Below, piece by piece: positions 1 to 64,000 of a DNA stretch of 64,000 bases. Source of the DNA: Ephemeroptericola cinctiostellae (lineage in GTDB: Bacteria > Pseudomonadota > Gammaproteobacteria > Burkholderiales > Burkholderiaceae); NCBI RefSeq assembly GCF_003339525.1, contig NZ_CP031124.1:1302001-1366000 (forward strand), written 5' to 3'. The notes below the pieces were generated by a model, which did not search any database, was not told where the DNA came from, and worked only from the letters and a program-made list of their open reading frames with translations. Numbering within the stretch: the stretch's first letter is position 1; each line of letters begins with the position of its first letter. The position numbers and the translations under genes were made by a program.

Positions 1-70
1 AATGTCTACTAAAAATTCAAAATAGAGCGAAAGCCTGTCGTTCCTTAAACAGAACGACAGCACTGCACCC

Positions 71-130
71 ATGCTCACCGTGTCAGAATGTGGCATGAGC
101 AGTGCCACATTTCACAAGTGGCGTAAGTCA
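71..130 (+). pseudogene. Remnant of an IS3-family OrfA transposase
   Basis: Reading from the ATG at 71 gives LTVSECGMSSATFHKWRKS, which resembles the helix-turn-helix segment of IS3-family (IS2/IS407-like) OrfA proteins (family pattern roughly SEICREHGMSSATFYKWR). The frame does not continue into an OrfA coiled coil or an OrfB in the following sequence, so only about 20 codons survive. It lies downstream of the terC-like gene, which ends toward it. The short length keeps this call tentative. Confidence 0.4.
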
Positions 131-184
131 ATTTTGTCCATCATTCGGTGGGCTACCCTTTGGCTAACCCACCCCTGCTTAAAC

Positions 185-1141
185 TCACTGCTTTTGTCGG
201 CTGCTCATCAAGCTCAAACCAATCGATGAACCCAGAATCAGGCCGACAGCACCCAATGACCAACTTGTTGGGATTTTATAAAAGCCCATCATGAGCATTT
301 TAATTCCAACGAAAATCAAAACGAATGCCAAACCATATTTGAGCAAGTGAAAACGCTCATTCATATCTGCTAGCAAAAAGTACAAAGCCCTTAAACCCAT
401 GATCGCAAAAATATTCGAGGTGAACACAATGAATGGATCTGTGGTAATGGCGAAAATCGCAGGAATGCTGTCCACAGCAAAAATCAAATCTGTCACTTCA
501 ATCATCACAACAACCAGAGCCAGCGGTGTAAACCAGCGCACCCCATTTTTCATGATCGAGAATTTTTCACCATGAAAATCATCGGTAACGCGCAAATGAC
601 TGCGCAACCATTTGAGCAAAAAGTTTTTGTCCAAATCAACTTCATGATCCGCGAACAATAACATTTTCGCCCCTGTGATCAACAAAAATGCACCAAAAAC
701 ATAAAGCACCCAATGAAACTGGCTGATCAATACCGATCCTGCAAAAATCATCACCGCGCGCATCACAATCGCACCCAAGACACCGTATAACAGCACGCGC
801 CGTTGGTATTCCACAGGGACAGAAAAATAGCCAAAGACCATCAAAAATACAAAAATATTGTCAATGGACAATGCTTTCTCGATTAAATAACCTGTTAAAA
901 AAGCAGTCGCTTGCTCATTCGCCAGCTCAACACCCGCCGTTCTGTTTAAATACCACCACAACAAACCCGCAAATAAAAACGCCAAGGCAAACCAAGTCAG
1001 TGACCATGAAATGGCTTGTTTGGTCGTCACCTTTTGACTGTTTTTACCACCCAAGACAAACAGGTCAATTGCCAAAGCCAGCAGCACAAACAGCATAAAT
1101 CCACCCCACATCCAAGGGGTTGCTATTGTCATCAAATTCAT
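185..1141 (-). CDS. TerC/Alx family integral membrane protein
   Basis: A 318-residue polytopic membrane protein of the TerC/Alx family, whose members export metals, mainly manganese in Alx-type proteins. The chosen ATG at 1141 gives MNLMTIATPWMWGGF and has AAAGGA six bases upstream; a longer reading to 1192 has no ribosome site. About eight to nine hydrophobic segments are visible. Family motifs include the acidic intramembrane stretches EKALSIDNIFVF and EVTDLIFAVDSIPAIFA. It is 91 bp downstream of an SgcJ-like gene, and both lie behind a probable Mn-sensing riboswitch at about 1860-2003. That context supports a role in manganese efflux or metallation of exported proteins, rather than tellurite resistance as the family name suggests. 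Confidence 0.88.
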   Translation of the reverse strand: MNLMTIATPWMWGGFMLFVLLALAIDLFVLGGKNSQKVTTKQAISWSLTWFALAFLFAGLLWWYLNRTAGVELANEQATAFLTGYLIEKALSIDNIFVFLMVFGYFSVPVEYQRRVLLYGVLGAIVMRAVMIFAGSVLISQFHWVLYVFGAFLLITGAKMLLFADHEVDLDKNFLLKWLRSHLRVTDDFHGEKFSIMKNGVRWFTPLALVVVMIEVTDLIFAVDSIPAIFAITTDPFIVFTSNIFAIMGLRALYFLLADMNERFHLLKYGLAFVLIFVGIKMLMMGFYKIPTSWSLGAVGLILGSSIGLSLMSSRQKQ

Positions 1142-1232
1142 TTTAATCCTTTGTAAGCACGAGGAGATGGTCAAACCAACTCCCCATGTCAAATTGTATC
1201 GTGGTTAGATACTTGTCCAATTCAAACGTTAT

Positions 1233-1793
1233 TTAATGTTTGGTTTCTTTGGTTTCTTTTGTATCAATTGCTTCAGGCATGGCGGAAGAGTGGTGATGGC
1301 TGATGAGCCATTGACCATTTTTATATTCGTACACAAAAGAATAACGGGCTCGAACGTGCTGCACCACACCGTCTTTACCAGTCAAGGCAAAAGTGTACAC
1401 GCCCACATCGTATGCTTTATTGCAACCTATTTTGACATGGCTTTTATTGATTTCCCCTTGAGGTTTTTTCTCTAGGAAATGAACAAAATAATCTTGAATT
1501 TCAGCAGGTGTGGTGCGGGGCTTGTTGGAAACAGTGGGTAACAATACGGCATCATCACTGTAATTTGCCGTGACTTTGGCGGGGTCAAGTGTTAAAAGTG
1601 AATCATTCCAACGTGTGAACAGCCGACGCACATCTGCAACCGACGTGGTATAGCAGACCTCAGCCGTGACCTGAGGTAAATCAACCTGTTTTTGAGTAAG
1701 GGTCGGTGTTTCTTGAGCAAAAGCAGCCAAAGAAGATAAGCTGAGGCTTGCAGCACATGCCCAGCGAGACCATGTAGAAATAGAGATTTTCAT
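1233..1793 (-). CDS. SgcJ/EcaC-like (NTF2/DUF4440 fold) exported protein
   Basis: A 186-residue protein with an N-terminal signal peptide (residues 1-26, charged start then a hydrophobic core ending AAFA). It is followed by an NTF2-like domain of the SgcJ/EcaC or CaMKII-association type: VRRLFTRWNDSLLTLDPAKVTANYSDDAVLLPT and YTFALTGKDGVVQHVRARYSFVYE are characteristic. The ATG at 1793 is preceded by AGGA at good spacing. Members of this fold bind small ligands, and most lack an assigned function. It is first in the operon with the TerC-like gene, directly under the candidate manganese riboswitch, so a periplasmic role in metal stress is an inference from context only. Confidence 0.8.
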   Translation of the reverse strand: MKISISTWSRWACAASLSLSSLAAFAQETPTLTQKQVDLPQVTAEVCYTTSVADVRRLFTRWNDSLLTLDPAKVTANYSDDAVLLPTVSNKPRTTPAEIQDYFVHFLEKKPQGEINKSHVKIGCNKAYDVGVYTFALTGKDGVVQHVRARYSFVYEYKNGQWLISHHHSSAMPEAIDTKETKETKH

Positions 1794-1859
1794 ATCAACG
1801 TCCTAATCGAGTTTTAATTAATAAACCCAAGACCGTTGATAGAACAAAAAAATCACGTT

Positions 1860-2003
1860 GCGCAACATCGGCCTTGGTTTCAAGTCCGAAGTCTTGCCTG
1901 CGTGATTCGAGACGATGACCAATCGGTCAGTCGTATGAAGACGCTCCAATGCCGAGTGCGAAAGCACCGTAATGACGACAATTGGATGGGAGGCTACTCC
2001 CTT
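1860..2003 (-). promoter_or_regulatory. yybP-ykoY (Mn2+-sensing) riboswitch candidate
   Basis: On the minus strand the leader of the SgcJ-TerC operon contains AAGGGAGTAGCCTCCC (about 2003 down to 1988), matching the invariant GGGAGUAGC signature of yybP-ykoY riboswitches. Several stem-forming blocks follow (GGTGCTTTCGCACTC hairpin, GACCGATTGGTC inverted repeat), then ACCAAGGCCGATG near the 3' end. The class is known to bind Mn2+ and to control Alx/TerC and MntP genes, which fits the downstream operon. The 3' boundary and expression platform were not resolved by eye. Confidence 0.75.
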
Positions 2004-2010
2004 CGTGCGA

Positions 2011-2251
2011 TCATTATCTTGAAGTCGATTGTTTTTGTCAATTGTTTTTCAGATTTATTGTGTATTGTGTGAACAATATTGCACTGACATTGCGGGGGAA
2101 CAAAGTAGAAAAGGGTACGAATGACATCAGAACAAAAAATGCCAATCCCTTGCCATGACAGCATTTATCGCATTGACCCCAGTGAGATGGATGTTGAGTG
2201 TGAGTCATAAGATGAACAAAAATAGGATGTATAAGAGGGAGAGCGTGATCA
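2011..2251. other. Intergenic stretch, no gene seen
   Basis: AT-rich DNA between the riboswitch (minus strand) and the small ORF at 2252 (plus strand). It must hold the divergent promoters. No RNA gene or repeat was recognised, and the open frames crossing it lack ribosome sites and family resemblance. Confidence 0.5.
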
Positions 2252-2437
2252 ATGAAAAAAAGGGTTTTGTATTGGGGTTTAATTGTCTCGATAACATCAT
2301 ATGCTCCCTCTGCACAGACCCAGAGAAGCACACAATCAGATGCGCTTGCTCAAAAAAGCAATGAAGCCCATGTACAAGCAAGGGTAAAATGGGAACATGA
2401 AGTGCATCCGCAGCATGAGCCACCCGACGTCTATTGA
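2252..2437 (+). CDS. Small secreted protein, unknown function
   Basis: A 61-codon frame starting MKKRVLYWGLIVSITSYAPSAQ, a plausible short signal peptide (two lysines and an arginine, then a hydrophobic stretch, then Ala-x-x-Ala-Gln), followed by a polar tail rich in Q, H, E and S. GAGGGAG lies about ten bases before the ATG. No family is recognised. It may be a small periplasmic protein or may not be expressed; the signal-peptide-like N-terminus and ribosome site are the only support. Confidence 0.4.
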   Translation: MKKRVLYWGLIVSITSYAPSAQTQRSTQSDALAQKSNEAHVQARVKWEHEVHPQHEPPDVY

Positions 2438-2514
2438 CTTGCTGGTTGTGCCTTTGGAATGCATGCTTATTCACCCATACTCATCACCACTCCCACATTA
2501 AATTGGAACTGCCC

Positions 2515-2757
2515 ATGACCGCACCAACTCAGCCACACAATCCTTTGCATGGGCTCACACTTGAATTTATATTGACAGAATTGGTTGCTTATTATGGTTG
2601 GGATGGATTGAATGTGCGCATTCAACTCAAGTGCTTTACCCATGAGCCGAGCATTAAATCCAGTTTGAAACTCCTGCGCAAGACCCCGTGGGCACGAGAG
2701 AAAGTGGAGGGCTTGTATGGCTTCATGTTGCGCGAGGTGAAACGTGGTGGACAGTAG
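2515..2757 (+). CDS. VF530 family DNA-binding protein (DUF2132)
   Basis: An 80-residue protein matching the VF530 family across its whole length: NPLHGLTLEFILTELVAYYGW, then IKSSLKLLRKTPWAREKVEGLY. The internal ATG at 2515 was chosen because the homologous region begins there; the longer reading to 2434 adds an unrelated His/Leu-rich tail. The family is small (about 70-80 residues), helical and reported to bind DNA; its cellular role is not established. It stands alone between the small secreted protein and the TPR protein. Confidence 0.85.
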   Translation: MTAPTQPHNPLHGLTLEFILTELVAYYGWDGLNVRIQLKCFTHEPSIKSSLKLLRKTPWAREKVEGLYGFMLREVKRGGQ

Positions 2758-2928
2758 TTCATCTCGGATGTGCGTTATGTGATCGACTTGAATGTTTTAA
2801 AGCATGGCTTATGTTGTTGTGAAATTGTTTTGAGATGCGATTTGACTTGGAAAACAGTGTTCCGTTGGTAAATGGCGTGATGGATGGTGTCTGGGCATTG
2901 ATCGTGATTTTTAGGTTTGGAGGTGTGA

Positions 2929-3705
2929 ATGAACGCGTATGTTAGTGCAGTTTTTTGTGTGGCAGCGTTGTGGACTGCTCAGGTGTCGGCTCAATCAGTT
3001 GAGACAAGGGGAGCAGAACCCGTGGGTTTTCTTGTGGCAAATGCCGTCGTGGCTGCGAATCCTCCAGCGAATGTGGTGCAGGCGATGAACGCGTTTGCAC
3101 AAGGGAATGCGAAGGCGAAAGAAAATAATTTTAATGGCGCAATTGCAGATTTTTCACAGGCAATTGCACTGGTTCCAAACTATGCTGATGCGTATTTTCG
3201 ACGTGGACGAATGCGCTTGGATATACAGGATTATCGGGGCATGCTTGAGGACTACACGATGGTGTTGAAGTTGCAGCCAAACAATATGGAGGCGTTGAAT
3301 AACCGCGCCAACGCAAAGGCCAAGTTAAATGACTTTAAAGGCGCTGTTGAGGACTACACGATGGCTATTGGTTTAAATCCGAATGCCAGTTCAGCTTATT
3401 TTAACCGTGGCAATGCACGGGTGGAATTGAAAGAATATGATGGGGCGATTGAAGATTTCACCAAGGTGTTGACCATGAAACCATTGGATGCGGGTGCTTA
3501 CAATAACCGTGCCAATGCAAAACACTTGAAGCATGATTTTACGGGGGCTTTGGAAGATTTTTCAAAGGCAATAGCCTTGCGCCCGAACGACGGCATGTCT
3601 TATTTTAACCGGGGTCGAGTGAAATTTGAGATGCGTGATTTTGTGGGTGCGCGCGAGGATTACACAACCGCTGTACGTTTGAGTCCGCGTTTGAATTTGC
3701 GTTGA
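2929..3705 (+). CDS. Exported TPR-repeat protein
   Basis: A 258-residue protein with a signal peptide (residues 1-21, cleavage after VSA) and about five tetratricopeptide repeats from about residue 50 to the end. Each repeat has the pattern A(Y/F)xNRGxAxxxLxDxxGAxEDxxxAIxLxP: for example FNGAIADFSQAIALVPNYADAYFRRG and YDGAIEDFTKVLTMKPLDAGAYNNR. Such arrays are protein-protein interaction scaffolds. GGAGG just before the ATG fixes the start. It is single in its transcript and convergent with the HD-domain gene across a terminator hairpin. The partner is unknown. Confidence 0.85.
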   Translation: MNAYVSAVFCVAALWTAQVSAQSVETRGAEPVGFLVANAVVAANPPANVVQAMNAFAQGNAKAKENNFNGAIADFSQAIALVPNYADAYFRRGRMRLDIQDYRGMLEDYTMVLKLQPNNMEALNNRANAKAKLNDFKGAVEDYTMAIGLNPNASSAYFNRGNARVELKEYDGAIEDFTKVLTMKPLDAGAYNNRANAKHLKHDFTGALEDFSKAIALRPNDGMSYFNRGRVKFEMRDFVGAREDYTTAVRLSPRLNLR

Positions 3706-3728
3706 AAATACAGTCATCTTGCGTGATG

Positions 3729-3761
3729 AAAACACCGTTGAGTGAATCCATCGGTGTTTTT
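3729..3761. terminator. Bidirectional terminator hairpin
   Basis: AAAACACCG (3729-3737) pairs with CGGTGTTTT (3752-3760), with T and A runs on the two sides. It separates the convergent TPR and HD-domain genes. Confidence 0.7.
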
Positions 3762-3768
3762 GATGGCA

Positions 3769-4356
3769 TCATGCGCCGAACCAGCCATTGTTCTGCGCTT
3801 CGTTCAGTTGTTTTTCCATGTGATCCCACAGTGCGGGGCAACCGTCTTTGATGGGGGCTTTCAATCGTTGAACGACTCGTTTATGACTGATGCCGTTTTC
3901 GCGCCAACTTTGACCGTGATTGGCAAGGTTGAGCAGGGCGGGCATGGCGCGGTCAGCGGCATTGGCGAAGCGAGATTCGGCGGTGGCATTGAGCTCAAAC
4001 TCTTGCCACAGGGCTAAAAAAACGGCGCATTGTGCCTCGGGTAAAATACCAAAAATACGTTGAACGGCGGTGAATTCCTCGGCTTTGAGCGCATCCCAGT
4101 TGGCATCGGCGTAAACGATGGTATCGCCCGTGTCGATTTCACCGATGTCGTGCACGAGCAACATGAGAATGACGCGGTTGAGGTCGATGGGCTCCGCGGC
4201 GTAGGGTGCGAGTGTGGTGGCGAGCAGGGCGATTTGCCAGCTGTGTTCAGCGGAGTTTTCATAACGATCAAGGCTGAGGTTTTTTGTTTTTCGTGTGACG
4301 TCTTTAAGTTTGTCTATTTCGATGATGAAATCAATGATGGGTTGTAAGGTGTGCAT
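3769..4356 (-). CDS. HD-domain phosphohydrolase (YfbR/HDDC2-like)
   Basis: A 195-residue HD-superfamily metal-dependent phosphohydrolase. Conserved residues: His38 in NSAEHSWQIALLA and the His69-Asp70 pair in LLVHDIGEIDTGD, which bind the divalent metal. The arrangement is that of the HDDC2/YfbR branch, whose characterised members dephosphorylate deoxynucleoside 5'-monophosphates. The length is typical of the family. The ribosome site before the ATG at 4356 is weak (AAGAAAAAGA). It is monocistronic; the substrate is inferred from the family only. Confidence 0.82.
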   Translation of the reverse strand: MHTLQPIIDFIIEIDKLKDVTRKTKNLSLDRYENSAEHSWQIALLATTLAPYAAEPIDLNRVILMLLVHDIGEIDTGDTIVYADANWDALKAEEFTAVQRIFGILPEAQCAVFLALWQEFELNATAESRFANAADRAMPALLNLANHGQSWRENGISHKRVVQRLKAPIKDGCPALWDHMEKQLNEAQNNGWFGA

Positions 4357-4771
4357 GTGAATGTCTTTTTCTTAGGTGTTTATATTGATTGAATAACTTC
4401 AAATTTTAGCACAGTGAAGCATTTGATTTTTTCTTGAACATAGCAGACCGTGGGGATTAAAAGGATGGGCATCCACGCAAGCGAATCAATCGTAGTGGTG
4501 ATTGATCGGGAAATATAGAAAATGGGCCTTTTGCTGCGGATTAGGGGCTTTTCCTGCCAGATGTTGATAAATAAAAATCAATGTGTCGTGAGTCTGCTGC
4601 GAGTCAACTGCTTTTAAGTCTCGTTTCTCCCTGCTCTCCCTGTTTAATCGATCCACTTGAAAAAGTGGATATTCGCCTCGTTTTCATGCTGCTGTTGTTT
4701 GTCAGACTATCGTAAGACCTACTCGATACGATGTGACGTATTAATAAACCATAACGACAAGGAGACATGTC
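4357..4771. other. Divergent promoter region upstream of acs
   Basis: No gene is seen. A perfect 8-bp stem with a GAAA loop (ATCCACTT/AAGTGGAT, 4651-4670) lies about 100 bp before acs. It has no trailing T-run, so it is more likely an operator or a leader hairpin than a terminator. AAGGAG at about 4760 is the acs ribosome site. Confidence 0.5.
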
Positions 4772-6766
4772 ATGCACGAACCCTCTTCCAATATTCAATC
4801 GGTGTTGCAGGAAAACCGTTTATTTCCTCCTTTTGCCAACTGGTGCTCAACAGCGGCGGTTCCCAACCATGATGCATATGAAGAGCTGTGTGCTGAAGCA
4901 AATCGCGATTATGAAGGCTTTTGGGCGCGTTTGGCGCGCGAAAATTTAGATTGGTATCAGCCCTTTACGCAAACTTTGGATGAGTCTGAAGCCCCTTTTT
5001 ACAAATGGTTTGCAGATGGTAAGTTGAACGCGTCTTACAACTGCTTGGATCGTCATGTGAAAGCAGGCAATGGCAATAAAGTGGCGATTCGCTTTGAGTC
5101 CGATGCGGGTGTGGTGACGATTTTGACCTATAACGATTTGTTGCGTCGCGTTTCAAAAACAGCCAATGCGCTGAAAAGCTTGGGCATGGTGAAAGGTGAT
5201 CGTGCGATCATTTACATGCCGATGAGTATTGAAGGCATTTGCATGATGCAAGCTTGTGCACGCTTGGGTGTGATTCACAGCGTGGTGTTTGGTGGTTTCT
5301 CATCAAAAGCCTTGAATGATCGCATCGTTGACATTGGTGCAAAATTGGTGATCACGGCTGATGAGCAAACACGTGGTGGTAAAAATTTACCTTTGAAATC
5401 AACTGTTGATGAAGCGTTGACAATGGGCGGCTGCGAAGCAGTTGAGCATGTTTTGGTCAATCGCCGCACGGGTGGCTATGACAAGATGCAAGAAGGTCGT
5501 GACGTGTGGCTGGAGCCTTTGGTCGAGAAGCAATTGGCCAAATGCGAACCGACATGGGTTGAAGCCGAGCATCCGTTGTTTGTGTTGTACACATCGGGTT
5601 CTACAGGTTCTCCAAAAGGTGTGCAGCATTCTACGGGCGGCTACTTGATGTGGGCGACGCAAACCATGAAGTGGACATTCGATCTGCGTCCAAATGATGT
5701 GTTTTGGTGCACGGCCGACATTGGCTGGATCACGGGTCACACTTACATCACCTATGGACCTTTGTCTGCCGGTGCAACACAGATCGTGTTTGAAGGCATT
5801 CCGACTTATCCTGATTCAGGTCGTTTTTGGAAGATGATCGACGATCACGGTTGTACGATTTTCCACACAGCGCCGACGGCCATTCGTTCGTTGATCAAAG
5901 CTTCTGAAATGGATGATAAAGTTCATCCAAAAAATTATAACTTGTCTACCTTGCGCATCTTGGGTTCAGTGGGTGAGCCGATCAATCCAGAGGCATGGAT
6001 GTGGTATTACAAAAATGTGGGTGGCTCGCGTTGCCCGATTTTGGATACTTTCTGGCAAACTGAAACGGGTGGCAACATGATTGCCCCAATGCCTGCAGCG
6101 ATTGCTTTGACCCCTGGCTCATGCACATTGCCTTTGCCTGGGATTCAAGCGGCGATTGTCGATGAAGCGGGACATGATGTTGAAAATGGTCAGGGTGGGT
6201 TGTTGGTCATCAAGCGTCCTTGGCCTTCTATGATTCGTACCGTTTGGAATAATCCAGAGCGTTACAAATCTGGCTATTTCCCCGAAGAGTTGGGCGGTAA
6301 ATATTACCTCGCAGGTGATGGTGCGGTGCGCCACGTGGACACATCGTATTTCCAAATCATGGGCCGTATCGATGACGTTCTCAATGTTTCGGGTCACCGC
6401 CTCGGCACCATGGAAATTGAGTCGGCATGTGTGTCCCATCCATTGGTGGCTGAAGCCGCAGTGGTGGGTAAACCCGATAGCGTGACGGGCGAAGCGATTT
6501 GTGTGTTCATCGTCTTGAAGCGTGAAACACCTGTGGGCGAAGAGGCGAAACAAATCGCCAATGAAATCCGTGATTGGGTGCGTAAAGAAGTGGGGCCGAT
6601 TGCGCGTCCGAAAGAAATTCGCTTTGGTGACAATTTGCCAAAAACACGCTCGGGTAAAATCATGCGCCGCTTGTTGCGTTCTTTGGCCAAAGGTGAAGAA
6701 ATCACATCTGACATTTCAACTTTGGAAAACCCTGGCATTCTGGAGCAACTCAAACAATCGCTGTAA
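4772..6766 (+). CDS. acs: Acetyl-CoA synthetase
   Basis: A 664-residue AMP-forming acetate-CoA ligase that makes acetyl-CoA from acetate, ATP and CoA through acetyl-AMP. Motifs in order: an ACAS N-terminal domain; the P-loop [12 protein letters not shown] near residue 275; TFWQTETGG (A5 motif, acyl-pocket tryptophan); YYLAGDGA; the hinge [13 protein letters not shown]; and the C-terminal catalytic lysine in [11 protein letters not shown], the site that Pat-type enzymes acetylate in this family. AAGGAG seven bases before the ATG at 4772 fixes the start; length agrees with the family (about 650). Expressed alone, closed by a hairpin at 6819-6851. Confidence 0.97.
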
Positions 6767-6818
6767 TTGCTTTAACCGTTGTAAACATTGTAATAACGAC
6801 TGTCATTCAGGCGTATCA

Positions 6819-6851
6819 CACAAAAGCCAAGCAATCTGCTTGGCTTTTGTG
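6819..6851. terminator. Bidirectional terminator between acs and the C45-type hydrolase gene
   Basis: A 15-bp perfect stem, CACAAAAGCCAAGCA (6819-6833) with its complement at 6837-6851, and a 3-nt loop, containing the AAAAGCC/GGCTTTT core. It lies between convergent genes and can serve both. Confidence 0.8.
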
Positions 6852-6884
6852 CATGATCAACACCCCATTAATGCATCAATGACA

Positions 6885-8210
6885 TCAATGAAATACAAGG
6901 GCAATCCGTTTGGGCTTTGAGTGAAATGCTTTGGAGGCTTTGACCGATTCAACATCGATCTGCTGCGCTGGTTGTCTGGGAAGGTCATTTACTGGATTTT
7001 GTTGCCCATCTGCTTTTGTCCAAATGCGTGCAAAATCATTGGCAAATTGAATCCATTCATAGTTTTGTACTTGTAAAGCTTCGCTTAGTTGGATGGAGGC
7101 TTGCGGGTTGGGTAATAAAGCTGGGGTGATGTGCTGCAACATGTTTTCCAATATGTCACGCATCACCCCTGTCACATGATCTGCATGGGTGTCGGCATAG
7201 GTGTTTTCTGAAGTTTGTGTACTCAAAAGTGCGGGCAGCAGTTGAACGGAGATGTCGCCGTCTTTGAAATCATCGAAGCTGTGTGACCATTCCCGATCTG
7301 GCCAAACATAACGCATGCGACCCGATTGTGGTTGATAAACCGCAGTGTAAACGGTACCAAAGCTTTTGTCGTATTGTGTGCTGCGCAAGGGCGCTTGTAA
7401 AAATGCCGCAGTCATGGTTTCTGGTGTGCATGTCGGTTGTTGTAGAAATTCATCCAAGAATTGTTTGCGTTCAATCGTCTTTGAAAATTGTGCCTGTTGA
7501 GACCACACCACTTGCTGTTGATGGTTGGTGATGGTGCGTTCACGGGTCACATGAATGTTGCCCTCAATCCCAACCATGATGGTTGCGAAATCACCCGCCG
7601 CATCGATGGCGGTCACGTTATATGCCATGTGTGATGGAATGCGTTTGAGCACGGCAATCGTTTGTGGAACAGTCGTGCATGTTTGAAGGATGTAACGCAT
7701 GATCAATGGGATGCCAAAGCCATCACCCACTTGCTGACTGCCACCAAAAGTCAGGGAAAGTGCCAAACCCGTATCATTCATTCCATCGTCAGCACCCCAT
7801 AAACATTCGTTGGTGGCAATGACTTTGCGCCCAAGCCAGTTGCTGTGCGTGACGGTGTTTTCTGACAGCTCAGGGCTCAAGTCATAGTTGCGGATCAGCA
7901 TCGGTTCTTCGGTTTGCAACACGGCTTGTGAGCAATTGATCAAATACGCCGGTGGACGGTACAAGGTCAAAAATTGTGCAGCGACAGGATCGTTTCCTGT
8001 CAATCGAACCAGTTTGCGGTAGATGGGCATGAGTTCGGGCATGTGATGCTCAAGCTGTTGCTCCGCCAATGCCAATTCTTTGTGGTTGATCTGTGTTCCT
8101 TTTTTGTCGACAAACCACGAGCGGTAGGCCGGCCAAAAGGCTTGAAATAATGCCGTCCACGCATTGTCTGAGGTGCTTAAATCGATGCTGCGAAAAAGTG
8201 TCGGTTGCAT
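6885..8210 (-). CDS. C45 (acyl-CoA:6-APA acyltransferase)-like Ntn hydrolase
   Basis: A 441-residue protein resembling C45/AAT-like N-terminal-nucleophile hydrolases. The core segment YLINCSQAVL followed by EPMLIRNYDLSPEL matches the family layout, in which a Cys (the potential post-cleavage nucleophile, here in NCSQ near residue 110) precedes a conserved R-N-x-D. The later ECLWGADDGMNDTGLALSLTFGG is another typical block. Known members cleave or transfer acyl groups on amides (penicillin, peptides, acyl-CoA). AAGGA nine bases before the ATG supports the start. No neighbour indicates a substrate, so the specificity is unknown. Confidence 0.68.
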   Translation of the reverse strand: MQPTLFRSIDLSTSDNAWTALFQAFWPAYRSWFVDKKGTQINHKELALAEQQLEHHMPELMPIYRKLVRLTGNDPVAAQFLTLYRPPAYLINCSQAVLQTEEPMLIRNYDLSPELSENTVTHSNWLGRKVIATNECLWGADDGMNDTGLALSLTFGGSQQVGDGFGIPLIMRYILQTCTTVPQTIAVLKRIPSHMAYNVTAIDAAGDFATIMVGIEGNIHVTRERTITNHQQQVVWSQQAQFSKTIERKQFLDEFLQQPTCTPETMTAAFLQAPLRSTQYDKSFGTVYTAVYQPQSGRMRYVWPDREWSHSFDDFKDGDISVQLLPALLSTQTSENTYADTHADHVTGVMRDILENMLQHITPALLPNPQASIQLSEALQVQNYEWIQFANDFARIWTKADGQQNPVNDLPRQPAQQIDVESVKASKAFHSKPKRIALVFH

Positions 8211-8333
8211 GTTTAATTCCTTTAAAAAGTAAATGATGGTGATTAAAACAAATGGGGTGGGGCTATTTTTCGATTATAATAACCAAACACCATGATTCAT
8301 AATGTAGTTTAAAATTCACAGGAAGTCAACACC

Positions 8334-8666
8334 ATGATGCATGATGTTTTCGGATATGACCTCAATTTGAGCATCAAATCCACAGAAATTGCAGCTTTAT
8401 TCCAACAGTGGCGCATTCAAGACACGGCTGTTGTGTTCAGAATTGTCCGCGAGCAACAGGGCGGCGGATTTGGCGATCCAGATAAACACCCCCATGTGTG
8501 GGCCGTGGCGCTCTTTGTTGATGGCGTGGCCACGCGCGTGCACAACGCGCGCAACAGCGGGCGTGAGTGGGCGAGCTTGGATAAAGTGGAGATGTGGTTG
8601 CGCGAGCAAGGGATCAACCGCTGGCAAGTGGTGAATACTTTAGAACGTGTGAGTTTGACCCGATAA
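8334..8666 (+). CDS. Hypothetical protein, 110 aa
   Basis: A 110-residue soluble protein with no recognised domain. AGGAAG lies about ten bases before the tandem ATGs at 8334 and 8337. The sequence alternates beta- and helix-forming segments (VVFRIVREQQGGGFGDPDKHPHVWAV, then WASLDKVEMWLREQGINRWQVV), suggesting a compact alpha/beta fold. It is a single gene between the C45-like gene (divergent) and a strong inverted repeat. Codon use looks like that of its neighbours, so it is probably real. Confidence 0.6.
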   Translation: MMHDVFGYDLNLSIKSTEIAALFQQWRIQDTAVVFRIVREQQGGGFGDPDKHPHVWAVALFVDGVATRVHNARNSGREWASLDKVEMWLREQGINRWQVVNTLERVSLTR

Positions 8667-8865
8667 ATGGGGCTGGGCCGTTGTCTATTGATTAGGTTTA
8701 AAGGAACATGGACATCATGCCCAAAGATGCGATGGATCCCATACGCCACAGGCTGATTTGAGTCAACTTGGGCATGTGGAATCAGCCCACATGTTCTGAA
8801 CTGGTTGTACAGGCAGCGCCATTCTAAAATTGACCCTGACCTTATGTTTGATGATGGGATGATGG

Positions 8866-8905
8866 ATTGTAAATTTTGTCAGACTGCCCTGACAAAATTT
8901 ACAAT
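8866..8905. repeat. Perfect 17-bp inverted repeat
   Basis: ATTGTAAATTTTGTCAG (8866-8882) and its exact complement (8889-8905) flank a 6-nt loop. It lies in the 336-bp space between two convergent genes, where it may act as a terminator, although no clear T-run follows on either side. Confidence 0.6.
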
Positions 8906-9002
8906 TCAAGTCACAGAAAAGTCAAGGGTGTACTTTTGTGTGCTTTTTTAAACTTGAATGTTTGAAATGGCATTCAAGGGTGAGCGATGCATGGGTGAGC
9001 CA

Positions 9003-10361
9003 TCAATTGCTCGATGCCACCCAGCTGCTGGTGATGATTGAGTCCAACGATGAATAGCTGCTGGGTAAACTGGTCATGCCTGCTGAGGGAGTCGTAAAAC
9101 CAGCCATCGCTGTGACCAATTGGTCAACGGCATTGAAGCTCAGTGTGCTGCCATTGGTGTCGGTGATGATCACATGCTGTTCACCTAAACTAAACCAATT
9201 GGAAAAAGTCACTTGGTTGCTTGTTCCGATGTTGCTCAGCACCAAATCGTCACCGACGTGTGACAACCACAGGTGATCAGCGCTGGAAGTGAATGTGGCC
9301 ACATCAACGTTTGAAGTGCTGTTAAGTAATACGGTGTCTTGACCGAAGTCACCATAAAAACTGTAGGTGTCTTGACCCGTACCGCCATCCATCGTGTCAT
9401 TGCCTGTCAGACCAACGATGGAGTCGTTGCCACTGCCTGCAAACACAAAGTCATTGCCTGTGCCCGATTCAAAAGTGTCATTGCCATCCGCACCGACCAT
9501 GCTGTCATCGCCATCAAAGGCATTGAAAAAATTGTTCCCCGCCTCTCCATACAATGTGTCGTTGCCCGCACCACCACACAGCGTGTCGTCACCTGTGCCG
9601 CCGTACTCAAGGTCGTCGCCTGTGCTGCCGCGCATGGTGTCATTGCCTGTGCCACCGTAGATGGTGTCGTTGCCCAGTCCCGCTTCAAGAGAATCGTTGC
9701 CGTCATTGCCCATGAGCATGTCGTGACCATCGTCGCCTTTTAATGAATCATTGCCTGTACCACCCACCATGCTGTCGTTGCCATAACCGCCATGAGCGAC
9801 ATCATCGCCATCGCCTGCAAGGATGGTGTCGTTGCCAAGGCCGCCGAGAATATGGTCATTGCCTGCGCCAGAATTGATGTGATCATTGCCAGCACCCCCA
9901 TCGAAACTGTCGTTGCCGCTCGCACCCAACATGCTGTCATCGCCCTCAGCGCCATTGAAACTGTTGTTGCCGCTGCCACCAATCAACGTGTCATCACCAG
10001 CCCCGCCCGAAAGAAGGTCTGTACCTTCGCCGCTGTCAATGAGGTCATTGCCATCACCGCCCCGCAGTGTGTCATTGCCCGAATTGCCATATAAAGTGTC
10101 TTGACCTAAGCCACCTTCCAGTACATCGTTGCCATCACCGCCATACAAAATGTCATGCCCTGCATCTCCTTTGAGTGAATCGGCACCTGAGCTGCCATAG
10201 ATGATGTCATTGCCATCGTTGCCATTGACTTCATCATTGCCCGCGAGGGCATAAATGGTGTCATTGCCTTGTCCGCCCAAAATGATGTTGTTGGCCGCAT
10301 TGGCTGTGATGTTGTCATGACCTGAACCGCCGTAAAAATTATTTCCTGATTGCATTGTCAT
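9003..10361 (-). CDS. RTX (hemolysin-type Ca2+-binding repeat) protein
   Basis: A 452-residue acidic protein built almost entirely of glycine-rich nonapeptide repeats (GGxGxDxLx type, for example GGDGNDVLEGGLGQDTLYG) from about residue 10 to 330, which fold into a Ca2+-binding beta-roll. The C-terminus (ADHLWLSHVGDDLVLSNIGTSNQVTFSNWF) matches the haemolysin-type calcium-binding related domain that often follows RTX repeats. No signal peptide is present, as expected for type I secretion, but no ABC/MFP/TolC genes are in the window. The ATG at 10361 was chosen because AAAGGA precedes it at good spacing; the reading to 10415 adds 18 residues. No enzymatic domain is seen, so it could be a surface or matrix protein. 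Confidence 0.85.
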   Translation of the reverse strand: MTMQSGNNFYGGSGHDNITANAANNIILGGQGNDTIYALAGNDEVNGNDGNDIIYGSSGADSLKGDAGHDILYGGDGNDVLEGGLGQDTLYGNSGNDTLRGGDGNDLIDSGEGTDLLSGGAGDDTLIGGSGNNSFNGAEGDDSMLGASGNDSFDGGAGNDHINSGAGNDHILGGLGNDTILAGDGDDVAHGGYGNDSMVGGTGNDSLKGDDGHDMLMGNDGNDSLEAGLGNDTIYGGTGNDTMRGSTGDDLEYGGTGDDTLCGGAGNDTLYGEAGNNFFNAFDGDDSMVGADGNDTFESGTGNDFVFAGSGNDSIVGLTGNDTMDGGTGQDTYSFYGDFGQDTVLLNSTSNVDVATFTSSADHLWLSHVGDDLVLSNIGTSNQVTFSNWFSLGEQHVIITDTNGSTLSFNAVDQLVTAMAGFTTPSAGMTSLPSSYSSLDSIITSSWVASSN

Positions 10362-10415
10362 ATGTATCATTCCTTTTTTAAGTTCTATTCCAGTTTCATG
10401 CATTGCTGACGCCAT

Positions 10416-10620
10416 CCTGTGTTTTGGTCAGCTGCTTTTGATGTTGCATTCTTTGTTTTAAAAAGTTGCAACCCAGTGAAAATAACTGTAAATCATGTGG
10501 ATTCAATGTGGATATTTATAAGAGAGTACTGAATTTAGAGTAATTATTAGGTTGTAAATTATTAATAAAATTCAATTTTTGCGTTAAAAACACCACTGTG
10601 TCAGTGAATGACATAAAAAA
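10416..10620. other. Region upstream of the RTX gene
   Basis: Very AT-rich DNA without an open gene. It should contain the promoter of the RTX gene (minus strand), but no convincing -35/-10 pair was singled out. Confidence 0.4.
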
Positions 10621-10640
10621 TGCGTGGCATCAGCCACGCA
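10615..10640 (-). terminator. Rho-independent terminator of prpF
   Basis: An 8-bp stem TGCGTGGC/GCCACGCA with an ATCA loop (10621-10640), followed on the minus strand by six Ts (10620-10615). It lies about 240 bp beyond the prpF stop codon. Confidence 0.7.
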
Positions 10641-10881
10641 TTGTGTTTTTCATGTCACATGAAATAAAACATTAACTGCTATTTAATTTTATTTATTTTT
10701 GGTTTTTTATTTTGTTTTGCAAAATGGAAGTGTCATTGATTGTGCTTATTTTCTGCACCCACACGTTTCAGCGTGGGGCACTGCAACACCAATGAAGTGA
10801 AGTGGTCACATTTCAAATTTCAAATGCTTCATCTGCCGCAAAGCATGGGCTTTTTTTTGAATGGCCATACACATCAACGGC

Positions 10882-12063
10882 TCATTGTGGAACGTGCACC
10901 CAGCCTGCCATCAACACGCGCGCACTGCGACTCATGATGGCTTTTGTCACTGACCATTCACCATTGACCAAAGCCGCTTCTGCGCCGACGCGCAATGTGC
11001 CCGATGGGTGACCAAAGCGCACCACGGTGCGCTCACCACCGCCCGCTGCGAGATTGACCAGTGTGCCAGGAATCGCTGCCGCAGTGCCAATCGCTACGGC
11101 GGCCGTGCCCATCATCGCATGATGCAATTTACCCATCGACAATGCGCGCACGAGCAGATCAATGTCTGCCGTGGTCACTGCTTTACCACTTGACGACACA
11201 TAGTCTTTTGCAGGAGCGACGAAAGCCACTTTCGGCGTGTGCGCACGCTTGGCGGCTTCATCGATGTGGGCAATTAAACCCATGCGCACCGCACCATGCG
11301 CGCGAATGCTTTCAAACATCGCCAAAGCTTTGGCATCCGCATTGATTGCATCTTGCAGCTCTGTGCCCGTGTAACCAAGTGCGCTGGCTTCAACAAAAAT
11401 CGTTGGGATGCCCGCATTAATCATCGTTGCTTTGAGCACCCCCACATGGGGCACATCCAATTCATCGATCAAATGACCCGTGGGAAACATTGAACCGCCC
11501 GCGCCATCTTCATCGGCAGCAGGTGCCATGAATTCCAGGGCAATTTCAGCCGCTGGAAACGTCACACCGTCCAATTCAAAATCACCTGTTTCTTGGACTT
11601 CACCATGGGTAATGGGCACATGAGCGATGATCGTTTTGCCAATATTGGCTTGCCAAATGCGCACGATGGCGACACCATTGTGCGGGATGCGACTCGCATC
11701 AACCAGTCCGCCGCTGATCGCGAAAGGCCCCACAGCCGACGATAGATTGCCGCAGTTGCCGCTCCAATCCATGAATGCATTTTCAATCGACACCTGTCCA
11801 AACAAATAATCCACATCGTGATCTGGCCGTGTGCTTTTGGACACAATCACTGTTTTGCTGGTGCTCGATGTTGCACCGCCCATGCCATCAATTTGTTTTG
11901 CGTATGGATCAGGTGAGCCGATCACGCGCATGAGCAGCGCATCACGCGCCGCACCCGCGACTTGAGCCGCCTCGGGCAAATCATTCAAGCGGAAAAATAC
12001 ACCTTTGCTGGTGCCTCCGCGCATGTAAGTGGCGGGAACTTTGATTTGAGGTAAATGTGTCAT
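10882..12063 (-). CDS. prpF: PrpF family isomerase (2-methylaconitate cis-trans isomerase type)
   Basis: A 393-residue member of the PrpF family (diaminopimelate-epimerase fold). The N-terminus PATYMRGGTSKGVFFRLNDLPEA, then QIDGMGGATSSTSKTVIV and DWSGNCGNLSSAVGPFAI, are the family signatures; the cysteine in GNCGN lies in the active site. PrpF partners AcnD in the 2-methylcitrate cycle of propionate breakdown; related proteins (GalD) isomerise 4-oxalomesaconate. The ATG at 12063 with AAAGG upstream was preferred to a longer reading. prpB, prpC and acnD are absent from the window, so assignment to propionate use rests on similarity alone. Confidence 0.85.
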   Translation of the reverse strand: MTHLPQIKVPATYMRGGTSKGVFFRLNDLPEAAQVAGAARDALLMRVIGSPDPYAKQIDGMGGATSSTSKTVIVSKSTRPDHDVDYLFGQVSIENAFMDWSGNCGNLSSAVGPFAISGGLVDASRIPHNGVAIVRIWQANIGKTIIAHVPITHGEVQETGDFELDGVTFPAAEIALEFMAPAADEDGAGGSMFPTGHLIDELDVPHVGVLKATMINAGIPTIFVEASALGYTGTELQDAINADAKALAMFESIRAHGAVRMGLIAHIDEAAKRAHTPKVAFVAPAKDYVSSSGKAVTTADIDLLVRALSMGKLHHAMMGTAAVAIGTAAAIPGTLVNLAAGGGERTVVRFGHPSGTLRVGAEAALVNGEWSVTKAIMSRSARVLMAGWVHVPQ

Positions 12064-12375
12064 GACAGCCTTTGCACGGTTAAAAATCATTTTTTAAATG
12101 ATAACTGTTTTGTCTTACAACACACCTACAATTCGGGCCCATCAAGCAGCAGTGGGTCGCTCAGCTTCGGCGTTGGGCTGAGTAAAAGAATGGCAGTGCA
12201 GTGATGAAATAAGCTGTGGGTCATTGTTCTATGCTTTGCCGCAGAGCCTGACGATGCAACGAATTGGCCTGTTGAGTGAGGTCTGAATGTGCCTTGGAGC
12301 GGGCATGAATGTGATGATGAAAATTGAGAAAATGATGAGAATTGAGAAACCATGTTTGGACATGTTTGTTTTCAG
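12064..12375. other. Intergenic stretch between xseA and prpF
   Basis: About 310 bp without a supported gene. It holds an imperfect 18-bp tandem duplication (ATGATGAAAATTGAGAA next to ATGATGAGAATTGAGAA, roughly 12312-12348). The promoter of prpF is expected here. Confidence 0.45.
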
Positions 12376-13698
12376 TTACTCCCCCACATGCCCCACAGTT
12401 GCCACCGCATGCCCTTTGTGGAATTGAATATCGATGCCATCGCCTGCCTGTAAACATGCCGCATCGTTGATGATGTGGCCATCCTGTGTTTGGACGTAGG
12501 CGAAACCACGGGCAAGGACATTGTCGGGGTTGAGTTGGGTGAGGCTGCTGGTGTGACGGCTGAGGTTCTGGCTGTGCTGCTGTAGATTGTGGGTGATGCC
12601 GCGTTGCAGGTGTTCGGTGAGGCGATTGAGCTTGTTTCGTGGTGTGCTGAGGTTGGGGCGGTGGTTGTTGAGGTTTTGCGTGCTGCGCTCTAGGCGGTGT
12701 TGTTGCTGGGCTCGGCGAATGTTGAGGGCATGCTGTAGGCGAGTGAGGTGATTTTGGATGAGTTGTTTTTGTTGAGCGATGCGTTGCGTTGGAGTGAGTA
12801 ATTGTAGGGTGAGGCGATCGAGGCGCTGGGCTTGCTGGGCAAGCTGGCGCATGAGGTCGCGTTGAAGTTGCTCGAAGCTGTGGCTGATGTTGCTGAGGTG
12901 GTCGCTTTGTGAGGGGCTGCTGATCAGCTCAGCGGCGGCGGTGGGGGTGGCGGCGCGGATGTCGGCGACAAAGTCAGCGATGGTGGTGTCGGTTTCGTGA
13001 CCGACGCCGCTGATGGTGGGTAGGTGCGATTCGTGAATGGCTTGTGCGACGATGGTTTCGTTGAATGCCCAGAGGTCTTCGAGGCTGCCGCCGCCGCGGA
13101 CGATGAGGAGCGCATCTAGGCTTTTATTTTGATTGGCTTTTTGGATCGCTGCGGCAATTTGCATGGGGGCAGCATCACCTTGAACGGGGGTTGGGTATAA
13201 AAACACCTCAATGTGGGGTGAACGGCGGGCGAGTGTGTGTACGACGTCGCGCAAGGCCGCGGCCTGTGGTGAGGTGATGATGCCGATGCGGCGGACGAAG
13301 TTGGGCATGTCTTGCTTGTACTCGACATCAAACCAACCTTTGCGTGCAAGTTCATCTTTGAGCTTGATGAAGCGTTCATACAGTGTGCCGAGTCCTGCGG
13401 GGCGCATGGTTTCGACGGTGAGCTGGAAGTCGCCACGGGCGGCGTATAGCCCTGTGAGCACTTGCGCTTGGACGGCGTCGCCCTCACGGGGTTGCCAACT
13501 GAGCAGTGCATTTTTGTGACGGAACATGACGGCGCGGACCTGTGCGCGGTCATCTTTGAGCGAAAAATACCAGTGGCCGCTGGCGGCACGGGTGAGGTTG
13601 GATATTTCACCTTGTACCCAGAGCAGTGGAATTTGTCGTTCGAGCAAAGCGCTGACGCGTTGGTTGAGTTCAGTGATGCTCAGGTATTGGGTGGTCAT
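12376..13698 (-). CDS. xseA: Exodeoxyribonuclease VII large subunit
   Basis: A 440-residue XseA. Exonuclease VII (XseA with several XseB) degrades single-stranded DNA from both ends in repair. The N-terminal OB-fold tRNA_anti domain (about residues 1-100, VQGEISNLTRAASGHWYFSLKD) is followed by the catalytic domain (about 120-320) with RIGIITSPQAAALRDVVHTLARR, LIVRGGGSLEDLWAFNE and PTISGVGHETDTTIADFVAD. A long Gln-rich coiled coil follows (about 275-400) and binds small subunits. xseB is not adjacent. Length agrees with the family. Confidence 0.95.
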   Translation of the reverse strand: MTTQYLSITELNQRVSALLERQIPLLWVQGEISNLTRAASGHWYFSLKDDRAQVRAVMFRHKNALLSWQPREGDAVQAQVLTGLYAARGDFQLTVETMRPAGLGTLYERFIKLKDELARKGWFDVEYKQDMPNFVRRIGIITSPQAAALRDVVHTLARRSPHIEVFLYPTPVQGDAAPMQIAAAIQKANQNKSLDALLIVRGGGSLEDLWAFNETIVAQAIHESHLPTISGVGHETDTTIADFVADIRAATPTAAAELISSPSQSDHLSNISHSFEQLQRDLMRQLAQQAQRLDRLTLQLLTPTQRIAQQKQLIQNHLTRLQHALNIRRAQQQHRLERSTQNLNNHRPNLSTPRNKLNRLTEHLQRGITHNLQQHSQNLSRHTSSLTQLNPDNVLARGFAYVQTQDGHIINDAACLQAGDGIDIQFHKGHAVATVGHVGE

Positions 13699-13838
13699 GA
13701 TGTACAGGCGCTTGATTGATGCTTGATGGGGTTAAATTGATTTTGATCTTGATGCGTGAATGTACCTTAAATTGCATGGGCTTGCCAAGCGGTTGACGGC
13801 TTGTGTGCGGTCATCGGGAATTTTTTTGCTGAATATAA

Positions 13839-13877
13839 CCCCTTCCCATAAAAGCACCATGTTTTTGTGGGAAGGGG
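13839..13877. terminator. Hairpin downstream of the DUF442 gene
   Basis: CCCCTTCCC (13839-13847) pairs with GGGAAGGGG (13869-13877), extended by AT pairs toward the loop. It follows the DUF442 gene on the minus strand. No long T-run follows on that strand, so it may be a processing or stability hairpin. Confidence 0.5.
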
Positions 13878-13914
13878 TGGATTTTTATGTTTCGTGATGC
13901 CAAATGCAGCTGAT

Positions 13915-14268
13915 TTATGTTTTGCTTACGTACTCAACGGCCAAAGCATACAGTTCGGATGCGCGCATGCCTGAACCGCAAAAGCTAAAAATGGGTTTGG
14001 GAGAGTGTTCGAGCAAATGTGCCATGTGTTCAATCTGCTCCTGCGTGTATTGGCCGCGAATGACGGGCAAATAATGGTAATGCACGCCAGCGGCTTCCGC
14101 TGCTTTGGCCAGATCCATGTTCAACGGTTGAGCCAAACCCGCTTCACCATCGGGGCGATGATTAATGATGGTTTTGAAACCGTTTTGGGCAATGCTGGGC
14201 ACGTGATCAACTTGAATTTGAGGGGCTGTGGCGAAGTCGTCGTTGTGTTGGGTGACGGGTAATGACAT
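13915..14268 (-). CDS. DUF442/TIGR01244 sulfurtransferase-phosphatase-like protein
   Basis: A 117-residue protein of the TIGR01244 (DUF442) family, a dual-specificity-phosphatase-like fold often fused to or encoded beside persulfide dioxygenases (the N-terminal half of Blh). The active-site loop C-x5-R is visible as Cys97-GSGM-Arg102 (FCGSGMRAS); NHRPDGEAG near residue 38 is the second family block. AAAGGA before the ATG supports the start. It is divergent from the BigR-type repressor, and the persulfide dioxygenase lies just beyond, so a sulfane-sulfur transfer role in sulfide detoxification is the best inference. Confidence 0.85.
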   Translation of the reverse strand: MSLPVTQHNDDFATAPQIQVDHVPSIAQNGFKTIINHRPDGEAGLAQPLNMDLAKAAEAAGVHYHYLPVIRGQYTQEQIEHMAHLLEHSPKPIFSFCGSGMRASELYALAVEYVSKT

Positions 14269-14570
14269 GATCGATCCTTTACGTGGTCAAAGTTTTGTTA
14301 AAATTTTGTTAAAATACGGCTTTACCAGCCAATAACATATTTTACTCGGTATGATCGCCACTTGATTGGGTGTGGATCAGTTGTTGTATGAAATGCTGAA
14401 AATACACGGATGAGGCGTTTGTTAAGTGCTTTGAAAAGTAAAACAAACCCCTTTTATGTTCTTTAAATATAATATGCTTTTTTGTATTGTATTGAATGGT
14501 ATGGTATAAATCAATACAATTCATACACGCCCACTGCCTTTTATACCGCTTATTTTTTAATGTGATCGCC
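14269..14570. promoter_or_regulatory. Divergent control region between DUF442 and bigR
   Basis: About 300 bp, strongly AT-rich, holding the promoters of both genes. It contains a direct repeat of TTTTGTTAAAA (about 14286-14311) and an element TTTAAATATAATATGCTTTT (about 14463-14482). A related sequence lies upstream of the persulfide dioxygenase gene (about 15851-15870, opposite orientation). This shared AT-rich block is a candidate operator for the ArsR-type repressor. Confidence 0.4.
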
Positions 14571-14903
14571 ATGCATAATGCGCCTAATTTAACACCTGAT
14601 TTTGACCTCAACGCTTTGCGAGCATCTGCTGCTCAGGCCACGACCTTGCTTAAAGCATTGTCCAATCCTGATCGCCTGTTGTTGCTTTGTCAGCTGGTTG
14701 AGGGTGAACGTTGCGTGTCTGAACTCGAGGCTCAAACGGGCATCGCGCAGCCGACGCTCTCGCAGCAATTGGGCGTATTGCGTGAAGAAGGATTGGTCAA
14801 TACGCGCAGAGAAGGGCGTCAAATTTTTTATACGGTCGCCAGCACAGCGGCTCTCGCACTTATAGAAGTTTTATATCAGCAGTTCTGCGCGCCTAAAAAC
14901 TAA
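14571..14903 (+). CDS. bigR: BigR/SqrR-type persulfide-responsive ArsR-family repressor
   Basis: A 110-residue winged-helix regulator. The HTH reads CVSELEAQTGIAQPTLSQQLGVLREEGLVNTRREGRQIFY. Cys40 (LLLLCQL) and Cys106 (QQFCAP) lie where the two redox cysteines of SqrR/BigR sit (41 and 107 in SqrR); in that family they form a tetrasulfide link when sulfide or persulfide accumulates, which releases DNA. The ATG at 14571 was chosen to give the family N-terminus; an upstream reading to 14496 is non-homologous. Placed among DUF442, persulfide dioxygenase and sulfur transporters, it probably represses that cluster. Confidence 0.86.
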   Translation: MHNAPNLTPDFDLNALRASAAQATTLLKALSNPDRLLLLCQLVEGERCVSELEAQTGIAQPTLSQQLGVLREEGLVNTRREGRQIFYTVASTAALALIEVLYQQFCAPKN

Positions 14904-14953
14904 AACCGCAATGCCATTTTTTATAATGGCTTAATCAATCAATAACTAAATCA

Positions 14954-15817
14954 TCACAATACATTCAATGGGATCTTGAGGTAATGTGTGCCGTTGTCTT
15001 CGGCTTTCGGCCATTCGCCCGCACGGATATTCACCTGAATCGCGGGTAAAATTAAATTGGGCATGGCCAAGTTGGCATCGCGTGCGGTGCGCATTTCGAC
15101 AAATTCGGTTGCGCTGATGCCATCGTGAACATGAATATTTCCTGCACGTTCCGCGGCCACGGTCGTCTGTACAACAGGTTCACGCCCATTGTTGGGTGGG
15201 TAGTCGTGACACAAATACAGCTTCGTTTCATCGGGCATGGCGAGTAGACGCTGTATGGACTGATGCAATTGCAGCGCATCGCCGCCAGGAAAATCACAAC
15301 GCGCTGTACCGACATCGGGCATGAAGATGGTGTCGCCAACAAATACCGCATCACCTACAATATAGCTCGCACAACCTGGCGTGTGGCCAGGGACAAACAT
15401 CACGCGTGCGGTCAGGTCACCGATTTGAAACTGCTCATTGTCCTTGAACAAAACGTCAAATTGAGAGCCATCGGTTTTAAATTCATCTTTTAGATTGAAA
15501 ATGCTTTTAAAGGCACGCTGCACCATGCGGATGTGTTCACCCATGGCGATGCGACCGCCGACGGTTTTTTTCAAATAAGCCGATGCGGATAAATGATCGG
15601 CATGTGCATGTGTTTCCAAAATCCATTCGGTTTTTAAATCATGCTCTTGGATGAATTGAATCAATCTGTCCGCGCTGTCAAAGCGAGTCCGACCTGATTT
15701 TGGGTCATAATCAAGTACAGAGTCAACGATGGCGCAGGCTGAGCCCATTCCATGATGAATGATGTGGCTGATGGTCCAAGTGGCTGGATCGAAAAAGGAT
15801 TGAACTTGAGGTGTCAT
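14954..15817 (-). CDS. MBL-fold persulfide dioxygenase (ETHE1/Blh-like)
   Basis: A 287-residue metallo-beta-lactamase-fold enzyme. Metal site: THAHADH (His70, His72, Asp74, His75), then PGHTPGCASYIVGD and LCHDYPP. In the ETHE1/Blh group a mononuclear Fe(II) at this site oxidises glutathione persulfide to sulfite. CDFPGGDALQLHQSIQRLLAMP and GREPVVQTTVAAER are typical of the group. It ends 50 bp after the repressor gene, tail to tail with it. The sulfurtransferase partner is the separate DUF442 gene rather than a fusion. Confidence 0.9.
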   Translation of the reverse strand: MTPQVQSFFDPATWTISHIIHHGMGSACAIVDSVLDYDPKSGRTRFDSADRLIQFIQEHDLKTEWILETHAHADHLSASAYLKKTVGGRIAMGEHIRMVQRAFKSIFNLKDEFKTDGSQFDVLFKDNEQFQIGDLTARVMFVPGHTPGCASYIVGDAVFVGDTIFMPDVGTARCDFPGGDALQLHQSIQRLLAMPDETKLYLCHDYPPNNGREPVVQTTVAAERAGNIHVHDGISATEFVEMRTARDANLAMPNLILPAIQVNIRAGEWPKAEDNGTHYLKIPLNVL

Positions 15818-16097
15818 GTGGATTTAGGTTAGATAAAAGTTAATATGTTTTTAAATATTATATTGAAAAGTATAATTTATTGCAATATAATTTACACTTC
15901 GATGGAACAAGGGGGGAAAATAATTATGCTGGAGCCCCAACTGCATTTTCATCTGCATTGACATGGCGTCTCCCAAGATACGAGCTTGCCGTACAAGTGT
16001 GTCAGTGGCGATGACTCATCAAACAATTTAAGCTTTTGATTCAAACGTTGGCAGTTAAGTTTTAATCAGCATCAGTACATTAAAAAAGGGTGTTTAT
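15818..16097. other. Divergent promoter region of the sulfur cluster
   Basis: About 280 bp between the persulfide dioxygenase and the YeeE/YedE genes. The first 80 bp contain several TATAAT-like and ATATAAT elements and the block shared with the bigR upstream region. No gene is visible. Confidence 0.4.
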
Positions 16098-16535
16098 ATG
16101 ACGATTGATTGGCAACATTTTTCCCCTTATGAGGCCTTGGCTGGTGGGCTTCTGATTGGGTTGGCATCTGTGATGTTGATTGTTTTGCTCGGCAAAATCG
16201 CAGGGATCAGCTCAATTGTAGGCGGCCTGCTTCAGCCGAACATGGCAGGGCAACGTGCGTGGCGGGTGGCGTTCATTCTAGGATTGCTTCTTGCGCCCTC
16301 GTTGTATCGTTTGTTCTCGCCGTACCCTACTGTGCAGATTGAGGCGGGTACGCCTGCACTGGTGGTGGCGGGTTTGCTGGTGGGCATCGGGACGCGTTAT
16401 GGGTCTGGCTGCACCAGTGGACATGGCATTTGCGGGATTTCTCGCTTATCATTGCGCTCGATTGTGGCGACTTCATGTTTTATCTTGGCGGGTTTTGTGA
16501 CCGTTTACGTGTTGCGTCACTTGATTGTGGCTTAA
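16098..16535 (+). CDS. YeeE/YedE family sulfur-compound transporter, first half
   Basis: A 145-residue membrane protein with about four hydrophobic segments. Carries the family signature GSGCTSGHGICGISRLS (Cys in GCTSGHGICG), shared with YeeE/YedE thiosulfate or sulfur transport proteins (PmpA-like). AAGGG upstream and a 9-bp gap to the second half indicate co-translation as a two-subunit transporter. Its neighbourhood of sulfide-oxidation genes supports movement of a sulfur species across the inner membrane; direction and substrate are unknown. Confidence 0.85.
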   Translation: MTIDWQHFSPYEALAGGLLIGLASVMLIVLLGKIAGISSIVGGLLQPNMAGQRAWRVAFILGLLLAPSLYRLFSPYPTVQIEAGTPALVVAGLLVGIGTRYGSGCTSGHGICGISRLSLRSIVATSCFILAGFVTVYVLRHLIVA

Positions 16536-16544
16536 GGAAAAATC

Positions 16545-16970
16545 ATGAAAATTGTTGTTTCTTTATTGACAGGTTTGATGTTCGGCTTGGGCTTGATCGT
16601 TGCTGGAATGGTGAATCCAGCAAAAGTGCTTGGTTTTCTGGACATCACAGGTGCTTGGGATCCTTCTTTAGTTTTTGTGATGGTTGGCGGCATTGGCGTG
16701 GCTGCGGCTGGATTTCATTTTGCAAAAAAGCAACGACATGCCTTGCTTGGTGGCGCGATGGATTTTCCGAGTGCGCGCGGCATTGATCAACGCTTGGTTG
16801 TCGGCAGTTTGATGTTCGGCGTGGGCTGGGGCATTGCTGGTTTTTGTCCAGGCCCTGCGGTGGTCAGTGTCGGCGCAGGCAGCATGCAAGCCATGATTTT
16901 TACGGCTGCGATGTTGCTGGGCATGGTGATTTTTGCAGCCCTCAATGGATTTTATCGTCGATCTTCTTAA
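16545..16970 (+). CDS. YeeE/YedE family sulfur-compound transporter, second half
   Basis: A 141-residue membrane protein, the DUF6691/PmpB-type partner of the preceding gene. Motifs GLGLIVAGMVNPAKVLGFLDITGAWDPSL and GVGWGIAGFCPGPAVVSVGAG are characteristic of the family; four hydrophobic segments. AAGGA precedes the ATG. Its end is only 25 bp from the left end of the IS element, which separates it from the TauE/SafE gene. Confidence 0.85.
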   Translation: MKIVVSLLTGLMFGLGLIVAGMVNPAKVLGFLDITGAWDPSLVFVMVGGIGVAAAGFHFAKKQRHALLGGAMDFPSARGIDQRLVVGSLMFGVGWGIAGFCPGPAVVSVGAGSMQAMIFTAAMLLGMVIFAALNGFYRRSS

Positions 16971-16994
16971 CGTTCATTGTTTGCTCTTTTTTTT

Positions 16995-17739
16995 AGGGTC
17001 TTAGGAAGCAAACGCATTAAAATATGCGCTAAGCTCTTGAGACCAAATGAAAAACAAGTACTTCAAACATTCAAAAATTAGCGAAGCGAAGTTTCGCCAA
17101 ATTTTACGGTATTTTGCCCTTGATTTAACGGCAACGGAATGTGCTGCGTTAAGCGGCATATCCGTTCGTTCAATCAACACCATTTACCTCAAGATTCGTC
17201 GTCGTTTGGTGATTGTTTGTCTCCAAGGCTCACCACTCAAAGGAGAGTTGGAAGCCGACGAATCATATTTTGGTCCGCATCGTGTTCGAGGTAAACGCGG
17301 ACGTGGTGCTTCAGGTAAAACCATCGTGTTTGGTTTACTCAAACGTGATGGCAATATCTACACTGAGATTGTGCCTGATGCTTCCAAAGCCAGCCTGCAA
17401 GCCATTATTCGTGGGAAAGCAGACATTAACAGCGTTATCCATACCGATGGTTGGCGCGGCTATAATGGCTTGGTGGACATCGGGTTTGATAAACACTTCC
17501 GGGTGAATCATGGTGCCGATGAGTTTGTAAATGGTTCTAATCATGTGAATGGGATAGAATCATTCTGGAGCTATGCTAAACGTCGTTTGGTTCAGTTTAA
17601 CGGCGTTCCGAAAAACACATTTTTACTGCATTTGAAGGAAACTGAATTTAGGTTTAACCATCGCAAAAGCGACTTGTATAAAGTGCTTCTTAACATGCTG
17701 CGAGATGAGCCGTTATTGAATTCTGCTTCCTAAGACCCT
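16995..17739 (+). mobile_element. IS1595-family insertion sequence (IS1016-like)
   Basis: A 745-bp element bounded by 16-bp perfect inverted repeats: AGGGTCTTAGGAAGCA (16995-17010) and its complement (17724-17739). It contains one transposase gene. Both flanks are T-rich and no exact 8-bp target duplication can be recognised, either because of the homopolymer or because the flanks have drifted. Intact ends and an intact transposase suggest a recent, possibly active copy. Confidence 0.9.
17047..17733 (+). CDS. IS1595-family (ISXO2-like) transposase
   Basis: A 228-residue DDE/DDN transposase. An N-terminal zinc-less HTH region (FRQILRYFALDLTATECAALSGISVRSINTIY) is followed by the ISXO2-like catalytic domain with Asp71 (GELEADESYFG), Asp134 (IHTDGWRGY) and Glu171 in NGIESFWSYAKRRL. 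Frame intact over the full expected length; it fills the element and ends inside the right inverted repeat. Confidence 0.92.
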   Translation: MKNKYFKHSKISEAKFRQILRYFALDLTATECAALSGISVRSINTIYLKIRRRLVIVCLQGSPLKGELEADESYFGPHRVRGKRGRGASGKTIVFGLLKRDGNIYTEIVPDASKASLQAIIRGKADINSVIHTDGWRGYNGLVDIGFDKHFRVNHGADEFVNGSNHVNGIESFWSYAKRRLVQFNGVPKNTFLLHLKETEFRFNHRKSDLYKVLLNMLRDEPLLNSAS

Positions 17740-17782
17740 TTTTTAATTGTATGCCTCTAGCCGTTCTATTAATTAATCCGAG

Positions 17783-17856
17783 GCGTCATAGTGGGCTTGA
17801 CCCGCAATCACCTGTTTGGGAGATGCCGTATCAAGTATGGCATGACGGATTATTTA
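17783..17856 (+). repeat. Dispersed palindromic repeat, copy 1
   Basis: Begins GCGTCATAGTGGGCTTGACC, continues with CCGCAATC and GAGATGCCGTATCAAG, and ends GGCATGACGGATTATTT. Copies lie at 57040-57105 (opposite strand) and 63764-63836. Internal complementarity (GGGCTTGACCCGCAA; CATGACGG with CGTCAT) allows a long hairpin. It sits just before the TauE/SafE gene and, if translated, falsely extends that gene. Confidence 0.8.
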
Positions 17857-17894
17857 AGCGTTTCACTGTATGTAAATTTTGGAGCCCACCGATT

Positions 17895-18755
17895 ATGTTG
17901 ATGCCTTTTATGTTCGAAATCATCACTTTAGGACTTGCCATTGGCGTGGTGTTGGGTGCGACTGGTGCCGGTGGCGCGATTTTATCCGTGCCGCTGTTGA
18001 CGCTGGGTCTGCACTTGACCGTCAGTCAAGCCGCACCGATTGGCTTGTTTGCCGTGTCCCTCGCATCCAGTATCGCCGCCCTTATCGGCTTGTATGAAGG
18101 CATTGTGCGCTATAAAGCTGCGGTGCTCATGGCAGGCATGGGTGTGCTGCTTTCGCCATTGGGATTGTGGCTGGCGCAACGCTTGCCCAATGCACCATTG
18201 GTGATGCTTTTTGTGATCGTTTTGTTATTTGTCGCATGGCGAATGTGGCACAGTGTGGGGCCAAATGATTTGGCAGATGAGTCAAAAACAGCGCAAGCAC
18301 CTGCGCAAACACTTTCGCAAGGATTAAACCAAGCATCAACCCAAAGCTTCGCATGTGAGCGCAGCGACACATCGGGTAAATTTATTTGGACGTTGCCTTG
18401 CGCTCGCGCATTGGCGCTCACTGGCGGTGTGGCAGGTTTTTTATCGGGTTTGATTGGTGTCGGTGGCGGTTTCATCATCGTGCCGTCATTGAAAAAAAAC
18501 ACCAACCTCGACATGCGTGCCATCGTCGCCACATCACTCGCTGTCATCACCCTTGTGTCGATCAGCGGTGTGGTCATCGCGGCTCATCAAGGCTTGATGG
18601 ATTGGCACACTGGCTTGCCTTTTGCTGCTGGCACTGTGGCGGGGACGTTGGCTGGGCGATTACTCGGCAAGCACTTATCCAGTTCTATTCAGGCGCGTGG
18701 TTTTGCCATGCTCGCGGCGGCGGCAGCGGCGTTGATGGTGATTAAATTGCAATGA
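17895..18755 (+). CDS. TauE/SafE family sulfite/sulfonate exporter
   Basis: A 286-residue membrane protein of the TauE/SafE (DUF81) family: two homologous halves of about four helices, each opening with a glycine-rich loop (GVVLGATGAGGAILSVPLLTLGL and GFLSGLIGVGGGFIIVPSLKK). A polar, Gln/Thr-rich cytoplasmic linker of about 45 residues joins them. GGAG ten bases before the ATG at 17895 was used; an upstream reading to 17751 runs through a dispersed repeat and should not be annotated. In this cluster it probably exports sulfite made by the persulfide dioxygenase. The IS element cuts it off from the YeeE/YedE genes, so its transcription may now depend on a promoter in or after the IS. Confidence 0.85.
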   Translation: MLMPFMFEIITLGLAIGVVLGATGAGGAILSVPLLTLGLHLTVSQAAPIGLFAVSLASSIAALIGLYEGIVRYKAAVLMAGMGVLLSPLGLWLAQRLPNAPLVMLFVIVLLFVAWRMWHSVGPNDLADESKTAQAPAQTLSQGLNQASTQSFACERSDTSGKFIWTLPCARALALTGGVAGFLSGLIGVGGGFIIVPSLKKNTNLDMRAIVATSLAVITLVSISGVVIAAHQGLMDWHTGLPFAAGTVAGTLAGRLLGKHLSSSIQARGFAMLAAAAAALMVIKLQ

Positions 18756-18768
18756 AATATTTGTAATG

Positions 18769-18799
18769 AAAACCTTGCTGTTAAATGCCAGCAAGGTTT
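18769..18799. terminator. Terminator hairpin between tauE-like and Sel1 genes
   Basis: AAACCTTGCTG (ending 18780) pairs with CAGCAAGGTTT (18789-18799) across a short AT-rich loop, between convergent genes. Confidence 0.7.
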
Positions 18800-20937
18800 C
18801 AACGAAAAGGGATTTTGGATGTTTTGACTTTTACTTTTTTGTCTAACCTCAAATCAATCAAGCGTTTTCGCGTCTCCCACAGCAACACCGCTTGCTCATC
18901 GGGACTCATTTGCGGCCCCAAAGTGATTTCACCACCGATATCTTGAAATAATAAGGCGGGCGAATTGATGTACAAACGCGCAGGTGCACGCTCATCGGTT
19001 TTGACCGAGGCCTCATTGATTTCGGCAATGTGAATCGCCCGCACCTCTTGCTCGGACGTATACGCATCGTGTTTGTACAAATACGTCAAACGCATCAAAG
19101 CCAAAACGATGCAATCATACAAACGCCTTTGAGTCGCTTTGTCTTCCACCCGTTTGATGGCCTGAAGTGCATCATTCAGTGGTTTTTTCAGTTGCCGCCA
19201 CAAGTCTTGCACAGGTTTTTCACCATAACGCACTTCATACAACAAAAAATTCACTTGGGATGCATCTTCATCTAGTGCTTGATCATTTTTCCCATTTGAA
19301 CGGGTGAGTGACACGCTGGTTAGGCCTTGGCTAAAATCCGCTGTGAACGATGCCAATGTTTGCGCGGGAATGTGCACCGCGACCCCATTCGCTCGCCCAT
19401 CGGTCACCGTGTAAGCTCGCCACAAATCCAAACTGTCCTTGTTTTTACTGAGGGACAAAGAAAACATTTGCGCAGGGATGTGTTCGGCATCGTCTCCATC
19501 CGCTCTAAAGTCGCGAAAACGATTGTGTATGAGCTCAACATCAAACGTTTCTAATTCAGGTATACCTTCAAAGCAAGCCTCATCGAACACATAAAGCCCT
19601 TCGGTTGGGTCGTTCAGGTAGGCGGTCATGTACTGACGCAAGGTGGTGACCGCTTGCTTGCCCGTGTGCGCGGCGCGGCCGCCCAACAAGGCATCCAGTA
19701 CATTTTGTTTGGTGTAATGGCTTAAACCGTTGTTTATATTTTTGAACAAGTGATCATTTTCAATTTTCACAATAGAGTGCATGAGTTTTTCAAAACGGGT
19801 ACAACATGATGTGGTCGTTTTTGCATCTAAATCTATGGTGAGTGTTTTGAAGTGAGCGAACACAGGGAAGTAGCGTTCTAATAATAGGTTTTTTGCCCAA
19901 TTGACAACGGTATTGCCGAGGCCGTTTTTCTCATCCATTAAAAACAGAAGGGCTTTTTGATGTTTGCCATCAGTCGCAGCTTTTTTGAACCAAAAAATGG
20001 CTTGTTTGGTGTTCTTTTTTGCGCCTAAACCAAGGTAAAAGTGAGCCGCAAGGTTAAACATAGCGTCTCTATTACCCAAATCAGCGGCTTTTTTATACCA
20101 GTAAATGGCTTGTGCATTATTTTGTACGCCTTGACCTTTGGCATAGCAAACACCAAGATTAAGCATGGATTCAGTAATGCCTAAATCAGCAGCCTTTTGA
20201 TACCAGTAAACGGCTTGTACATTATTTTGCACAACACCCAGACCTCTGTCGTAAAAGAGACCAAGGTTAAACATGGCTTGAGCTTTGCGTAAACCAGTGG
20301 TTTCAGTGTTACCTGAGTCGGCGATTTTTTGATACCAGTAAAAAGCTTGGCTATGGTCTTGCACGACACCTTGACCTTTGACATAGTCGATAGCAAGGTT
20401 AAACATGGCGTTTATATTATCCAAGTCAGCGGCTTTTTGATACCAGCTGTGGGCTCGTGCATGGTCTTTTATTACACCTGTGCCATAGTTATAGCAGATA
20501 CCAAGGTTAAACATGGCTTCAGCCTTGAGCAAATCAGTGTCTTTGTTATTTTCTGAGTCAATGACTTTTTGAGACCAGTAGACGGCTTGAGTATAGTCTT
20601 GTGCGACATATTGACCTTTGGCATAGTAAGCAGCAAGGTTAAACATGGCTTGAACAACGCCTAAATCAGCAGCTTTTTGATACCAGTGAAAAGCTTGTGC
20701 ATGTTCACTTAGGTCTGTCTCGTAATAGACAGCGAGGTTAAACATGGCTTGAGCCCTAACCAAATCCGTGGTTTTAGCATTGTCTGAATCAGCCGCTTTT
20801 TGATACCAATGAATGGCTTGTGCATGGTTTTTCCTGACACCTCGGCCTGTGCCATAGCAGACAGCAAGGTCAAACATGGCTTTGGCATGACCAGCTTCAG
20901 CCCATTGTTTCAAGTTCTCAAATTCTTCTTGCGTCAT
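18799..20937 (-). CDS. Sel1-repeat protein with DUF2971-like C-terminal domain
   Basis: A 712-residue protein. Residues about 10-320 are some nine Sel1-like repeats with the pattern AMFNLAxxYxxGxGVxxDxxQAxxWYQKAADxG, a helical solenoid for protein binding. After a spacer (about 330-440) comes a region resembling DUF2971: FSLSLSKNKDSLDLWRAYTVTDGRANGVAVHIP, then YKHDAYTSEQEVRAIHI. That domain has no established biochemical activity. AAGGA before the ATG fixes the start. It begins 21 bp after ubiD on the same strand, so it may be cotranscribed, but the repeats mark it as accessory. A signalling or defence role is only a guess. Confidence 0.75.
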   Translation of the reverse strand: MTQEEFENLKQWAEAGHAKAMFDLAVCYGTGRGVRKNHAQAIHWYQKAADSDNAKTTDLVRAQAMFNLAVYYETDLSEHAQAFHWYQKAADLGVVQAMFNLAAYYAKGQYVAQDYTQAVYWSQKVIDSENNKDTDLLKAEAMFNLGICYNYGTGVIKDHARAHSWYQKAADLDNINAMFNLAIDYVKGQGVVQDHSQAFYWYQKIADSGNTETTGLRKAQAMFNLGLFYDRGLGVVQNNVQAVYWYQKAADLGITESMLNLGVCYAKGQGVQNNAQAIYWYKKAADLGNRDAMFNLAAHFYLGLGAKKNTKQAIFWFKKAATDGKHQKALLFLMDEKNGLGNTVVNWAKNLLLERYFPVFAHFKTLTIDLDAKTTTSCCTRFEKLMHSIVKIENDHLFKNINNGLSHYTKQNVLDALLGGRAAHTGKQAVTTLRQYMTAYLNDPTEGLYVFDEACFEGIPELETFDVELIHNRFRDFRADGDDAEHIPAQMFSLSLSKNKDSLDLWRAYTVTDGRANGVAVHIPAQTLASFTADFSQGLTSVSLTRSNGKNDQALDEDASQVNFLLYEVRYGEKPVQDLWRQLKKPLNDALQAIKRVEDKATQRRLYDCIVLALMRLTYLYKHDAYTSEQEVRAIHIAEINEASVKTDERAPARLYINSPALLFQDIGGEITLGPQMSPDEQAVLLWETRKRLIDLRLDKKVKVKTSKIPFR

Positions 20938-20958
20938 ATCCGCTTTCCTTGAGTGCCA

Positions 20959-22434
20959 TCACAGCCCCAATTCCGCCCACATTTGATCGACTTTGTTTTT
21001 AACGTTTTCATCCATCACGATTGGTGTGCCCCATTCGCGTGTGGTTTCGCCTTGCCATTTGTTGGTGGCGTCCATACCCATTTTTGAGCCGAGTCCTGAG
21101 ACGGGGGAGGCGAAGTCGAGGTAGTCGATGGGGGTGTTGTCGACGAGTGTGGTGTCGCGTGAGGGATCCATGCGGGTGGTGATTGCCCACATGACTTCGT
21201 TCCAGTCGCGTACGTTGATGTCGTCGTCGACGACGATGATGAATTTTGTGTACATGAATTGGCGTAAGAATGACCAGATGCCGAACATAACGCGTTTTGC
21301 GTGGCCGGGGTATTGCTTTTTGATCGAGACGACGGCCATGCGGTAGCTGCAACCTTCGGGCGGTAGGTAGAAGTCAACGATTTCTGGGAATTGTTTTTGC
21401 AAAATCGGGACGAAGACTTCGTTCAGTGCGACGCCGAGGACGGCGGGTTCATCGGGTGGTTTACCTGTGTAGGTGCTGTGGTAGATGGGGTTGCGGCGCA
21501 TGGTGATGCGTTCGACGGTGAAAACGGGGAATGTTTCTTGTTCGTTGTAATAGCCTGTGTGGTCGCCGTATGGCCCTTCGAGTGCGGTTTCATTGGGGTG
21601 TAGTACGCCTTCGAGGACGATTTCCGCGTGGGCGGGGACAGTCAATTCTGAGCCGATGCATTGGGTCAAAACGGTGCGTGAATGACGGAGCAGGCCTGCG
21701 AATTGGTATTCTGACAGTGTGTCAGGTACAGGTGTGACTGCACCGAGGATGGTGGCAGGGTCGCAGCCGAGGACGACGGCAATTGGGAAAGGTTTGCCAG
21801 GGTGGGCGATGCAGTGGTCACGAAAGTCGAGTGCGCCGCCTCGGTGGGCGAGCCAGCGCATGATGAGTTTGTTGCGACCAAGGACTTGTTGGCGGTAGAT
21901 GCCGAGGTTTTGCCGTGCTTTGTGCGGGCCTTTTGTGACAACCAAGCCCCATGTGATCAGCGGCGCGACGTCGCCGGGCCAGCAATGTTGAATCGGAATT
22001 TGGTTCAAATCAATGTCGTCTCCTTCGATGACGATCTCATGTACGGGTGCGTTTTTGATAATTTTTGGACGCATGTCCCACACGGCTTTGACCATTTCGC
22101 CGAGCTTGCCAATTTCTTTCAAGCCTGCGGGTGGCGTGGGTTCCTTCAGGGCGGCGAGCAGGCTGCCGATATCGCGTAAGGCGGAGGTGTCTTGTGCACC
22201 CATGCCGAGTGCGACGCGGCGTGGCGTGCCAAATAGGTTGGCAAGTACGGGCATGTTGTAGCGCGTTTTGCCGTCGGTGACGTTTTCAAACAGTAGAGCG
22301 GGGCCGCCTTTTTTCAAGGTGCGGTCGGCGATTTCGGTCATTTCGAGAATTGGTGAGACGGGTTGAGTGATGCGTTTGAGTTCGCCCATTTGTTCGAGTT
22401 GGTCGATGAAGTCGCGCAGGTCGGTGTAATGCAT
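20959..22434 (-). CDS. ubiD: 4-hydroxy-3-polyprenylbenzoate decarboxylase UbiD
   Basis: A 491-residue UbiD, the prenylated-FMN decarboxylase of ubiquinone synthesis that converts 3-polyprenyl-4-hydroxybenzoate to the 2-polyprenylphenol. The N-terminus [32 protein letters not shown], the prFMN-pocket stretch [23 protein letters not shown], and the catalytic ExxxxxxE region [21 protein letters not shown] followed by [15 protein letters not shown] are all present. Length agrees with the family. The flavin prenyltransferase ubiX is not in the window. The ribosome site is weak. Confidence 0.96.
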
Positions 22435-22499
22435 GAGGGTGCTCTAAAAAGTGGAGTGAAATGTAATGTCGTATTATGCCGTGATTTGCATGGGCTTGG

Positions 22500-23399
22500 T
22501 CATGAAATCAGTGCGGCATGGCTGGCTTCCAGTACGCAGCGGGTGAGTGACTGGAGCGATGGTAGGGGCAGCTTGCTGACTTGCCAATACAGCGGTATGT
22601 CCAGTGTTCGTGAATTGTCGAGGGCGATTAGCTGTCCTGATTGAAGTTGATTTTGTACTGCTGAAAGCAGGTTCATGCCCCAGCCCACACCTGCTGAGGT
22701 TGCGTCGATGAAGGCTTGTGGCGAAGGCAGTCGATGGGCTGGTAGCACGATGTTTTTCCGAGTGAGTTTGCGCACCCATTGTTGTTGTAATTGATCGTTG
22801 CGGTCAAAAATCAGGCTGGGCGCGCGCATGAGGCTATCTGCGTTGAGTCCGAGGGTGAAGTGGCGCGCTACAAATTCAGGTGAAGCGGTGGCCACATAAC
22901 GCAGTGAGCCTAATTTATGGCTGCGGCAACCTTGTATAGCGGTGCGCTCGGCGCTGACCGCCGCCAGAACTTGTCCACGCTTGAGCCATTCACTGGTTTT
23001 TTCTTGATCGTCCAAGGCAATATCGAGCAAGGTGTCATTTTGTTTGGAAAAAAGTTGCATGGCATGGATGAACCACGAAGACAGGCTGTCGGCGTTAATC
23101 GCAATGCGCATGGTGCTGTGCATGCGATGTTTGACTTCGGGTAGCAATGTGGGCATGTCTCGGCGTAAGTCTCCTTCGAGCAAGGCCACCGTGTCTGCAT
23201 GTCGACAGACCCGTTCACCCGCTTGGGTGGCCGTGCACGGTTGCCCTCGCACCACCAATACGACCCCCACGCGCTCTTCGAGAAGGCGCACCCGTTGTGA
23301 CACCGCAGATGGTGTGATGTTGAGTATCGCTGCTGCACGTTCAAAACTGCCCTCACGGACCACTGTGGCTACAGTTGCTAATAGTTCACTTTCCAGCAT
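22500..23399 (-). CDS. argP: LysR-family regulator ArgP (IciA)
   Basis: A 299-residue LysR-type activator. HTH at residues 3-60 (ELLATVATVVREGSFERAAAILNITPSAVSQRVRLLEERVG), then the substrate-binding domain with DQEKTSEWLKRGQVLAAVSAE and LRYVATASPEFVARHF, both typical of ArgP. ArgP binds arginine or lysine and activates the divergent argO exporter gene. GGAG lies eight bases before the ATG. The divergent arrangement with the LysE-family gene at 23686 supports the assignment. Confidence 0.9.
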   Translation of the reverse strand: MLESELLATVATVVREGSFERAAAILNITPSAVSQRVRLLEERVGVVLVVRGQPCTATQAGERVCRHADTVALLEGDLRRDMPTLLPEVKHRMHSTMRIAINADSLSSWFIHAMQLFSKQNDTLLDIALDDQEKTSEWLKRGQVLAAVSAERTAIQGCRSHKLGSLRYVATASPEFVARHFTLGLNADSLMRAPSLIFDRNDQLQQQWVRKLTRKNIVLPAHRLPSPQAFIDATSAGVGWGMNLLSAVQNQLQSGQLIALDNSRTLDIPLYWQVSKLPLPSLQSLTRCVLEASHAALIS

Positions 23400-23685
23400 G
23401 TTGAATCTCCATTAAAAAAGGCATATGGACAAAGTAAAAGTTATTGTCCATGTTTTTTATCATCACCTTAAATCATTTAATCAGTCATTTTTGGCTTACT
23501 CCACAATCTCCCAATGTCGGAAATACTAAGTCAAGTGTCGTAACAGAATGCTTGTGGTTTCCTTGAGAAAAACGACTGTTCGTCGGTTTTGCTTTGCATT
23601 AATTTTACTTCATTGGATGAAGTAGGTTTCATTTTTAAGTGAGAGGTGATGTGGCATACTGACTTAACTTTTTCAGGAGAGAACT
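23400..23685. promoter_or_regulatory. argP-argO divergent promoter region
   Basis: A 286-bp intergenic region with T-rich and dyad-like stretches (for example TTTACTTCATTGGATGAAGTAGG at about 23607). ArgP is expected to bind here ahead of argO. No operator was assigned with certainty. Confidence 0.45.
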
Positions 23686-24297
23686 GTGAATGAATTTTTA
23701 ACGGGCTTGACGCTCATGTTGTCATTGATCGTGGCCATCGGTGCGCAGAATACATTTGTATTGCGCCAAGGGCTGCGTCGCGAACATGTGGGCGTGGTGG
23801 TTTTTTTGTGTGCGTTTTTAGATGGTGCGTTGGTGGTTTTGGGGGTGAGTGGTGTGGCGAAAGCCTTGGGTGATCATCCGCAATGGTTGAATGTCATCGG
23901 TGCTTTGGGCGCGTTGGTGTTGCTGTGTTATGGCTTTTTGGCGGCGCGGCGTGCACTTTTCCCCCATCACTTACAGGCTGCCACCGATGGCACGCCCGTG
24001 TCGCTCAAGCGTGTGTTGTTGCAGGTGTTGTCGTTGAGTTTGCTTAACCCGCATGTGTATCTGGATACGGTGATACTGGTCGGTGCGGTGGGCGCGCAGC
24101 AGCCAGCCGATGCGCGTGTGTGGTTTGTGGTGGGTGCAGCTTTGGCCAGTGCACTGTGGTTTGTTGCATTGGGTTATGGGGCGCGTTTGTTGCAGCCTTT
24201 GTTTGCGCGACCTGTGGCGTGGCGCATACTGGATAGCGTCACGGCGACGATGATGTTTGTGCTGGCGTATTACTTGGCCGCACCACTGTTTCGGTGA
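23686..24297 (+). CDS. argO: LysE-family arginine/lysine exporter
   Basis: A 203-residue, six-helix exporter of the LysE/ArgO family. GAQNTFVLRQGLRREHV after the first helix and LLNPHVYLDTVILVGAVG in the middle are family hallmarks. The start is GTG at 23686 with AGGAG six bases before it; no in-frame ATG fits. Exports L-arginine and possibly L-lysine, under control of the divergent ArgP. Monocistronic. Confidence 0.92.
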   Translation: MNEFLTGLTLMLSLIVAIGAQNTFVLRQGLRREHVGVVVFLCAFLDGALVVLGVSGVAKALGDHPQWLNVIGALGALVLLCYGFLAARRALFPHHLQAATDGTPVSLKRVLLQVLSLSLLNPHVYLDTVILVGAVGAQQPADARVWFVVGAALASALWFVALGYGARLLQPLFARPVAWRILDSVTATMMFVLAYYLAAPLFR

Positions 24298-24380
24298 TAA
24301 TCAATGCGTGCAAACCCATGTTTGTGTAGGAGATGGTGTGGGTTTTGCACTGTTTGATTGACACGTTCATCATGTTGATT

Positions 24381-26423
24381 TTAAATGGCTTGAATCTTGG
24401 CTTTAAATCCACCCGTTTCGTTCGTTGTGTTTGCAGTTAAGTCCAAGCTTTGATTGTGATATTGGCTTAGCTGCGTGTGGTGAGATACGCTGATGAGGGT
24501 CACTTTGGGCATGAAATTGAGTAAAGTGGCGTACAAAGAACGCTCGTTTTCAAGGTCCAGCGCACTGGTGGCTTCATCCAAAAACAGGTATTCAGGCCGT
24601 TGCAAAAACACCCGTGCAAATGCGAGGCGTTGTTGTTCGCCGCCCGAGAGGATTTGCCCCCAGTTCGCCGATTCGCTCAAGCGGTCTTTTAAGTGATGCA
24701 GTTGACTCATTTCTAACACTGTTTCGTAAGCCGCATCGTTGTAAACCTCACTGGTGGCGGGATAAGACAAGGCTTCGCGTAAAGTCGCGATGGGAAAATA
24801 AGGTCGCTGTGGCAGAAAGAGCATTTTGGCTTTTGTAGGCACGTCAATCTGGCCTTTGCCATACGGCCAAAGTTGCGCAATCGCCCGCAGAATGGTGCTT
24901 TTCCCTGAGCCTGATGCACCCGTGACCAACCAGCGGTCACCTTGTGAAATGTGCCAATTTAAGCCCGAAACTTGTGTGACGAGGGTGAGTTGTTCGTTCT
25001 CATTTAATTGCGGGCGACTGAGCGACACGTGGGTGAAGGCAATCCCGCCGACATTGTTTGGCGTGACTGTGAGCTCAGATGCACCGTTGAATGCGTCGAT
25101 GCGGCTGAAGGCATCTTCAAGGGCAAAAATACGGGTGGCTGTCCCGCGAAGCTCGGCAATGTTTTGGTAGTTGTCGATAAACCAAGATAGGCTTTCACGC
25201 AGTTCACCAAAGGTGCGCAATATTTGCATGAAATTGCCCCATGTAAAGGCTTTATCTGCAAAATATCGGGGTGCCATTAATAAAATGGGAAAGAGTACGG
25301 AGGCTTGGTTGTACGATAAGCTTGAAAAGCCTAAAAATTTCAAAACCCACATGCGAGTGTTCCAATTGCTGCGAACGATGCCAAATAAGCGTCGGCTTTC
25401 TTCTCGATGGTGGTTCGCGCCTTGAAGGGATGTGATGCCTTCTGCATACTCTCGAGCACGGATTAAGTGATAGCGAAAAGAGGCATTGTAACGTTGGCGC
25501 AGCGCCTCTATTTTAATTAAACGCCGCCCCACGTAATGGATAAACAAAGAGCCTGCTATGGCATAGATGACCGCCAGCCAGAATAAATAATCAGGAATGG
25601 TGAAATTTAATCCAAAATGATTGAAGTTGATGTCTCCTGAAATGTCCAACATCAGTTTAGAAAATTCATACATGGACAGCACAGAAATATACGCACCAAA
25701 ATACAAATAAATGGCCAATTCAGTGAATTTGTCCAAGTCCTCGGCAATCCGTTGATCAGGGTTGTCTTGTTGTTCTTGTTGAGCAAAGAAGTAAAAGCGA
25801 TTGCGATCAAAATACTGATTTGAAAATATTTGAGTTAACCAGGTTCGCCAGCGAATTTGCAATAACTGTTGAAAAAATTGACGGTATGTGCCGACCAAGA
25901 CCCAAAAAATAGCCAAAGCGATAAAAATACTGCTTTGAATCCAGAACTCAGCTTCATTGCGACTTTGAATGGCATCATAAAAGGCTTTTGACCACATGGC
26001 AAAAGCCACATTGAGCTTGACACTGACCGAGGCCAAAAACAGTGTCAAAGCACTGAGTGCCCACGCCTTAAACACCCGATTGTCAGAGAGTGTGCGACAG
26101 AAAAAACGGTAGGTGAGGAGCAGCACCAGAATGATGAGGATGGGTGCACCTGTTTTTACAATAAAATCCAAGCCCGAGGCTTGTTTGGTTTGTTCGAGCC
26201 AACCCATGATGAATGTTTCTGTTGCCTCGCTGGTGGTGAGCATGGCGAAAATAAGGAACAAGATCAATGAGCCAAACAGCGCCCATCCGCCGCCCCAATA
26301 ACGGGCGCTGAAATTGAAAATGTGTTTAAAACCAGCCAGTTTGTTGTTTTTTATGGATTTTTCGTCAGCAGATAAATCTGGGGTGACATCGTTCATCCAT
26401 TCGTTTCGATTGGTTTTTTTCAT
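24381..26423 (-). CDS. YddA/SbmA-related ABC transporter (permease fused to ATPase)
   Basis: A 680-residue half-transporter. An N-terminal ABC_membrane_2 domain (about residues 20-430, at least six hydrophobic segments, with RWRTWLTQIFSNQYFDRNRFYFF and DNPDQRIAEDLDKF typical of the SbmA/BacA/YddA group) is followed by an ATPase domain (about 460-660): Walker A VTGASGSGKSTILRAI, signature LSGGEQQRLAFARV, Walker B YLFLDEATSALD and the H-loop SVSHH. The family includes vitamin B12 and peptide carriers; the substrate here is unknown. Probably in an operon with the small membrane protein 47 bp upstream. Confidence 0.88.
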   Translation of the reverse strand: MKKTNRNEWMNDVTPDLSADEKSIKNNKLAGFKHIFNFSARYWGGGWALFGSLILFLIFAMLTTSEATETFIMGWLEQTKQASGLDFIVKTGAPILIILVLLLTYRFFCRTLSDNRVFKAWALSALTLFLASVSVKLNVAFAMWSKAFYDAIQSRNEAEFWIQSSIFIALAIFWVLVGTYRQFFQQLLQIRWRTWLTQIFSNQYFDRNRFYFFAQQEQQDNPDQRIAEDLDKFTELAIYLYFGAYISVLSMYEFSKLMLDISGDINFNHFGLNFTIPDYLFWLAVIYAIAGSLFIHYVGRRLIKIEALRQRYNASFRYHLIRAREYAEGITSLQGANHHREESRRLFGIVRSNWNTRMWVLKFLGFSSLSYNQASVLFPILLMAPRYFADKAFTWGNFMQILRTFGELRESLSWFIDNYQNIAELRGTATRIFALEDAFSRIDAFNGASELTVTPNNVGGIAFTHVSLSRPQLNENEQLTLVTQVSGLNWHISQGDRWLVTGASGSGKSTILRAIAQLWPYGKGQIDVPTKAKMLFLPQRPYFPIATLREALSYPATSEVYNDAAYETVLEMSQLHHLKDRLSESANWGQILSGGEQQRLAFARVFLQRPEYLFLDEATSALDLENERSLYATLLNFMPKVTLISVSHHTQLSQYHNQSLDLTANTTNETGGFKAKIQAI

Positions 26424-26470
26424 ACTTTAAATGTTTTCATAAAAGAGGTCTTAAAAAACCGCATGGGCAT

Positions 26471-26767
26471 TTATTTTTTATTTGTGCGTGAGCGAGGTTT
26501 TTGAGGGGGGGAGGAAAATGATGCACCGCTGCGTTTCGCCCCCAATCGTGCCCCCATCATGGCCGCTAAAGTGGTCAGTATCAAGCCAATCAAATCCGAC
26601 GGAAAAAACAATGTGCTGAACATCCCGAGTTCACCGGCGATCAGTGAAAAAGTACAAGCCCATAATGCAATGCGAATAAATGAGCCGCCGACAAACACAG
26701 TGCGGCGAAGGACTAATGCGACCACGAGGCCGACAATGATGAGCCAAAGCTCTTGCTGAAAAAGCAT
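26471..26767 (-). CDS. Small membrane protein, 98 aa
   Basis: A 98-residue protein with three hydrophobic segments (residues about 7-25, 29-48, 55-75) and a basic, proline-rich C-terminal tail ending KPRSRTNKK, probably cytoplasmic. AAGGA sits ten bases before the ATG. No family recognised. It directly precedes the ABC transporter on the same strand (47-bp gap), so a joint role is possible but unproven. Confidence 0.65.
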   Translation of the reverse strand: MLFQQELWLIIVGLVVALVLRRTVFVGGSFIRIALWACTFSLIAGELGMFSTLFFPSDLIGLILTTLAAMMGARLGAKRSGASFSSPPQKPRSRTNKK

Positions 26768-26967
26768 GTAAATAATCCTTGCTGGTTTTTTCTGTTGCGA
26801 CGTTTGGCGAGGCGGGGTTTGGCGGGTATAATACCAAGATTCGCAGCCTTATTCATCAGTTACTTGTGTTTGTCATCATCTTTGGACATGAGATTGTGGA
26901 GAATGCTGCTCCCAAATGCCAATCTAACCTGCTTTCCTCTTTTGAGTGGGTGTGTTGAAACGTCTGT

Positions 26968-28278
26968 ATGCCTTTATTTGTTGCTGGTTTAAACCATACC
27001 ACTGCGCCGCTCGCTTTGCGCGAGCGCATTTCTTTTGCGCCAACTGAACTGACGCACGCTTTGCTGGCGTTGCAAACAGAGCTGGCTGCCCATGCCACAC
27101 ATGATGCAGATGGCCGTCCGCCACAATTGACGGTTCTGTCCACTTGCAACCGCATGGAGGTGTATGGCGTACTGACCGATGCTTCTCAGCTTGAAGCCGC
27201 TGTGCGTTGGGTTGCTGCTTATCATGAAGTGGCGTATGAAGACCTTGCGCCGCACATGTATCAGTTGGTCGATCAGGCCGCAGTACAACATGCCTTTTCA
27301 GTGGCCAGTGGCATGGATTCGATGGTGCTGGGTGAGCCGCAGATTTTAGGGCAAATGAAACAAGCCATGCGCATTGCACAAGATGCGGGCACGATTGATA
27401 GTGCGTTGCAACAATGGTTTGAGAAAACCTTCACGGCTGCCAAAGATGTGCGCACAAACACCGCGATTGGCGAGCATTCGGTGTCAATGGCTGCTGCTGC
27501 GGTGAAATTGGCCAAACGCGTGTTTGATGATTTTGCCAAGCTCAATGTATTGCTGGTGGGCGCCGGCGAAATGATGGACGTGGTCATTGCCCATATTGCA
27601 GGGCAAACACCCACTCGCCTCACGGTGGCCAACCGCTCGCTTGAAAAAGCCCATGCCTTGCTTGCATCCTACACACACCTGAACACCGATGTTTTGCGCC
27701 TGTCAGAATTGCCCGATCATTTGGCGCAGTTTGATGTGGTCATCACCTGCACCGCCTCCACCTTACCGATCATTGGTTTGGGTATGGTGGAGCGGGCATT
27801 AAAATCACGCCGCTATCGCCCCATGGTCATGGTTGATTTGGGCGTGCCTCGCGACATCGAAGCTGCGGTGGCCAAATTGAGCGATGCTTATGTCTACAGC
27901 GTCGATGACCTCTCCAGCATTGTTCAACACAACAGCGCACAGCGCGAAGCCGCGTTGGCGGATGCGCAACGCATCGTTGATGTTCATGTTAAAGCTTTTG
28001 ATGTGCAACAAGCCCGCCGTGTGTGGACGCCGCATGTACACAGTTTACGTACACGCATGGATGGCATCCGCGTTGCTGAAATAGAACGTGCACTGAGCGG
28101 CCTGAAAGGGCGTGAGCACGTCAGTGCCGCTGAGCTTGAGCAGTTCATGACGCAGATGTCTGCTCGTTTTATGAATAAAGTTTTGCATCAACCGACCCTC
28201 GGCATCCAAAGTCATGACGATGATGTGCGCCATGCATGGCAGGTGGTGACGCGGGATTGGTTGCAATCAGAGGACTGA
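26968..28278 (+). CDS. hemA: Glutamyl-tRNA reductase
   Basis: A 436-residue HemA that reduces glutamyl-tRNA(Glu) to glutamate-1-semialdehyde with NADPH, the first step of C5 haem synthesis. The nucleophile is Cys60 in LSTCNRMEVYG; LNHTTAPLALRERISF at the N-terminus and LGEPQILGQMKQAMRIAQ are family blocks; the NADPH-binding loop is VGAGEMMDVV near residue 195. A C-terminal dimerisation domain follows. First gene of the classic hemA-prfA-prmC order. Confidence 0.97.
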   Translation: MPLFVAGLNHTTAPLALRERISFAPTELTHALLALQTELAAHATHDADGRPPQLTVLSTCNRMEVYGVLTDASQLEAAVRWVAAYHEVAYEDLAPHMYQLVDQAAVQHAFSVASGMDSMVLGEPQILGQMKQAMRIAQDAGTIDSALQQWFEKTFTAAKDVRTNTAIGEHSVSMAAAAVKLAKRVFDDFAKLNVLLVGAGEMMDVVIAHIAGQTPTRLTVANRSLEKAHALLASYTHLNTDVLRLSELPDHLAQFDVVITCTASTLPIIGLGMVERALKSRRYRPMVMVDLGVPRDIEAAVAKLSDAYVYSVDDLSSIVQHNSAQREAALADAQRIVDVHVKAFDVQQARRVWTPHVHSLRTRMDGIRVAEIERALSGLKGREHVSAAELEQFMTQMSARFMNKVLHQPTLGIQSHDDDVRHAWQVVTRDWLQSED

Positions 28279-28537
28279 TGGTGTTTGGTCGTTTGGCCAA
28301 TGGTTGTATGGATGCCTTTGGCCTACGAATGCCTGCTGTATCTCTGCTGAACAGTTTGCTGTCGCGTAGGCTCGGTAACTCAACATTAAACACATAACTC
28401 CGTTTTTTGCCCTCAACATGTTCAGGCAATGTTGCGGATGCGCCCACCACCTTTCCCAAATCTACCCAGTGGGACTTGGATGGGCTTATTTTATTCAACC
28501 TTTGTGCTGAATTCATATCAAATGAATGGTTTAAAAC
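28279..28537. other. Intergenic region hemA-prfA
   Basis: 259 bp with no supported gene. A minus-strand open frame crosses it but overlaps both neighbours and has no family resemblance. It probably contains an additional promoter for prfA. Confidence 0.4.
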
Positions 28538-29620
28538 ATGAAAAACTCCATGCGAGAAAAGCTCGCGCAACTTGATTTACGTTTTTATGAAATTGAAGGT
28601 TTGCTTCAGCAACCTGAAGTAACGGATGACATTGCCAACTACCGCCGCATCACCAAAGAGTCCGCAGAAATTGCGCCTGTGGTGGCTGCATTTAACGAAT
28701 ATGTTCAAGTTGAAAAAGACATCGACAGTGCGCAAGAGATGCTCGCTGATCCCGATTTTAAAGCCTTTGCACAGGAAGAAATTCAATCGGGAAAAGAGCG
28801 TTTAGAAGCATTGGCCGATGAATTGCAAACCATGTTGTTGCCGAAAGATGAAAATGATGACCGCAATGTGTTTTTAGAGATTCGTGCAGGCACGGGTGGC
28901 GAGGAGTCTGCTTTGTTCGCAGGTGTGTTGTTGCGCATGTACACGCGTTACGCGGAGCGACAAGGCTGGCAGGTTGAAGTCATGAGTGAATCGGTGTCTG
29001 ATTTGGGAGGTTATCGCGAGGTGATTGTGCGTTTGGCGGGTGCGAACGCTTACGCACGCATGAAGTTTGAATCAGGCGGACATCGAGTGCAGCGCGTGCC
29101 TGAGACAGAAGCGCAAGGGCGCATTCACACTTCGGCGTGCACCGTGGCGATCATGCCAGAAGCAGATGAAATCGGCGATGTGAACATCAATCCAGCCGAT
29201 TTGCGCATTGACACCTTCCGTGCGTCTGGTGCGGGCGGTCAGCACATCAACAAAACCGATTCAGCGGTGCGCATTGTGCACATTCCAACGGGGACTGTGG
29301 TTGAATGCCAAGAAGGGCGCTCACAGCACAGCAATAAAGCAACTGCAATGAAAATCCTGGTCACGCGGATCAAAGACGCACAAATTCGTGAGCAAAACGC
29401 CGAGCAAGCCGCCACACGCAAATCGCTGGTGGGTTCAGGCGACCGTTCCGAACGCATTCGCACTTACAATTACCCGCAAGGGCGCATCACCGACCACCGT
29501 GTGAATTTGACGTGGTACAAGATGGATGCGATGTTGGAAGGCGATTTGGATGAAATGCTCAATGCGTTATCTGCTGAATATCAAGCAGAACAGTTGGCGG
29601 CCATGGGTGATGATGCTTAA
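28538..29620 (+). CDS. prfA: Peptide chain release factor 1
   Basis: A 360-residue class I release factor that terminates translation at UAA and UAG. The catalytic GGQ loop is in [20 protein letters not shown]; upstream are the GTGGEES element and [18 protein letters not shown]. The C-terminal Q-rich helix with [18 protein letters not shown] is complete. The Gln of GGQ is the substrate of PrmC, encoded next. Start could also be the ATG four codons later (MREKLAQL). Confidence 0.97.
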
Positions 29621-29656
29621 TATGAATACATCAAACATGAACCATAGAAGCCCAGT

Positions 29657-30505
29657 ATGAACACATTAAATGACCTAATGCAGCGCAGTGGCTTGCCCCA
29701 ATTAGAGGCACGCATGTTGATGCAATATGCGACAGGCTGGTCGCGTGTGTCGTTGATCAGTCGTGGTTTGGATGCGTTGCCTGTTGCACAAATACAACTT
29801 TTTTCAGATTTGGTGAACCGTCGTTTAAACGGAGAGCCGATGGCTTATATCGTCGGTGTGCGTGAGTTTTATGGGCGTGATTTTAAGGTCAATCCAAATG
29901 TGTTGATCCCTCGACCCGACACCGAAACTTTAATTGAATGGGTGCTGAATGGGTGTCATTTGGCTGTTGAACAAGCGCTTGACGTGTTGGATTTGGGTGT
30001 GGGCTCAGGTGCGATTGCCGTGACCTTAGCCTGCGAGCGCCCCGCGTGGCGGGTCTCTGCGGTGGATATCTCGGTTGACGCGTTGTCTGTGGCTGCTGAA
30101 AATGCAGCCGCACTGGGTGCAAAGGTTTCTTTTTTTGAAAGCGATTGGCTGACCGTTTTCGATGGGCTTTCTCCGTCCCCGAAATTTGATTTGATTGTGA
30201 GCAACCCGCCTTATGTGGCGACAGGAGATGGGCATTTGTCTCAAGGTGATGTGCGATTCGAACCTCGAAAGGCACTCACGGATGGGTCGGATGGCTTGAC
30301 AAATTATGCCCTCTTGGTGCAAACTGTCCCCAAATACTTAAAAAACGGTGGTCAACTGTGGTTTGAGCATGGCTACGATCAAGGCAATGCCGTGCGCCAG
30401 ATGTTGACCCAAGCAGGCTTTGACACCGTAAAAACAATAAAAGATTTATCAGGGAATGAACGTGTCAGTGGCGGATATAAAACCACAGCATCCAGTTTTT
30501 TATAA
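29657..30505 (+). CDS. prmC: Release factor glutamine methyltransferase PrmC
   Basis: A 282-residue SAM-dependent N5-glutamine methyltransferase (HemK) that modifies the GGQ glutamine of release factors. LDLGVGSGAIAVTLA is the SAM-binding motif I; SNPPYVATGD is the NPPY catalytic motif; IPRPDTETLIEW links the N-terminal helical domain to the catalytic domain. It follows prfA by 36 bp, so substrate and enzyme are probably cotranscribed. Confidence 0.96.
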   Translation: MNTLNDLMQRSGLPQLEARMLMQYATGWSRVSLISRGLDALPVAQIQLFSDLVNRRLNGEPMAYIVGVREFYGRDFKVNPNVLIPRPDTETLIEWVLNGCHLAVEQALDVLDLGVGSGAIAVTLACERPAWRVSAVDISVDALSVAAENAAALGAKVSFFESDWLTVFDGLSPSPKFDLIVSNPPYVATGDGHLSQGDVRFEPRKALTDGSDGLTNYALLVQTVPKYLKNGGQLWFEHGYDQGNAVRQMLTQAGFDTVKTIKDLSGNERVSGGYKTTASSFL

Positions 30506-30517
30506 TCGAGAGACATC

Positions 30518-31198
30518 ATGGCTCGCATGGCGAGATTGTACCTACCAAACACGGCACAGTTGGTCACTGTGCGCGGCATCAACAATGCCTCTGTATTTTT
30601 TTCAGATAAAGATTATGAGCAATGGCAGTCCATTGTGCGCACCATTGCACCTGTCCATCTCCTAAATATTCATGCCTTTGCGTTGGTTGAGCATGCCGTT
30701 TACTTGTTGGTGACGGCTGAAGATGAGCACGCTTTGGGGCGATTCATGCAGGACTTGGGGCGCCGTTATGTGCGCTATGTGAACGGTAAGTATGGGCGTA
30801 CTGGCACGCTGTGGGAAGGGCGTTATCGCACCGCTTACATTCAGGATGTACCGCATGTGGTGAATGCATATTGTTGGTTGGATGCCATGAGCAGTTACTC
30901 ATCTCGGGCACACCACATTGGCTTGCAATTGCAAGGTTTCATACAAGACCATGTGCAATATTGGGGGTTAGGCAACACCCCTTTTGACCGTCAATACGCG
31001 TTTAAGCAGTTGTTGAATGAAGGATTGCCCGAAGTCACCATTAAAGCTTTGGAACATGCAGTGAATACTGGTTGGGCACTGGGTGATAAAAGTTTTTTAA
31101 ATCAAGCTTTACGCATTGGTGGTCGGCGTGTCGCGCCTGCTGCACGCGGAAGGCCTCGTAAAACACCACTCAAAGCACATAACGACAGGGTGCTTTAA
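30518..31198 (+). CDS. REP-associated (Y1) transposase homologue lacking the HUH histidines
   Basis: A 226-residue protein of the Y1/IS200-like REP-transposase family (RAYT). Family blocks: MARMARLYLP, HAFALVEHAVYLLVT, RRYVRYVNGKYGRTGTLWEGRYRTA. At the metal site the family normally reads D/N-H-V-H-L-L; here the aligned residues are HAVYLL (residues 59-64), so both histidines of the HUH motif are replaced (A and Y). The Tyr-rich helix (Tyr84, Tyr87) remains. It begins 13 bp after prmC and no flanking REP palindromes are obvious. It is probably catalytically inactive, and either a relic or a domesticated nucleic-acid-binding protein. Confidence 0.8.
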   Translation: MARMARLYLPNTAQLVTVRGINNASVFFSDKDYEQWQSIVRTIAPVHLLNIHAFALVEHAVYLLVTAEDEHALGRFMQDLGRRYVRYVNGKYGRTGTLWEGRYRTAYIQDVPHVVNAYCWLDAMSSYSSRAHHIGLQLQGFIQDHVQYWGLGNTPFDRQYAFKQLLNEGLPEVTIKALEHAVNTGWALGDKSFLNQALRIGGRRVAPAARGRPRKTPLKAHNDRVL

Positions 31199-31208
31199 AA
31201 TGAAGCAC

Positions 31209-31246
31209 AAACAACAACCCCATGCACGAGCATGGGGTTGTTGTTT
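31209..31246. terminator. Bidirectional terminator
   Basis: A 16-bp stem AACAACAACCCCATGC (31210-31225) with its complement (31230-31245) and an ACGA loop. It lies between the convergent transposase homologue and glmM and overlaps the glmM stop codon. Confidence 0.85.
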
Positions 31247-32588
31247 AGTTTTTTAAGCTTTCAGCCATGATGTGTGCTTGGCTGCGAGCCAATTCAGCAT
31301 CCTCTGCTTCCACCATGACTCGAATCAACGGTTCTGTACCTGAGGCGCGAATTAAAATACGGCCTGTGTCACCCAGTGCTTCAGCCGCTTGTGCTTGGGC
31401 ATTTTGTAAAGGTGAATGCGATTGCCAATCAAATCCTTTTTCAACACGGACATTGATCATGGTTTGAGGGTACATTTTGAGGGGTTCAACCAACTCTTTC
31501 AATGATTTTTTTGCACGGCGCATGGCCGATAAGACCTGCAACGCACTGACCATGCCATCACCAGTGCTGTGTTTATCGAGGCAGAGAATGTGCCCCGAAC
31601 TTTCCCCACCGTACAGCCAACCCCGTTCTTTGAGTTGTTCCAGTACATAGCGGTCACCCACTTTGGCGCGGGCGAAACCAATGCCCAGTTTTTTTAAGGC
31701 CTTCTCTAAACCCAAGTTGCTCATTAATGTGCCGACAACACCTGCAATGGGCGATTGTTCATGCACTGTTGCAGTGATCGCATAGAGCAGTTGATCGCCA
31801 TCAAAGACCACGCCATCCGCATCCACCATGACCAAACGATCGGCGTCACCATCTAAAGCAATACCCAAATCGGCACGATTGGCACGCACAGCGTCTGCGA
31901 GCGCAGTGGGGGCGGTAGCGCCAAAGCCATCGTTGATGTTTAAACCATTCGGCGATGCGCCAATGGTGATGACTTCTGCACCCAATTCATGCAAAATGGG
32001 TTGGGCAATGTGATACGCCGCGCCATGTGCGGTGTCAACGACGATGCGCAGGCCACGCAAATCCAAATCATTGGGGAAGGTGGATTTGCAAAATTCAATG
32101 TAACGCCCACGTGCATCATCCAATCGTTTGGCTTTCCCCAGTTTTTCGGAGGTCACACAGCCCATAGGCTTGTCCAGTTCAGCTTCAATTTCGAGTTCTT
32201 TCTCATCGGGTAATTTATCGCCTTGCGATGAAAAAAACTTGATGCCATTGTCTTCGAATGGGTTATGTGATGCTGAAATCACCACGCCCGCTTGTAAGCG
32301 CAAGGCACGTGTGAGGTAAGCAATCGCGGGTGTTGGCATGGGGCCGCACAGCATGACATCCACGCCTGCTGCAGCAAATCCAGCCTCAAGGGCGGCTTCC
32401 AGCATATAGCCAGAAATGCGTGTGTCTTTGCCAATCAATACGCAAGGGCGTCCTTGATGGCGTTCTTCTGAATCATGTGCCAGTACTTGACCCGCAGCAT
32501 AGCCCAACTTCATCACAAAATCGGGAGTGATGGGAGAAATGCCGACACGGCCACGGATGCCGTCGGTACCAAAATATTGTCGTGTCAT
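31245..32588 (-). CDS. glmM: Phosphoglucosamine mutase
   Basis: A 447-residue alpha-D-phosphohexomutase interconverting glucosamine-6-phosphate and glucosamine-1-phosphate for UDP-GlcNAc synthesis. N-terminus [12 protein letters not shown]; phosphoserine loop [20 protein letters not shown]; metal-binding DGDADR in [14 protein letters not shown]; sugar-binding GGESSGHI; phosphate-binding [14 protein letters not shown] at the C-terminus. AAAGGA precedes the ATG. Cotranscribed downstream of folP, a common arrangement in proteobacteria. Confidence 0.97.
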
Positions 32589-32706
32589 GATGTCCTTTCA
32601 ATGATAAATGAGCATTTTTTAAGAATTAAGGGGCTGTTCAACGTGTTAAACCCATGTGCTTATTATTTCACACTTGCTCACTCAAAACTTGTCTTTTTGT
32701 TTATAT

Positions 32707-33567
32707 TTATGTAGATCTATTTGATAGTGCTTGCCAGACTTTTAAGGCGTCAACGGTTTGTGCCACATCGTGCACGCGAACCACATGTGCGCCATGTGCC
32801 ATGGCATACAATGCTGCGGCAACGCTGCCTGCTGTGCGTTGCTCGGTGGGTTGTCCTGTGAGGTCTCCAATCATGCGTTTACGAGAAACACCAATCAGGA
32901 CGGCTGCTTTGGTTTTTTCATGCAAATCATTCAATGTTTGTAGCAGTGCAATGTTGTGCGCTAAATTTTTACCAAAACCGATGCCTGGATCGACGCACAA
33001 GCGGTCAGGTTTTATTCCTGCATCCAACAAGCGGCACAGTTGTTGTTTTAGAAAGCATGCCACATCTCTCACCACATCATCGTATATGGGTTCATTTTGC
33101 ATGGTTTGCGGCGTGCCTTGCATGTGCATCACGCACAGACCGCAGTTGCTGTCTGCAACTGCATCAATGGCAACAGGGCTGTTAAAGCCTCGAATGTCGT
33201 TGATGATGTCCACACCTTCAGCCAGCATGGCGCGCATGACATAGGGCTTGTAGGTGTCAATCGAGATGGGTTTGCCGCAATCAATCAATGCTTGCACGAT
33301 GGGCATCAAGCGGCACAACTCTTCACAGGCGGACAATGCGGGCGCATTGGGGCGGGTGGATTCACCACCAATATCGATGATGTCAGCCCCTGCATCAATC
33401 ATTGCATGGGCGCGATCCAGTGCCGCTTGAGGATCAATAAAATGACCGCCATCGGAAAAAGAATCGGGCGTGACGTTCAAAATACCCATGACATGAGGGC
33501 GAGACAAATCAAGCGTATGACGCCCACATTGCCAAATGCGAGAAGGAGCGTGAGGGGTGTGCTGCAT
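32707..33567 (-). CDS. folP: Dihydropteroate synthase
   Basis: A 286-residue TIM-barrel enzyme joining 4-aminobenzoate to 6-hydroxymethyl-dihydropterin pyrophosphate in folate synthesis; the target of sulfonamides. Signatures: MGILNVTPDSFSDGG near residue 30, IDIGGESTRPNA, ISIDTYK, VCVDPGIGFGKN-type loop (RLCVDPGIGFGK), and LIGVSRKRMIG. Length is usual. Lies 118 bp upstream of glmM on the same strand. Confidence 0.96.
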   Translation of the reverse strand: MQHTPHAPSRIWQCGRHTLDLSRPHVMGILNVTPDSFSDGGHFIDPQAALDRAHAMIDAGADIIDIGGESTRPNAPALSACEELCRLMPIVQALIDCGKPISIDTYKPYVMRAMLAEGVDIINDIRGFNSPVAIDAVADSNCGLCVMHMQGTPQTMQNEPIYDDVVRDVACFLKQQLCRLLDAGIKPDRLCVDPGIGFGKNLAHNIALLQTLNDLHEKTKAAVLIGVSRKRMIGDLTGQPTEQRTAGSVAAALYAMAHGAHVVRVHDVAQTVDALKVWQALSNRST

Positions 33568-33899
33568 GGTGACCTACTGTAATTTTAATTGGGCAAATTA
33601 TAGCGTGGTTTGCATAGTCGTGTTGTTTGTATGGGTATTCTATTGGTTGTTCAGAAAAGTAAATGATGCACTTTGAGGATGGACATTAAAATTTTTTGCA
33701 TGGACATGCGCGAGGAAAGAATGCATCAATCTGTGAAGTTCAAGAATGGGTTCGTTACGCGGTGGTTGAACAGTGGTTGCGATGCGTGCTACTTAAGACA
33801 ACGTGGATCTTCAGCGTAAAAAAGCCGTTGGTCTAAAAGAGCAACGGCTTTGTAAGCATGTGGTTCAGTTAAATTAAGTTAAATCATCAATGCCTTGGT
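33568..33899. other. Intergenic stretch between metF and folP
   Basis: About 330 bp without a gene. It contains the metF-operon terminator at 33818-33852 and presumably the folP promoter close to 33600. Confidence 0.5.
33818..33852 (-). terminator. Terminator of the ahcY-metF operon
   Basis: AAAAAAGCCGTTG (33818-33830) and CAACGGCTTT (33842-33851) form a 10-bp stem; on the minus strand it is followed by six Ts. Located 48 bp past the metF stop. Confidence 0.8.
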
Positions 33900-34727
33900 T
33901 TAAAGTGCATCAATCACGGCCAAGCTTGGCTTGGCTTGATTCAACGTATAAAAATGCAGGGCTGGTGCACCCAAATCAATCAAACGTGAACACAATTGAG
34001 TGACCACATCCTGACCAAAAGCGATGATGGAGGCTTTGTCATCACCAAAGCTGGCGAGTTTTAGGCGCACCCAACGTGGTAGCTCGGCGCCGCACACGTC
34101 AGAAAAGCGTGCCAGTTGACTGTAATTAGTGATGGGCATGATGCCAGGAACAATCGGCGCGGTAACACCCGCCGCACGAGCGGCATTGACGAAGGTCTCA
34201 TACGCATCGGCATTGTAAAAATATTGGGTGATGGCCGAATTTGCACCTGCATTCATTTTATGAACAAAATGCTTCAAATCATCCGCAGGGCTGCGTGCTT
34301 GAGGGTGATATTCAGGATACGCCGCCACCTCAATGTGGAAATGATCGCCTGTTTCTTCACGAATAAACGCGACCAAATCGGATGCATAATGCAACTCACC
34401 CGTGCCACCCATACCTGAAGGCAAGTCACCACGCAATGCGACAATGCGGCGCACACCTTGACGTTTAAGGTCTTGCAAAATATTTGCCATGTTGTCTCGG
34501 GTTGAGCCAATGCATGACAAATGGGGGGCGGCATCGTGCCCGAGGCTGCGAATGTGGGCAATGGTTTTGAATGTGCCATCTTGGGTTGAACCACCCGCAC
34601 CATAAGTGCATGAAAAAAACTGTGGCTTGTAAGGGGTCAACAGGTTGATGGTGTGCTCAAGTTTTTGCTGGCCTTCTATGGTTTTTGGCGGGAAAAACTC
34701 AAAGCTGATGGGGGTTTGAATGGTCAT
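33900..34727 (-). CDS. metF: 5,10-methylenetetrahydrofolate reductase
   Basis: A 275-residue FAD-dependent TIM-barrel enzyme producing 5-methyl-THF for methionine synthesis. Signatures: ISFEFFPPKTIEGQQKL at the N-terminus, FFSCTYGAGGSTQDGT, RGDLPSGMGG, EVAAYPEYHPQARS, and ITQYFYNADAYETF. The ATG at 34727 gives the family N-terminus; the longer reading to 34760 adds 11 unrelated residues. Last gene of the methyl-cycle operon headed by ahcY. Confidence 0.95.
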   Translation of the reverse strand: MTIQTPISFEFFPPKTIEGQQKLEHTINLLTPYKPQFFSCTYGAGGSTQDGTFKTIAHIRSLGHDAAPHLSCIGSTRDNMANILQDLKRQGVRRIVALRGDLPSGMGGTGELHYASDLVAFIREETGDHFHIEVAAYPEYHPQARSPADDLKHFVHKMNAGANSAITQYFYNADAYETFVNAARAAGVTAPIVPGIMPITNYSQLARFSDVCGAELPRWVRLKLASFGDDKASIIAFGQDVVTQLCSRLIDLGAPALHFYTLNQAKPSLAVIDAL

Positions 34728-34799
34728 GGTTGTGCTCTCTAGAGCCCAAAATAACACCATATCACTGAAGCGATGGGTTATTTTTGAGTTTAAAATGTT

Positions 34800-35639
34800 T
34801 TACTTTGAATCGATCAATGCCTGTGCTTGGTATTGGGCAAACACGAAAAATTCGTGATTACCATCTGTGCCTGTGATGGGGCTGGCAAAATAATCCAGTA
34901 CAGTCAAATCATGTGCAGCACAAGCCGCCAAAATACTTGCTTGAACCTCAGCATACTTTGCTGGATCTTTTACGATGCCCGCTTTGCTCAAATCATCCGC
35001 AGTCAGTTCAAATTGTGGTTTAACCAATGCCAAAACATGTGCGCTATTGCTCAATAACGTTTGGCTGGATGAGTCCATGTTGAAAATGGGCAAAACCTTG
35101 GTCAATGAAATGAAAGACAAGTCGGCAACCGCCAAATCAAAACTGTGGCTAACGGCTTCGTGTTTGCTCTCGTGATCCGCATTGTAATCAGACCAAGCAT
35201 CGTCCAACACATCACTGTCTAAATAGCGGGCATTGGTGTTTTCAAATACAGTCAAACGCGTTTCGTGGGTCAATGAGGCATGTAATTGACCATGTCCCAC
35301 ATCCACGCCAACCACTTGCGCGGCACCTGCTTGGAGCAAACAATCGGCAAAACCACCCGTGCTTGTACCCAAGTCCAAACAGCGAAATCCGGCGACATCC
35401 AAGTCTACGTGAGCCAATGCCCCAGCCAACTTGATGCCAGCCCGTGACACAAATTTATCGGTGTCGGAGACCGCCACCTCAAGCAATGCATCGTCCGTGA
35501 CGATGTAAGCGGGTTTAGAAATCTTTTGCCAGTCGCTGCCGATGTTCATGCTGACGCGCCCATCTGCGATGAGGCGTTGGGCGTGGCTGCGGGTTTCGGC
35601 GAAACCTTGTGTGACTAAAACGTGATCGATGCGTGGCAT
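34800..35639 (-). CDS. tlyA: TlyA-family 2'-O-methyltransferase (hemolysin A family)
   Basis: A 279-residue protein with an N-terminal S4 RNA-binding domain (RIDHVLVTQGFAETRSHAQRLIADGRVSMN) and an FtsJ/RrmJ-like SAM methyltransferase domain (CLDLGTSTGGFADCLLQAGAAQVVGVDVGHGQL; AVADLSFISLTKVLP; LVKPQFEL). In actinobacteria TlyA methylates 16S and 23S rRNA; 'hemolysin' is historical. The start codon lies one base after the stop of the upstream holin-family gene (TAA-T-ATG), implying translational coupling. As a SAM user it fits the SAH-recycling operon. Confidence 0.9.
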   Translation of the reverse strand: MPRIDHVLVTQGFAETRSHAQRLIADGRVSMNIGSDWQKISKPAYIVTDDALLEVAVSDTDKFVSRAGIKLAGALAHVDLDVAGFRCLDLGTSTGGFADCLLQAGAAQVVGVDVGHGQLHASLTHETRLTVFENTNARYLDSDVLDDAWSDYNADHESKHEAVSHSFDLAVADLSFISLTKVLPIFNMDSSSQTLLSNSAHVLALVKPQFELTADDLSKAGIVKDPAKYAEVQASILAACAAHDLTVLDYFASPITGTDGNHEFFVFAQYQAQALIDSK

Positions 35640-35640
35640 A

Positions 35641-35997
35641 TTAATGTTTTTTAAAGGCGGGTAACAAAATAGAAGCCCCTGCCCATGAGATTAAGCTGTA
35701 CACGATGGAAGCGAGAAATGCTGTACCAAACGTGTCGATGGTGAAACCTTGAATGACTCGACCGACCAGCAGCATGAAGCCTGCGTTGATGACCCAAGTG
35801 AACAGGCCCAGGGTGATGATTTGCAAAGGTAGGGTCAAAATCGTCACGATCGGCTTGATGATGGTGTTCAAAAAACCGAGTACGGCTGCAGCGATCAATG
35901 CGGCTTGCCATGTGGCGATGTGAATGCCATTGAAAAAGTAAGGTAAAGCCAATAATGCACCGGTGTTAACTGCCCATAGCAAAAACCAACTGATCAT
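35641..35997 (-). CDS. Phage holin family (4-TMS) membrane protein
   Basis: A 118-residue protein with four hydrophobic helices (ISWFLLWAVNTGALLALPYFF; WQAALIAAAVLGFLNTII; PLQIITLGLFTWVINAGFMLLVG; AFLASIVYSLISWAGASILL), of the DUF360/'mycobacterial 4 TMS phage holin' group. Despite the name there is no phage context. GGAG precedes the ATG at 35997; a longer frame to 36132 is non-homologous. Conserved beside ahcY and metF in beta-proteobacteria as I recall; its role in that operon is not known. Confidence 0.85.
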   Translation of the reverse strand: MISWFLLWAVNTGALLALPYFFNGIHIATWQAALIAAAVLGFLNTIIKPIVTILTLPLQIITLGLFTWVINAGFMLLVGRVIQGFTIDTFGTAFLASIVYSLISWAGASILLPAFKKH

Positions 35998-36012
35998 GAG
36001 ATTCTCCAAGGT

Positions 36013-36040
36013 TGATGCGTTACCAACTGGTAACGCATCA
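36013..36040 (-). other. Intercistronic hairpin in the ahcY operon
   Basis: A 12-bp perfect stem (TGATGCGTTACC paired with GGTAACGCATCA, loop AACT) between the ahcY stop and the holin-family gene. No T-run follows. It may stabilise the upstream transcript or set differential expression within the operon. Confidence 0.6.
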
Positions 36041-36135
36041 GGTGTTTGGGTGTGACCACGTGATTGAGGCCACAGGGAGAAACAAAAAATTACTTTCCCT
36101 GCATGGCCTTGACCGTGTGGCACATGTGCCAAATT

Positions 36136-37539
36136 TTAGTAGCGGTAATGTTCTGGCTTGTAAGGGCCTTCTTTTTTCACGCCAATGTACGCTGCTTGCT
36201 CATCCGTCAAGACGGTTAATTTTGCACCGATACGACCTAAATGGAGACGAGCCACCTTTTCATCAAGGTGTTTTGGCAAAACATACACTTCATTGCCGTA
36301 ATTGTCACCGTTTTGGAACAATTCGATTTGTGCCAAAGTTTGGTTGGTGAATGAATTGCTCATCACAAATGAAGGGTGACCTGTGGCGCAGCCGAGGTTA
36401 ATCAAGCGACCTTCAGCGAGTAAAATAATGCGTTTGCCATCAGGGAAAACGATGTGGTCAACTTGTGGTTTGATGTTGTCCCATGTCAAATCTTTGATGC
36501 CTGCGATGTCGATTTCGTTGTCAAAGTGACCGATGTTGCAGACGATGGCTTGATCGCGCATTTTGTCCATGTGTGCACGGGTGATGATGTTGAAGTTGCC
36601 CGTGGTGGTCACGAAAATATCGGCATCGCCAACCACGTCGTCCAAAGTCACGACACGGTAACCTTCCATTGCCGCTTGTAATGCACAGATTGGATCGATT
36701 TCAGTGATCATCACCGTCGCACCGAGGCCGCGCAATGATTGAGCTGAGCCTTTACCCACGTCACCGTAACCGCATACAACGGCCACTTTGCCTGCGATCA
36801 TCACGTCGGTGGCACGCTTAATGCCATCAACCAATGATTCACGGCAGCCATACAGGTTGTCAAATTTTGATTTGGTCACAGAGTCATTGACGTTGATGGC
36901 TGGGAATGGCAATGCGCCTTGTTCTTGCAAAGAGTACAAACGTTTCACACCTGTGGTGGTTTCTTCAGTCACGCCTTTGATTGAAGCCAAACGTGTTGAA
37001 TACCATGTTGGATCAATCGCGAGTTGGGCGCGGATTGAAGCGTACATAATGGTTTCTTCTTCAGAGCCAGGGTTGGCAATGACGTTGATGTCTTTTTCAG
37101 CGCGTGCACCGATGATGAGGAGCATGGTGGCATCGCCGCCATCGTCCAAAATCATGTTGGCGTACAGGCCATTGCCCCAGTCGAAAATTTTGTGGGTGAA
37201 CGCCCAGTATTCTGTCAATGATTCGCCTTTATAAGCGAATACAGGCGTGCCTGTTTCAACGATCGCAGCTGCGGCGTGGTCTTGGGTTGAGAAAATGTTG
37301 CACGACACCCAACGCACTTCCGCGCCCAGCTCTTGCAAGGTTTCGATCAAAGCCGCTGTTTGGATGGTCATGTGCAGAGAGCCTGCAATGCGTGCACCTT
37401 TGAGTGGTTTTGATGTGCCAAATTCCTTGCGGATTGACATTAAACCAGGCATTTCCGTTTCTGCGATGTTGAGTTCTTTACGACCCCATGCAGCCAAAGT
37501 GATGTCGGCAATGTGGGCGTTTTCCGTGATGTAAGCCAT
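36136..37539 (-). CDS. ahcY: S-adenosylhomocysteine hydrolase
   Basis: A 467-residue NAD-dependent hydrolase splitting S-adenosylhomocysteine into adenosine and homocysteine, relieving product inhibition of methyltransferases. Signatures: [51 protein letters not shown], the NAD-binding [29 protein letters not shown] and the C-terminal KPEHYRY. It includes the roughly 40-residue insertion usual in proteobacterial forms. GGAG before the ATG at 37539 was used rather than the TTG four codons upstream. First gene after the SAH riboswitch. Confidence 0.97.
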
Positions 37540-37667
37540 TGTGTGCTCCAAAAATAAAAGGGGGGCAGCAGGCGTAGACGGTCAAGTAACGATGACCTGA
37601 GGTACGCTCGCCTTTAAGTTTAGTTCCCCGAGGTGTTAAAAGTGTTTAACGGGTGTTTAACATTAAA

Positions 37668-37772
37668 GCGAGCGCCGTTGAATGCCTCTAAAAATAAACT
37701 TTAAGGGCCACATTTGCCAAGCCTAGCGGTGTTGGGTTTAACGGGTCAACACACGTCGCAGCGCTCCTTGGC
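37668..37772 (-). promoter_or_regulatory. SAH riboswitch
   Basis: On the minus strand: GCCAAGGAGCGCTGCGACG (37772 down to 37754), then AGGCTTGGCAAATG (about 37727-37714), then CAACGGCGCTCGC (37680-37668). These match the SAH-aptamer consensus order CCGAGGAGCGCUGCAACG ... CAGGCUCGG ... AACGGCGCUC. GCCAAG/CTTGGC forms P1 and GAGCGC/GCGCTC the long-range helix. The class switches on ahcY when SAH accumulates. Downstream GGCGAGCG (37612-37605) can pair with CGCTCGC of the aptamer, offering an expression platform. Confidence 0.9.
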
Positions 37773-37932
37773 AAAACGGTTCGAAATTGTAGCATAATTC
37801 TTGGGTTTGTAACAGTGCTGCGCTACAATGGCAGGATTACACGGCGTATGGGTTTGTACCGACATGCGTGCTTGTTTTTGATTCGTTTTAATTTATTTAA
37901 GTTTTATTTAAGTTTGCTGTCTTGTTTATGGA

Positions 37933-38784
37933 ATGCACATGTCTATTACCCAACGTTATGCCGTCATTGGCAACCCCATCGCTCACAGCCGTTCACCTGA
38001 AATTCATGCCGCATTTGCACAGCAATTTAACATTGACTTAAGTTATGAGCGCATCTTGGCACCGTTGGGTGGCTTTTCTGATTGTGTGAAAGAGATGCGC
38101 GCTGTGGGGTTTTTGGGGGCCAATGTCACTGTGCCATTTAAATTGGATGCCTTTGCTTATGCTGATGAGCGCAGCAGTGCGGCGCAATGGGCGGGAGCGG
38201 CGAATACATTGGTTTTGGGCGATCGCGTATTGGCGGACAACACCGATGGTTTTGGCATTGTTCGTGACATCATACATAATTTAAACACGCCGTTGTCTGG
38301 ACGACGCATCTTGTTGCTGGGGGCGGGTGGTGCGGCGCGAGGCACCTTGCAAGCGCTGTTGTTGCAGAAGCCTAAAATGATTGTGGTTAAAAACCGCAGC
38401 TTGGATAAAGCGCAAGCGTGGTTGAAGGATGTGCAACGCACCGCAGATTTTGCTGAGGTGTTGGGCGATGCCCATTTGATGGTCAGGGCATGGGACGATG
38501 ATGCGATGGATGACTTTGATGTGGTCATCAATGCCACGGCCAGTGGTTTGGGTGATTTTTTTGCACCGCCATCGGGGGTGTGTTTTGCCGACAAGGCGTT
38601 GGCATATGACATGATGTATGGCAAAGTCACCCCTTTTTTGCAATGGGCCATCGACAACCACGCATTGACTGCTGATGGCTGGGGCATGTTGGTGGAGCAG
38701 GCGGCAAAAAGTTTTAGCATCTGGCATGGTGTGACGCCTGATACGAGTACATTGATTGCCAATCCGCCATATAAAGGGGCTTAA
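37933..38784 (+). CDS. aroE: Shikimate dehydrogenase
   Basis: A 283-residue NADP-dependent enzyme reducing 3-dehydroshikimate to shikimate. N-terminus RYAVIGNPIAHSRSPEIHAAFAQQF; NVTVPFK with the catalytic lysine; NTDGFGIVRDI; Rossmann loop LLLGAGGAARGTLQALL and the NRS segment (KNRSLDKAQ); GWGMLVEQAAKSF near the C-terminus. The second ATG (37939, GGAA upstream) is an equally plausible start. Followed by mtgA three bases later. Confidence 0.96.
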   Translation: MHMSITQRYAVIGNPIAHSRSPEIHAAFAQQFNIDLSYERILAPLGGFSDCVKEMRAVGFLGANVTVPFKLDAFAYADERSSAAQWAGAANTLVLGDRVLADNTDGFGIVRDIIHNLNTPLSGRRILLLGAGGAARGTLQALLLQKPKMIVVKNRSLDKAQAWLKDVQRTADFAEVLGDAHLMVRAWDDDAMDDFDVVINATASGLGDFFAPPSGVCFADKALAYDMMYGKVTPFLQWAIDNHALTADGWGMLVEQAAKSFSIWHGVTPDTSTLIANPPYKGA

Positions 38785-38787
38785 GGT

Positions 38788-39495
38788 ATGTGGCGAACAT
38801 GGGTTAAGCCGTATGTGTGCGCGCTGGTGGCGGTCGGTGTCGTGTTTCAATTGTGGTGTGTTGGCTGGATTGCCTTGTATGGCATGGGGGTGAAGCCATA
38901 CACGGCCTTCATGAAAGCCGAGCAAGTGCGCTTATTGATCACGAAGTTTCAACCCAGTTTGGAACGACAATGGGTGGATTACAATGACATGTCCGATAAC
39001 CTGAAGCGTGCGGTGGTGACTTCAGAAGATGCGGGGTTTGTGGAGCATGATGGGGTGGATTGGAATGCGATTGAGCAAGCCCGTTTGCGCAATGAAAAAA
39101 AAGGCAAAATCATCGCGGGTGGTTCGACCATTTCGATGCAGTTGACCAAGAATTTGTTCCTGTCATCCAATCGCAGTTACTTGCGTAAAGCCGAAGAAAT
39201 TGGCATGACCTACATCATGGAGGTCATGTTGCCGAAAGAGCGAATCTTGGAAATTTACTTGAATTCGGTGGAGTGGGGCGAAGGTGTTTTTGGTGCGCAA
39301 GCCGCTGCCGAGCATTATTTTAAAGGCGGTTCGGCAGCGAAGTTGTCGCCACAGCAGGCGGCAAAACTGGCGGTGATGTTGCCCGCACCCAAATATTATG
39401 ATTTGAATCGCAAAAGTCCGCGCATTGGACGCCGCGCCAATGTGATATTAAAACGCATGGGGGCGGCTCAGATTCCTGATGATGAAGGTGCATGA
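38788..39495 (+). CDS. mtgA: Monofunctional peptidoglycan glycosyltransferase
   Basis: A 235-residue GT51 enzyme polymerising lipid II into glycan strands. One N-terminal membrane anchor (residues about 12-34), then the GT51 motifs: VVTSEDAGFVEHDGVDWNAIEQA (catalytic Glu in SED), GGSTISMQLTKNLFLSSNRSYLRKAEE, KERILEIYLNSVEWGEGVFGAQAAAEHYF and SPQQAAKLAVMLPAPKYY. No transpeptidase domain. Begins three bases after aroE, so cotranscribed, as in many proteobacteria. Confidence 0.95.
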   Translation: MWRTWVKPYVCALVAVGVVFQLWCVGWIALYGMGVKPYTAFMKAEQVRLLITKFQPSLERQWVDYNDMSDNLKRAVVTSEDAGFVEHDGVDWNAIEQARLRNEKKGKIIAGGSTISMQLTKNLFLSSNRSYLRKAEEIGMTYIMEVMLPKERILEIYLNSVEWGEGVFGAQAAAEHYFKGGSAAKLSPQQAAKLAVMLPAPKYYDLNRKSPRIGRRANVILKRMGAAQIPDDEGA

Positions 39496-39629
39496 TCAAT
39501 TGAAGTGATCGTGCATGGGTTTATCAGATGGGCTGAGTGGCCGTGTAGACTGGTGGTGAGCGGAGCGCACCCCAGTCTTTTCATTTGTGATGTGGCTGTT
39601 TTTGATGTAAAAAACATTGAAAGGTTGTT

Positions 39630-40541
39630 GTGGGTTCAACTCCTCATTTTTCTTGGCGTGGGTATGCGTTATTGATAGGTTCGATGCTGTTGGTTGGGGC
39701 TTATGTGGCATTTTCAAAAGCACTGTTGCCGTATTTCCCACCCTTTGTGTTGGCTTGGTTGCGCTTCATCATTGCGGCCGTGTTCATGGCGCCGTGGTTG
39801 CTTGAGTGGCGAGGTCAGTGGCGTGGTGTGTCCCGCATGAACCGATGGGTGTTGTTTGGCATGTCTTTTTTTGGCAATTTTTTATTTACGATTTGCATGT
39901 TGTTTGGTGTGGCCAACACATCGGTTTCTGCGGCAGGCATCATCATGAGCCTTTTGCCAGCCACGATTGCTTTGTTTTCGGTGTTTTTTCTGAAAGAGCG
40001 ACTGAGTGGGGCGGTGATTCTGGCGATTGTGTTGGCCGTGTGTGGGGTGGCCAGTTTGAGTTTGAATAAGACCGATGCGAGTCAAACCTTATTGGGCAAT
40101 GTCTTGATGGTCGGTGCATTGGCATGCGAAGCAATGTACGTGGTTGGGGCCAAACATTTGACTGCAGGCTTCAGTGCAAAGCAAATTGCGGTGTCGATGA
40201 ACACCACAGGTTTGCTGTTGACCACACCGCTGGGTCTTTGGCAAACCAGTCAAATGGATTTGAGCCATGTGCCTTTGAATGCTTGGCTGCTGCTGGCTTT
40301 GTATGCGGTGGCGGCGAGTCAAATTGCACCGTGGTTGTGGTTTTTGGGTTTAAAACACATTCCAGCCAACCGAGCGGGGGTTTTGACGGTGGCTTTGCCC
40401 ATATCGAGTGCGACGATTGGTGTGTTTTGGTTTAAAGAGTTATTGACAGTGGCACATGTGTTTGCATTTGTGTGTGCATTGCTTGGGGTGTGGCTGGTGA
40501 CACGCCAACCCTTGCAAAAGAATTTTAAGAAAGCAGCATGA
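39630..40541 (+). CDS. EamA-family (DMT) exporter
   Basis: A 303-residue membrane protein with ten hydrophobic segments in two EamA repeats (first about 8-140, second about 150-290). Start is GTG at 39630 with AAAGG six bases before it. Blocks such as FAKALLPYFPPFVLAWLRFIIAA-like helix pairs and ALAVCGVASLSL are typical of RhaT/EamA exporters; the substrate (often amino acids or other metabolites) cannot be told. Its stop overlaps the mgtE start by four bases (ATGA). Confidence 0.88.
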   Translation: MGSTPHFSWRGYALLIGSMLLVGAYVAFSKALLPYFPPFVLAWLRFIIAAVFMAPWLLEWRGQWRGVSRMNRWVLFGMSFFGNFLFTICMLFGVANTSVSAAGIIMSLLPATIALFSVFFLKERLSGAVILAIVLAVCGVASLSLNKTDASQTLLGNVLMVGALACEAMYVVGAKHLTAGFSAKQIAVSMNTTGLLLTTPLGLWQTSQMDLSHVPLNAWLLLALYAVAASQIAPWLWFLGLKHIPANRAGVLTVALPISSATIGVFWFKELLTVAHVFAFVCALLGVWLVTRQPLQKNFKKAA

Positions 40542-42016
40542 TGGTGACTGATTTGAACGACGATTTTAAAAACGACAGCAGCACAGCGACCAGCGATGCG
40601 GGTCATCGGTTGGAGACTGAGCATGCGGCTCAGGCGCTTGCACTCGTTCATACTTTACTGAGTTGGGCTGAAAGTCAAGTGCGAGCAGACACCAGTGATG
40701 GGCATGCTTTGGTCATGCCCTTGGTGAATGCGGACATTGAATTGCGCTGGGTGCTTGAAGGCTTACACCCCGCCGACGTGGCGTATGTGTTGGAAGCTTT
40801 GCCTCTGGATGAGCGCTTGCACGTGTGGGGCTTGGTCAATCCCGATCAGGATGGTGAGATTTTACTGGAGGTGTCGGATTCAGTGCGTGAAACGCTGATT
40901 GCCGATATGAGTCGTCAAGAGTTGGTGGCGGCGACTGAAAGCTTAGATGCCGATGAAATTGCTGAGTTGGCGGATGATTTGCCGCGAGAGGTGGTTGAAG
41001 AAGTCGCCGAAAACATGCCGATCGAGGAGCGTGCACAGTTTCGTGCTGTGATGAGCTACCCCGATGATGCCGTGGGTTCAGCGATGGATTTTGAAATGCT
41101 CACGGTCAGTGAGGACATGACGCTGGACATGGTGTTGCGCCAATTGCGTGGCATGGAGGAATTGCCAGAGCAGACCGACCAAATTTTTGTGGTTGATAAA
41201 GACGGAGTGCTGCGTGGCAGTTTGAGCCTTGACCGCATTTTGGTCAATCAATCGGACATATTGGTGGCCGACGTCATGCGCGACGATGTGTTGCAATTGA
41301 ATCCACTCGACGACATGGACGACGCGGCGCAGGCATTTGAACGGTATGACTTGGTGAGTGCACCCGTGGTCGATGGGCAAAATCGCTTGGTGGGTCGTTT
41401 GACGATTGATGAAGTGGTGGATGCGATTCGTGAGCAAGGTGAATCGGAAGTCCTTGCTCAGGTTGGTTTGAAAGAAGAGCAAGACATTTTCTCGTCGGTG
41501 CCCAACGCTGTGCGCAACCGTGCCCCGTGGCTGTTGGTGAATTTGTTCACAGCAGGCACCGCCTCGTATGTTGCTTCACGTTTTGATGGTACGGTGCAGC
41601 ACATCGTTGTGCTCGCATTTTTGATGTCGATCGTTGCAGGCATTGGTGGGAACTCAGGCAATCAAACCATGACTTTGATCATCCGTGCATTGGCTTTGGG
41701 GCAAATCACCGGTTCGAATGTGCAGGATTTGGTGCGCAAAGAACTGGCCGTCACCAGTCTGATTGGCTTGGGTGGCGGTTTAATCGCGGCGGTGTTTGCC
41801 TATGTCATCTCGGGCAGTGCATCACTTGGTGCGGTGATGATGGCCTCGATGTTCATCAACATGTTGGTGGGTGCCGGCATGGGCATGCTGGTGCCGATGG
41901 TGCGAGAGAAAATGGGCAAAGACCCAGCCGTCGGTTCAAGCGTGCTGCTGACATTTGCCACCGACACTTTTGGCTTTTTAATTTTCTTGGGATTGGCGAC
42001 TATTTTCTTGTTGTGA
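40538..42016 (+). CDS. mgtE: Magnesium transporter MgtE
   Basis: A 492-residue Mg2+ channel. An acidic MgtE N domain (about residues 60-180, LHPADVAYVLEALPLDERLHVW; DEIAELADDLP) and two CBS domains (about 180-310, AVGSAMDFEMLTVSEDMTLDMVL; VADVMRDDVLQLNP) are followed by five transmembrane helices containing GIGGNSGNQTMTLIIRALALGQ, the pore signature. The cytosolic domains sense Mg2+ and close the pore. Translationally coupled to the EamA gene. Confidence 0.95.
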   Translation: MMVTDLNDDFKNDSSTATSDAGHRLETEHAAQALALVHTLLSWAESQVRADTSDGHALVMPLVNADIELRWVLEGLHPADVAYVLEALPLDERLHVWGLVNPDQDGEILLEVSDSVRETLIADMSRQELVAATESLDADEIAELADDLPREVVEEVAENMPIEERAQFRAVMSYPDDAVGSAMDFEMLTVSEDMTLDMVLRQLRGMEELPEQTDQIFVVDKDGVLRGSLSLDRILVNQSDILVADVMRDDVLQLNPLDDMDDAAQAFERYDLVSAPVVDGQNRLVGRLTIDEVVDAIREQGESEVLAQVGLKEEQDIFSSVPNAVRNRAPWLLVNLFTAGTASYVASRFDGTVQHIVVLAFLMSIVAGIGGNSGNQTMTLIIRALALGQITGSNVQDLVRKELAVTSLIGLGGGLIAAVFAYVISGSASLGAVMMASMFINMLVGAGMGMLVPMVREKMGKDPAVGSSVLLTFATDTFGFLIFLGLATIFLL

Positions 42017-43230
42017 CATGTCAGAGGCGTGTGTGGAATGACCAAACCCAAGTATCGTCCACGACAACGCTTAAGGCTTGTTTCGTCGACCCAAGCGTTC
42101 GACATGTTTTTTTGAAAATTGTCTTTTGTGTGATTTGACTTGCCTCGTGAGTCATCGGAAACAAGCAAAGCTCAATCCCTCTCTATTGCTGCATGTGGTG
42201 CTTGCAGTGGTTGATTGCATCAGGTCAATACACACCGTTTTATGCCAAATCAACACCTTCAACGTGCCCATTCAACAAGTCCTGTAACGCATGTGCCCGA
42301 CCATAAAGCAGTTAACCATTAGCAGGTGCGTTTTAATTAAATGCCTCAAAGTTAAAGAAATGTCTCCCCGCTGAAGCCTCTTCACCGTCAGGCAAAACCA
42401 CCAATAAACGTTTGGCCAACCGCTCGGTTGATTCAATTGATGCAGTCACAGTCAATTGATTTATAAAACCACTGATATAAAAATAACAACAAATAACAAC
42501 AAAACAGTCCCCCTGATGGTGGCTGATGAGAGGTGCGTTGCAATCGGTCATCCAATAGTCCAATAGCATTCATTTCAATTTTACCCATTTCATTGTTGGC
42601 TGGTTTGCTATGAAGTAAAGAAGCATTTTATTCCGTTCACATAATTGCTTAGTCTGATTTCCATGTGTTTATAGCGTATTTTTAACCTTGTCAAAACCAT
42701 TAATTTGAGGGGCAGGGCTTGGATTGTTCATGGTGAAACGCTTTTAAAAAACAAATTGACATGTTGGGATGATGTTAGTTACTATTGTGTAAGAAAAATA
42801 AAACAGGGGGCATTTTATGTGCTGTTTTAACGCACAGCTGCTGTGTTACCCAGAAAAAAGTTGTGACAAAAGTCGTTTTGATCACTGCTTTTTGCATGGC
42901 AATCCAACTAAAAAACAAGTCTTGCTGGAACGTCTGAATCTGGGGTGCTGGTTTTAAATAAAAGCCCGTTGAGTCACTGCAAAAAAACAAATCTATCCAA
43001 ATCTATCTATTAAATGCATGAAGCGCAATTCAGCAGTACAACGGTAAAGGCTTTGATCGTCTTACTGCTGCATCACTTTTTAGGCCGCAGTCTTGTGGTT
43101 TTCTGCGCAGAAATATTCTATAAAACCACAACTTAAGAATTGCCGCTGAACTGGGCGTTTGGGCATCACAGTGTCCAAGTCTCTTGTACCCCCTTGTGGC
43201 GGCTATCATCACCAATAGGAGAATTGAATC
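42017..43230. other. 1.2-kb stretch without a recognisable gene
   Basis: Several short open frames exist on both strands but none has a convincing ribosome site together with family resemblance. One minus-strand stretch (about 42030-42090) reads NAWVDETSLKRCRGRYLGLV, vaguely transposase-like, and may be debris. A 10-bp inverted repeat (TTGTGGTTTT/AAAACCACAA, 43093-43131) lies near the end. The region looks like decayed accessory DNA. Confidence 0.5.
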
Positions 43231-43923
43231 ATGAGTGAAAAACCCACAATCATCCTCGTACACGGTTTTTGGGGCGGGGCGGCGCATTGGAGCAAAGTCA
43301 TCCTCGCGCTTTCGCGCAAGGGGTTTGCCAAGTTGAATGCGGTGGAATTGCCGTTGACCTCGTTGGCTGATGACGCTGAAAGAACGCGCAAAATGGTGGC
43401 GCAACAATCTGGGCCTGTGCTGCTGGTTGGTCATTCATACGGTGGCGCCGTGATCACCGAAGCCGGTAACATGCCCAATGTGGTTGGGCTGGTTTACATT
43501 GCTGCTTTCGTACCTGATGCAGGTGAGAGCCCTGGCAGCATCACGCAAAGCAATCCACCCGCCGCCATCGCCAATGTCGTTCCTGACAGCGACGGTTACC
43601 TCTGGATCCAACAAGACAAGTTTCATGAAAGCTTCTGCCAAGACCTGACCGCGGATGAGGGGCTGATCATGGCGGTCACACAGAAAGCACCATTGGCCTC
43701 GACCTTCGGTGACAACGTCACCGCACCCGCATGGAAAAATAAACCGAGTTGGTATCAGATTTCCAGCGAAGACCGCATGATCAACCCAGAAAACCAAAAG
43801 AAAATGTCTGCACGCATCAATCCACGCAAGATCATTACGTTGGCATCGGGCCATGCATCGCTGGCCTCGAAAGCCGATGAGGTGGCAGCATTGATCGAAG
43901 AAGCGGCAGGTGATGTCACGTAA
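43231..43923 (+). CDS. Alpha/beta hydrolase (EstC/salicylate-esterase-like)
   Basis: A 230-residue alpha/beta-hydrolase. N-terminal TIILVHGFWGGAAHWSKV (oxyanion HG), nucleophile Ser69 in VGHSYGGAVITEA, acid probably Asp in SSEDRMINPENQ, and His in ASGHASLASKADEVA. This layout matches the small esterase group that includes plant salicylate-binding protein and bacterial EstC. AGGAGA precedes the ATG. Single gene; physiological substrate unknown. Confidence 0.85.
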   Translation: MSEKPTIILVHGFWGGAAHWSKVILALSRKGFAKLNAVELPLTSLADDAERTRKMVAQQSGPVLLVGHSYGGAVITEAGNMPNVVGLVYIAAFVPDAGESPGSITQSNPPAAIANVVPDSDGYLWIQQDKFHESFCQDLTADEGLIMAVTQKAPLASTFGDNVTAPAWKNKPSWYQISSEDRMINPENQKKMSARINPRKIITLASGHASLASKADEVAALIEEAAGDVT

Positions 43924-44413
43924 TGGTAATTAGTGGGGTTAAGCTTAACTTTGGTGCTAGGCCTTGCTGAAACATACATGAAAAAGTTGGCGTTCTCATG
44001 CATTGTTTCAGCATTGCCCAGTGAAGCTTGGCGATGGATTGCCTCCGTTAAAGGCATTTCGGAGAACAGGCGTTTGATCTGCGCATGATCATCTCATACG
44101 GGGTTACGGCATAATCCGATTTTAGGATTGAGTCAATCAACCTTTGCCTCGCGTATCCTTATTGGTTTGTGGCATTTGCTGTGGGCTGCGCCAACCTCAC
44201 GCTGTCTGTCTTCAATGAGGGTGAATTCATTGAATAATCTCCAAAAAAGGCTTTATGTTTCTCGTATTTAAATTCACATTTTAAATGCGGTGTTTGCGCT
44301 TGCGCTGGATTCTTCGGGTCGCTCACTATTTTTTATGTTGTATTTGACGGTGTTTAAAATAAATTTGTTCTTGGGCATTAAGTGCTCAATTTTTTCAAGT
44401 TGTTTTTTGGAAC
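43924..44413. other. Intergenic stretch
   Basis: About 490 bp between the hydrolase and folA with no supported gene. It is AT-rich in the second half. No clear terminator or repeat was seen. Confidence 0.45.
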
Positions 44414-44953
44414 TCACTTTTTGTCATTTAATTCATGTGCTTTTAACTGGTAATCCACAAAATCATAACCCAAGCCTGTCACCGCATCATGGTTGGTTTC
44501 ACGTGCGATCTCAAGCCACTCGGCTTTGTTCCACTCGGGGAAAAAAACATCTGCTTCAAAATCACGTTTGACTTCGGTCAATACCAAGCGGCTTGCCAGG
44601 GGCAAAGCGGCGGCATAGATTTGTGCACCACCAATAATGAACACCTCGGGTGTGGTTTTTTCTGGTTGATGTGCGGGTTCGCTGGCCAGTTGAATGGCCT
44701 TTTCCAACGTGGGGACAACGGTGCAGCCCGCAATGGTGAGATCCGTTTGACGAGAAATCACAATGTTCAAACGTTTGGGTAACGCGCGACCAATTGAATC
44801 ATACGTTTTTCGCCCCATGATGATGGGGTGATTCAGTGTGGTGCGTTTAAAAAACTGAAGGTCATTGGGCAAATGCCACAACAGTTGGTTGTTTTTACCC
44901 AAAGCACGGTTCTGTGCAACGGCAGCAATGAGGGTGATGCGGGGTGTGGTCAT
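44414..44953 (-). CDS. folA: Dihydrofolate reductase
   Basis: A 179-residue NADPH-dependent enzyme regenerating tetrahydrofolate. Signatures: ITLIAAVAQNRALGKNNQLLWHLPNDLQFFKRTT (Met20-loop region and the catalytic acidic residue in LPNDL), PIIMGRKTYDSIGRALPKRLNIVISR, and EVFIIGGAQIYAAALP. Length is in the usual range. Third gene of a probable thyA-EamA-folA transcript, 28 bp after the EamA stop, so the thymidylate synthase product is recycled by its neighbour. Confidence 0.96.
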   Translation of the reverse strand: MTTPRITLIAAVAQNRALGKNNQLLWHLPNDLQFFKRTTLNHPIIMGRKTYDSIGRALPKRLNIVISRQTDLTIAGCTVVPTLEKAIQLASEPAHQPEKTTPEVFIIGGAQIYAAALPLASRLVLTEVKRDFEADVFFPEWNKAEWLEIARETNHDAVTGLGYDFVDYQLKAHELNDKK

Positions 44954-44981
44954 GGTTAATCTACGTTTATGTTTTTAAAAA

Positions 44982-45890
44982 TTAATGTTGTTCAATCAGC
45001 TGCGATGGCGATGGGACGATTTGTACAATGATGATGCCCGCTAAAATCAAAGCACAGCCCAGATAGCCCATCGTGTTCAAACGTTCATCCAAAACAAGTG
45101 CGCCAGCCAAAGCGGCGAAAACGGTTTCCGCAGACAAAATGATGGCCGCTTCAGCAGGGCGTGCAAAACGCTGACCAACCACTTGCGAAGTGAAGCCGAC
45201 CCCCACAGAAATCACGCTCATGTAAGCAATCGGCCAAAACACGTCGGCCAAATGTGCGCTGTCAAAATTTTCTAAAGGCAAAGCAAAGCAACTTGCCAGC
45301 AAGCCGCAAACAATGAATTGACCCCATGAGACCAGCAAAGGTGCATGCAATTTGTCGGCAACACCACCAACCCACAACACATGCAAGGTGAATGGAATGA
45401 CTGTGGCCAGCACCCACAAATCACCGATGTTCAAATCCACTGCACCTGCGCCTGTGAGCAACCAAGTGCCGATCAAGCAACCCGCGGCCGCAGGCCAAAC
45501 CACCCAATGCGCACGGCGCTTGTACAAAATCCAGCCGAGTAACGGGACAAGTGGGACGTACAGTCCTGTTAAAAAACCTGCATTGGTCACGGTTGTGAAC
45601 GCCATGCCAACCTGTTGTAAGCTGGTACCCATGCACAACAAAACCCCCATCAGGGCAATTTGTAACCAGTCACGTTTTGACGGCGTGCGTTGGGCGGCCA
45701 CCAGCATTTTCCATTCGCGCCATACCAAAGGTGAAATCACCAATGCACCCAATAAAAAACGCACCCCAGTGAAGCTAAAGGGGCCAATGAATTTGGTGGC
45801 AATGGATTGTGGGACAAAAGCGCAACCCCATGCACATGCTGCGAGAAGGAGAAGTAAGTTGGCTTGAAGGCGTGAAAGTGTTTTGGTCAT
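44982..45890 (-). CDS. EamA-family (DMT) exporter
   Basis: A 302-residue protein with ten hydrophobic segments and two EamA repeats. CAWGCAFVPQSIATKFIGPFSFTGVRFLLGALVI at the start and PAEAAIILSAETVFAALAGALVLDERL near the end are typical of DMT exporters. The ATG at 45890 starts at the conserved region; neither it nor the upstream ATG at 45932 has a good ribosome site. Located between thyA and folA on the same strand; no reason is seen to link it to folate metabolism beyond position. Confidence 0.85.
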   Translation of the reverse strand: MTKTLSRLQANLLLLLAACAWGCAFVPQSIATKFIGPFSFTGVRFLLGALVISPLVWREWKMLVAAQRTPSKRDWLQIALMGVLLCMGTSLQQVGMAFTTVTNAGFLTGLYVPLVPLLGWILYKRRAHWVVWPAAAGCLIGTWLLTGAGAVDLNIGDLWVLATVIPFTLHVLWVGGVADKLHAPLLVSWGQFIVCGLLASCFALPLENFDSAHLADVFWPIAYMSVISVGVGFTSQVVGQRFARPAEAAIILSAETVFAALAGALVLDERLNTMGYLGCALILAGIIIVQIVPSPSQLIEQH

Positions 45891-46018
45891 TTTTAAAATC
45901 AATATTGCATTGTCATTGTATTTTTGCTGCAAAGACGGTGACGTCTTTGTCGCTCCCTAAATCAGACGTCGTCATTATTTTTTGGTCTGTGTTTTGACGA
46001 TCGTTGGTTCAACTCAAT

Positions 46019-46813
46019 TTAAACCGCCACAGGTGCTTTAATGGGTGCATGATATTGATAATTTAAAAATTCAAAATCATCAAATTCATAATCAAAAATC
46101 GATGCGGGTGTGCGCTTGATGTTCAATTGAGGTAAAGGCAACGGTTCGCGCGCGAGTTGCGTGTTCACTTGTTCAAAATGATTGTTATACAAATGACAGT
46201 CGCCGCCTGTCCAAATGAACTCTTTCGCAACCAAGCCTGTTTGCTGCGCAATCATGTGCGTGAGCAGGGCGTAGGAGGCAATATTGAACGGCACACCGAG
46301 GAAAATATCTGCGCTGCGCTGATACAACTGACACGACAATTCGCCATTGGCGACATAAAATTGAAAAAAAGCATGGCATGGTGGCAAAGCCATGCGCGGG
46401 ATGTCGGCGACATTCCATGCGCTGACGATGATGCGACGCGAGTCAGGTGTGGTTTTGAGTTGCTCGATGACCTCAGCGAGTTGGTCAATGTGGCCGCCCT
46501 GACCATCAGGCCATGAGCGCCATTGGTGACCATAGACCGGGCCGAGCGAGCCATCTTCACGCGCCCATTCGTTCCAAATGGTCACGCCGCGCTCTTTGAG
46601 CCAATTTGCGTTGGTGTTGCCTTGGATGAACCACAACAATTCATAAATGATGGATTTAAGGTGAACCCTTTTCGTTGTTAATAACGGAAAGCCTTGGGTC
46701 AAATCAAAACGCATTTGGTGGCCGAAGACCGAGCGTGTGCCCGTGCCTGTGCGGTCCATTTTGTCTGCACCCTGTTCGTGAACATGGCGCATGAGATCGA
46801 GGTATTGTTTCAT
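46019..46813 (-). CDS. thyA: Thymidylate synthase
   Basis: A 264-residue ThyA (the same length as the E. coli enzyme), methylating dUMP to dTMP with methylene-THF. The catalytic Cys is in [56 protein letters not shown] and [13 protein letters not shown] are family blocks. The start at 46813 ([11 protein letters not shown]) follows the family; the longer reading to 46840 adds nine residues. No strong Shine-Dalgarno is visible. Heads the thyA-EamA-folA cluster. Confidence 0.97.
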
Positions 46814-46985
46814 AATAAAGGTATCTAAAGAGTGACCCACATTGTACCTTGGATGATGTGCTCTTGGAACTCCGCTGAATAAAAATCATGAGCTCTGATG
46901 AGATGTGATTCAGTGAGTGAGATGAGATTGAGTGAGATGCATGGCAATAAATGACACGTTTCTGCTAAAACATCTTCTGCTGCTC

Positions 46986-48050
46986 TCAGCTAAACCCTTT
47001 TGCCAACTTAAGCGTCAGCTCAGTGGCACTGATGGCCTGACAACCCGATGTGTTTTGCCCCGCCCACAGCGGTGAAAAATCCATTGAGCCTTGTGCTTCA
47101 GCCGCTGTCCGCAACGGCATGATCGCAGCCGTGGCCAACGGAAATGAAGGTGCGTGGCGATTAATTGCCCCCATTTCACGCATGATGCGATTGACGATGC
47201 TGCGCGCTGGGCGTCCTGTGAATAAATTGGTCAAACATGTGTGTACGGCCATTTCACTGCCTAATGCCGCTCGATGCATTGGACTGGCATTAGACTCGTG
47301 ACACAACAGAAACGATGTTCCAATTTGCACACCTGCGGCTCCTAAACCCATTGCAGCGCGAACACCCGCTGCATCAGCGATGCCTCCCGCAGCCACCACA
47401 GGCACATTCACCGCACGCATGATTTGCGGTAAAAAGGCAAATGTACCCATCTGTGCGCTGACATCCAACACATCGTTGCTTAAAAAATGTCCACGATGTC
47501 CACCTGCTTCTAAACCCTGTGCGATCACGATGTCTGCGCCATTGCGCTCCAGCCAACGTGCCTCTTCAATGGTTGTCGCCGACGACATGACCAAAGCACC
47601 ACATGATTTCACGCGCGCAAGCAAGTCAGGTGCAGGCAAGCCAAAATGAAAGCTGACCACTTCGGGCTTGAATGCATCCAACACATCCGCCATGGCATGA
47701 TCAAAGGGCAATCGACTTGCTGCTGCCATTGTTTTTGTACTGTCAATGCCGAACTCATCGTAATAGGGGGACAACATGGTTTGCCACGTCTTTTCTACCG
47801 CCTCATCGGGTAACGGTGATGTGTGCGTAAAGAAGTTCACATTGACAGGACGATCAGTCATGGCGCGATAATTGGACAGTTGCAGCGCGAGGGCATCGGG
47901 CGTCAACATCGCAGATGGTATTGAACCCAAACCGCCTGCCTGAGCCACCGCAGCCGCCAATCGATGATCTTGTGAACCCGCCATTGGCGCTTGAATGAGA
48001 GGGAAATCAAACCCAACTGAGTGATTTAATAACGTTTGGATGTGTGCCAT
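46986..48050 (-). CDS. Nitronate monooxygenase family (FMN-dependent) protein
   Basis: A 354-residue TIM-barrel flavoprotein of the NMO/2-nitropropane dioxygenase family. FPLIQAPMAGSQDHRLAAAVAQAGGLGSIP at the N-terminus, NGADIVIAQGLEAGGHRGHF (conserved His of the active site) and VVAAGGIADAAGVRAAMGLGAAGVQIGTSFL (phosphate-binding loop) are diagnostic. Members oxidise propionate-3-nitronate and related compounds. The second ATG (48050) is preferred over 48071. Monocistronic. Confidence 0.9.
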   Translation of the reverse strand: MAHIQTLLNHSVGFDFPLIQAPMAGSQDHRLAAAVAQAGGLGSIPSAMLTPDALALQLSNYRAMTDRPVNVNFFTHTSPLPDEAVEKTWQTMLSPYYDEFGIDSTKTMAAASRLPFDHAMADVLDAFKPEVVSFHFGLPAPDLLARVKSCGALVMSSATTIEEARWLERNGADIVIAQGLEAGGHRGHFLSNDVLDVSAQMGTFAFLPQIMRAVNVPVVAAGGIADAAGVRAAMGLGAAGVQIGTSFLLCHESNASPMHRAALGSEMAVHTCLTNLFTGRPARSIVNRIMREMGAINRHAPSFPLATAAIMPLRTAAEAQGSMDFSPLWAGQNTSGCQAISATELTLKLAKGFS

Positions 48051-48474
48051 TGCATGTCCATATAAAAACATTAAGAATGAAACTTTGTGGTCATTTTCTC
48101 ATAAAAATCACGCCGCCTGTACGTCAAAAAAACAGAGAAAAGAAATACAAAAAAGAACGTGAAAAAGGACGCAATGTGCATTTAAATTATTCAGCCCAGT
48201 GTCAGACATATGCGTTAGAGTAATGGCTTGCAAAATATAAAATGATCATCGCATTAACCCCTCCACTTCTTAAAAGGTCTAAAGCACACGCTTTTTAATT
48301 CAAATTCACCGAAGACCAAATGGTTCAAGCATGCAGATCCAAGCCACATTTCGCAGCACATCATCCATAAAAGTAAGGGTTCATTTTTTCGATTTATTAT
48401 ATAATGCGCAAGCTATGGGCGGCTATGCACGCCACATCGGACAAATCACATTCCATTGAACAAAAGGATACACC
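48051..48474. promoter_or_regulatory. Divergent promoter region upstream of ppa
   Basis: 424 bp without a gene. TATAAT at 48400-48405 is a good -10 for ppa, about 70 bp before its start codon; no consensus -35 is present at the right spacing, so the promoter may rely on an activator or on the T-rich upstream DNA. Confidence 0.45.
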
Positions 48475-48999
48475 ATGGGTTACGAAGCGATTCCAGCAGG
48501 TAAAGACATTCCAAACGACTTTAACGTCATCATTGAAATTCCAGCACAAAGCGATCCAGTGAAATACGAAGTGGACAAAGACACACAAACATTGTGGGTT
48601 GACCGCTTCATCGGCACCGGCATGCGCTACCCTTTGAGCTATGGCTACATTCCACAAACATTGGCAGGCGACGGCGACCCAGTTGACGCACTCGTCCTCG
48701 CACCATTTCCAATCATGGCGGGCGCAGTGGTGCGCTGCCGCGCTGTAGGCATCTTGAAAATGGACGATGAAAAAGGCCAAGACGCCAAGCTCATCGTTGT
48801 ACCTGTTGACAAAGTATGCCCAATGACCGCCGACATCAAAGCGATTGCTGACGTTCCACAATACATCAAAGACAATGTCCAACATTTCTTTGAGCAATAC
48901 AAAGCACTCGAAAAAGGCAAATGGGTGAAAATCCAAGGCTGGGGCGATGTGGATGAAGCGCACAAAGAAATCAACGAAGGCGTTGCAAACTACAAGTAA
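48475..48999 (+). CDS. ppa: Inorganic pyrophosphatase
   Basis: A 174-residue family I pyrophosphatase hydrolysing PPi to drive biosynthesis. Metal-binding signature DGDPVDALVLAPFPI, the preceding RYPLSYGYIPQTLAGDGDP, and DVPQYIKDNVQHFFEQYKALEKGKWVKIQGWG are characteristic; length agrees with the bacterial family. AAAGGA before the ATG fixes the start. A terminator follows at 49028-49056, 18 bp before the CRISPR array. Confidence 0.97.
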   Translation: MGYEAIPAGKDIPNDFNVIIEIPAQSDPVKYEVDKDTQTLWVDRFIGTGMRYPLSYGYIPQTLAGDGDPVDALVLAPFPIMAGAVVRCRAVGILKMDDEKGQDAKLIVVPVDKVCPMTADIKAIADVPQYIKDNVQHFFEQYKALEKGKWVKIQGWGDVDEAHKEINEGVANYK

Positions 49000-49027
49000 T
49001 GTGGTGATGCCTCAAATCATTTTGTTG

Positions 49028-49056
49028 AAAAAGCGAGACTTGGTCTCGCTTTTTTT
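49028..49056 (+). terminator. ppa terminator
   Basis: AAAAAGCGAGAC (49028-49039), loop TTG, GTCTCGCTTTTTTT (from 49043). A strong intrinsic terminator that insulates the CRISPR array from ppa. Confidence 0.9.
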
Positions 49057-49073
49057 ATTAATTTGTGATTGCT

Positions 49074-51882
49074 GTTCCAGCCAGTACCCATATCCCAATC
49101 GGTTATAATCCAAAATAGATCAAGAAAAGCAAGCACGCAGTTCCAGCCAGTACCCATATCCCAATCGGTTATAATAAAACAAACAACTCACTTTAACGCT
49201 TAAAAGTTCCAGCCAGTACCCATATCCCAATCGGTTATAATGCGCTGGCTGCAATGGCTTGCGCGAACATGGGTTCCAGCCAGTACCCATATCCCAATCG
49301 GTTATAATCTGTGCGGGCATGCCAGCATCAAAACCACAGTTCCAGCCAGTACCCATATCCCAATCGGTTATAATATCAAAGACGTGCCCGAACTGAACCG
49401 GATGGTTCCAGCCAGTACCCATATCCCAATCGGTTATAATACCGTTGTGCAAAATCAATGAGGGTCGTACGTTCCAGCCAGTACCCATATCCCAATCGGT
49501 TATAATTTTTCGCCCGTGCGGCAATCGCCAAACTCAGTTCCAGCCAGTACCCATATCCCAATCGGTTATAATGAGGTTTATCAAGCCACGCGGCACGGTA
49601 CCGTTCCAGCCAGTACCCATATCCCAATCGGTTATAATATTGCCGAAAAGTTCCGACTCACCTGCCGAGTTCCAGCCAGTACCCATATCCCAATCGGTTA
49701 TAATATTGCTGGGTGTATCGCTCAACCAGCTCTGGTTCCAGCCAGTACCCATATCCCAATCGGTTATAATATGCGCTCTCGTCGAAAATTGAGCGTTTAA
49801 GTTCCAGCCAGTACCCATATCCCAATCGGTTATAATACGATAAGCCTACAGCAGATAGCCCAATAAGTTCCAGCCAGTACCCATATCCCAATCGGTTATA
49901 ATTGGCGGGGTTGATGGCAATGGCAATTACTTGTTCCAGCCAGTACCCATATCCCAATCGGTTATAATATACTCATTGAAATGGGTATCACTCCGACAGT
50001 TCCAGCCAGTACCCATATCCCAATCGGTTATAATTTGCTCTGTAACAACTGGGAAGCCTTCGGTGTTCCAGCCAGTACCCATATCCCAATCGGTTATAAT
50101 CAGTAATCTTCACGCGCCCCCATAGAACGAGTTCCAGCCAGTACCCATATCCCAATCGGTTATAATCCATTATTATCTAGATGTACAGTCGATTTAGTTC
50201 CAGCCAGTACCCATATCCCAATCGGTTATAATACAGTGGCTGATAAATATATGACTGTTTTTGTTCCAGCCAGTACCCATATCCCAATCGGTTATAATAT
50301 GGCATTGAGAATGCCCGCATCGCGCTTGGTTCCAGCCAGTACCCATATCCCAATCGGTTATAATGCCTCAACGGTACGCACTCCGCTGCCGATTGTTCCA
50401 GCCAGTACCCATATCCCAATCGGTTATAATTGTAATCATTTTCAACTGTGCGCCAATCATGTTCCAGCCAGTACCCATATCCCAATCGGTTATAATGCGA
50501 TTCAGTTTGTCGGTTTGGCCAATCATGTTCCAGCCAGTACCCATATCCCAATCGGTTATAATCAGCACCATTGCGCTGCGCTTCGTCGGTCAGTTCCAGC
50601 CAGTACCCATATCCCAATCGGTTATAATTGATTGGTGGTGGTTAATTTGTTCGTTTAAGTTCCAGCCAGTACCCATATCCCAATCGGTTATAATTTGGCG
50701 TGATCACTGCGCCCGCACGCCAGGGTTCCAGCCAGTACCCATATCCCAATCGGTTATAATGCAAGTCGCCGCGATGATGCGCCTCTAAATGTTCCAGCCA
50801 GTACCCATATCCCAATCGGTTATAATAAACTAGCTGCTGTTGTTAAGCTAATTAAAGTTCCAGCCAGTACCCATATCCCAATCGGTTATAATAGACTGCA
50901 GCACCGCCTGCCCGTTGCTTTTGTTCCAGCCAGTACCCATATCCCAATCGGTTATAATAAAACATGGAATCCTCCAACTGTCGGCGAAGTTCCAGCCAGT
51001 ACCCATATCCCAATCGGTTATAATTAAAACTCAGTCCTTGAATAAGGCGTCATGGTTCCAGCCAGTACCCATATCCCAATCGGTTATAATAGATCAATTT
51101 TTTGGGTATCGGCACCTCCAGTTCCAGCCAGTACCCATATCCCAATCGGTTATAATGACTGTGGGTGCAGCCGCGCCGGTGCATGAGTTCCAGCCAGTAC
51201 CCATATCCCAATCGGTTATAATTGATGACCTGCCCGTCTTGCGCTTGATACGGTTCCAGCCAGTACCCATATCCCAATCGGTTATAATGGAATGCTGTTT
51301 GACCGAGAGGCTGAATTTGTTCCAGCCAGTACCCATATCCCAATCGGTTATAATTATTACCGGCACAAGGACACCAAAAACAATGTTCCAGCCAGTACCC
51401 ATATCCCAATCGGTTATAATCAAACCAAAACACACAACGCATGACCGCACGTTCCAGCCAGTACCCATATCCCAATCGGTTATAATAAAACCAACGGTGA
51501 CATGTTTAGCAACTTAGTTCCAGCCAGTACCCATATCCCAATCGGTTATAATAGTCAGCGGGTGGTAAAGCTCCGCTGCGCAGTTCCAGCCAGTACCCAT
51601 ATCCCAATCGGTTATAATTTTAACTGTCTTGTCCACATTGTCAGCGCAGTTCCAGCCAGTACCCATATCCCAATCGGTTATAATATACCTCCACGTTCTT
51701 CCCCAGTATACCGAGTTCCAGCCAGTACCCATATCCCAATCGGTTATAATGGCCCTCGTCGCTACAGGCCTCGTTATCTAGTTCCAGCCAGTACCCATAT
51801 CCCAATCGGTTATAATTCAATTGATGGTATTAAAGTTTGCCTTCAAGTTCCAGCCAGTACCCATATCCCAATCGGTTATAAT
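49074..51882 (+). CRISPR. Type II-C CRISPR array, 43 repeats and 42 spacers
   Basis: A 36-bp repeat (begins GTTCCAGCCAGTACCC, ends CAATCGGTTATAAT) recurs 43 times with apparently identical sequence at a 66-bp period. Spacers are 30 bp, except the third (49242-49272), which is 31. The repeat 3' end TATAAT is a -10 hexamer, as in the Neisseria type II-C repeats that drive each crRNA from within the array; this sets the transcribed strand as +. The last repeat is as intact as the first. The array converges with cas2, separated by a terminator. The many unrelated spacers and lack of repeat decay suggest an active system. Confidence 0.98.
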
Positions 51883-51891
51883 AGACCAGTC

Positions 51892-51919
51892 AAAAGCCCT
51901 TGAATTTCAAGGGCTTTTT
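51892..51919. terminator. Bidirectional terminator between array and cas2
   Basis: AAAAGCCCTTGAA (51892-51904) and TTCAAGGGCTTTT (51906-51918) form a stem with T-runs on both sides, ending both the array transcript and the cas operon. Confidence 0.85.
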
Positions 51920-51951
51920 GGCATTTCAGTTTCAAAAAAATGGTGGTGGTT

Positions 51952-52278
51952 TTAGAATAAATCATATTGGTCAGGTGGTTTTTGCGCGGCTTGTTTGGCT
52001 GCGCCTTTGTAGGAAATAATGCGCTCGTATTGTTTGTCGGTAAATTGCAATATACTGACTTTACCACCTTCGGGCAAGAATTTTTCGATGCGGTTGCAAT
52101 AATTTTCAACCTGAGCAGGGCCGCTGCAAAATCGTACATACACCGAAAACTGGCTCATTTCAAAACCCATATCGAGTAGGTCATTGCGAAAAGCCGTGGC
52201 TGCTTTGCGCTCGGCGCGTTCGATGACGGGGAGGTCAAACATGACGACTAACCACATGAGTCTGTATCCTGATAACAT
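51952..52278 (-). CDS. cas2: CRISPR-associated endonuclease Cas2
   Basis: A 108-residue ferredoxin-fold protein of the adaptation complex. The N-terminal strand YRLMWLVVMFDLPVIERAERKAATAFRNDLLDMGFEMSQFSVYVRFC has the conserved MFDLP Asp. Length fits type II Cas2. GGAGG before the ATG; 12 bp after cas1. Acts with Cas1 as the spacer integrase. Confidence 0.96.
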   Translation of the reverse strand: MLSGYRLMWLVVMFDLPVIERAERKAATAFRNDLLDMGFEMSQFSVYVRFCSGPAQVENYCNRIEKFLPEGGKVSILQFTDKQYERIISYKGAAKQAAQKPPDQYDLF

Positions 52279-52290
52279 AATGCCTCCATG

Positions 52291-53220
52291 CTATTCATCC
52301 AAAAAACTGCTCGCCAAATCCAATGGCAAGCCTTGTAATGGTAAGTCGAGTTTGTCGCGCTCGCCCAAATACACTTGTGCCAAAGAGGTGGCGAGTTTTT
52401 GAATACACGCCATCACGGGGGTTGCGCCGACGTTGGTTTGCATGTCGTCATACAAAACGTGTACCAAGGCGCGTTTGCTACTGGGGGTGACATCGGTTTC
52501 ACCGTGTTGCACCAATTGCCAAACTTTGAGGTCAATCATGGGGCGAAACGGTTCCATGAGGTCATCGACCAAGCGCATGGCGTTGTTGGCATTGCTGTGA
52601 AACAGGCTGATGGTGGGATGCAGTCCAGCGGCAATCACCGCGCGAGCAGTGCAGGCACGCACCACGGTGTAGCCGTAGTTGAGCAGGGCGTTCATGTCGC
52701 CGCTGTTTTGGTCGCGGCGAAAATCATTGCCAAACAACATTGTCCAGTATTTGCGTGCACCTTGGGCTTCAAGGTTGTCGGGGTCGCCTGATTTGACTTT
52801 TTGTGCGAGTGCGTTGAGTGGTGTGGCGTTTTGCCCGACGGCTTCAAGCACGGCGGCTTGTTGTTGTAGTTTGCTTTTGACGATTTCTGCCCACAGGCGT
52901 TTATGCGTCGGTTTGGTCGCAGCGATTTGCGCGTCAAACCGTTTGGCTTGGTTGTAATTGCCGTCCACGGTGATGAGCATGCCTGCCGCATTATGATTCG
53001 CGCCGCACATCACAAACGGCGTACCGCGCTCGGCGAGCGCGACGAGCAGGCTGTTGGTATAACTGATGCCGTGCGCATTGGCGATGACGGCAGCAATATC
53101 GTCAATTGGTACTTGCCCCAACTCCTTGCGCTCGCCGTCAGATGCCTGCACCACCATAAAGCCGCGATGTAAAAACAGATGACGCTTATCGTCGGCGATT
53201 TCTACAATGCGGCCTATCAT
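52291..53220 (-). CDS. cas1: CRISPR-associated endonuclease Cas1
   Basis: A 309-residue type II Cas1 integrase. The N-terminal beta domain (GRIVEIADDKRHLFLHRGFMVVQ, VPIDDIAAVIANAHGISYTNSLLVALAERGTP) and the helical catalytic domain (LNYGYTVVRACTARAVIAAGLHPTISLFHSNANNAMRLVDDLMEPFRPMID) contain the expected Glu, His and Asp metal ligands, the His in LFHSN and the Asp in LVDDLMEPFRP. AAGGAG precedes the ATG, which lies three bases after the cas9 stop. No csn2 or cas4 follows, defining subtype II-C. Confidence 0.97.
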   Translation of the reverse strand: MIGRIVEIADDKRHLFLHRGFMVVQASDGERKELGQVPIDDIAAVIANAHGISYTNSLLVALAERGTPFVMCGANHNAAGMLITVDGNYNQAKRFDAQIAATKPTHKRLWAEIVKSKLQQQAAVLEAVGQNATPLNALAQKVKSGDPDNLEAQGARKYWTMLFGNDFRRDQNSGDMNALLNYGYTVVRACTARAVIAAGLHPTISLFHSNANNAMRLVDDLMEPFRPMIDLKVWQLVQHGETDVTPSSKRALVHVLYDDMQTNVGATPVMACIQKLATSLAQVYLGERDKLDLPLQGLPLDLASSFLDE

Positions 53221-53223
53221 GGC

Positions 53224-56200
53224 TTACTCCTTAAAACCTTGGTCAGTTATCTCTCCGATGGGGGAGATGGTGACGCGGCGGGCTTTGGTGTTTTGTAAAG
53301 AGCCAGCATATTTTGAAATGTATGAAAATAACTCTCCTTTATTTGAGTTTCGCTCATTTACATTGGCTTCATTATGTTCGGCAAAAAACATTTGACCATT
53401 CGCCCCCATTTTAACCACGCGCATCAAACACAAGCGCTCGCCCACCATCATTTTGACAATATCACCATTTTGTAAACGCATCACTAATGGCTTGCCCGAA
53501 ATGCTGGTGCTGCGTGAGCGCAACATTGCCAAACCTTTGTCACGTCCATATTCTCGCACGATTTGATAGGCTTGATAAGTAGATACAATCTCGCCCTCCC
53601 ATTTGCCTTTGTCATTGCAGACAATATCCATACAAAAATTACTGCCGCCCACATAGCCTTTATAGGATTTGACTTGACCACTTTCATCCAAACCGTGGCG
53701 GTTAGGGTCTCGTGTGCTGTTGAACGGAATCACGCTGCGGTTTTTGTATTCACGCTCGCGTCGTCCCGTTTCATCATTACGCACGCGTCGCGTGGTCACA
53801 CCATCGGGGCGCAAGCCCCATGCGGTGTCTTCGTGCATTTGCCCCTCGTAACTGTGGTCGGGGCGGTGGCTGACGTAAATATGCGCAACCGCACGTTTGA
53901 CATGCTCGCGATAAGTCGGCCAAGGGTCGGGCATTTTTTCAACTAGTCTATCTAACTGCAAAGCATTGGCGGATTGGCTGGCGTTGGCGAATCGTTGCAG
54001 TAGACCTTGGTCGGTCACGCCAATCACGCAGGCATCGACGGCGTGGTGGCGGTGGTCGTTGCGGTTTTTTAAGCCATCTAATCCCAAAACTTTATTCAAG
54101 CCAAATTGAGCGCGTAACTTTGCCGTCATTTGCCCTGGAATGACACGGGTGTTTTGGGGACAGACTAATGCCAAGTATTCTTTCGCAATGCGCGACAAAT
54201 AACGCGTGTCGTTCAAAGCGCGTGCCAAAAAATCTTTGTCGTCTTTGAGCCATTTCTCGTAGCCATCGGGCGCAAAACGGTAGCGTTTGCCTTTGGGCAT
54301 CCGCTCGGCGCGTTGTAAAATTTCTTCGTATTTAAAATCAGCAACTTGCTTAACACCAAAGGCTTCCCACGGCGTTTGATTGCCCTTAATACGGTTAGCA
54401 ACACGCATAGACATGGTCTTATTGTTCAAACTATCGTCCAAAGTTCGCGCATACGGCAAAATGTGCTCGATTTCCACGCCGCTGCTATCCGACAACACCA
54501 TTTCGGCACTGATTTGTACACCTGTGTAGGGGCAACGTCTATCCACCACATCAAAACTCAACTCTTCCCATAAAATCCATTTTTGAATGTCGGCGTGCTT
54601 CACGCGCTCTTCATTGCCACCGAATTTAGCATTGGCAATGTCGCGGCGAATGCGCTCGTTGCGCTTTTGGTTTGCTGCTTGACGTTTTTGTTCTTCCTCG
54701 CGTTGGATTTTGCTTTGTTTCAAATCACGCGCAACCTCAACAATGATTTCAGATGGGTGTCCATATTTTTTAATCAGCGCATTCACCACCGTGCGGATTT
54801 GATTCAAGCCAATGTGCACGGTCGGATTGGCGATTTTGCCATAGCGTTTTTCAGGTACATCCGCTGGGTTATTGGTACCAAAACCGACAAAACGTTGCAA
54901 CGGCTCGCCATAATAAGGCAACTCGGGCAAAATCTCACCCGTCACTTTAGAAGGGTTTAAATGACTGTGGTGGTCAAACCCAGCGGCTTTCACGGCTTTG
55001 TCGTAGGTCACCACATCTTTACGCAATTCGGGTAATAATCGCACAATCGCCGCTGCACTCAAACTGCCATAACCTTCGGGCAAACCTACATTGGCAATAC
55101 GCTCGGCAGTTGCTTCATCCACGCCTGTGTGTTTAATCAACCAACGCACCAGTTTGGCTTCGTTTTCTTCTTTGACCAACTGCATAACGATTTCGTCTTG
55201 GAAACTTTCGGTGAGGTTGAGCCATGCCTTGCCAAAGTACTTGTCATTGCTCAAAATCGCACTGGTGGTGTTGCCTTTAAAGTCTTGGCGTTTTACATCC
55301 TCAAAGTTAAACTGCACCGCGCCACCCAAACCGAGTAATTTCTTGATTTGGGTAAAACTGCGTTTGCTGTTGGCTTCTAAAGCCACAATCAATGAGTCGC
55401 GTTGCGCCACAGTTAAAACCTGCTCTTTCAAGCCTTCAGCCAAAATCCGCAAATGATTCACTTCTTGATACATCCGCGCCCGTTGTACACTTGGCAAAGC
55501 CAATGGCGCACGTTCTTCATCGGGCAATAAAGTACAACGCCCTGGAATCACGGGTTTTAGATTACGTTGAAACAACAACACATCTTTTAAATCAGTACGG
55601 GCTGATTCGGTGAATTGGGCAGAGTTCAATTGCGCTTGCTTCGCCCACAGCGCATCAAACTCATCTTCAATCATTTGGCGGTCAATGTATAAATCGTAAC
55701 TTTTATCAATCCGTTTTTTACCGTCGATTTCAATCGGTTTTTGGCGAAAACGTGCACGTACCGTGCGCTCTTCGGGTGTTAAGGTTTCATCTGTAAATCG
55801 TTTGTGCAAAAACTCGCCCACTGTACGGCAATTGGTTTGTAGCAATGTTTGGCGCAGTGCACTAATGGCGGTTTTGAGTGCGCCGCTGTCATTGTCGGCT
55901 TTATCGGTTTTGCGATTGCTTTTAAAACCACGGCGTTGATTGATGTGAAACAAAGCACGCGCAAACTCGGCAGGCGTCAGGGCATCGTCCAAACCTTTGG
56001 CGCGTAGTTCGTATGGATTGAGATTTTCCAAGGCTTTGCGCTCGGCGGCATCTTTGGGGAAAAAACCATACTCAATCAAGGTTTTCATCATCCGCGCTTT
56101 GCGTTTGAGCAAACGGTCGCGGCGGCGACGCATGCCGCGTGCCTCACGGCGATTTACCGCAAGCGACGCTTCGGTTTTGGCATCGCGGCCGTTATTAAAA

Positions 56201-56325
56201 ATCCGCACGCCTGCTTTGATAATGGCGGAGGGGCGCGGCGGTGTCTCGTTATTCAGGCGTAGAATCGCCCAGCCGATGGACGTGGTGCCGAGGTCTAATG
56301 CGAGACGATAAGACAGTTTAAACAT
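53224..56325 (-). CDS. cas9: CRISPR-associated endonuclease Cas9 (type II-C)
   Basis: A 1033-residue compact Cas9. RuvC-I LALDLGTTSIGWAIL (Asp11); arginine-rich bridge helix at about 58-80; REC lobe to about 480; RuvC-II SEIIVEVARDL; HNH with EIEHILP (His621) and SLNNK; RuvC-III NDHRHHAVDACVIG (His and Asp near residues 761-764). A C-terminal PAM-interacting region of about 200 residues follows. All catalytic residues are intact. GGGAG precedes the ATG. It is the second gene of the operon, 17 bp after a 64-codon ORF. Size and gene set (cas9-cas1-cas2) place it in II-C; the PAM cannot be read from this sequence. Confidence 0.98.
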   Translation of the reverse strand: MFKLSYRLALDLGTTSIGWAILRLNNETPPRPSAIIKAGVRIFNNGRDAKTEASLAVNRREARGMRRRRDRLLKRKARMMKTLIEYGFFPKDAAERKALENLNPYELRAKGLDDALTPAEFARALFHINQRRGFKSNRKTDKADNDSGALKTAISALRQTLLQTNCRTVGEFLHKRFTDETLTPEERTVRARFRQKPIEIDGKKRIDKSYDLYIDRQMIEDEFDALWAKQAQLNSAQFTESARTDLKDVLLFQRNLKPVIPGRCTLLPDEERAPLALPSVQRARMYQEVNHLRILAEGLKEQVLTVAQRDSLIVALEANSKRSFTQIKKLLGLGGAVQFNFEDVKRQDFKGNTTSAILSNDKYFGKAWLNLTESFQDEIVMQLVKEENEAKLVRWLIKHTGVDEATAERIANVGLPEGYGSLSAAAIVRLLPELRKDVVTYDKAVKAAGFDHHSHLNPSKVTGEILPELPYYGEPLQRFVGFGTNNPADVPEKRYGKIANPTVHIGLNQIRTVVNALIKKYGHPSEIIVEVARDLKQSKIQREEEQKRQAANQKRNERIRRDIANAKFGGNEERVKHADIQKWILWEELSFDVVDRRCPYTGVQISAEMVLSDSSGVEIEHILPYARTLDDSLNNKTMSMRVANRIKGNQTPWEAFGVKQVADFKYEEILQRAERMPKGKRYRFAPDGYEKWLKDDKDFLARALNDTRYLSRIAKEYLALVCPQNTRVIPGQMTAKLRAQFGLNKVLGLDGLKNRNDHRHHAVDACVIGVTDQGLLQRFANASQSANALQLDRLVEKMPDPWPTYREHVKRAVAHIYVSHRPDHSYEGQMHEDTAWGLRPDGVTTRRVRNDETGRREREYKNRSVIPFNSTRDPNRHGLDESGQVKSYKGYVGGSNFCMDIVCNDKGKWEGEIVSTYQAYQIVREYGRDKGLAMLRSRSTSISGKPLVMRLQNGDIVKMMVGERLCLMRVVKMGANGQMFFAEHNEANVNERNSNKGELFSYISKYAGSLQNTKARRVTISPIGEITDQGFKE

Positions 56326-56342
56326 TAGTTTACTCCCTGAAA

Positions 56343-56537
56343 TTATAATAAGCAGCGGTCTAAAAAAATATGTAGTGCATCTTTATCAATTGGGGTTTGA
56401 GCTAAAAAATATTCTATCGCCTCGTTTGTTTTCTTGATGGTATTTGAATCGACTGGAATGTTACGACTTTGCAGGTATTGACCAATAATATAAGGTCGTT
56501 CATATGTGAGGGTCAAGGTGACTTTGTTAGGTATCAT
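56343..56537 (-). CDS. Small ORF heading the cas operon, unknown function
   Basis: A 64-residue protein, predicted mostly helical after an N-terminal strand (NKVTLTLTY), with helices around IIGQYLQSRNI and TIKKTNEAIEYFLAQT and a C-terminal DALHIFLDRCLL. GGAG eight bases before the ATG is as good as that of cas9. It ends 17 bp before cas9, and the predicted cas promoter lies upstream of it, so it is the first translated gene of the operon. No known Cas or anti-CRISPR family is recognised. It might be a regulator, an accessory factor or a translated leader. Confidence 0.65.
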   Translation of the reverse strand: MIPNKVTLTLTYERPYIIGQYLQSRNIPVDSNTIKKTNEAIEYFLAQTPIDKDALHIFLDRCLL

Positions 56538-56617
56538 GGTGTTATCTCCAAAAATAAGTTAATTTGTGAGATAATTCATTGCTTTTGGCTAACGCCAAAA
56601 GTTAATAAGTTATCTCA
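56538..56617 (-). promoter_or_regulatory. Structured leader of the cas operon with a possible Shine-Dalgarno switch
   Basis: In the transcript, TGAGATAA (from 56617-56610) and TTATCTCA (from 56574-56567) can pair around an inner 8-bp hairpin (CTTTTGGC/GCCAAAAG, 56582-56601, loop of 4). The same TTATCTC can instead pair with GAGATAA of the ribosome site (GGAGATAAC, from 56549-56541) just before the small ORF. The two pairings exclude each other, the layout of a translational switch. Confidence 0.5.
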
Positions 56618-56697
56618 TTGATAGGGATGCTTGTAAACCTGACCCTCTGTTTGTGTTGGCGCACGGCAGGGGGTTGCTTTTATTCAGATTCACATCT

Positions 56698-56726
56698 ATA
56701 ATACGTTTAATTTCGTATAAAGTCAA
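56698..56726 (-). promoter_or_regulatory. Predicted cas operon promoter
   Basis: On the minus strand, TTGACT (56726-56721), a 17-bp spacer, and TATTAT (56703-56698). The expected start is near 56691, giving a leader of about 150 nt before the small ORF. Confidence 0.7.
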
Positions 56727-56749
56727 GTTGTAATTTTATAGCACTATTC

Positions 56750-56759
56750 GATGACTTAA
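56750..56759 (+). other. Protospacer-like site upstream of the cas promoter
   Basis: GATGACTTAA, identical to the 10 nt directly 5' of the degenerate repeat at 56829. It lies about 24-33 bp upstream of the predicted -35 of the cas promoter and is followed by TGAAATTT on the PAM side. Confidence 0.5.
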
Positions 56760-56872
56760 TGAAATTTATTTAAGTTATTGCCTTTAACAATTTTATAAAA
56801 GTTAATTGTATTAGAAGTGATGACTTAAGTTCCAACCAGTACACATATCCGAATAAGTTAATTACTACAGAA

Positions 56873-56902
56873 TTGACATAACTAACTTTCTTCGTGTATT
56901 CT
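56873..56902 (+). promoter_or_regulatory. Predicted promoter of the short tracrRNA
   Basis: TTGACA (56873-56878), an 18-bp spacer, TATTCT (56897-56902). The start is expected near 56909, a few bases before the anti-repeat. The promoter lies in the loop of the long palindrome. Confidence 0.7.
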
Positions 56903-56908
56903 GTAGTT

Positions 56909-56996
56909 ACTAACAGATTGGGGTATGTGTACTGGAGGCTAACAAGCTGAAAGATGCACCAAATGAAAAGCCACGCATGCGTGGCTTTTGTCTTTT
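56909..56996 (+). ncRNA. tracrRNA of the type II-C system
   Basis: The anti-repeat GATTGGGGTATGTGTACTGG (56916-56935) complements the repeat segment CCAGTACCCATATCCCAATC with one mismatch and one G-U pair. It is followed by AGGCTAACAAGCTGAAAGATG and a 12-bp intrinsic terminator AAAAGCCACGCA/TGCGTGGCTTTT (56967-56990). It points away from cas9, divergent from the operon. Needed for crRNA maturation and Cas9 loading. Confidence 0.88.
56967..56990 (+). terminator. tracrRNA terminator
   Basis: A fully symmetric AAAAGCCACGCA/TGCGTGGCTTTT palindrome followed by TGTCTTTT; forms the 3' hairpin of the tracrRNA. Confidence 0.85.
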
Positions 56997-57039
56997 CTGT
57001 GTTTTTATCGCGGTTCTTATGATAAAACGTGTAAATGTT

Positions 57040-57105
57040 CCGTCATACCATGCTCGACATGGCCTCTCCTGAGGTGGGAGATTGCGGGTCAAGCCCGCAA
57101 TGACA
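57040..57105 (-). repeat. Dispersed palindromic repeat, copy 2
   Basis: The reverse-oriented copy of the element at 17783-17856: on the minus strand it begins GTCATTGCGGGCTTGACCCG and ends TGGTATGACGG. It lies between the tracrRNA terminator and the nrdA stop codon. Confidence 0.8.
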
Positions 57106-57135
57106 TCAGGTTATTTAAGGTTGTTGATCACAACA

Positions 57136-59490
57136 TCACGACCCACAGCTGATACAACCTTCTTCCATTGTGCACACGGCACCTTCCATCATTTCTTCTT
57201 CAACCACGTCTTTGGCCACTGGCGTTTTTTCGGCGGCACTGACGGTGAATTGTACGGCTTGGCTGCCTGCTTTGGTGCGCAGGTAGTAGATGCCTGTTTT
57301 CAGGCCTTTTTGCCACGTATAGAAGTGCATTGAAGAGAGTTTGGCGATGGTGGGTTGCGCCATGAAGAGGTTCATCGATTGCGATTGGCAAATGAAGGCG
57401 CCACGATCTGCAGCCATGTCGATGAGGACTTTTTGCTTGATTTCCCAGACGGTTTTGTACAGTGCTTTCAGGTCTTCTGGAATGCGATCGATGTTTTGAA
57501 CCGAGCCGTTGGCGCGGATGAGGTCGTTGCGCATGGCGTCGTTCCACAGGCCGCGTTTGACCAGGTCGATCAACAGGTGTTTATTCACGACGATGAATTC
57601 ACCGCTGAGGACGCGACGGGTGTAGATGTTGCTGGTGTAGGGCTCGAAGCATTCGTTGTTGCCTAAAATCTGCGAGGTTGAGGCAGTGGGCATTGGGGCG
57701 AGCAGGAGTGAGTTGCGCGCACCGTGCTGGGCTAAATCTTGACGCAGTTGTGCCCAGTCCCATGTATTTGATGGTGTGTGTCCCCACATGTCGCATTGCA
57801 AAATGCCATTGGACAGGGGTGAGCCTGGGTAGCTTTCGTATGGGCCGAGTTCTTTCGCCAAATCAATGGATGCACTCATGGCAGCGTAGTACATCGTTTC
57901 AAAAATGCGTTGATTCAATGTTTGCGCTGCTTCAGAGTCAAACGGCATGCGCAGCATGATGAATGCATCGGCCAGACCTTGGACGCCTAAGCCAATCGGG
58001 CGGTGACGCATGTTTGATGTGCGTGCTTCTTCGACAGGATAGAGGTTTTTGTCGATGATTTTGTTGAGGTTTTTGGTGGCGTGATAGGTCACGTCATACA
58101 ATTTTTGATGATTGAATGCGTTGTCTTCAACAAATTTTGGTAAGGCAATTGATGCGAGGTTACACACGGCGATTTCTTCCGGCGATGTGTATTGGATGAT
58201 TTCCGTGCACAGGTTGCTTGATTTGATCGTGCCAAGGTGTTGTTGATTGCTTTTGCGGTTGGCGTGGTCTTTATAAAGTAAATAAGGTGTGCCTGTTTCG
58301 ATTTGTGATTCTAAGATGGCAAACCAGAGTTCTTGCGCTTTGATGACACGACGTGCTTTGCCTTCGGCTTCGTAGCGCGTGTACAGTGTTTCAAAGGCTT
58401 CACCCCAGCAATCGTCCAAACCTGGGCATTCGTGCGGGCAGAATAAGCTCCATTCGCCATCGGCTTGAACGCGTGCCATGAACAAATCATTGACCCACAT
58501 TGCATAGAACAAATCACGGGCGCGCATTTCTTCTGCACCGTGGTTTTTTCTCAATTGTAGAAATTCAAAGATATCGGCATGCCAAGGTTCGAGGTACATG
58601 GCGAATGCGCCTTTGCGTTTACCACCGCCTTGATCGATGTAGCGTGCGGTGTCGTTGAATACTTTCAACATGGGTACGATGCCGTTGCTCGTGCCGTGTG
58701 TGCCTGCAATGGTGCTGCCTTTGGCGCGAACTTTATGGATGGATAAGCCAATGCCTCCTGCATTTTTAGAAATCAATGCGGTTTGTTTGAGCGTGTTGTA
58801 AATGCCTTCGACCGAGTCGTCTTGCATGGTGAGCAGGAAGCAGCTGCTCATCTGAGGGTGCGGTGTGCCTGAGTTGAACAGGGTGGGCGTGGCGTGGGTG
58901 AACCAGCCCTCTGACATCAATGTGTAGGTTTCAATTGCAGATTGAATATCATCACCGTGGATGCCGAGGGCGACGCGCATGTACATGTGTTGCGGGCGTT
59001 CGATGATTTCGCCATTGATGCGCAACAAATAGCTGTGTTCCAAAGTTTTGAAACCAAAATAGTCTGAGTTGAAATCACGGTCGTAAATGATGGTCGAGTC
59101 GAGCAGATCTGCATGTGCTTTGACCACGTTCAGCACGTCTTCAGTGATGATCGGTGAGTGTTTTTTTGTGTTTAAATCAATGTGGTCATACAGCTTTTGC
59201 ATCGTTTCAGAGAACGATTTGGTCGTGTTTTTGTGCAAACGGCTGATCGCCAAGCGTGCGGCCAAAATCGCAAAGTCTGGGTGTTGTGTGGCCATGCTGG
59301 CTGCTGTTTCTGCGGCCAAGTTGTCCAGTTCTGTGGTGGATACACCATCGTACAAACCCATGATGACTTTTTTCGCGACCTCAACGGGTTCAACCAATGG
59401 ATTCAGGCTGTAAGACAGCTTTTCGATGCGGGCTGTGATTTTGTCGAATTTGACGGCTTCAGATTTACCGTTGCGCTTGAGAACGAGCAT
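57136..59490 (-). CDS. nrdA: Ribonucleotide reductase class Ia, alpha subunit
   Basis: A 784-residue catalytic subunit reducing ribonucleoside diphosphates. An N-terminal ATP-cone (residues 1-90, [24 protein letters not shown]) is the allosteric activity site. [15 protein letters not shown] carries the first active-site Cys; NLCTEI, the second conserved block with the thiyl-radical Cys, follows, then [33 protein letters not shown]. The C-terminal tail EEGCISCGS holds the redox-relay cysteines. AAGGA precedes the ATG. It is downstream of nrdB, the reverse of the usual order, with a 236-bp gap. Confidence 0.97.
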
Positions 59491-59726
59491 TGTTTGATCC
59501 TTTTTTTACTTTGTTAATTGTGTACTGCGCTCTGTTGTGTGTACAGAGTGAATGGGTGTGTATGCTACCAATGTTGAAAACCAACAGGCCAATGGGATGC
59601 ATTTGGCCTGAAGGAAGGTGGATTGTGTGAAGCGACAGCTCATGTCGATTGAGTCACGCGCAAGAGAGGCAATCGACGGTCTGGGTGGTATTAGAAACAA
59701 CTTAAGTGAACAGCTGAAACTAACGC
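59491..59726 (-). other. nrdB-nrdA intergenic region
   Basis: 236 bp on the transcribed minus strand with no supported gene. It is long for an operon spacer and may contain a separate nrdA promoter. Confidence 0.4.
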
Positions 59727-60743
59727 TTAGAAATCCTCTTCGAGTGAAAACACTTGTTCGCTTTTTGTGCCCAAAACGCCAGCTTTTTGGTAATCGCCAA
59801 CGCGCTTTTCAAAGAAGTTGGTTTTGCCTTCAAGTGAGATCATGTCCATGAAATCAAATGGGTTTTTGGTGTTGTATAGTTTGCTGTAGCCGAGCGCATC
59901 CAGCCAGTGATCGGCCACAAACTCAATGTATTGGCTCATTAATTCGGCATTCATGCCAATCAAACTCACAGGCAAAGCTTCGCAAATGAAGTTTTTCTCA
60001 ATGCGCACCGCATCGCGTATGATGGCATGAATGGTGTCACTCGATAAGCGTTGCTTGAGCATGTGATAGAGGGAGCAGGCAAATTGGCAATGCAAGCCTT
60101 CATCGCGGCTGATCAGCTCATTGCTGAATGTTAAACCGGGCATCAAGCCGCGTTTTTTTAACCAGAACAATGCACAGAAGCTGCCGCTGAAGAAAATCCC
60201 TTCAACCGCTGCAAAGGCAACCAGACGTTCGGCAAAATTACCTTGATCAATCCAACGCAAAGCCCAGTTGGCTTTTTCTTTGACCGCAGGAATGGTGTCA
60301 ATGGCGTTGAATAAATGGTCTTTTTCGTCTTGTTTTTGGATATAAGTGTCGATTAACAATGAATAAGTTTCTGAGTGGATGTTTTCCATAGCCACTTGGA
60401 AGCCGTAAAAACAACGGGCTTCAGGAATTTGAACCTCTTTCATGAAGTTCACAGCCAAGTTTTCATTGACAATGCCGTCCGAAGCGGCGAAAAATGCCAA
60501 CACATGGCTGACAAAATGACGCTCACCAGAAGACAACGACCACCAGTCGGCCAAATCGGATTCCAGATCGATTTCTTGGGCTGTCCAAAAGCTGGCTTTG
60601 TGTTGCTTGTACTGCTGCCAAAGATCGGGATGTTGGATGGGGAGTAAAACGAATCGTTGCGGATTGTGCGCCAAAATGGGCTCCAGCGATGGATCAAAAG
60701 TGTCGCTGAAAAACGATGGTTGCTCAATGGTGTAATTAGACAT
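59727..60743 (-). CDS. nrdB: Ribonucleotide reductase class Ia, beta subunit
   Basis: A 338-residue diiron/tyrosyl-radical subunit. Ligand-bearing helices: [34 protein letters not shown] (Asp/Glu and the following helix), [21 protein letters not shown] (Glu and His ligands and the radical-site Tyr), [15 protein letters not shown], and [22 protein letters not shown] (Glu and His). The C-terminus VFSLEEDF is the peptide that docks on NrdA. AGGGG lies before the ATG. Confidence 0.96.
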
Positions 60744-61317
60744 GTCCGCGCCCCTAAAGTAACGATGGTGAATGATTTATCTTTACCAAAAGGGGGCACA
60801 AATAGAGACGCTTCGCACGCAATGGCTTGCGCGAAAAAACGACAGGATGTGCATGCCTTTGGTACGAAGGCCTGCACACGATGATCATTGATAGGTATCT
60901 GACTTGGGGGAACTGATCGAGTCTAATCGAGAGGTCAATCCTCGATGCTCAAAAGAACAGCGATCCCTTACAGTTGCGCCACAGTCCATGAGTTCCACAT
61001 GGTTCCCTGTATGCAATGCTTGTGTATTAACTATTTGATTTTTAAATAATATTTGCAAATAATTTTTAAAAACCATAACGCAGCAAGGCGAGTCAATGAT
61101 GAAAGTGTGATGGGGTGCATCATAACAAAAAAACGCATACTCTGCCGTTGGAAATTTGTCATTTTTCGTTAAGTTTTTGCTTGCTTTTTATGCGTTAAGT
61201 TACGTCATCAACTGTGTAAGTTGGGTGTGAAGTGCAACATAAGTGCTTGTTTTAAAAACAGCAAAACCAATGCTTGTGATTTATTTAAATATGCCTTTGT
61301 GTTTGTTTTTTGGCTTT
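60744..61317. other. Upstream region of nrdB
   Basis: About 570 bp without a gene. It holds the nrdB promoter region. No clear NrdR-box pair was recognised. The segment 60819-60835 is identical over 17 nt to CRISPR spacer 3 and lies in a small imperfect hairpin (TTCGCACGCAA...TTGCGCGAA). Confidence 0.45.
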
Positions 61318-61348
61318 AAAAAAGCCAACATTGGGTTGGCTTTTTTTT
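61318..61348. terminator. Transaldolase terminator
   Basis: AAAAAAGCCAAC (61318-61329) pairs with GTTGGCTTTTTT (from 61335), with A and T runs on both sides. It lies 22 bp past the transaldolase stop codon. Confidence 0.85.
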
Positions 61349-61369
61349 AAATAATTTTTTGAAAAAAAT

Positions 61370-62308
61370 TTATTTACGAGCTTGTTCGATTAATGTCACT
61401 AATTTTTCTGTGTCTACGCAGAATGCACGAATGCCTTCTGCGAGTTTTTCACACGCCATGGCATCGTTGTTCAGCAATAAACGGAACTTGGCTTCAGTCA
61501 GTGTCAAAGGTTGAATGTCCTGTGCGAGTGCGGCGGCTTCGGTCAAGGCAGGCTTAACATCATCATTGCTGGCTTGCATGTTGGCCAATAAATCAGGGCT
61601 GATGGTCAGTAAATCGCATCCAGCCAAGCCAATGATTTGGCCGACGTTGCGGAAGCTTGCGCCCATGACTTGGGTTTTGATACCAAATTTTTTGTAATAA
61701 TTGTAAATGGTGGTCACAGAAGAGACGCCAGGATCGTTGCTCATGTCATAGTCAATCCCCGTTTGTTTTTTGAACCAGTCGTAAATGCGCCCCACAAATG
61801 GCGAAATCAATGTGATGTGGGCGTCGGCGCAAGCAACCGCTTGTGCGAGGTTGAACATCAATGTCAAATTGGTGTGAATGCCTTCTGTTTCCAAGACTTT
61901 GGCGGCTTGAATGCCTTCCCATGTCGATGCCACTTTGATTAAAATGCGTTCGCGGCTAAACCCTTGGGCTTCATACAAAGCAATCACGCGGCGACCACGA
62001 GCGATAGAAGCTTCGGTGTCGAAGGATAAACGTGCATCCACTTCAGATGATACGCGACCAGGGATGATTTTGAGAATCTCGCAGCCAAAAGCCACCAACA
62101 CATGATCCATGATGTCGGCGACTGACTCGTTGACATGGGCTTTGACGGTTGATTCAAACAGGGGTTGATATTCTGGTTTTTGTACCGCTTTTAAAATTAA
62201 AGATGGGTTGGTGGTGGCATCTTGTGGTAAAAATTGCGCAATCGCTTGAAAATCACCAGTGTCGGCAACGACTGTGGTTAAGGCTTTAAGTTGGTCTAAT
62301 GTGCTCAT
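61370..62308 (-). CDS. tal: Transaldolase
   Basis: A 312-residue class I aldolase-type enzyme of the non-oxidative pentose phosphate pathway, moving dihydroxyacetone units between sugar phosphates. [32 protein letters not shown], the Schiff-base lysine in [48 protein letters not shown] and [10 protein letters not shown] are family blocks; the length matches TalB. GGAG precedes the ATG. Confidence 0.97.
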
Positions 62309-62460
62309 GTGTGTGCTCCAATTGAAAAGAATATGACGTCTCGCATTTTAATTGTAGCGTAATTTTTGCGTCAATTTTCGTCTTAGTCTTTAAGTAAGGT
62401 GGTTTTTCTGCTAAAATGACTGGGTTTAGCAATATATTTTACAGAAACGACGAAATTAAG

Positions 62461-62514
62461 ATGACACACTGGCTACTAAAGACGAAAACAGGCAAAAACC
62501 GCCCAACACAGTAA
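62461..62514 (+). CDS. carA leader peptide, 17 aa
   Basis: ATG at 62461 opens [17 protein letters not shown] and stops at 62514 inside the loop of the following terminator hairpin. The ribosome site is weak. Such a peptide overlapping a terminator ahead of a pyrimidine gene fits an attenuation control. It could also be chance; see the attenuator entry. Confidence 0.45.
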
Positions 62515-62545
62515 AGTTTTTTATTGATGTGGGGCGGTTTTTTTT
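62494..62545 (+). promoter_or_regulatory. carA attenuator (terminator hairpin in the leader)
   Basis: AAAAACCGCCC (62494-62504) pairs with GGGCGGTTTTT (62532-62542), followed by T to 62545, on the coding strand about 45 bp before the carA ribosome site. The loop contains six Ts (62517-62522), a possible UTP-sensitive pause, and the end of a 17-codon reading frame. The arrangement resembles the E. coli pyrBI attenuator. Confidence 0.6.
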
Positions 62546-62603
62546 ATGTCTGCCATTTTGTCTCATGTGGAGTTGTGTGTCCAAGATGTTAAGGAGTTTG
62601 AAC

Positions 62604-63746
62604 GTGTTACCCATTTTTTCTAATCAATATCCAAAAGCCGTGCTGGTGTTGGCCGACGGCTCGGTGTTTCAAGGTTACGGCATTGGCGCACCTGGCCACG
62701 TGGTCGCCGAGGTGGTGTTCAACACCGCCATGACTGGTTACCAAGAAATCCTCACCGATCCATCGTATACGGGGCAAATGGTCACCTTGACCTACCCGCA
62801 CATCGGCAATGTCGGTGTCAATGAAGAAGACGTTGAAGCGGATAAAGTGTATGCAGCAGGCTTGATCATCAAAGATGTATCGCCTGTTGTGTCGAATTTC
62901 CGTGCGACGCAAAGTTTGCCTGATTATCTGAAAGCCAACAACATTGTTGCCATCGCAGGCATCGATACCCGTGCTTTAACCCGCGTATTGCGTGAAAAAG
63001 GTGCGCAGGGCGGTTGCATTTTGGTCGGCGATGATGTGGCGAAAGCAACCGAATTGGCGGCTGGTTTTGGCGGCATGAGCGGCCAAGATTTGGCCAAGGT
63101 CGTATCGGTCACTGCAGCATACCCGTGGACTGAAGCCGAATGGCGTTTGGGTGAAGGTTACCTTCAGCAAAGTAATCCAAAATTTAAAGTGGTTGCTTAT
63201 GATTTTGGTGTGAAACGCAATATTCTGCGCATGTTGGCTGAACGTGGTTGCGACATCACCGTTGTGCCAGCTCAAACATCGGCTGCCGATGTACTGGCGA
63301 TGAATCCTGATGGTGTTTTCTTGTCAAATGGCCCTGGTGATCCAGAACCGTGCGATTACGCGATTGCTGCCACGCGTGAATTTTTGGATAAAAATGTACC
63401 CGTTTTTGGCATTTGCTTGGGCCATCAAATCATGGCTTTGGCCGCTGGTGCGAAGACTTTGAAAATGAAGTTTGGTCACCACGGCGCGAACCATCCTGTG
63501 AAAGATTTGGACACGGGGCGTGTGGTCATCACATCACAAAACCACGGTTTCGCCGCTGATGAAGTGACTTTACCTGCAAATGTGCGCCCAACCCATGTGT
63601 CTTTGTTTGACGGCAGCTTGCAAGGTTTGGCATTCACGGATAAACCTGCGTTTAGTTTTCAAGGCCATCCAGAAGCGTCACCCGGCCCGCATGACATTGC
63701 GTATTTGTTCGATCGATTCATTGATTTGATGGCGCAAAGCAAATAA
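62604..63746 (+). CDS. carA: Carbamoyl-phosphate synthase small subunit
   Basis: A 380-residue glutaminase subunit supplying ammonia to CarB for arginine and pyrimidine synthesis. N-terminal CPSase_sm domain ([44 protein letters not shown]), then a class I glutamine amidotransferase with nucleophile Cys in [20 protein letters not shown] and the His-Glu pair in [11 protein letters not shown]. Start is GTG at 62604 with AAGGAG seven bases before it; the longer reading to 62529 runs through the attenuator. carB is not adjacent within the window: a LeuE-like gene follows. Confidence 0.96.
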
Positions 63747-63763
63747 TTAGTAAACAACTGAAT

Positions 63764-63836
63764 GCGTCATTGCGGACTTGATCCGCAATCTCCTGTTCGA
63801 GAAGATGCCGTGTTAGCGCGGCACGGCGGATTATTT
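63764..63836 (+). repeat. Dispersed palindromic repeat, copy 3
   Basis: Begins GCGTCATTGCGGACTTGATC and ends GGCACGGCGGATTATTT; same family as 17783-17856 and 57040-57105. It lies between carA and the exporter gene. Confidence 0.8.
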
Positions 63837-63896
63837 ATCAAACCACAGCCATCGTCATCATTTGGCAATGACAGATCAACGTAAAGCACTAAACAC

Positions 63897-64000
63897 ATGG
63901 AGTTTTTCACTCAGCTGGGCATCACCAACATCACCGCATACCTTATCGGTACTGTGGCGATTATTTTATTGCCTGGCCCGAATTCCATGTACGTTTTGAC
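63897..64000 (+). CDS. LeuE/RhtB-like amino acid exporter, N-terminus only
   Basis: The frame from the ATG at 63897 reads MEFFTQLGITNITAYLIGTV and continues AIILLPGPNSMYVL to the window end. The LPGPN motif after the first hydrophobic helix is diagnostic of LysE/RhtB-family exporters, and the N-terminus resembles LeuE. Cut by the window boundary after about 34 codons. Its place directly after carA is unusual outside beta-proteobacteria. Confidence 0.8.
   Translation, partial: MEFFTQLGITNITAYLIGTVAIILLPGPNSMYVL

What the first reader, a model, noticed from the sequence alone, without database searches (positions are those of the whole stretch)
56819..56996. Candidate natural single-guide RNA with a 10-nt guide to the cas promoter region
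The 10 nt directly before the degenerate repeat (GATGACTTAA, 56819-56828) occur again exactly at 56750-56759, upstream of the predicted cas promoter. The guide is in the position a crRNA spacer seed would occupy, next to the repeat. A candidate promoter would start the RNA right at this 10-mer. In S. pyogenes a long tracrRNA with a short (about 11-nt) guide represses the cas9 promoter, and Francisella uses a comparable scaRNA. This would be the same principle in a II-C system whose tracrRNA is divergent from cas9. Caveat: the site sits about 24-33 bp upstream of the -35, so direct occlusion is less obvious; it could block an upstream contact or a weaker upstream promoter (TATAAA at 56740-56735).
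Basis: partly seen in the sequence, partly recalled or inferred. Interest (0 to 1): 0.9.

Follow-up and report, generated by a model that had tools for sequence, protein, structure and literature searches.

The report
Natural Cas9 single-guide RNA targeting cas9
A bacterial CRISPR-Cas9 locus seems to encode its own natural single-guide RNA, whose 10-base guide matches DNA just upstream of cas9 so that Cas9 can turn its own gene down; other bacteria show the same layout with different guides, which suggests that this self-control is not limited to the subtype where it was first described.

Summary
GATGACTTAA lies directly 5' of a degenerate CRISPR repeat (56829) and recurs exactly at 56750-56759; of 5 copies in the 2.72-Mb genome, only the cas-leader copy has an N4-R-T-W flank. 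Repeat, loop, anti-repeat, tracrRNA core and terminator fold as one single-guide RNA (z -6.7). Of 8 units defined by a repeat-like start upstream of a tracrRNA core, 7 have a 9-11-nt exact copy of the repeat-adjacent bases nearby; the eighth, L072, has one mismatch. Guide sequences differ, but each target flank reads NGNN-R-T-W. A unit then found by pattern alone (L144) also had an 11-nt match with that flank; five unrelated pattern hits had none. Spacers of two relatives give N4ATTT (one spacer) and mostly N4GYA. Best explanation: Cas9 with this RNA binds without cutting and represses cas, like tracr-L of type II-A, but in a cas9-cas1-cas2 (II-C-type) system. In two Acidovorax loci the guide is separate from the tracrRNA and may aim at a NYN nuclease gene. 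Transcription and repression are not shown.

The parts
56819..56828 (+). guide segment GATGACTTAA (PAM-proximal seed) of the single-guide RNA
   Evidence: exact second copy at 56750; 5 copies in the whole genome
56829..56864 (+). degenerate CRISPR repeat (crRNA-like half)
   Evidence: 7 of the first 8 bases as in the array repeat; 9 of 36 bases differ
56873..56902 (+). candidate internal promoter TTGACA-18-TATTCT in the loop, for a short tracrRNA
   Evidence: 10 of 12 matches; 4 promoter-like sites in the region against 2.9 in shuffles, so weak on its own
56898..56935 (+). anti-repeat arm, extended beyond the repeat and paired with the degenerate repeat
   Evidence: inverted repeat I1, 38 nt, 84% complementary; 15 consecutive pairs with the degenerate repeat, one internal mismatch with the array repeat
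56938..56949 (+). conserved tracrRNA core GCTAACAAGCTG
   Evidence: same core within 2 mismatches upstream of cas9 in relatives
56966..56989 (+). intrinsic terminator stem-loop followed by T-rich stretch
56750..56767 (+). target: protospacer seed 56750-56759 plus PAM-like flank TGAAATTT 56760-56767
   Evidence: flank agrees with N4ATTT from one L052 spacer
56735..56763 (-). candidate upstream cas promoter, TTCATT-17-TATAAA with extended -10; target overlaps its -35 and spacer
   Evidence: consensus match only
56698..56726 (-). candidate main cas promoter TTGACT-17-TATTAT
   Evidence: consensus match only
56784..56812 (+). weak candidate promoter of the long RNA, TTAACA-17-TGTATT, predicted start about 56819
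   Evidence: 9 of 12; not listed
56346..56537 (-). 64-codon ORF between the cas promoter and cas9, function unknown
   Evidence: no Pfam or PADLOC family, one PHROG at E 0.079
53224..56325 (-). cas9, 1033 aa
   Evidence: TIGR01865 E 1e-188
52291..53220 (-). cas1
   Evidence: TIGR03639 E 2e-74
51952..52278 (-). cas2
   Evidence: TIGR01573 E 4e-17
49074..51882 (+). CRISPR array, 43 repeats of 36 nt, crRNA sense +

Best explanation
The tracrRNA gene of this cas9-cas1-cas2 system can be transcribed as a long form that begins at or before a 10-nt guide, runs through a degenerate repeat that pairs with its own anti-repeat, and so makes a ready-made single-guide RNA. Loaded into the host's Cas9, it binds the cas leader at 56750-56759 next to a TGAAATTT PAM. 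Because only about 10 PAM-proximal bases match, Cas9 binds without cutting and blocks an extended -10 promoter under the site and/or RNA polymerase contacts at the main cas promoter, whose -35 starts 24 nt further on. The result would be negative feedback on cas9-cas1-cas2. A shorter tracrRNA from the promoter in the loop would serve immunity. Shown: the anatomy, the guide-target identity, its recurrence with different sequences in relatives, and PAM-like flanks in line with spacer-derived PAMs. Inferred: transcription of the long form, Cas9 binding without cutting, and repression.
For: Statistics: a random position in these leaders has a 9-nt right-anchored copy 25-600 nt away in 3.2% of cases, and in 0.09% with an N4RTW flank. 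Observed: 7 of 8 units plus the pattern-only case L144, i.e. 8 of 9; binomial 1e-11 without using the PAM, 3e-10 leaving out the window, 8e-9 leaving out L068 too as kin of L066. Different guides, one rule: window 10 nt, L050 11, L061 10, L066 9, L067 11, L068 9, L082 9, L144 11; L077 13 was found through the duplication itself and is not counted. Flanks of these nine: TGAAATTT, TGCGATTG, GGGTGTAA, GGAGATTA, GGGAATTT, AGAAATTT, AGAAATTT, AGGGATAT, GGAGATAG, 9 of 9 NGNNRTW. Independent PAMs: one L052 spacer against a Variovorax phage, ACCCATTT; nine L059 spacers against phages, 7 of 9 N4GYA. L066/L068: guide TGCGGAGGT/TGCGAAGGT and target change together. The other 3 genome copies of the window 10-mer lack an RTW flank. 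Match length stays at 9-13 nt. In L067 and L077 the site is inverted, so the guide has the sense of the cas9 mRNA and cannot pair with it; this favours DNA binding. Fold.
Against: No expression data. The long-form promoter in the window is weak. In the window the site is 24 nt upstream of the best cas promoter's -35. L072 has one mismatch 3 nt from the PAM. Most relatives lack the unit: of the 80 genome-contig loci kept I see it complete in 7 and partly in L077; the label is scattered on the tree (8 changes for 9 rows, shuffles mean 8.7). No closer relative of this very system was found (0 of 5 other species of its genus had a match), so apart from L066/L068 the comparison is between distant loci. 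The PAM of the window's Cas9 was not determined: its own array gave no usable protospacer, and its C-terminal region is only 50% identical to L052's and 49% to L059's, so the borrowed PAMs are suggestive. Only 4 of 9 L059 flanks are themselves RTW. In four units (L050, L061, L067, L082) the anti-repeat pairs better with the array repeat than with the degenerate repeat, in L072 equally well; only window, L066 and L068 favour the degenerate repeat, the window by 1 kcal/mol.
Confidence: 0.85

Rival explanations
1. The 10-mer pair is a direct repeat bound by a transcription factor shared by the divergent cas and tracrRNA promoters; its nearness to the degenerate repeat is incidental.
For: Both copies lie in a divergent promoter region, and direct-repeat operators are common (general knowledge, recalled).
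Against: In the other loci the repeated sequence differs (only L067/L072 share a guide, and L066/L068 differ by one base) but always ends at the first base of the repeat; the copy is inverted in L067 and L077; the far copy carries NGNNRTW in 9 of 9.
Confidence: 0.05
2. It is a decayed repeat, a relic of how tracrRNAs arise from array repeats, and the 10-mer match is chance.
For: An origin of tracrRNA by repeat duplication and relocation is proposed in the literature (passage in PMC8730458). 9-nt copies occur by chance at 3.2% of positions. In four of eight units the degenerate repeat pairs less well with the anti-repeat than the array repeat does.
Against: 8 of 9 units have the match. In the window, L066 and L068 the anti-repeat pairs best with the degenerate repeat, and in the window the stem continues beyond the repeat.
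Confidence: 0.04
3. The RNA works, but on RNA rather than DNA, like Campylobacter Cas9 or the Neisseria scaRNA.
For: II-C Cas9s can bind RNA, and the Neisseria II-C scaRNA acts on efeO mRNA (introduction and passages of PMC13431127).
Against: PAM-like flanks at the targets imply DNA recognition. In L067 and L077 the guide has the same sense as the cas9 mRNA. In the window the target lies upstream of both predicted cas start sites.
Confidence: 0.06

Closest known systems
tracr-L of Streptococcus pyogenes type II-A (Workman et al. 2021, not read; seen only through passages in PMC11417352, PMC8730458 and PMC8616872)
   Same: Long tracrRNA acting as a single guide; a guide of 9 or 11 nt (the reviews differ) to the cas promoter next to a PAM; a second promoter gives a short tracrRNA; binding without cleavage is what I propose here.
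   Different: Here a cas9-cas1-cas2 locus (II-C type), tracrRNA divergent from cas9, an N4-type PAM, unrelated guide and repeat. [quoted passage not shown]
scaRNA of Francisella novicida (type II-B)
   Same: A small CRISPR-associated RNA guides Cas9 to chromosomal DNA, PAM-dependent (per the introduction of PMC13431127).
   Different: It works with a tracrRNA and represses a regulon of four other genes; here repeat and tracrRNA parts are contiguous and the target is the cas leader.
scaRNA of Neisseria meningitidis (type II-C)
   Same: A separate RNA of a II-C system with sgRNA-like structure (passage), similar in form to the stand-alone units of L066/L068.
   Different: Reported as a post-transcriptional regulator of efeO, under the section heading 'Absence of evidence for sequence-guided protein expression regulation by scaRNA'.
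CreR and CrePA (passages of the review PMC12737573)
   Same: A crRNA-like RNA turns the effector on its own cas promoter (CreR) or on a toxin gene (CrePA).
   Different: The passages place CreR in types I and V-A; here the RNA is a single guide that includes the tracrRNA.

Membership tests
Natural single-guide RNA (tracr-L type) | repeat-like segment 5' of and paired with the anti-repeat on the same strand, continuous with tracrRNA | tested here: met
   for anatomy; that it is one transcript was not tested
Natural single-guide RNA (tracr-L type) | about 9-11 nt guide directly 5' of the repeat matching the cas promoter region | tested here: met
   10 nt exact
Natural single-guide RNA (tracr-L type) | target flanked by the PAM of the cognate Cas9 | tested here: inconclusive
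   flank TGAAATTT agrees with N4ATTT from one L052 spacer (Cas9 63% identical overall, 50% in the C-terminal 195 residues) and with the flanks of 8 other loci; the window's own PAM is unknown
Natural single-guide RNA (tracr-L type) | long transcript expressed, bound by Cas9 and repressing cas | not testable with these tools
   no RNA data held
Type II-C CRISPR-Cas | cas9, cas1, cas2 without csn2 or cas4 beside them (definition recalled) | tested here: met
   cas9-cas1-cas2 by NCBIfam; the five neighbouring ORFs tested are other genes
Francisella-type scaRNA | RNA separate from tracrRNA, regulating non-cas genes | tested here: not met
   degenerate repeat and tracrRNA are contiguous; of 5 exact genome copies the only RTW-flanked one is in the cas leader
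CreR | crRNA-like RNA that contains no tracrRNA part (recalled) | tested here: not met
   the unit includes tracrRNA core and terminator

The most novel reading that the evidence does not exclude
Natural single guides are a recurring, retargeted control device of II-C Cas9. In Acidovorax (L066, L068) one has been freed from tracrRNA duty altogether: a dedicated sgRNA that no longer pairs well with the array repeat and directs Cas9 to the promoter of a NYN-domain nuclease gene (PADLOC HEC-09) next to cas9. That would be a Cas9 version of the CrePA guard: if a phage inhibitor disables Cas9, the nuclease is released.
Probability: 0.25. Interest if true: 0.92.

Novelty: new variant of a known kind. 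Interest (0 to 1): 0.8.

Why it matters
It would extend Cas9 self-repression by a natural single guide beyond type II-A, to II-C-type systems of beta- and (by record title of L082) gammaproteobacteria. The guides change between loci while the layout and PAM are kept, so selection must act on the guide-target match itself, and each new locus predicts its own target from sequence. The stand-alone Acidovorax guides offer naturally minimal sgRNAs for compact Cas9s. They also bear on a question asked in a 2025 review (passage): whether CrePA-like systems exist with other CRISPR types and other toxins.

Tried and rejected
A permissive scan for any 9-nt duplication before GTT/TTT with a stem was swamped by chance matches and is not used. 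A looser repeat pattern gave 13 units, of which 7 had a match of 9 nt or more. The six without one are L016, L038, L039, L045, L104 and L072. The first five match 6 or fewer of the first 8 bases of the array repeat (L104 carries the same unit as L039; its own array was not computed), and I treat them as chance pattern hits, a cut made after seeing them. The in-region null printed (2 to 16 of 314 positions for the 7 matching units) is inflated by terminator, repeat and anti-repeat copies; one search is the null I use. Three loci had no core upstream of cas9, with the contig ending within 520 nt (L069, L077, L088).

PAM searches: the window array gave nothing usable in phages (one 25-nt match, E 3) or plasmids. 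Arrays of L040, L074 and L050 gave no phage match; L040 in plasmids hit only another array. L076 gave 4 records that I did not follow; L052 gave 5 phage records, of which I followed one, the best. An L052 array search in 299 genomes gave 4 places that straddle repeat and spacer by array spacing. For L059, 94 phage records matched and I fetched 11 stretches, chosen for distinct spacers; the Erwinia one held no spacer within 6 mismatches. One viral-contig scan for Cas9 found only a protein 24% identical. Pattern searches in 399 genomes each gave one new unit (L144) and five places without tracrRNA tail or guide match. PMC6199352 was searched for six terms, with no occurrence; the passages of PMC10013973 and PMC9433092 did not bear on the question.

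Full report
OBSERVATION. GATGACTTAA is at 56750-56759 and 56819-56828 on the + strand, and nowhere else in the window (expected 0.11). The whole 2.72-Mb genome has 5 copies. The other three are flanked by CTGAACTC, ATGATTAT and TCGCAGGA, so only the cas-leader copy has a flank of the form N4-R-T-W. The copy at 56819 ends at the first base of a degenerate repeat in the same sense as the crRNA (spacer, then GTTCC...). From there the sequence runs repeat, loop, anti-repeat, tracrRNA core GCTAACAAGCTG (56938) and terminator (56966-56989), and folds at -64 kcal/mol with z -6.7. cas9, cas1 and cas2 are called by NCBIfam; the array has 43 repeats. Five neighbouring ORFs tested are not cas genes.

RELATIVES. 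A scan of genome contigs with three aligned Cas9s found 104 loci and kept the best 80. Most have a short tracrRNA divergent from cas9 and no repeat-like segment before it. Units with a repeat-like 5' half upstream of the core were found in window, L050, L061, L066, L067, L068, L072 and L082. The criterion is at least 7 of the first 8 bases of the locus's own repeat, or of the L066-type repeat for L072, whose array is not on the contig; this cut was set after seeing the 13 looser hits. In 7 of these 8 the 9-11 bases directly before the repeat have an exact copy within 200 nt, and the sequences differ from locus to locus. L072 carries the L067 guide and a target with one mismatch 3 nt from the PAM. 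L077 has a 13-nt match, but its contig starts 520 nt upstream of cas9 and no core was found there; it was found through the duplication, so I leave it out of the count.

NULL AND PATTERN-ONLY TEST. Over 186,257 positions in the leader regions of these loci, 3.2% have a 9-nt right-anchored copy 25-600 nt away and 0.09% also have an N4RTW flank (true units are included, so both rates are slightly high). For 8 of 9 units (the 8 above and L144) the binomial is 1e-11 without the PAM; without the window, which prompted the question, 7 of 8 give 3e-10, and without L068 as well, kin of L066, 6 of 7 give 8e-9. L144 was a test made without looking at guides: a search of 399 genomes of one family for GTTCCGGC-gap-GCTAACAAGC gave two known units and one new. 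The new one has an 11-nt copy 58 nt away with flank AGGGATAT, about 260-280 nt upstream of where a Cas9 match 67% identical to the window's begins. Five other places found by a similar pattern in 399 genomes have no tracrRNA tail and no match of 8 nt or more in 3 kb.

PAM. Target flanks in nine loci (L077 included) are NGNNRTW, 9 of 9. Spacer evidence is independent of these. One L052 spacer matches a Variovorax phage with 1 mismatch and flank ACCCATTT. Nine distinct L059 spacers match fetched phage stretches with 0-2 mismatches: CCGAGTAG, AGATACTA, TGGGGCAG, CGAAGCCA, TGGTGCAA, CGGTGTAC, GCGAGCAG, AAAAGTAA, AGGAGTAA; 7 of 9 are N4GYA, 4 of 9 are N4RTW. An L017 spacer with 4 mismatches (TTCTATCA) is read as chance. 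So the specificity lies at positions 5-7; L061 (GTA) would fit the L059 type and the others (ATT, ATA) the L052 type. This is suggestive only: in the C-terminal 195 residues L061 is no nearer to L059 (49%) than to the window (49%), and the window is 50% identical to L052. The window's own PAM is not measured.

GEOMETRY. In the window the target spans the -35 and spacer of an extended -10 promoter candidate (56763-56735) and lies 24 nt upstream of the better promoter's -35. In L061 and L082 the site lies about 9 and 12 nt upstream of the best cas-ward -35; in L050 about 9 nt downstream of a weak -10; in L067 and L077 it is inverted and within 50 nt of cas9. The PAM-distal side, over which a Cas9 footprint extends (established for Cas9 in general, not tested here), points toward cas9 in the window, L050, L061, L082 and L144. 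All promoters are consensus matches.

STAND-ALONE GUIDES. L066 and L068 carry a normal short tracrRNA beside cas9 and, about 1 kb further up, a second core with 33-34 nt between repeat start and core. It pairs poorly with the array repeat (-19.1 and -16.9 kcal/mol, against -26 to -41 in the other units). Guides TGCGGAGGT and TGCGAAGGT each match a site 45 nt away that changed in the same way. The gene read away from that site is a NYN-domain ORF (L066: Pfam E 4e-7; PADLOC HEC-09 E 2e-29 in L066 and 1e-29 in L068; no NCBIfam hit for L068). In L068 the site overlaps the -35 of that gene's best promoter candidate (TTCGCA-16-TATAAA) and also a -35-like hexamer of the sgRNA's own promoter (TTTGCG-16-TATAAT), so self-repression is equally possible. 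In L066 the promoter match is weaker.

HISTORY. On a quick tree of 79 Cas9s the nine rows with a unit (L077 included, L144 not) need 8 gains or losses; shuffled labels need 8.7 on average, 129 of 500 as few. All nine lie outside one 47-row group. The device looks gained or lost often.

LITERATURE. Searches covered the open library (subscription journals mostly missing; the original tracr-L paper was not read). PMC8616872 (passages) says tracr-L is not found outside II-A; PMC8730458 (passages) describes it in Streptococcus; PMC11417352 (passages) adds a divergent tracr-L and target in S. mutans; PMC12737573 (passages) places CreR in types I and V-A; PMC13431127 (abstract, introduction, passages) describes the Neisseria II-C scaRNA as post-transcriptional; PMC9067536 (passages) models a II-C tracrRNA and does not mention single guides. 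None of the texts I saw describes a II-C single guide aimed at its cas promoter; that is a statement about these searches and passages only.

VERDICT.

Noticed in passing
L066 6041-6802 and L068 6027-6788: NYN-domain ORF (PADLOC HEC-09) between a stand-alone sgRNA and the tracrRNA/cas9; a weaker NYN relative (36% over 108 aa) lies upstream of cas9 in L069.
   Followed up: partly
window 56346-56537 (-): 64-codon ORF with a plausible ribosome site (by eye) between the cas promoter and cas9; no Pfam or PADLOC hit, one PHROG at E 0.079, no relative in the held loci.
   Followed up: partly
L126 (same genome, C1:1406000-1422000), about 6146-11875: A second type II locus: ORFs of 145, 813 and 243 codons in a row, the 813-codon one hitting Cas9, then cas1 and cas2 and a repeat array; the cas9 appears split by frame changes.
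   Followed up: partly
L067, L072, L077, between cas9 and the sgRNA: Short ORFs beginning M(x)KRRV on the tracrRNA strand, seen by eye in the sequence; a search with the L072 one found no other in the held loci.
   Followed up: partly
targets of nine loci: G at flank position 2 in 9 of 9 targets, against 6 of 9 L059 spacer flanks and 0 of 1 from L052; unexplained.
   Followed up: no
window 60877-61047 (-) and 37663-37775 (-): Cobalamin riboswitch (31.7 bits, cut-off 31.5) upstream of ribonucleotide reductase beta and alpha subunit genes, and a SAH riboswitch.
   Followed up: no
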